Shown in pieces: positions 1 through 21,449 of a stretch of 21,449 nt of DNA. Each line of letters opens with the position of its first letter. Within the stretch, counting starts at the first letter, position 1. The DNA lies in the IMG/VR virus record IMGVR_UViG_3300001450_000162, positions 9,065 to 30,513 of that record. One strand, written 5' to 3'. Source of the DNA: a virus. Under the pieces are notes generated by a model that did no database searches, had not been told where the DNA came from, and saw nothing but the letters and a program-made list of their open reading frames with translations. The translations under genes and the position numbers were made by a program.

Positions 1-60
1 AAGAACATTGCTAAAGGTAAAATGAGTGCCGCTTATTGGGCCAACAAGGTTAAATGGTAA
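1..60 (+). CDS. C-terminal end of an upstream gene (partial)
   Basis: The first frame is open from the window edge to the TAA at 58-60 and encodes the last 19 residues of a protein, ending in ..AYWANKVKW. The gene starts outside the window, so its function cannot be judged. It overlaps the next gene: the ATG at 54 lies inside its last codons, the same tight packing seen along the rest of this strand. An in-frame ATG at 22 could open a tiny ORF instead, but a truncated longer gene is likelier in such a compact region. Confidence 0.55.
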   Translation, partial: KNIAKGKMSAAYWANKVKW

Positions 61-305
61 TTGAAATGACTGAAGCAGAAATAAAACTAGTTATACAAGA
101 TGCCGCTAAACAAGGCGCAAAGCAAGCTCTAAAAGAAATAGGGCTGTCAGACGTAGACGCGCCTAACGATGTCAGAGAATTAAGAAGCTTACTAGATACT
201 TGGAGAGCTACGAAGCAGACAATAGGGCATACAATAGCTAGAGCCATTACAACAGCAATTTTAACTGCATTAGCTATAGGTATTTACATGGGATGGGGAA
301 AATAA
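54..305 (+). CDS. DUF6127-like small membrane protein
   Basis: This 83-residue protein has an amphipathic, Lys/Glu-rich N-terminal half, a central stretch VRELRSLLDTWR and one hydrophobic helix at about residues 61-79 ending in a short Gly/Trp tail. The ELRSLL..W segment followed by one C-terminal membrane helix is the pattern I know from the DUF6127 family of phage and alphaproteobacterial prophage proteins, whose function is unknown. The ATG at 54 has an AAGG 4 nt upstream. A second in-frame ATG at 66 would give MTEAE.., also a plausible start, but has weaker upstream signal. The stop overlaps the next start (TAATG), so translation is probably coupled to the 47-aa and holin genes. A role in lysis or membrane association is inferred only from these neighbours. 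Confidence 0.8.
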   Translation: MVIEMTEAEIKLVIQDAAKQGAKQALKEIGLSDVDAPNDVRELRSLLDTWRATKQTIGHTIARAITTAILTALAIGIYMGWGK

Positions 306-448
306 TGTTAAACTTTTTAGATCAACTAAAAGCATTTGTTATTGAAACTAAAGCAAAACTTAAAGAGCCTGTAACCGCAACTAGAAGTAAAGTTATTTCT
401 ATAGGTGTAGGTATTATAATTCTATTTATTATAGCTTTTATATTATAA
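305..448 (+). CDS. 47-aa single-span membrane protein
   Basis: This short ORF starts at the ATG overlapping the previous stop (TAATG, 303-307) and ends in a TAA that overlaps the holin start (TAATG, 446-450). It fills the gap exactly. The product has a charged amphipathic N-terminal half (to about residue 29) and a C-terminal hydrophobic segment rich in Ile, Val and Phe (about 30-47), so a single membrane span reaching the last residue is expected. I do not recognise the family. Its size and its place between a membrane protein and a 3TM holin fit a holin partner, antiholin or small spanin-like component, but no lipobox or signal cleavage site is visible. Exact double coupling to both neighbours is the main evidence that it is a real gene. 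Confidence 0.75.
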   Translation: MLNFLDQLKAFVIETKAKLKEPVTATRSKVISIGVGIIILFIIAFIL

Positions 449-855
449 TGTTAAATTTAATTAGTAGTTTAGTAGGTCCAATCTCCACTTTGCTGGATAA
501 AAGCATAGCGGATAAAGACCTTCGTGAAAAGCTTAGTCACGAAATTGCAACGATGGCTGAGAGGCACAGTCAAGAACAGGTCATGGCACAGATTGCAGTC
601 AACCAAGAAGAGGCAAAAAATAATAGTCTCTTTGTATCCGGGTGGCGACCAGCCGTGGGATGGACATGCTGTCTGGGGCTTGCAGGAAATTTTATATTAA
701 TTCCTATGGGTAATTTTGTAATGACTTTAGCAGGATCAGATGTACTTATACCATTGATTGATGTCTCAACTATGATGCCAGTATTGCTCGGCATGCTCGG
801 TTTGGGTTCCATGAGAACAGTAGAAAAAATCCGTAAAGTGGAAAGGAATAAATAG
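448..855 (+). CDS. Holin, 3TM (gene-transfer-agent type) family
   Basis: This 135-residue protein would permeabilise the inner membrane at the end of infection. The N-terminal 60 residues are a charged helical region (..DLREKLSHEIATMAERH..). It is followed by the family signature W66-R67-P68 in GWRPAVGW and hydrophobic segments at about 71-95 and 100-122, ending in a basic tail (EKIRKVERNK). The WRP motif just before the first strong membrane helix is typical of the 'holin of 3TMs, for gene-transfer release' family (PF11351), and the length fits. It is translationally coupled to the 47-aa gene upstream and separated by 8 nt from the giant repeat protein downstream. No endolysin is adjacent. 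The only candidate free lytic enzyme is the M15 peptidase at 14243, about 13 kb away in the same direction. Confidence 0.85.
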   Translation: MLNLISSLVGPISTLLDKSIADKDLREKLSHEIATMAERHSQEQVMAQIAVNQEEAKNNSLFVSGWRPAVGWTCCLGLAGNFILIPMGNFVMTLAGSDVLIPLIDVSTMMPVLLGMLGLGSMRTVEKIRKVERNK

Positions 856-863
856 GAATTATT

Positions 864-3800
864 ATGGCTAAGAAAAGAGCAAGAGCGCAAAAGAAAAGAG
901 AAGACTATCGTAAGGGTGGTCGTGTTGCTTATCAGATAGGTGGCATGACTGACGAAGATAGACAAGAAGCTCTTGGAGCTATTGATACAAGTGGTAATAT
1001 ATCAGCACCAACACCAACACCAAAAGCTTTTACTCAAGCAGATGTAGACCAAGCTGTAGCTGATCTTAATTCAGGTGCAAAAAATGCTGATCAAATTGGC
1101 GCACAATATGGTTTTACAGGGGCTGAAGTAACAGCAGCATTAGCTGATATAAATAAAGCTTCAGGATACATGCCTCCTGCAACAGAAACAACGGCAACAG
1201 AAACAACGACAACAGAAACAGAGGGAACAGAAACAGCGGAAACAGGTGCAACTTTTAATCTTTCCTCTATACCCGCTGATGGTAGCTATACTCCAGAAGA
1301 ATCAAATCAAGTAATAGCTGCTATTAATGCAGGAACAATAACAGCAGATCAAGCAGCAACACGATTTGGAGTTACAGCAGATCAAGTAACAGCAGAAGTA
1401 GGAAGGGCTAATCAAGTAGCCGCAGGACAAACACCTACAGCTCCTAATCCTTTTGCTGATACTACAATGCGTAACATGATTCAGGAACAAAAGGATGCTG
1501 AAGATGAAGCCGCATCACAGGCAGCAGCAAGTGACGTTGCAGCAAGTGTTACTTTTAAAGATAAAACTGGTGAAACAGCTTATGTACCCGGAGATTTTTT
1601 AACAACTTATAGCCCTGTAGATAAACTAGATTTAGTAAAAGAACAAACTGCTGTTGCCATAGATAGAACAGGAACAATAACTCCTACCACAGCAATAGAA
1701 CAACTATCACTTTATGACGATATAAATATCCCTGATCCTGTAATAGCCTCTGCTATTAGTAAATCAGTAGCGTCAATCAAAACAGCAGTCAATGCAGGTA
1801 CAGTTAGTCCCAGTAACTATGAAGCTGCTCTTGCGGGTGACATTGCTGCTACAGTACCCGCTTTTGCTGGCGCACCTGCTGAAGCAATTATAACTGAGTT
1901 AAAAGCTTTAACAGACCCTGCAAAAGCAGCACAGATTTCTGAAACTGAAGCAGCGTCAAGAAAAGCATCAGGTGTGGACTATGTTATTGATGCAAAGACA
2001 TTTGTTCCAAGTGTCGAGGGAACTACAGCGCAAGTATCAGATACTCCAGAGGCTGAAGCAGCAACTAGAGCAGCCATTACAGGAACTTCAGCATCGGGTG
2101 TAGATGCTCAAATTATAAATACAATAGGTTTTGAAGCTAGACAAAGAGCTGTTGTTAAAGGCACTGCGGCTGTAGGTGCTGCTGCAAACGCCCTAGCTGC
2201 TATTGGTGAAATACCCGCTGCTATAGCTGCTGCAACAGTAGAAGACCCCGCATCAGTAGCGGCGATAATAGACACAGAGCCTGTTGAAGTACAAGCGGCT
2301 ATAGCTGCACTGCCACCAGAAGCCCTTGTATCTGCACAAATGGAATCTTTACTGGGTGGTATGGAGTCAGGTGTTATCCCGGCTTGGGCTAGACCCGCAG
2401 TATCCACAGTAGAACAAAGACTAGCTTCTAGGGGATTAGGAGTCTCTACAGTAGGCAGAGATGCGCTATTCAATGCTGTTATTCAAACTGCGCTTCCAAT
2501 AGCGCAAAGTAATGCACAAGCACTACAGACCAATGCGGCACAGAATCTAACTAATCAACAACAAGCTAACTTAGAATCAGCACGTTTAAATGCTACTAGA
2601 AAACTAAGTAATCTTTCTAATCAACAAACAGCCGCTTCGCAGACTGCTCAGTTTGCTCAGAATTTAAAAGTTATTCAGAGTCAACAAAACCAAGAAGCAA
2701 CGCTGTTGACCGCACAGAACCGACAGCAAACAAGTGTACAGAACTTACAGAATCGTCAGAGAACAGCAGAGTTACAGTCTCAGAACCAACAACAGATTAA
2801 TTCTCAAGAGCTAGGTAATAGCCAGCAAATGGAATTAGCAAATTTAGAAATAAAGAACCAGACTGAACAGCAGAATATGACGGCTGCAAATCAAGCAAGA
2901 CTTGCAGAATTTCAAGTCGCTGCGGATTTCTTGTCGAAGAACGCAGGTTTTAAACAACAAATGTCAATTGCTAATCTTACTAATGATCAGCAAATGCGAC
3001 TAGCTAATTTGTCATCTTTAAATCAAGCAAGCTCAGAAAACCTATCTGCTGCACAACAGACAGAACTAGCAAACTTGAACACTAAGATGCAGACTAATAT
3101 TACTAGTGCAAACTTAGCCGCAGAAATGAATGTTGCTCAACTAAATGTAGATCAACAAAGAGCAATAACTAATGCAACAACACAATCAAAAATAGATTTA
3201 ACTAAGTTTAGTACTGCTCAACAAGTAGAGTTAGCAAACAGTGCCTTTATGCAGAACATAAGTCTAGCCAATCTAAACACAAGGCAACAAGCGGGTCTGC
3301 AAAATGCAACTGCTATGGCTGCTTTAGATTTAGCTACCGCAGATAATAGAACAAAACTGTCTATAGAGAATGCTAGAAATTTTTTGCAGATACAAACAGC
3401 TAACTTGTCTAATGAACAACAAGCTATTATGTTAGACACGCAAGTAAAACAACAAACTATATTATCTAATAATAGTGCAGAAAACGCAGCTAAACAGTTT
3501 AGTGCTTCATCAGAAAACCAAGTTAATTTGTTTCTTAAATCACAAGCAGATGCTATGGCACAGTTTAATGCTACGCAATCTAATGCTATGGAACAATTTA
3601 ATTCTTCTGAAGCTAATAAAATAAATGCTATGGATATAGGTAATGCTATAGACGCTGCTAAATTTAATGCTCAAATACAAATACAAGTAGAGCAGTTTAA
3701 TGTGCAAACAGAAAACCAAAGAGATATATGGAATGCTTCTAATTCACAAGCAATAGAACAAGCAAATATTAATTGGAGAAGACAGTCTAATACAGCAGAC

Positions 3801-4049
3801 ACTGCCGCTATAAATGCTGCGAATGGTGTAAATGTTCAAAATTCTTATGGTATATCTACACAAGAATTAGATTTTATATGGAATAATATGAGAGATAGTG
3901 CAACATTCTTAAATAAATCAGCATTAGATGCACAGAATCAAAAAACAAATTTGTATATTACTGCAATGAATAACGAAAACAATACAGCTTTAAATAGTAC
4001 TGGTGTTTCTTCCGGTGTTACAACTTTAATTGATAGCATATTTGACTAG
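864..4049 (+). CDS. Giant repeat-rod protein, probable virion/ejection protein
   Basis: This 1061-aa protein has four visible parts. (1) A basic head with the motif YRKGGRVAYQIGG followed by DEDRQE (residues 15-35). (2) Two diverged copies of a roughly 45-residue module, at about 56-101 and 142-188, each reading like I.aG...a.qiG..fG.t...V.a and joined by a Thr/Glu linker made of 5-residue repeats. (3) A long Ala-rich region. (4) After GVIPAWARPAV and SRGLGVSTVGRDA, about forty in-phase 11-residue Gln/Asn-rich repeats (544-983) before a non-repetitive C-terminus. There is no signal peptide or membrane span. Position, size and repetitive helical nature suggest a virion rod, tail or ejection component. 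I recall similar proteins as structural hypotheticals in marine phages, but no function is known to me. AGGAA lies upstream of the ATG. Confidence 0.85.
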   Translation: MAKKRARAQKKREDYRKGGRVAYQIGGMTDEDRQEALGAIDTSGNISAPTPTPKAFTQADVDQAVADLNSGAKNADQIGAQYGFTGAEVTAALADINKASGYMPPATETTATETTTTETEGTETAETGATFNLSSIPADGSYTPEESNQVIAAINAGTITADQAATRFGVTADQVTAEVGRANQVAAGQTPTAPNPFADTTMRNMIQEQKDAEDEAASQAAASDVAASVTFKDKTGETAYVPGDFLTTYSPVDKLDLVKEQTAVAIDRTGTITPTTAIEQLSLYDDINIPDPVIASAISKSVASIKTAVNAGTVSPSNYEAALAGDIAATVPAFAGAPAEAIITELKALTDPAKAAQISETEAASRKASGVDYVIDAKTFVPSVEGTTAQVSDTPEAEAATRAAITGTSASGVDAQIINTIGFEARQRAVVKGTAAVGAAANALAAIGEIPAAIAAATVEDPASVAAIIDTEPVEVQAAIAALPPEALVSAQMESLLGGMESGVIPAWARPAVSTVEQRLASRGLGVSTVGRDALFNAVIQTALPIAQSNAQALQTNAAQNLTNQQQANLESARLNATRKLSNLSNQQTAASQTAQFAQNLKVIQSQQNQEATLLTAQNRQQTSVQNLQNRQRTAELQSQNQQQINSQELGNSQQMELANLEIKNQTEQQNMTAANQARLAEFQVAADFLSKNAGFKQQMSIANLTNDQQMRLANLSSLNQASSENLSAAQQTELANLNTKMQTNITSANLAAEMNVAQLNVDQQRAITNATTQSKIDLTKFSTAQQVELANSAFMQNISLANLNTRQQAGLQNATAMAALDLATADNRTKLSIENARNFLQIQTANLSNEQQAIMLDTQVKQQTILSNNSAENAAKQFSASSENQVNLFLKSQADAMAQFNATQSNAMEQFNSSEANKINAMDIGNAIDAAKFNAQIQIQVEQFNVQTENQRDIWNASNSQAIEQANINWRRQSNTADTAAINAANGVNVQNSYGISTQELDFIWNNMRDSATFLNKSALDAQNQKTNLYITAMNNENNTALNSTGVSSGVTTLIDSIFD
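1180..1246 (+). repeat. 15-bp tandem repeat inside the 1061-aa gene
   Basis: The unit caacagaaacaacgg is repeated about 4.5 times in tandem: 1180-1194, 1195-1209, 1210-1224 and 1225-1239, then a partial copy to 1246. Drift increases along the array. Because the unit is 15 bp it encodes a 5-residue repeat (ATETT, ATETT, TTETE, GTETA) forming a Thr/Glu linker between the two N-terminal modules. Gain or loss of units would keep the frame. Confidence 0.85.
2493..3812 (+). repeat. About 40 consecutive 33-bp (11-residue) coding repeats
   Basis: Residues 544-983 of the 1061-aa protein divide into 40 units of exactly 11 residues with no insertion or deletion. The best units are QQMSIANLTND, QQMRLANLSSL, QQTELANLNTK, QNISLANLNTR and QQAGLQNATAM, giving roughly Q-Q-x-x-[LI]-A-N-[LF]-x-x-x. 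Start codons of the QQ pairs at 2955, 2988 and 3054 are separated by exact multiples of 33 bp. The hydrophobic pair sits at unit positions 5 and 8 in most units and drifts toward positions 3 and 6 in the last third (AMAQFN, AMEQFN). Repeats are diverged at the DNA level, so they are old rather than recent duplications. Confidence 0.85.
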
Positions 4050-4059
4050 GGGATTTTAA

Positions 4060-5247
4060 ATGGGTTTCTTTAAAAAGATATTCAAGGGTGTTGGCAAGGT
4101 CTTTAAAAAGATCGGTAAGGGCATAAAGAAAGTAGCTATGAAAGTTGGCAAGTTTATGAATAAGATAGGCATTGTCGGTCAAATAGCTATGGCTTTTATA
4201 TTACCGGGAATTGGTGCTGCCCTGATGAATGGGCTGGGCGGTATGGCTACTAGTATGATTGCTAATACTTTTGGAGGCATTGGAGGCGCGATAGTTAAAG
4301 GAGCAGGGCATGTATTAAATGCAGCTCACAAATTTGTTACTGTCGGCAAGAATGTTTTTACCACTGTAACAGAAGGGGTGACTAAATTTGTAGGTGAGTT
4401 TGGTAAAACAGCCCTGAACAAAATACCTGGAATTAATATACAAAGTGCCTCTAAGAATTTTTTTGGTGGCGGTGGGGCATGGCAAACTGTCCAAGAAGAT
4501 ATAGTTAAAAATGCTAGTAGTATTATGAACCCTTTTAAATCTAGTATAAAAATCCCAAAAGGTATGAGTATAGAAGATATAGCAAGCACCACAGGAACTT
4601 CTGTAGAACGAATACAAAATATGAATGCAGGTGTAGACTTTAATAATTTAAAAGCAGGAGACTCCTTAAACTTTGATGCCACTGTAAATCCTTTATCAGA
4701 TTCTTTTAAAAGTGCAGCAACAAGTGGTGATTTACAAACTATGATAAATGAAACTGCTGGTGGAAAAGTGGCTCCTCCTCGCCCACCGCCTACAACTGGT
4801 GCAGAGTGGAGAGAAAGAGCATTATCAGGTGATTTACAAGACGCAATAGACTCTACTTCTGGACAAGGTAGTTTATTAAATCCTGATGTTACTGATTTGT
4901 CCCCAAAATCTTTTGGACAAACAATGTATCAAGGAGCTAAAGATGAAATTGCTCAAAGATATCCAGCAGCTACACCAATATCTTCTGCACTAAGAGCCGT
5001 AGGAGATGCACAAGAGCTAGAAGCCCAGTTAGCTGATCCAGATTACAGCGATAGCGGCTATCCATCTGCTCCTATGTATGTGGGTTCAAACGCACAAGAC
5101 TTTGATGTAAGGGCGCAAACAACCCCAAGAAACTTTAATGCTTTTTCAAGCGGCGGTCAATTCGGGTCACAGGCAAGAGTATATGATTCTATTCTAATGG
5201 CTCCTGTATCTACATGGTCTAGAGATTTATCAAGCAGATTTGCTTAG
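4060..5247 (+). CDS. LysM-like, cationic amphipathic virion/ejection protein
   Basis: This 395-aa protein opens with an unusual run of Phe, Lys and Gly (MGFFKKIFKGVGKVFKKIGK.., residues 1-38) resembling a cationic amphipathic membrane-active helix. Gly/Ala-rich hydrophobic stretches follow (about 39-95). Residues 165-205 look like a LysM module: IPKGMSIEDIA, then GTSVERIQNMN, then NLKAGDSLNF, matching the usual order of a secretion-type opening, a helix pair ending in N, and an L..G..L final strand. Two short copies of A..SGDLQ..I..T.G flank a proline-rich linker that begins AGGKVAPPRPPP. Known LysM domains bind peptidoglycan or chitin. With the membrane-active N-terminus this suggests a DNA-ejection protein contacting membrane and cell wall, which is inference. 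AGGGGA lies 7 nt before the ATG. Confidence 0.8.
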   Translation: MGFFKKIFKGVGKVFKKIGKGIKKVAMKVGKFMNKIGIVGQIAMAFILPGIGAALMNGLGGMATSMIANTFGGIGGAIVKGAGHVLNAAHKFVTVGKNVFTTVTEGVTKFVGEFGKTALNKIPGINIQSASKNFFGGGGAWQTVQEDIVKNASSIMNPFKSSIKIPKGMSIEDIASTTGTSVERIQNMNAGVDFNNLKAGDSLNFDATVNPLSDSFKSAATSGDLQTMINETAGGKVAPPRPPPTTGAEWRERALSGDLQDAIDSTSGQGSLLNPDVTDLSPKSFGQTMYQGAKDEIAQRYPAATPISSALRAVGDAQELEAQLADPDYSDSGYPSAPMYVGSNAQDFDVRAQTTPRNFNAFSSGGQFGSQARVYDSILMAPVSTWSRDLSSRFA

Positions 5248-5250
5248 AGG
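5246..5250 (+). promoter_or_regulatory. Ribosome binding site deciding the 195-aa gene start
   Basis: AGAGG lies 10 nt before the ATG at 5261. It favours that start over the in-frame TTG at 5240, which overlaps the previous gene and lacks a good upstream site. Confidence 0.6.
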
Positions 5251-5260
5251 CAATAAAATT

Positions 5261-5848
5261 ATGTTAACAGAAAATACTCCTGAGTTCACCGCCCAAGCCG
5301 CTAAGTTAGAAAGGCCAATACCGGGCGAGGGGATGTCTAATGATCCAGAGAATCCTTACGCCTTTGAAGGGGTTCCTGAATTCACTGTGCAAAGAGAAGC
5401 ACTAGAATATTTATTTGTAACCATTACTGATGAAGATAAATATCCAGCTATTCTAGGAGCCATAGATGATGGTGTCCCCCTAATGGAGTTGACACAAGTA
5501 ATACTATTCAAGGGGTTTACAGAAGGCAAGTGGAATCCTGATTTATTAATGTTGCTTGCAGAACCTCTAGCTTACATGCTTATGGCGTTAGCTGAGAGGC
5601 AGGGTATTGACTATGTTATTAATAGTGATGATGTAAATGATGAAACAGAAGAAGACCGCAATGAAGCTACTGATAACATGCTCTCTAAATTAAAAGTAAG
5701 CCAAGGCGGTGCTAAAGCAAACATTGCATTGCCGCCTGAACTTGTTAATAAAATTGAAGAAGTACCTATAGTAGAAGAAAGTCTATTGGCACAACAACCA
5801 AAATTAGAAGCTGCACCAGATAGTCTTCTAGCGCAACAAGGAGCATAG
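5261..5848 (+). CDS. Conserved hypothetical acidic phage protein
   Basis: This is a 195-residue acidic soluble protein. The N-terminus is Pro/Glu-rich (ENTPEFTAQ, ENPYAFEGVPEF), suggesting a disordered leader. A helical core of about 45-125 follows (ALEYLFVTITDEDKYPAI, then GVPLMELTQVILFKG, then LLMLLAEPLAYMLMALA). It ends in an acidic tail with a duplicated SLLAQQ motif (ESLLAQQ and DSLLAQQ). The downstream 919-aa protein begins with a related GQSLLNRQ motif, so the two may share a short interaction element. I recall proteins of this kind next to internal virion genes in marine phages, always without function. A chaperone, scaffold or minor virion role is possible but unproven. The reading frame can be extended to a TTG at 5240; the ATG at 5261 has the better ribosome binding site. 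Confidence 0.8.
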   Translation: MLTENTPEFTAQAAKLERPIPGEGMSNDPENPYAFEGVPEFTVQREALEYLFVTITDEDKYPAILGAIDDGVPLMELTQVILFKGFTEGKWNPDLLMLLAEPLAYMLMALAERQGIDYVINSDDVNDETEEDRNEATDNMLSKLKVSQGGAKANIALPPELVNKIEEVPIVEESLLAQQPKLEAAPDSLLAQQGA

Positions 5849-5853
5849 ATAGC

Positions 5854-8613
5854 ATGGCTGACGATATTGATGTACTAGGTCAATCTCTTCTAAACAGACA
5901 GAGAACTAATAGAAAAAGAGCAGATAAACGAAGTAGAAAAGAAAGAAATATTAATCTTGGTTTAAACTTGGCGGCTAAAGGCGTTGGCTATGCCAATACT
6001 TATTTAAAGAATCGTGCAGATACTTTTGTTAATGAGCAAGAAGAGCTTGTGGGTTCTCGGTTAAGACAACAAAAAGCTATAGCCCGAAGTCAATCTATAA
6101 TAGAAGACTATACAAAGGCTCAAGCACACCCAACAGGCCCAGAAGGGTACTTAGCACAAGAAAAATTTGCTCCTATTATCAGAGCTAACTTTGAAAGAGA
6201 TTTTGGTGATACTACTCCATACAGTAAAACAGATATAGATAACTGGGTATACGAAACAGCATCTGTTAAAGCTAAAGAAAATATAGGTTCTTTTAATAGC
6301 GCATATAATGCTGCTATGAGTATGGGAGACATAGACGACTACGATGCTTACATTAAAACTAAAAACGGCAGAGCAGAAAATGTAGGTGGTTTTTTATTCA
6401 ACAAACTTACTAGATCGTTAAACAATAAAACTCAAGCAGACATAGATCAAGAAGTAACTACAGCAATGCGAACTAATCGTTTTACTGATAGAGCTGATCA
6501 AGTACTTCTTTTTGATGGGTATTTAAATGCAGGTTATACTTCAACAGATGCTAAAAATTTAGCAAAAGAAATTGGCCCTGAAGCTAGTAACAATACTAAA
6601 TCTGTATTAGCTAGAATGGGCATAAATGAAGCAGAGTCAGTATTGACTAGTCTTGCACCTCAAACAATGTCGTATTACCAATATGGTTCAGATCAAAAAA
6701 TACAAGTACAAGTCGCTACATACACAAAAAATGGCAGACCGCACAAACAAGTTTATCTACCTTTTAAAGATATGAATGGTAACTATGACGAAGACAGTTT
6801 TAATTTTTTTATGAATGCAACTAACGAAGACCCTGTTAGTTCTGCTAGAGCTGTAAACACATCTGCAAGTTCAGTTGTAACTCCTGAAGTTTTAGCGGGA
6901 CTATTAGACCCTGACAATAAAAATGGTTGGGTTACTCAGCCGCCTGTGAAGGGAACCCCAGTAACAAGTACTGATGGTTTTGCTCGTAAAGGTCATAAGT
7001 ATATACAGTATTTTTATAACAAAAATGATAGAGGTGCAACCAGAATACCAGTACATACTATAACAACAGATAGATGGGATACAGAGCTAACAGAATTAAC
7101 ACCTATTGATGGTGCGACTACGGCCCTAGTAAATAATGCCATAAATAAAATAGAAAATGTTTATCGTCCAGAAGGAGACGAAGACACTATTAGAACAAAT
7201 AACGTAATAGATTTAATTGGGTATGGTACTGATGATGCGCTTGAAAAAGCACTAGAAGATGACTCAAGCGGAACTAAAGCAGTAATGGCAAATAACAGAG
7301 CGCAAATATCTAGGCGAATCTGGAGCGAACAAATAAGAATAATGGAAGAAAGCATGGGCGAGTTTTCTGCAACAGAAGCTTTAGACTTAGCAACGTCAGG
7401 AATAATAACTCCTTATGTGTTAGCTTATAAAGATGAGCAAATACATAATAATTTATTAATTAATTATAAACAGTCTAGAAATGTTGCTTTGTTAATAGGC
7501 GAAAGTCAATTGTCTGCTAATTTGCCTAGTCAATGGAACGATACTCCACCAATTCTTTATAATAAATATGCTATAGGTTCTTTAGTTGATATTAAAAAAG
7601 CAGATGAAAATGTTGCAGCTATGTTGGTAAACCAATTAAGATCAATGGATGGGTATGGCGATATACTAGTGCCAATGAAAGCAATGCCTTCTAAACTATC
7701 AAATGATATTTTAATGTCAGGAAGAAAAGCAAATGCTGATGGAGAATTTACTTTTGAACAACTAGTAAGTCATGCAGCAGAAGAACCAGTGCAACAACAA
7801 CAACCGCAACCACCTAATATAGAACAGTATAGAGGCACTGAAAGACTAGCTGAAAGCGATGTTGTAACTCCAATAACAAGAAAAATAGGAGGAGCTTATA
7901 GGGGAGTAATGAATGTTATTGGGGATGTAACAGATAAAATAAATCAGGCTCCTTCAAATGCAGAAGAACGGCGATTAAGAGAACTTAAAAATTCTTATAT
8001 TGAAGAGGGAGTAAGTTCTGGATTAACAAGACCTGAAGCCACAGTTCGTGCTGAAGATATGCTATCAGGGAATTCTAGCCCCCCCAAAGTAACAACGGAA
8101 GTCTCTGATACAGCGGCTTCCGATCCCGAACCTTTTAGTGGCGGCAATATTTCTGAAGAACGTGCAGCAGAAATTAGTTTCCCCTCTGATACTTCTGCAT
8201 CTTCGTTAATAAAAAGATTTGAAAATTTTACTGCTAAAGCTGCGCTTGATGTAAGTCAAAATACTAATGGTTTTGGTACAGAAGCTACAGATGACTCTGA
8301 AGAAATAACTATGGAAGTAGCGCAACAAAGACTACTAGCTAGAGTAGCTGAAGATACTGCTTTTATAGAAGATTTTAATGAACAATATCAATATGATTGG
8401 ACAGAAAATGAAACTATAGCTCTGACTTCTTTTATATTTAATCTAGGTAAACGCTCTTTAAACGAAGTAACAGAAGGCGGCACACGTTCTAAAGAAGAGA
8501 TAGCTGATGCAATGCTATTGTATACTGGTGCAGGGGACACTAAGAACATACCAGGATTAATTAAACGTAGACAAGATGAATACGATATATTCACAGGCAA
8601 GGTAACTATTTAA
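5854..8613 (+). CDS. Internal virion protein with C-terminal GH24 lysozyme domain
   Basis: This 919-aa protein probably travels in the virion and cuts peptidoglycan for DNA entry. The N-terminus is basic and helical (residues 1-90, RTNRKRADKRSRKERN..). The middle, about 90-640, is not recognisable. Gln/Pro-rich (QQQQPQPP) and Ser/Glu-rich linkers follow. Residues about 785-917 match the T4-lysozyme-type GH24 family: FENFTAKAALD, then TNGFGT, then ALTSFIFNLG, then PGLIKRRQDEYDIF. The catalytic Glu/Asp/Thr positions appear kept as E790, D799 and T804, although the usual His of the GxGH motif is Thr here. Holding the muralytic domain at the end of a large structural protein parallels T7 gp16, which carries a different (transglycosylase) fold at its N-terminus. 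AAGGAG lies 10 nt before the ATG. The stop overlaps the next start (TAATG). Confidence 0.85.
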   Translation: MADDIDVLGQSLLNRQRTNRKRADKRSRKERNINLGLNLAAKGVGYANTYLKNRADTFVNEQEELVGSRLRQQKAIARSQSIIEDYTKAQAHPTGPEGYLAQEKFAPIIRANFERDFGDTTPYSKTDIDNWVYETASVKAKENIGSFNSAYNAAMSMGDIDDYDAYIKTKNGRAENVGGFLFNKLTRSLNNKTQADIDQEVTTAMRTNRFTDRADQVLLFDGYLNAGYTSTDAKNLAKEIGPEASNNTKSVLARMGINEAESVLTSLAPQTMSYYQYGSDQKIQVQVATYTKNGRPHKQVYLPFKDMNGNYDEDSFNFFMNATNEDPVSSARAVNTSASSVVTPEVLAGLLDPDNKNGWVTQPPVKGTPVTSTDGFARKGHKYIQYFYNKNDRGATRIPVHTITTDRWDTELTELTPIDGATTALVNNAINKIENVYRPEGDEDTIRTNNVIDLIGYGTDDALEKALEDDSSGTKAVMANNRAQISRRIWSEQIRIMEESMGEFSATEALDLATSGIITPYVLAYKDEQIHNNLLINYKQSRNVALLIGESQLSANLPSQWNDTPPILYNKYAIGSLVDIKKADENVAAMLVNQLRSMDGYGDILVPMKAMPSKLSNDILMSGRKANADGEFTFEQLVSHAAEEPVQQQQPQPPNIEQYRGTERLAESDVVTPITRKIGGAYRGVMNVIGDVTDKINQAPSNAEERRLRELKNSYIEEGVSSGLTRPEATVRAEDMLSGNSSPPKVTTEVSDTAASDPEPFSGGNISEERAAEISFPSDTSASSLIKRFENFTAKAALDVSQNTNGFGTEATDDSEEITMEVAQQRLLARVAEDTAFIEDFNEQYQYDWTENETIALTSFIFNLGKRSLNEVTEGGTRSKEEIADAMLLYTGAGDTKNIPGLIKRRQDEYDIFTGKVTI

Positions 8614-11600
8614 TGGGTGCTAGAAAAACAACAGCCTCAACTTTATATAGCGATATAGACTCAAACGCTTTAATACTTCCTGAAAAAAGAGGAGGTTTTA
8701 AAACAGGCTATATTCAAAAAACTCACAGTGAGCTAAGAACTGACCCAAAATATCAACAAGAGTCAGAAAAATTCTTAACATGGCTTGGGGAAAATCAAGG
8801 TGCTTTTGAAAAAATTACTGGTGGCTTAGTCTCGTCTGATATATTTGAAACTATAAGGGACGAAGAAGGCCGTCTAGGTACAGCAGTAGATCGTGCTAAT
8901 ATTATGCGTGATGCTCCAGAAGACATAAAAGAAACTTACAAGTATTTATCCGAAGAGTTTGTAGCTTCTAAAGCAGGTAGTTTTGGTGAAATACTCAAGG
9001 CAACTTGGGACAGGGGTGTAGATATGGTTGCAGACCCCATCAATCTTACCTTTGCATTCGTAGCTCCGGGTGTAGGCAATGCTGCTACTAAGGCATCTAC
9101 TGCTGCCGCGCAAAAAGTAATTTCAAGTTCCGCAGGCAAGGCCGCTGCAAACAAAACTGTACGAAATGTAGCTGCTGCCAACACAGGTAAGGCTGCTGCA
9201 TTTGAAGGCGGTGCTTGGACAGGCATAGAAAACTACTACAGGCAGGATAAAAATATAAGTCTAGGCATCCAAGATACTTTTAGCAAAGGAGATTTTGCAC
9301 TCTCAACAGGAGCTGGTGTAGCACTAGGTGGGGCATTAGGCTATGGGCTTGCAAGAACTTTGGGTTCAACCCCCCGTATTGATAACATCGATGATACTTC
9401 TAAGACACTTCCAAATCTTAGAAAAGAATTTACTAACCCCGAAAGTCCCAGACCCGACACAATAGAATACAAGAAGTTTACTCCGCGTACAGGAGACACA
9501 CCTGCTACAGAGGTTGTTGAGTCTACTAAAATTAATTGGGGTCCAGTGCGGGGGGACGATGGCACTCCTAGAACTAGATCAGACGGTACTCCTATATTTG
9601 CTACTGCTAAATTCGATGATAATGGAAATTTTTTAAGCATTGACGTAGATGATGTTGCAATAAGAGAGTCCTTTGACAGAAAGCCGTGGACAAAAGAATC
9701 TCCAGTATTTGGAGTTAAATCTCTTAAAGCAAACGATATTCAGTCAGCAGATGAGTGGGTAATGTTTAGTTTATTCCACGAAAGAAACCATGCTAGTACT
9801 GGTAGTCTGTTTAAAAGTTTTGCTCCAGATTCAACTAAAACAGATTTAAGCAAAAAACTTGGAGAACAATTTGGCCCAACAAAATTAAGAGCATCTTATG
9901 AAAGAGCTAGGGCTGCTTATGAAAATGGGGCTAATGTAGCAGCATTAAAAGATTTAAAAATCTGGAGAAAAACTCAAGCACTTAATGAAGCTGAACTGCC
10001 TCCTGCTTTTGCAGGGGTACAAGCTAAAACTAATTCAACACTATCCAATGCTTTTAACAAAGTTCAATTTAGTGTCAACCCAATAACAGGTGCTAACTTC
10101 TATAATCGATTACTTAATCCAGAAGTAGATGCAGGGCTACTAAATAAATTTACAGTTGGATTAAAGGATAATACAAACGAGACTATTGTTTCTCTGCCCG
10201 AAGCAGATGCAGCCAATTTAATTTTAGCTGTTAGAGATATTATCATACAAAAAGCAGATGATGGCCGTGCCGTATTGGGAGTAGGAGATATTGCCCCAGA
10301 TATACAAACCGCTATACAAGGGTTTGGTTTTAACCCAGTACAAATTAAAAAGATTGTAGATGAAGTTACTGATGCCTATATTGCACCAGTAAAATTAGCT
10401 GATGATGCCTCTCCTGAAAAAGAACTAATAGCTCAAGGACGCTTAACCCCTGAAGCCATGCTAAATTTAAGTAATCAACTTGCTAACGACATAGGTGGTA
10501 GTAGTAGAAATACAGGTAGTATGTTTTTTGATGAGCTTGGTGCGTTAAATGCAGACGGTTCTTTAAATTCTACACAGGTTAAAGACAGCATGGCAAGTGT
10601 AGTAGCTGCTCAGACCCTTAACTATTTAGGTAGCAGCATAGGAGGCTTTGCAAAAGCAATTAATATCCTAGCCCCTTCTAAACGGTTTGGGCCTAATGTT
10701 ATATCTGCACTACAACGAACGGTTAATAGTGAAGCAGGTTCTTCTTGGAGAAGAGGCTCTGTTCAAGTTAGTGATATTTATGATTACAATACTTACAGCA
10801 ATCAAAAATTTGGAACTTGGCAAACCGCGTGGAGAGCTGCTTACGATGGTATTAAAGTAACTGCTAAAGGGCCACAAAGAAAAGAAGTAGATAAACTTAT
10901 ATCTAATGCTGTAAGAAAAAATACCATGATAGGATTGAGGGACATTAAATTTAATACACCGGAAGCAAAACAAGCAGTAGTGGATTCTATAGAAATATTA
11001 CAAAAACAACTAAGAGATATAGGTCAAGAAGGTAAAGCTAAAGGAGTACTACGCAATACAGTAGACAACTATCTACCACGTTTATGGGAAAGAGATAAAA
11101 TAATAGCAAACAGAGAAAAATTTACTACGCTAGTAATGCAAAAGAATGGCGTTAAAGGAATCGATACTCGTGAACAGGCAGAAAAGTGGATAGACGAAAC
11201 TTTAGATATTAAATATCAATTTGATAATGTCCATGCAGGTGGTGGTAATAGTTTTTTTGCAAACAGAAAGTTAGATATAGGTGACGATACTATATTTAAT
11301 GAGTTTTTAGTTACTGATCTAGACAGTCTTATGACAAGTTATTTTTCTTCAGCAGCTAAAGCAATAGGTAAGAAAGATATATTTGGTGTAAGAAATTTAG
11401 AAGAATTTAATCAACGATGGGGATCAGCCATAGAAAAAGAAATGAAACTCAATGGTGCTGATGGTAGTCAAATTCTAAGTGCTAAAAAGAATGCGGCTTA
11501 TTTATATAAAAACGTAACAGGCGAAGGCATGGACCGCTACGGCAAATATACACAAAATGCTATAGAAGGGTACATGCTTGGTAATAGAATGGCACTGTTG

Positions 11601-14246
11601 CCCCTGTCTACGCTGTCTAGCCTTACGGAAGTATTTATTAATATGTCTACAGCAGGAACAGGCACATTCTTCAGGGGCTTAAAAGATGCTACAATGAATG
11701 GCTCAAGAAAAATGTATGACGATAGTATAGACGTACTGACAAAAGTACACGGTATGTCTAGGGCTGAAGCTACAAGAGAGCTAAGAGAAACAGGCAGAGC
11801 TTTAGAACAGGCCGCTGCTGATGGCATAGAAAGATTAAGTGGTGATCAATTATCTAATACAACAATGAGAAAATGGAGTAATGCATTTTTCAAGCTTACA
11901 TTATTAGATCAGTGGACAAGGACTGTACAACTGGCTTCTTATACAACAGGTAAAAGATTAATCACAGAAAACATAGAAAGCCTTGCAGCTAAAGCATCCT
12001 TACTGGATACAAATCAAATTTCTAAAAGAATGCAAAACCAAATGGATCAACTTGCTGTTTTAGGTATAGACTATAGAGATGGAATTGCATGGTATAACGC
12101 AGGAGCTAAACTAGACGATGCCTTTTATTCAAAAGTAAAAAGCGGTGGTGGTAAATATACTGACGGGGTAATTCTTAATCCTTCAAGTGCCTCCGGTTTA
12201 AAACCTACGTTTATGTCTGATCCTAAGACAGCCGTATTTGGTCAGCTACTAGGCTATCCCGCTGCATTTACTAACACTATACTAAAAGGTATGGTAAAAC
12301 AAACAGTTCGTAATCCAGAAACTTTGTTTACTCAGCATATACCTGCTGCTGCTGTAATGACAGGCATTGCTGCTTTTACAAACGGAGTAAGGACTAACGG
12401 AGAATCTTGGGAAGACAAAGAAGGTTTTGAAATAGCAACAGATGGTTTTATTAGATGGGGCGGTAACGGAGTACTAGCCGATATGATGAAGAGAGGCAGC
12501 GAGTCTGCCCAATACTATCAGGAACCTATGGCTTACTTCACAGGCGCAGGCGTAGTAGCAGGAGATGTATACAATCTTGTTAGACAGGGTGATCTTATAA
12601 CTTGGTTGGGTAGTAAAACGCCCGGAAGAGGAGCTATCAACGCTATCTTTGGACCCTTTGAAGCCACTGAAGATTTTGCAGAAGACTATACCGATTGGCT
12701 CCGCGCTATGGATAAGAGGCTGGCCGACTTTGTTGTCCCCGAAAAGAAAGCAACAGGTGGCATAGTAGAAAACGTAGCTCAAGTTATTGAAGAACCCGAT
12801 GAACGTATAGATAGAATGACAGGACTGCCGTATAACATACAAGCAGGTGGAGCTTTTGTAGACGAAGAAGATCGTCAAGAATTTCAATTAGGCAGCATAG
12901 TTAAAGCTGGTGTAACTCTAGGTAATAGTATTTTAAAATCTAAATTTAGTCAAGCCTTAACAGACATAGCAGATAAAGGTATTAATATTCCTGTTCAGGG
13001 TCTTGAAAACGAAATGTTAAAAAGGGGAGTACCTGCTGCTGAAATGGAGGCTACTGGAATTAAAGATATACTTAAAGATAATATCTTGCGTGGGGTTAGA
13101 CATAAATCAGGCAGGCTAGATTTAGAACCAGATCAAATAAGAACAATAGATACACTAAGAAAAGACAGACAAGACATTGATAAAGATTTTGAATCTTTAC
13201 GTTCTACTACTGACAATAAAACAGTAATTGAAGATTATGGCCCAGATGCACCAGCTATAACTGCATACGACTATGCTAGGGCGCACTGGGGACGAGACTT
13301 TTTAAACTTTACGGGTCCACCTCTTGCACCTCCCCCAGAAATTGCAAACTACTTGCGAGTTGTACCACCTGATGTTAATGCTAAAACATTTGAAGTCTTA
13401 ATGTATCAAGACCCAAGAGTTGGTATTGGTAAATCAACTCATTTTATACGCAAGACAAATAAAACAAAAGTCGAAGCGCCTTTAGATTGGGATACAGTAC
13501 AAGACCCAGTCCCAGTCCCAGACCCAGAGCAAATTCCTTATACTTATCATGCAAGAATAGATGTAGATGGAGATACTCTTAGAGTATTTGAAATGCAAAG
13601 TGACGTAAGGTTTGATCAAAGAAATGACGCTGGCGAGTTAACATCTTTTCATAAGCGTATGCCTTTTTATGGTGTTTTAGATAAAATAGATGCTGAAGAT
13701 ATAGACGACTTTTTAAAGACAATACCGAAAGGCACACACAAAAAATTAAAAACTCAAATAAAATCTTTTAAAGATTTATTTGAAGACACTAAAGATCAAG
13801 TTAAAGACGGTATAATATCTTCCGAAGGGAGGCTTGACTTATTAGAAATGCGTTTAACATTTATAAATTCAAGCGATGAATTTACTGCTTTTGAAGGAGC
13901 AAGTGCTGTAGATTCAGATATATATCAACCTTTAATAAATAGAATGATAAATGAGGCGCATAAGAGAGGTCTTAAAAAAGTTCAATTTTTAATAGGCGAT
14001 GATTCTAGTGATAGCATTACGTATTTACGACCCCTAAATAGATCACCATCAATACAGAAGCACTATGAACAAATGGTTGCTTCGCAAATAAAATCAACCG
14101 CTAAAAAAATAAAAGCTTCTTCTCCTAGTATGGATAATAAAGGATATTTAACAATAACATTGCCAGAAAAAGATTTTTCCTTGCCTATGTATAAAACAGG
14201 TGGCAAGGTACTAGGAAGTCTTGGAAGAATTAGAGGACGCACATGA
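8613..14246 (+). CDS. Giant multidomain virion/DNA-ejection protein
   Basis: This 1877-aa protein is the largest in the window. Hydrophobic Gly/Ala-rich segments sit at about 140-165 and 228-251 and could insert in membrane. A zincin-like H389-E-R-N-H393 motif (..WVMFSLFHERNHAST) lies in a segment I recall from other large phage internal proteins. Residues about 900-1380 are helical (GQLLGYPAAFTNTI, WLRAMDKRLADF) as in large ejection proteins. Residues 1380-1430 hold a linker with ATGGIV, RMTGLPYNIQAGG and DEEDRQE. About 1455-1850 resembles, diverged, the EIQSDW-type domain of large phage and plasmid proteins: GVPAAEMEATGI, then YTYHARI, then VFEMQSD (E1660-D1664), then INRMINEAHKRGL. The end is YKTGGKVLGSL plus basic residues. 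A DNA-ejection role is inferred. The stop overlaps the M15 gene start (ATGA). Confidence 0.85.
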   Translation: MGARKTTASTLYSDIDSNALILPEKRGGFKTGYIQKTHSELRTDPKYQQESEKFLTWLGENQGAFEKITGGLVSSDIFETIRDEEGRLGTAVDRANIMRDAPEDIKETYKYLSEEFVASKAGSFGEILKATWDRGVDMVADPINLTFAFVAPGVGNAATKASTAAAQKVISSSAGKAAANKTVRNVAAANTGKAAAFEGGAWTGIENYYRQDKNISLGIQDTFSKGDFALSTGAGVALGGALGYGLARTLGSTPRIDNIDDTSKTLPNLRKEFTNPESPRPDTIEYKKFTPRTGDTPATEVVESTKINWGPVRGDDGTPRTRSDGTPIFATAKFDDNGNFLSIDVDDVAIRESFDRKPWTKESPVFGVKSLKANDIQSADEWVMFSLFHERNHASTGSLFKSFAPDSTKTDLSKKLGEQFGPTKLRASYERARAAYENGANVAALKDLKIWRKTQALNEAELPPAFAGVQAKTNSTLSNAFNKVQFSVNPITGANFYNRLLNPEVDAGLLNKFTVGLKDNTNETIVSLPEADAANLILAVRDIIIQKADDGRAVLGVGDIAPDIQTAIQGFGFNPVQIKKIVDEVTDAYIAPVKLADDASPEKELIAQGRLTPEAMLNLSNQLANDIGGSSRNTGSMFFDELGALNADGSLNSTQVKDSMASVVAAQTLNYLGSSIGGFAKAINILAPSKRFGPNVISALQRTVNSEAGSSWRRGSVQVSDIYDYNTYSNQKFGTWQTAWRAAYDGIKVTAKGPQRKEVDKLISNAVRKNTMIGLRDIKFNTPEAKQAVVDSIEILQKQLRDIGQEGKAKGVLRNTVDNYLPRLWERDKIIANREKFTTLVMQKNGVKGIDTREQAEKWIDETLDIKYQFDNVHAGGGNSFFANRKLDIGDDTIFNEFLVTDLDSLMTSYFSSAAKAIGKKDIFGVRNLEEFNQRWGSAIEKEMKLNGADGSQILSAKKNAAYLYKNVTGEGMDRYGKYTQNAIEGYMLGNRMALLPLSTLSSLTEVFINMSTAGTGTFFRGLKDATMNGSRKMYDDSIDVLTKVHGMSRAEATRELRETGRALEQAAADGIERLSGDQLSNTTMRKWSNAFFKLTLLDQWTRTVQLASYTTGKRLITENIESLAAKASLLDTNQISKRMQNQMDQLAVLGIDYRDGIAWYNAGAKLDDAFYSKVKSGGGKYTDGVILNPSSASGLKPTFMSDPKTAVFGQLLGYPAAFTNTILKGMVKQTVRNPETLFTQHIPAAAVMTGIAAFTNGVRTNGESWEDKEGFEIATDGFIRWGGNGVLADMMKRGSESAQYYQEPMAYFTGAGVVAGDVYNLVRQGDLITWLGSKTPGRGAINAIFGPFEATEDFAEDYTDWLRAMDKRLADFVVPEKKATGGIVENVAQVIEEPDERIDRMTGLPYNIQAGGAFVDEEDRQEFQLGSIVKAGVTLGNSILKSKFSQALTDIADKGINIPVQGLENEMLKRGVPAAEMEATGIKDILKDNILRGVRHKSGRLDLEPDQIRTIDTLRKDRQDIDKDFESLRSTTDNKTVIEDYGPDAPAITAYDYARAHWGRDFLNFTGPPLAPPPEIANYLRVVPPDVNAKTFEVLMYQDPRVGIGKSTHFIRKTNKTKVEAPLDWDTVQDPVPVPDPEQIPYTYHARIDVDGDTLRVFEMQSDVRFDQRNDAGELTSFHKRMPFYGVLDKIDAEDIDDFLKTIPKGTHKKLKTQIKSFKDLFEDTKDQVKDGIISSEGRLDLLEMRLTFINSSDEFTAFEGASAVDSDIYQPLINRMINEAHKRGLKKVQFLIGDDSSDSITYLRPLNRSPSIQKHYEQMVASQIKSTAKKIKASSPSMDNKGYLTITLPEKDFSLPMYKTGGKVLGSLGRIRGRT

Positions 14247-14611
14247 AATATTTTACTAAAGAAGAACTTACATGCTCTCACTGTGGGGCTAGTGATATAG
14301 ACGCACCTTTTATGGAGAAAGTAGAAGCTCTCCGCGAAGAACTAGGGTTTCCTTTCCCGGTCAACAGTGCCTACCGTTGCAGAGATCACGCTATAGAAGC
14401 TCGTAAGAAGGCTCCGGGCGCACATTCGACAGGTCACGCAATAGATATTGCAGTCTCTGGAGAACAGGCTTACAGGCTTGTAGAGGCGGCTATACGGTCT
14501 GGTAACTTTGAAGGTATTGGAATTAACCAGAAGGGACGCAGTAGATTTATACATTTAGATGACATTGAAAACACACCTGAACGGCCCAGACCGTGGCTAT
14601 GGAGCTATTAA
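14243..14611 (+). CDS. M15 family D-Ala-D-Ala-type peptidase (endolysin candidate)
   Basis: This 122-aa protein is a compact zinc peptidase that should cleave peptidoglycan peptide stems. The layout matches Peptidase_M15_3 (PF08291): an N-terminal F..EELTCSHCG element with C11 and C14, then VNSAYRC (residues 40-46), the signature AHSTGHAID with zinc ligands H61 and D68, and FIHLD with H104 as third ligand and D106 beside it, ending in PWLWSY. All expected metal ligands are present, so it should be active. There is no signal peptide, so it would depend on the holin at 448 for access to the wall if it is the endolysin. Its start overlaps the stop of the 1877-aa gene (ATGA). Its last codons contain the ribosome binding site of the next gene. 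Confidence 0.9.
   Translation: MKYFTKEELTCSHCGASDIDAPFMEKVEALREELGFPFPVNSAYRCRDHAIEARKKAPGAHSTGHAIDIAVSGEQAYRLVEAAIRSGNFEGIGINQKGRSRFIHLDDIENTPERPRPWLWSY
14601..14604 (+). promoter_or_regulatory. Ribosome binding site for the cytochrome-copper protein
   Basis: GGAG at 14601-14604 lies 9 nt before the ATG at 14614, inside the 3' end of the M15 gene. It supports the ATG at 14614 over the in-frame GTG at 14593 and ATG at 14599, and the 14614 start gives a cleaner signal peptide. Confidence 0.65.
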
Positions 14612-14613
14612 TT

Positions 14614-15930
14614 ATGAAAAAGCACTTAGATGAATTGTTTCCTTTGGTTGTTGCTGTCTGCTTAATCGGGTGGATGTGGGGTTCTTTAGCTTATGCCGAT
14701 GAGCCTACCTATGTAGATGACGTAGCTCAGATCATTAACGATAACTGTGTTGTGTGTCACCGTGAAGGTGGTATTGGTCCAATGACGTTTGAGACTTACG
14801 AACAGATAAGACCGTGGAGTCCTCTGATACAGCACAAAGTAATAACCAGAGAGATGCCTCCCTATGCCTATGATGCAAATATTGGTATACAAAACTTGCA
14901 TGGCGATTGGCGGCTATCCCAAAAAGATATAGATATCATAGCTGAGTGGGTCGATACAGGGTCAAAGTACGGAGATAGGGACATTGTAGTACAGGCTCCT
15001 GTCTTGTCTGATCCTAGTCAGTGGAGTTTCTACGGAGACTTCGGAGAGCCTACACTAGTTATACCCTCTACACCTATAGACATCCCCGCAAGTGGCAATG
15101 ATCTTTGGCATAAGCACAACGTAGCCAGTGGGTTGACCGAAGACAGGTGCATTAAAGCTGTGCAAGTTAAACCCAGAGGCGATGCAAAAAGCGTAGTACA
15201 CCATGCAAACTCTACAATAACATTAGATGGTGAAAGGTACGGGATGCTTACTGAGTATGCTATGGGCAAGTGGGGCGAAGTTGTACCCGATAATATATGC
15301 AGAACAATGCCAGCCAACGCTGAGATAGCTTGGGACATTCACATGTTTCCGGGTGGCTTGGGTGCAATAGCTCCCGGTACAATGATCAAAGACAATGTAG
15401 TAGAAATAGGTCTATGGTTATACAGCGCAGAAGAGTCTAAAAAACTAACGTACAAGCAAGACTTAAAGCTGTATAGGATTGGCAACCAAGAAGACATAAC
15501 TATACCACCCAATGATTACTATATGACTCAAGCCTTTCACAGCTTTGATCATCCAGTGCGTATAGACTCTTGGCAACCTCACGGTCATCTGCGTATGAAT
15601 GCAGCAAGCTTTGAAATATTCTACCCAGACACAGGGCTTACAGAGTCTATCAGTCAAGTGTCTAACTGGAGTGCTACATGGCATCATAGTCACCTATATG
15701 ATAGTGACTACGCACCCCTATTGCCTACTGGTGCAGTCTTAGTACTGAAGCAATGGTATGACAACACGACTGACAACCCCAATAATCCCGATTCGGATAT
15801 GTGGGTTGTAGGCGGTAGCCGCACTGGTGATGAAATGACCCACGCTTGGATCGCAGTTACGCATCTTGATGATGAAAAATATGAAGAACTTTTAAACGAA
15901 AGAAACAATAGGACATTACTAGCACAATAA
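14614..15930 (+). CDS. Secreted cytochrome c-copper (PHM-type) monooxygenase-like protein
   Basis: This 438-aa protein should act in the periplasm. Residues 1-28 form a signal peptide with a hydrophobic core and an AYA|DE cleavage site. A cytochrome c domain follows (about 30-120): C45-V-V-C48-H49 binds heme, and M81 in REMPPY is the likely axial ligand. The rest matches the type II copper, ascorbate-dependent monooxygenase fold. H196-H197 (VVHHAN) and H243 (IHMFPGG) form one copper site; H323-G-H325 (PHGH) and M408 (TGDEM) form the second. LPTGAVL, DNTTDNPNNPD and G.RTGDEM are further family marks. All six copper ligands are kept. Bacterial proteins with this domain order exist and their substrate is unknown to me. 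The stop overlaps the next start (TAATG), placing it firmly in the phage late operon. It looks like an auxiliary metabolic gene. Confidence 0.88.
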   Translation: MKKHLDELFPLVVAVCLIGWMWGSLAYADEPTYVDDVAQIINDNCVVCHREGGIGPMTFETYEQIRPWSPLIQHKVITREMPPYAYDANIGIQNLHGDWRLSQKDIDIIAEWVDTGSKYGDRDIVVQAPVLSDPSQWSFYGDFGEPTLVIPSTPIDIPASGNDLWHKHNVASGLTEDRCIKAVQVKPRGDAKSVVHHANSTITLDGERYGMLTEYAMGKWGEVVPDNICRTMPANAEIAWDIHMFPGGLGAIAPGTMIKDNVVEIGLWLYSAEESKKLTYKQDLKLYRIGNQEDITIPPNDYYMTQAFHSFDHPVRIDSWQPHGHLRMNAASFEIFYPDTGLTESISQVSNWSATWHHSHLYDSDYAPLLPTGAVLVLKQWYDNTTDNPNNPDSDMWVVGGSRTGDEMTHAWIAVTHLDDEKYEELLNERNNRTLLAQ

Positions 15931-16403
15931 TGATTGAGGTAACACTGGCTTTAAGTGCTGCGGTAAGAGCCGTAGGTGTAATAAAAAAAGGACTTGCACT
16001 GGGCAAGGAAGCATCTGAACTTTCTTCTCAGTTTGGCGAGTTTTTTGACAGCAAAGATAAAATAGCTGCCGCTAGAGCAGAAGTAGAAAACACTACACTA
16101 GGTAGTAAGGTCTTTGCAAAACAATCAGTTGAATCTTATGCACTTGAAGTTGCTTTAGCAGAACACAAGACTAAGGAACTGGAAAAACAACTACGCGAAT
16201 TGTTTGTTTATTCAGGACAGACAGAAATATATACATCAATGATGCGGATTCGCGCCCAAGAACGTAGACGTAGAAGTATACAAGCTAGGCGTGTAGCAGA
16301 GCAGAAGAAGTTTGCTGCTGACATGCTATTAATAGCGGGTATGGTAGTTGTAACTTTAGGATTTATAGGTGCGTTAATTATGTTAGTAGTAAAGGGGCTA
16401 TAA
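15930..16403 (+). CDS. Conserved phage protein with C-terminal membrane anchor
   Basis: This 157-aa protein has an amphipathic N-terminus (IEVTLALSAAVRAVGVIKKGLALGKE, about residues 2-27, quoted here as IEVTLALSAAV and onward), a charged helical middle rich in Glu, Lys and Ala (43-92), a very basic stretch (RAQERRRRSIQARR, 108-121) and one strong membrane helix (about 132-155). The beginning ..LALSAA....I.KG...GKE and the E.ALE.A...HKT.ELEKQLRE block resemble a small family I recall from marine phages, usually next to lysis or internal virion genes and without known function. The basic stretch before the helix predicts an N-in, tail-anchored topology. The start overlaps the preceding stop (TAATG) and the stop abuts the next ATG, so it is expressed with the copper protein. 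Confidence 0.85.
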   Translation: MIEVTLALSAAVRAVGVIKKGLALGKEASELSSQFGEFFDSKDKIAAARAEVENTTLGSKVFAKQSVESYALEVALAEHKTKELEKQLRELFVYSGQTEIYTSMMRIRAQERRRRSIQARRVAEQKKFAADMLLIAGMVVVTLGFIGALIMLVVKGL

Positions 16404-16586
16404 ATGTTAGTACTATATACAGAAGAACAACTAGGGGCTGCTTTCCAAATCTATTCGCGTATACATGCAGCAAGAGATATGGACAGTATGCCCTTTGAAG
16501 AATTCAGGGATATGTTTGAGTATCAATACTATGCTATGTCTAATCCTGATCAAATTTTTGATGGTAAAGATATTGCTACCCACTAA
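16404..16586 (+). CDS. Small conserved hypothetical protein
   Basis: This 60-aa acidic protein begins immediately after the stop of the 157-aa gene (TAA then ATG). The opening LYTEEQL..A..IY.RIHA, then MPFEEFRDMFE, is a pattern I recall in tiny proteins of marine podoviruses, but no function is known to me. It is the last plus-strand gene. Its final 11 bp overlap the 3' end of the first minus-strand gene. The GGGGC just upstream is a weak ribosome binding site, so translation probably depends on coupling to the upstream gene. Confidence 0.75.
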   Translation: MLVLYTEEQLGAAFQIYSRIHAARDMDSMPFEEFRDMFEYQYYAMSNPDQIFDGKDIATH

Positions 16587-16800
16587 ATATTTGTGTTTCT
16601 TTTTCTAGATGTCTATGTAACCCCTCTAATGAGACACAACCTTCCTGCACTATCTTTCTAATGATAGGAGCCTCATCTGTAGGGAACAGTTTATTTATTT
16701 CTTCTAAAGGAAGATGACTAAACTCAGAAATTATATTGCCATCTCTCGCTAAATAAACTTTAAACGAAACTAGATTCCCTTCTTCTTTATTCTTATCCAT
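16576..16800 (-). CDS. Small hypothetical protein downstream of nrdB
   Basis: This 74-aa protein runs MDKNKEEGNLVSFKVYLARD onward and is charged and soluble. It has a beta-like N-terminal half (VSFKVYLARDGNII) and a helical C-terminal half (EEINKLFPTDEAPIIRKIV). I do not recognise the family. The ATG at 16800 is chosen over the in-frame TTG at 16812 because GGGAGGAG lies directly before it. It starts 13 nt after the nrdB stop and is the last gene of the minus-strand block, ending 11 bp inside the plus-strand 60-aa gene. Confidence 0.7.
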   Translation of the reverse strand: MDKNKEEGNLVSFKVYLARDGNIISEFSHLPLEEINKLFPTDEAPIIRKIVQEGCVSLEGLHRHLEKETQIFSG

Positions 16801-16802
16801 AT

Positions 16803-16810
16803 CTCCTCCC
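16803..16810 (-). promoter_or_regulatory. Ribosome binding site of the 74-aa gene
   Basis: On the minus strand the sequence GGGAGGAG lies 2-4 nt before the ATG at 16800. It fixes that start and lies within the upstream extension that would begin at the TTG at 16812. Confidence 0.65.
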
Positions 16811-16813
16811 AAC

Positions 16814-17788
16814 CTAGACCGCTATACTTGTAAATTGAACGGTTTCCATATTACCTTTTATGCCGCCCTTCATATAAGTAGTAGCCCGGCCCTCAAAAAA
16901 ATTCTGATGCTCTACTCCAAGAACATCGTCTAACCAATTAAGAGGATTATTTTTTACCCCGTAGTTAGGTTTTAAACCAAGCTGAAGCAAGCGTCTGTCT
17001 GCGATGTATCTAATATATTGCTTCATCTCTTCTTTAGAAAGACCTTGTATGTCTCCCATTTTAAATACTAAATCAAGAAACTTATCTTCTAGCTTCACCA
17101 TCTCTCTGCATACTTGATATATTTCTTTCTTAAAGTCATCAGTCCAGAGGTCTAGGTTTTCTTTTATAAATTCTCTAAAGAGCTTGGTCATTGCTTCAAC
17201 ATGCAGTGACTCATCGCGTATGCTGTAAGTCACGATCTGCCCCATGCCTTTCATCTTCCCGAACCTGGAAAAGTTCAACAAGATTACAAAGCTGCTAAAG
17301 AGCTGAAGCCCCTCAGTAAATGCTGAATAGATAGCCAGATTTTTAGCTATAGATTGTTTATCATTTAATTTTAAAGGTGAGCTATTAACGTACTCATGCT
17401 TTGCAGCCATCTCTTCGTAGTCAGCAAAAGCTTTGTACTCTACTTCAGGCATCCCCACAGTATCAAGCAGTAGGCTATAAGCATGTTGGTGTATGGACTC
17501 CATGTTAGCAAAGGAAGACATCATCATCCTAGCTTCAGGCTTTTTAAAGACCCTCATATACTTATCTATATAGCCAGAGGCTACGTCTACATCTGATTGC
17601 GTAAAGAGTCTAAAGATTTGAGTAAGAAGATTAACTTCTTCTGCACTCATCTCTTGCCAATCTTTTACATCGTTGTGCAAGGGAACATCTTCTGGCAACC
17701 ATAGCATTTGATTCTGCTGAACGTAGTAATCAAACATCCACGGATAGTCGAAAGGTTTGTAGTAATCTCTTGTACCTAATAAGCCCAT
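16814..17788 (-). CDS. nrdB: Ribonucleotide reductase class I, small (radical) subunit
   Basis: This 324-aa subunit generates the tyrosyl radical that NrdA uses to reduce ribonucleoside diphosphates, feeding phage DNA synthesis. The dinuclear metal ligands are all visible: D66 (TQSDVDV), E97 and H100 (MESIHQH), E159 (FTEGLQ), E193 and H196 (RDESLHVE). The radical tyrosine is Y104, seven residues after E97 as in E. coli NrdB (E115 to Y122). E159 to E193 is 34 residues, as in E. coli, but E97 to E159 is 62 rather than 89, the shorter spacing found in NrdF-type and eukaryotic R2 proteins. AGGAG stands 6 nt before the ATG. It begins 1 nt after the 90-aa gene in the order nrdA, 90-aa, nrdB. Confidence 0.95.
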   Translation of the reverse strand: MGLLGTRDYYKPFDYPWMFDYYVQQNQMLWLPEDVPLHNDVKDWQEMSAEEVNLLTQIFRLFTQSDVDVASGYIDKYMRVFKKPEARMMMSSFANMESIHQHAYSLLLDTVGMPEVEYKAFADYEEMAAKHEYVNSSPLKLNDKQSIAKNLAIYSAFTEGLQLFSSFVILLNFSRFGKMKGMGQIVTYSIRDESLHVEAMTKLFREFIKENLDLWTDDFKKEIYQVCREMVKLEDKFLDLVFKMGDIQGLSKEEMKQYIRYIADRRLLQLGLKPNYGVKNNPLNWLDDVLGVEHQNFFEGRATTYMKGGIKGNMETVQFTSIAV

Positions 17789-17789
17789 C

Positions 17790-18062
17790 TTAAACTCCTG
17801 TTTCTACTTCTATTTCGTATTCCCAATACTCTACGATCATACCTTTTGGTACGACCATAATAGCATTGACGTATTGCCTTTCTTTTTTACTATGGAAGAT
17901 GTCAGTTGAGAGAATAAGCTCATTCTCATTGTCTGCTACCAACCAGCCTACTGTTGAGCGCAGGATAGATTTAAGTTTCTTAGCATCAGTAATAAGAATA
18001 TCGTCAGTATCTATCCAAGCATCTTCCCATTTAACTTCTATTACTTTATTTTTAGCCTTCAC
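17790..18062 (-). CDS. Conserved small protein between nrdA and nrdB
   Basis: This 90-aa acidic protein has the pattern VKWEDAWIDTDD, then STVGWLVADNENELIL, then VVPKGMIVEYWEYEIE. The W.DA.., GWL and PKGMI elements recur in small proteins I recall from phages, where no function has been assigned. It starts with GTG at 18062, overlapping the nrdA end by 11 bp, and stops 1 nt before the nrdB start, so the three genes are one translational unit. That position invites a link to RNR or nucleotide metabolism, but nothing in the sequence proves it. AAGGA lies about 10 nt before the GTG. Confidence 0.8.
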   Translation of the reverse strand: MKAKNKVIEVKWEDAWIDTDDILITDAKKLKSILRSTVGWLVADNENELILSTDIFHSKKERQYVNAIMVVPKGMIVEYWEYEIEVETGV

Positions 18063-19881
18063 AACTTAGACATCCTTCTTCCTCCAAGTTTAACCGGGGT
18101 ATTTTTATATTAACATTCTCTGTATTTCTAGCTGAATCAGATCGTAAGTAATAGAGAGATTTAAGTTTATGTACTCCTGCCCAATGCACATCATTTAAAT
18201 ATTGTAAATAAGAGTCATGGGTTTCTTGGTCTGCATCTATTGATGGCGGTTTAAAAAATAGATTAACACTTTGACTTTGACATATATACTTTTGTCTCTG
18301 ATGGGCGTGTTCAATAATCCATATCTGATTAATCTCAGGGGCTGTTTTAAATATTTCTTTTTGATCAACATCTAAAATATCTAAGTGCTGCACTGACCCC
18401 TCGTGTGCTGCTATATCTTTCCAGACTTCTTCTCTCTTGTTTTCAGAGGGGACTAACTCTTTTAGCAGCCGCTCTAAATATTTATTCCTAACTTTAAAAC
18501 TACCTGTCAATGTTTTATGTGTATATACATTAGCCCGGTGAGGCTCAATAGATGGGCTTGTGCCACCACATATAATAGAACTAGAAGCATTAGGAGCTAC
18601 TGCCAGCAGGTGTGCGTTTCTTTTGCCACTCCCTTCCATGTCAGGAGCTTCACCTCTCTCAGAACCCAGTAATCTTGTAGTAATGTCAGCCCTATTTTTA
18701 ATAAAAGAAAAAGCTTTGTTGTTGAAAGAGGCAGCGTACATACCTTCAAAGGCAATACTATGCTGCTGTAAATAACTATGGAATCCCATAGCTCCCAGAC
18801 CTATAGACCTCTCTCGCATAGCAGAGTAGGCCGCTTTAGAGTAGCCGACTTTACCCTCTACAGAATTAATAAAACTATCTAATACATTATCTAACATAGT
18901 GACAAGATCAGATATAAAATCTTCGTTAGTGGACCATGCATCGAAGTACTCTAGGTTAACACTAGATAGACAACAGACTGCTGTTCTTTCTTCGTTAGTA
19001 GGTAGAGTTATTTCAGAACACAAATTACTTTGTTTTATTTCTAATCCTAATTTCTTCTGCTCTTCAGGGAGTGCCTCATTACATGTATCTATATTGACTA
19101 TGTATGGCTCCCCGGTTTCTACTCTGGTTTGTATTATCTGAAACCATAAGTCCCGCGCTGATACTATCTTCACGGCTGTGTTAGTCTTAGGGTCTATTAA
19201 TCGCCACTCTTCATCTGCTGCTACTGCCTCTAGAAACTTGTTAGTAATGTTAACTGCATTGTGGAGGTTCAAACATTTTCTGTTTAAGTCTCCTCCTGTA
19301 GTTTTCCGCATGTTAATAAACTCTTCTATTTCTGGGTGCGCTATATCTATGTAAGCTGCATAGCTGCCACGCCTAGTTATGCCCTGATTAAAAGCTAACA
19401 TCTGAGAATCTACGACATGCATAAAGGGGATAGACCCAGTACTGCGACTCCCGTTAGAAGTATCCACACCATTGCTGCGAACATCACCCCAAAATCCACC
19501 GATGCCTCCACCTCCACTAGCAAGCCATATGTTTTCATCATAATGAGCAGATAGCCCATCCCTAGAATCAGGAACATAGTTAAGAAAACAACTGATAGGT
19601 AGACCGCGACTGGTTCCCCCGTTAGAAAGTATAGGAGTACTGAAGCTAAACCAATGATTACTAGCGTACTCGTAAATTCTCTGTCCAAGATGAAAGTCAG
19701 TATGTCCTTTATAAGTAGCCCCAAATATAGCGGCCCTTGCAAAAGCTTGTTGAGCATGTGTTTCCCCTTCCCATAAATATCTATCTACAATTGTTTGTTT
19801 ACTAAAAGTATTCAGCTTTTCTTCTCGATCATAATCGATATGAATACCTAAGTATGGCTGAACTCCGATCTTCTCAGTCAT
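18052..19881 (-). CDS. nrdA: Ribonucleotide reductase class I, large (catalytic) subunit
   Basis: This 609-aa protein reduces ribonucleoside diphosphates to deoxy forms. All catalytic residues are present: the disulfide pair C98 (LPISC) and C303 (AVCCLS), N286, thiyl C288 and E290 (SNLCSEI), radical-transfer tyrosines Y577-Y578 (SLYYLRS), and the C-terminal redox pair C604 and C607 (GCLSCEG). It is about 150 residues shorter than E. coli NrdA (761 aa). The missing part is N-terminal: the protein begins near the catalytic core, so the ATP-cone that gives dATP feedback inhibition is absent. C304 directly after C303 is an extra cysteine. AAGGAG stands 10 nt before the ATG, inside the upstream 40-aa ORF, which overlaps this start by 8 bp. 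Confidence 0.96.
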   Translation of the reverse strand: MTEKIGVQPYLGIHIDYDREEKLNTFSKQTIVDRYLWEGETHAQQAFARAAIFGATYKGHTDFHLGQRIYEYASNHWFSFSTPILSNGGTSRGLPISCFLNYVPDSRDGLSAHYDENIWLASGGGGIGGFWGDVRSNGVDTSNGSRSTGSIPFMHVVDSQMLAFNQGITRRGSYAAYIDIAHPEIEEFINMRKTTGGDLNRKCLNLHNAVNITNKFLEAVAADEEWRLIDPKTNTAVKIVSARDLWFQIIQTRVETGEPYIVNIDTCNEALPEEQKKLGLEIKQSNLCSEITLPTNEERTAVCCLSSVNLEYFDAWSTNEDFISDLVTMLDNVLDSFINSVEGKVGYSKAAYSAMRERSIGLGAMGFHSYLQQHSIAFEGMYAASFNNKAFSFIKNRADITTRLLGSERGEAPDMEGSGKRNAHLLAVAPNASSSIICGGTSPSIEPHRANVYTHKTLTGSFKVRNKYLERLLKELVPSENKREEVWKDIAAHEGSVQHLDILDVDQKEIFKTAPEINQIWIIEHAHQRQKYICQSQSVNLFFKPPSIDADQETHDSYLQYLNDVHWAGVHKLKSLYYLRSDSARNTENVNIKIPRLNLEEEGCLSCEG

Positions 19882-19996
19882 TTTTAAAACTCTCCTTACG
19901 TTTATCTTTTTTAGTAGCCTGTTTATTAGACTGAGGTTTTTCTTTCTTTCTTTTCTTAAAGTACTTTTCAGTTCTTTCTACTTTACGATCCCACAT
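19874..19996 (-). CDS. 40-aa Lys-rich small ORF between DUF3310 and nrdA
   Basis: This small ORF exactly bridges two genes. Its ATG (19994-19996) lies 1 nt after the DUF3310 stop, and its TGA (19874-19876) overlaps the nrdA start by 8 bp. The product begins MWDRKVERTEKYFKKRKKEK and continues with many Lys, Gln and Ser and few hydrophobic residues, so it would be a highly basic, probably disordered peptide. I do not recognise it. It could bind nucleic acid, or be a leader whose translation couples DUF3310 to nrdA. Only a weak GAGA motif precedes the ATG, which keeps confidence moderate. Without it there would be a 116-bp gap in an otherwise gapless region. Confidence 0.6.
   Translation of the reverse strand: MWDRKVERTEKYFKKRKKEKPQSNKQATKKDKRKESFKND
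19892..19897 (-). promoter_or_regulatory. Ribosome binding site of nrdA
   Basis: AAGGAG on the minus strand lies 10 nt before the nrdA ATG (19881) and inside the 40-aa ORF, so ribosomes finishing that ORF would be next to the nrdA start. Confidence 0.7.
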
Positions 19997-19997
19997 T

Positions 19998-20306
19998 TTA
20001 TTTCTCAGCAGTATCCAGAGCAGCAATAAGTCTTTCCAAATACCACTTAGCTTTTTTTAAATCTTTCACACCATCCTTGTACTTGAATCGCCAAACGTAT
20101 TTCATTACGTTGCCCCGTACATACCCTTCAAATTCTGTCTCACTTAACATAGCTTCTATTGCTTCAATGCATTCTATTTTACTGTTGTTGTAATGCACTG
20201 GATGATTTACATCATCTGTTATAGTTACTGGCGGTTTCTTTTTTACAACTCTTACTGCGCTTGCAATCTCATCCCACTCTTCAGGTGTTGCGTCATCAAT
20301 ACTCAT
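19998..20306 (-). CDS. DUF3310 protein
   Basis: This 102-aa protein carries the DUF3310 (PF11753) signature: N-H-P-V-H-Y followed by a Glu-Cys-Ile motif (IECIEAIEAML), then GYVRGNVMKYVWRF..K and DLKKAKWYLERLI. The domain covers about residues 33-96, after an acidic leader. Such proteins are common beside replication and nucleotide genes in phages and are often labelled 'nucleotide kinase-like' without direct proof, so I give no activity. AGGAG stands 5 nt before the ATG, and the gene begins 8 nt after the endonuclease stop. It is followed 1 nt later by the 40-aa ORF and nrdA, consistent with co-expression during early or middle infection. Confidence 0.9.
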   Translation of the reverse strand: MSIDDATPEEWDEIASAVRVVKKKPPVTITDDVNHPVHYNNSKIECIEAIEAMLSETEFEGYVRGNVMKYVWRFKYKDGVKDLKKAKWYLERLIAALDTAEK

Positions 20307-20314
20307 GGTGTCTC

Positions 20315-20797
20315 CTATTCACTTTCAATGTTTAAAGTATTATCTTTCCTGTGTTTCGTATCAACCCACTCATTAGGCAATGAATCTTCACTATACCATG
20401 TAAAGCCATTCGCTGATGCCCATTCGCCGTGACTTCTTTTAGTCCCATCTTTTCTACGCTTTGCCTGTGGCATAGGAGAAGAAGGATTAGCAAATAAAAA
20501 TACTAACTCTGTATTTTTTGGCAGCGTTTTTCTGACCCATATGTATTTACTGTACTCAGCAAAATCCCAGAATCTCCCTTTAGCTTCTAAGAGAATGATC
20601 TTACCGTTCATAGTCTTTACAAAGTCTGGCTCATATGTATGTTCAATTATGTACTTGACCACATCAACATGATGTTCCCATTGTTTTAAAAGCCCCTTGT
20701 GTAGATCGTGTTCCCAATTAGAATCATAGCTAGGAGGCACATCTTTTTCTACAGGTCTTTTGACTCTAGGTTTTCTGTATCCTTTTCTATTTGGCAA
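20315..20797 (-). CDS. T7 endonuclease I-like Holliday-junction resolvase
   Basis: This 160-aa protein matches the phage endonuclease I family (PF05367; T7 gp3), a dimeric nuclease that cuts branched DNA during replication, recombination and packaging. The catalytic set of T7 (E20, D55, E65, K67) has clear counterparts: E29 (SNWEHDL), D58 (TYEPDF), E71 and K73 (LLEAKG). The C-terminal block LVFLFANPS, then GEWASANGFTWY, also fits the family. A basic N-terminus (RKGYRKPRVKRP) may contact DNA. It begins with TTG at 20797, preceded 2 nt away by AAGGA and overlapping the upstream gene by 11 bp. No in-frame ATG occurs before the catalytic residues, so the TTG start is favoured. Confidence 0.9.
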   Translation of the reverse strand: MPNRKGYRKPRVKRPVEKDVPPSYDSNWEHDLHKGLLKQWEHHVDVVKYIIEHTYEPDFVKTMNGKIILLEAKGRFWDFAEYSKYIWVRKTLPKNTELVFLFANPSSPMPQAKRRKDGTKRSHGEWASANGFTWYSEDSLPNEWVDTKHRKDNTLNIESE

Positions 20798-21056
20798 TGT
20801 CCTTTAACCCCACTAAACTAACATCCATATTAGTTTTCTTTATCAAAGTTTTTACTTTCTTCACTACCCACTTGTAAGAATAAGCACTTAACTTTAATTG
20901 ATTGTTAGCAAAGATATGCGTCTGGGAGGATAGGTAAGAAAGAATATTACTTTCATCTACGTCTTTAGATTGTTCTTCAGAGACTAGCGTTCTAAACCAC
21001 TCGACTAGTATAGTCTTAGATTGTTTCCGTATCTGCTTGCAAAGTTTTAAATTCAT
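20787..21056 (-). CDS. Conserved small hypothetical protein
   Basis: This 89-aa basic protein begins MNLKLCKQIRKQSKTILVEW and is mainly helical, with a second basic stretch AYSYKWVVKKVKTLIKK. The opening NLKLCK..RKQ is one I recall from small proteins next to recombination nucleases in marine phages, without known function. A very strong ribosome binding site (AGGAGG, 6 nt before the ATG) sits inside the end of the upstream nuclease gene, which this gene overlaps by 41 bp. Its stop overlaps the endonuclease start by 11 bp. The tight overlaps suggest a fixed stoichiometric cassette of nuclease, this protein and resolvase. Confidence 0.75.
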   Translation of the reverse strand: MNLKLCKQIRKQSKTILVEWFRTLVSEEQSKDVDESNILSYLSSQTHIFANNQLKLSAYSYKWVVKKVKTLIKKTNMDVSLVGLKDIAK

Positions 21057-21449
21057 GGTCTACCTCCTGCACTTTAGGTTCTGCTGCAACTTTAGTTAGG
21101 AAAGTATAACCTTTAGCGTACTGAAACACACGTAGTCCTTTACCCCCATTAGAATTTTTAAAACATTTAAACTTATGCTCACACCACCCACAGTTTTTAT
21201 TTATTTTTTCATTGCCTTTGCTGCCATCGAGGACAGGTTTAAAACAATAGTCAACCGGGGGTGTTGATTTCTTTAATGCGTTTCTTATATTTTTTATTTT
21301 GTTTCTAATATTAGGTTTGTCTAGTTCTTCTGGGCGGTAGAAACACAACTCACCACTTTCTTTATTGATAACTAGTAAGCCACCTTTGTTAGTACCTTCT
21401 GATTCCTCATACCCGGCAAGCTGCCCTAAGTAACCAAAGGCATCATCAT
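21016..21449 (-). CDS. PD-(D/E)XK nuclease, Cas4/RecB-like with Fe-S cysteines (partial)
   Basis: The frame stays open to the window edge, so this is the C-terminal part of a longer gene, about 144 residues here. It shows the QxxxY motif of RecB/Cas4-type nucleases (GQLAGY near the visible start), then GGLLVINKESGEL. A cysteine cluster follows: one Cys in VDYCFKP and then CGWCEHKFKC, that is C-x2-C-x5-C. In Cas4 and AddB a similar C-terminal trio joins one earlier cysteine to hold a 4Fe-4S cluster; here the fourth ligand could be the C of VDYC or one outside the window. The catalytic D/E/K residues would be upstream and are not visible. Phages use such exonucleases in recombination and replication. 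The acidic tail overlaps the next gene by 41 bp. Confidence 0.85.
   Translation of the reverse strand, partial: DDAFGYLGQLAGYEESEGTNKGGLLVINKESGELCFYRPEELDKPNIRNKIKNIRNALKKSTPPVDYCFKPVLDGSKGNEKINKNCGWCEHKFKCFKNSNGGKGLRVFQYAKGYTFLTKVAAEPKVQEVDHEFKTLQADTETI
21063..21068 (-). promoter_or_regulatory. Strong ribosome binding site of the 89-aa gene
   Basis: AGGAGG on the minus strand stands 6 nt before the ATG at 21056. It lies inside the coding region of the upstream nuclease and is among the strongest sites in the window. Confidence 0.7.

Follow-up and report, generated by a model that had tools for sequence, protein, structure and literature searches.

Why should a phage carry, at the end of its late operon beside the lysin gene and away from its early metabolic genes, a gene that reads as a secreted cytochrome c joined to a copper monooxygenase? 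The question is raised by a window of 21,449 nucleotides (the whole stretch of DNA analysed here, positions 9,065 to 30,513 of IMG/VR virus record IMGVR_UViG_3300001450_000162), in which an open reading frame running from an ATG at 14614 to a TAA at 15928-15930 encodes a protein of 438 aa. The first-pass annotation, made from the sequence alone, had described the product as an exported cytochrome c fused to an intact PHM-type copper monooxygenase of phage origin, and had suggested that it opens a nutrient or changes electron flow during infection. The analysis described below bears out that annotation on protein class, intactness and phage origin; the proposed role remains an inference, with no substrate shown.

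The gene and its surroundings

The features of the locus are collected in Table 1. The neighbouring nrdB and nrdA genes lie on the opposite strand, as does an endonuclease gene, and the first 9 kb of the 30.5-kb virus record hold further genes which read, by inspection, as virion genes. The 157-aa protein encoded immediately downstream of the enzyme is seen by inspection to consist of a coiled coil plus a C-terminal hydrophobic helix. The gene for this protein also flanks the enzyme gene in a different, T4-like contig (L043), and may travel with it.

Table 1. Features of the enzyme gene, its product and its neighbours (window positions)
Feature	Position	Strand	Basis
M15-type peptidase/endolysin, directly upstream, 2 nt gap	14243..14611	+	PHROG 894 endolysin E 4e-28
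GGAG, probable ribosome-binding site, 9 nt before ATG	14601..14604	+	sequence
Secreted cytochrome c - copper type II monooxygenase (main type), 438 aa	14614..15930	+	ORF, fold, profile, conservation
Sec signal peptide, residues 1-28, cleavage after AYA	14614..14697	+	by inspection; model helix 5-24
c-type cytochrome domain, residues about 29-120	14698..14973	+	weak Cytochrome_CBB3/Cytochrom_C matches; CxxCH and MPP invariant
Heme attachment motif CVVCH (45-49)	14746..14760	+	sequence; invariant
Probable axial Met M81 in EMPP	14854..14856	+	invariant
Two-domain PHM/DBH-type copper monooxygenase, residues 143-419 (predicted fold)	15040..15870	+	VIA-align: model 143-419 on PHM 55-325, Z 18.7
CuH ligands H196, H197	15199..15204	+	aligned to DBH/PHM HH pair; invariant
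CuH ligand H243	15340..15342	+	aligned to DBH HY site; invariant
CuM ligands H323, H325 (HGH)	15580..15588	+	aligned to DBH HTH; invariant
CuM ligand M408 (DEM)	15835..15837	+	aligned to DBH EEM and PHM DEM; invariant
157-aa protein gene, start overlapping the enzyme gene's stop (TAATG)	15930..16403	+	sequence
Phage ribonucleotide reductase small subunit (nrdB), convergent neighbour	16814..17788	-	PHROG 86 E 3e-89
Phage ribonucleotide reductase large subunit (nrdA)	18052..19881	-	PHROG 84 E 7e-161

Heme and copper domains

The Pfam cytochrome models match the protein only weakly, with scores under their cut-offs. The features expected of a c-type cytochrome (a CxxCH motif, a distal axial ligand and an export signal) are nevertheless all present, the export signal resting on inspection only: the AYA site at residues 26-28 is compatible with a Sec signal peptide, the first-pass annotation having likewise read a signal peptide there, and the structure model places a helix at residues 5-24. 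The residue positions given in that annotation (CVVCH 45-49, HH 196-197, H243, H323/H325 and M408 in TGDEM) were likewise all correct.

The copper domain is less readily recognised. Single-protein searches of Pfam, NCBIfam, PHROGs and PDB sequences gave nothing decisive, and the Pfam models Cu2_monooxygen and Cu2_monoox_C, put forward by the first-pass annotation as a check, found no copper domain in the 438-aa protein even at E<=1. A confident structure model (pLDDT 88.4, pTM 0.85) was obtained from an alignment with 84 diverse relatives, which raised confidence over a model from 21 close viral relatives (pLDDT 49). When this model was searched against the PDB with Foldseek, the best 31 matches were all PHM or dopamine beta-hydroxylase (DBH), with a best E of 3.6e-10; a fold search of BFVD returned nothing with a meaningful TM-score. 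In VIA-align comparisons DBH reached Z 20.0 (rmsd 3.6, 292 residues aligned) and PHM about 19, the next fold, PNGase, falling to 8.7, so the resemblance is not just that of a common jelly roll. Furthermore, a profile of bridge and family proteins (A4) matched human DBH (E 1.3e-7) and rat PHM (0.0025) in the PDB, a less diverse profile (A3) having failed to find PHM there, and in the printed alignments the HH, HY, HTH and EEM of DBH land on the HH, HY, HmH and dEM of the profile. Finally, the distant bridge relatives L165 and L166 exceed the Cu2_monoox_C cut-off and have all ten heme and copper residues in common with the 438-aa protein; since that cut-off is reached only by such distant relatives, the window protein is to be seen as a divergent member. 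The cut-off is regarded here as a tool for recognition, not as a biological criterion of superfamily membership.

The copper assignment thus rests on the PHM/DBH fold, the ligand-aligned profile match to DBH and PHM and the bridge proteins above the Pfam cut-off. Conservation was followed in 153 unique viral sequences (100 full-length main-type and 53 of the second type, T2, described below), in which the heme motif, the axial methionine and the six copper ligands show no substitution, the sole exceptions being alignment gaps; the ligand-conservation check that the first-pass annotation had proposed is therefore passed. Taken together, the 438-aa protein is a member of the PHM/DBH superfamily, with its two-domain fold and with CuH and CuM ligands intact. 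The fold is that of a predicted model, in which the ligand distances, and hence the clustering of the six residues that the earlier annotation had wished to see, were not measured, and hydroxylation activity is inferred.

Several residues are invariant in the main type only, namely the W-HHSH motif (357-360), the cysteine pair C179/C229, H410 and W412. The two cysteines vanish together in other types, and these residues may constitute an extra metal or substrate site and a disulfide. A PmoABC-type membrane subunit of pMMO/AMO was also considered and excluded, the protein having the PHM/DBH fold and a single N-terminal signal-like helix.

Distribution among phages and selection

Main-type relatives were confirmed by tblastn at 85 stretches of IMG/VR viral contigs, which shows that the reading frame is no chance occurrence. 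Locus counts are upper bounds on phage counts, because some loci are one contig retrieved by two scans, and the viral labels are those of IMG/VR, hallmark neighbours having been checked for selected lineages, not for all. When loci are grouped by common neighbours, seven groups of five or more appear. The podovirus-like order virion protein - lysin - enzyme - nrdB - nrdA is found, whole or in part, in more than 30 contigs, and other loci adjoin T4-like genes (gp46/47-like SbcCD, gp32-like SSB, clamp loader, gp23-like major head protein and tail fibres). In more distant podovirus relatives (e.g. L185, L196, L198 and L204) the lysin lies beside nrdB without the enzyme gene, which suggests insertion at the junction of the late operon and the nrd genes. 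Moreover, a 94% identical copy (L002) stands in a different gene neighbourhood, suggesting transfer between phages.

Against its five closest phage relatives the enzyme gene shows dN of 0.034-0.077 and dS of 0.76-1.17, giving a dN/dS of about 0.04-0.07, comparable to that of the neighbouring RNR genes; the gene is under strong purifying selection. With counterparts in bacteria, a place in a genuine phage genome and maintenance by selection, it qualifies as a phage auxiliary metabolic gene, its expression and activity during infection being inferred.

No relative was found among 50,697 deposited phage records or in deposited plasmids, and a search of the open-access literature found no report of the gene in phages. 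It has no PHROG match, stays under the Pfam cut-offs and is not recognised by NCBIfam models at cut-off. Being below Pfam cut-offs, without a PHROG and absent from deposited phages, it would be missed by standard screens.

A second enzyme and a free cytochrome c

T2, a second and divergent family member of about 412 aa with a complete ligand set, was found in these scans at 123 viral stretches, as against 85 for the main type (examples are L044 7235-8461, L035 6586-7821 and L250-L328). In all 74 of the loci that hold both, the two genes share a strand, with T2 downstream. In twelve loci T2 is directly preceded by a gene for a small cytochrome c, free and secreted (Pfam Cytochrom_C E 1e-7), which lies between the two enzyme genes where both are present. 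This small c-type cytochrome, seen at L258 561-926 and at 11 further viral loci, is a candidate for a dedicated electron donor. The spread over several phage lineages, the frequent pairing with T2 and the occasional free cytochrome c are established here and go beyond the first-pass annotation.

The nearest bacterial relatives of T2 are redoxin - cytochrome c - copper monooxygenase proteins (49%), and in bacteria, too, a redoxin-type gene is found near the main type, though on the other strand. It thus looks as if the phages possessed both halves of a system that bacteria also have, cooperation of the main type with T2 being an inference.

Bacterial relatives and origin

The existence of bacterial proteins with the same domain order, asserted in the first-pass annotation, was confirmed (62-73% identity). 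Bacterial main-type genes come almost exclusively from marine Gammaproteobacteria of the Pseudohongiella/OM182 type, which the phylogeny, another of the checks then proposed, gives as the nearest bacterial relatives. Among 274 sampled gammaproteobacterial genomes only the Pseudohongiella centre genome had a main type above 60% identity. The five genomes examined (G003-G007, labelled Pseudohongiella, OM182 or SAR86) held 15-34 family matches each, a large uncharacterised expansion in marine bacteria.

In the tree, built by a quick method, the viral rows come together in a single group with a support of 98; this group is mainly viral and takes in both podovirus-like and T4-like phages. Three bacterial rows (L082, L084 and L087) are nested within it, and the direction of transfer for these is not settled. 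Two further loci with bacterial labels, L081 (Neomarinimicrobiota) and L085 (Flavobacteriales), also fall in this group and were left aside because they are probably phage contigs binned with bacterial MAGs: L081 is a contig of 335 kb whose neighbouring genes match the viral contig L043 and whose MAG has no other full-length copy.

A gammaproteobacterial source of the gene is inferred from the tree. The host of the phage has not been shown: its RNR is nearest to that of Pelagibacter phages, the closest deposited match of the nrdA product being Pelagibacter phage HTVC115P (59%), and a comparison of GC content (0.44 in the enzyme gene against a background of 0.39, bacterial loci being mostly 0.45-0.62) gave no host identification.

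Related bacteria carry tandem copies, several of them beside genes for a GMC oxidoreductase and gluconate-2-dehydrogenase subunit 3, which fits an alcohol product that is oxidised further; as the bacterial gene neighbourhood differs between genomes, this pathway reading is a loose one. A gene whose secreted product, about 317 aa long, has no Pfam match precedes the copper monooxygenase genes at L106 3114-4049 and at 53 more bacterial loci. Neither this protein nor the GMC oxidoreductase nor the other bacterial partners were found in the phage loci. At L107 1041-2777 (- strand) and similar bacterial loci, the redoxin-cytochrome-copper paralogue beside the main type has RARM at the position of the CuM HxH; it thus keeps its CuH ligands and has probably lost CuM.

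Proposed mechanism

The reading preferred here is that the gene is an auxiliary metabolic one whose product acts as a copper monooxygenase in the periplasm. In the absence of substrate, assay or expression data a probability of only about 0.62 is assigned to it; the place of the gene beside the lysin at the late operon's end, outside the early metabolic genes, also counts against it. It is based on the fold and profile matches, the unsubstituted ligands, the bridge proteins, the low dN/dS and the phage neighbours in several lineages, as well as on the fixed order with T2, the free cytochrome c beside T2, the bacterial tandem copies with their dehydrogenase neighbours and an oxygenase-rich sister family. 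The latter is HTCC2089, a sister family of Pseudohongiellaceae, for which large numbers of oxygenase genes were described in a study of North Sea Gammaproteobacteria (PMC8371827).

In this view, the enzyme would be exported by the host Sec system, receive its heme from the host cytochrome c maturation machinery and be loaded with two coppers in the periplasm; these needs, the last two of them already named in the first-pass annotation, are retained as inferences. Electrons would come from the host periplasmic cytochrome c pool, not from ascorbate as in the eukaryotic relatives, and in some phages from the phage-encoded small cytochrome c, and would pass from the fused heme to CuH and on to CuM. 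There O2 would be activated and a small organic molecule hydroxylated at a C-H bond (or a heteroatom), water being formed alongside. Electron flow, O2 activation at CuM and hydroxylation are all inferred from PHM/DBH biochemistry. The phage gene may add flux to, or redirect, oxidative pathways run by Pseudohongiella/OM182-type bacteria with many family copies, and some electrons may be drawn from the terminal oxidase in late infection.

A bolder reading, which at present falls a little short of even odds, is that of a mobile periplasmic oxidation cassette common to marine podovirus-like and T4-like phages, made up of the main type, often followed by T2, and in some phages of a dedicated cytochrome c. 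The main type and T2 would then act together on one substrate or pathway, and a phage module for electron transfer and hydroxylation would reshape how oligotrophic marine Gammaproteobacteria oxidise carbon and use O2 while infected.

Alternative explanations

One alternative is envelope modification, the enzyme oxidising a lipid, a polysaccharide substituent or a surface protein and so blocking superinfection or helping lysis. The late-operon position right after the endolysin, the periplasmic export and the membrane-type 157-aa protein overlapping the stop of the enzyme gene speak for it. However, T4-like phages place the gene among replication, recombination, capsid or tail genes and not among lysis genes, and its close relatives are multicopy bacterial enzymes, several of them near dehydrogenases and not near envelope biosynthesis, which makes this explanation unlikely.

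Similarly improbable is an electron sink, or a device for handling O2 or radicals, which would mainly draw electrons out of the host's pool of cytochrome c or clear away O2 or reactive species, hydroxylation being incidental. The fused cytochrome and, in some phages, the extra cytochrome c are in its favour; against it, T2 and the main type are maintained as two different enzymes, and conservation of a complete CuM site together with a large set of main-type-specific residues points to substrate chemistry over leakage.

Alpha-hydroxylation of a C-terminal glycine, as in PHM, for peptide amidation or signalling, has the fold and the copper ligands in its support and is nonetheless very doubtful. 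PHM binds the peptide carboxylate via R240, N316 and Y318. In the phage enzyme these anchor positions hold Q321, H410 and W412, invariant in 56 main-type sequences, and their replacement disfavours peptide amidation; moreover, no PAL lyase domain is fused to the protein, and none of the genes adjoining the phage gene was recognised as encoding a lyase.

Finally, it can be all but excluded that the gene is host DNA, carried as a passenger or decaying, or that the contig is a host's and only labelled viral by mistake, as the first-pass annotation had expected for decaying DNA: IMG/VR does contain bacterial contamination and the gene family is common in bacteria, but contamination as the cause of the viral placement is ruled out by the phage-gene synteny in the podovirus-like contigs, the phage hallmark neighbours in other lineages, the well-supported viral group in the tree and the low dN/dS.

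Significance

Under the preferred reading of a periplasmic copper monooxygenase, the gene would link infection by phages to the oxygen and copper chemistry of the periplasm, and the occurrence of its relatives in many unrelated ocean viruses suggests a viral influence on oxygen chemistry in the outer compartment of infected cells. It encodes a complete enzyme of the PHM/DBH class, equipped with a heme domain of its own for electron input and widespread among ocean phages. As a secreted protein that can be expressed, this enzyme represents a bacterial family whose substrate is unknown; with so many family copies in some marine bacteria, the phage protein could reveal the function of a large family.

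Comparison with known systems

With the DBH/PHM superfamily the phage enzyme shares the two-domain fold, the two copper sites and all six ligands, that is, the same kind of two-copper machinery as human cells use for adrenaline-type hormones. It differs in being phage-encoded, in its low identity (~12%), in the replaced PHM peptide anchors and in its N-terminal cytochrome c, presumed to supply the electrons that otherwise come from external ascorbate/cytochrome b561.

The cytochrome c - copper monooxygenases of marine Gammaproteobacteria (Pseudohongiella, OM182 type) are alike in architecture, ligands and sequence. Unlike the phage genes, theirs often stand in tandem arrays with the 317-aa secreted protein, the GMC oxidoreductase and other partners, and the phage genes form a group of their own with the three bacterial rows nested in it. 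The bacterial redoxin - cytochrome c - copper proteins, some of which exceed the Pfam Cu2_monoox_C cut-off, are closest to phage T2; T2 is without the redoxin domain, and in the bacterial proteins encoded next to the main type the HxH of CuM has been lost.

To our knowledge, no phage copper monooxygenase genes are known other than those for the pmoC/amoC membrane subunits. Phage-encoded pmoC (PMC7674155) likewise represents part of a host copper monooxygenase system carried by a phage, but it codes for a single subunit of a membrane enzyme that has several, whereas the phage enzyme described here is complete, secreted, of unrelated fold and provided with its own electron-transfer domain.
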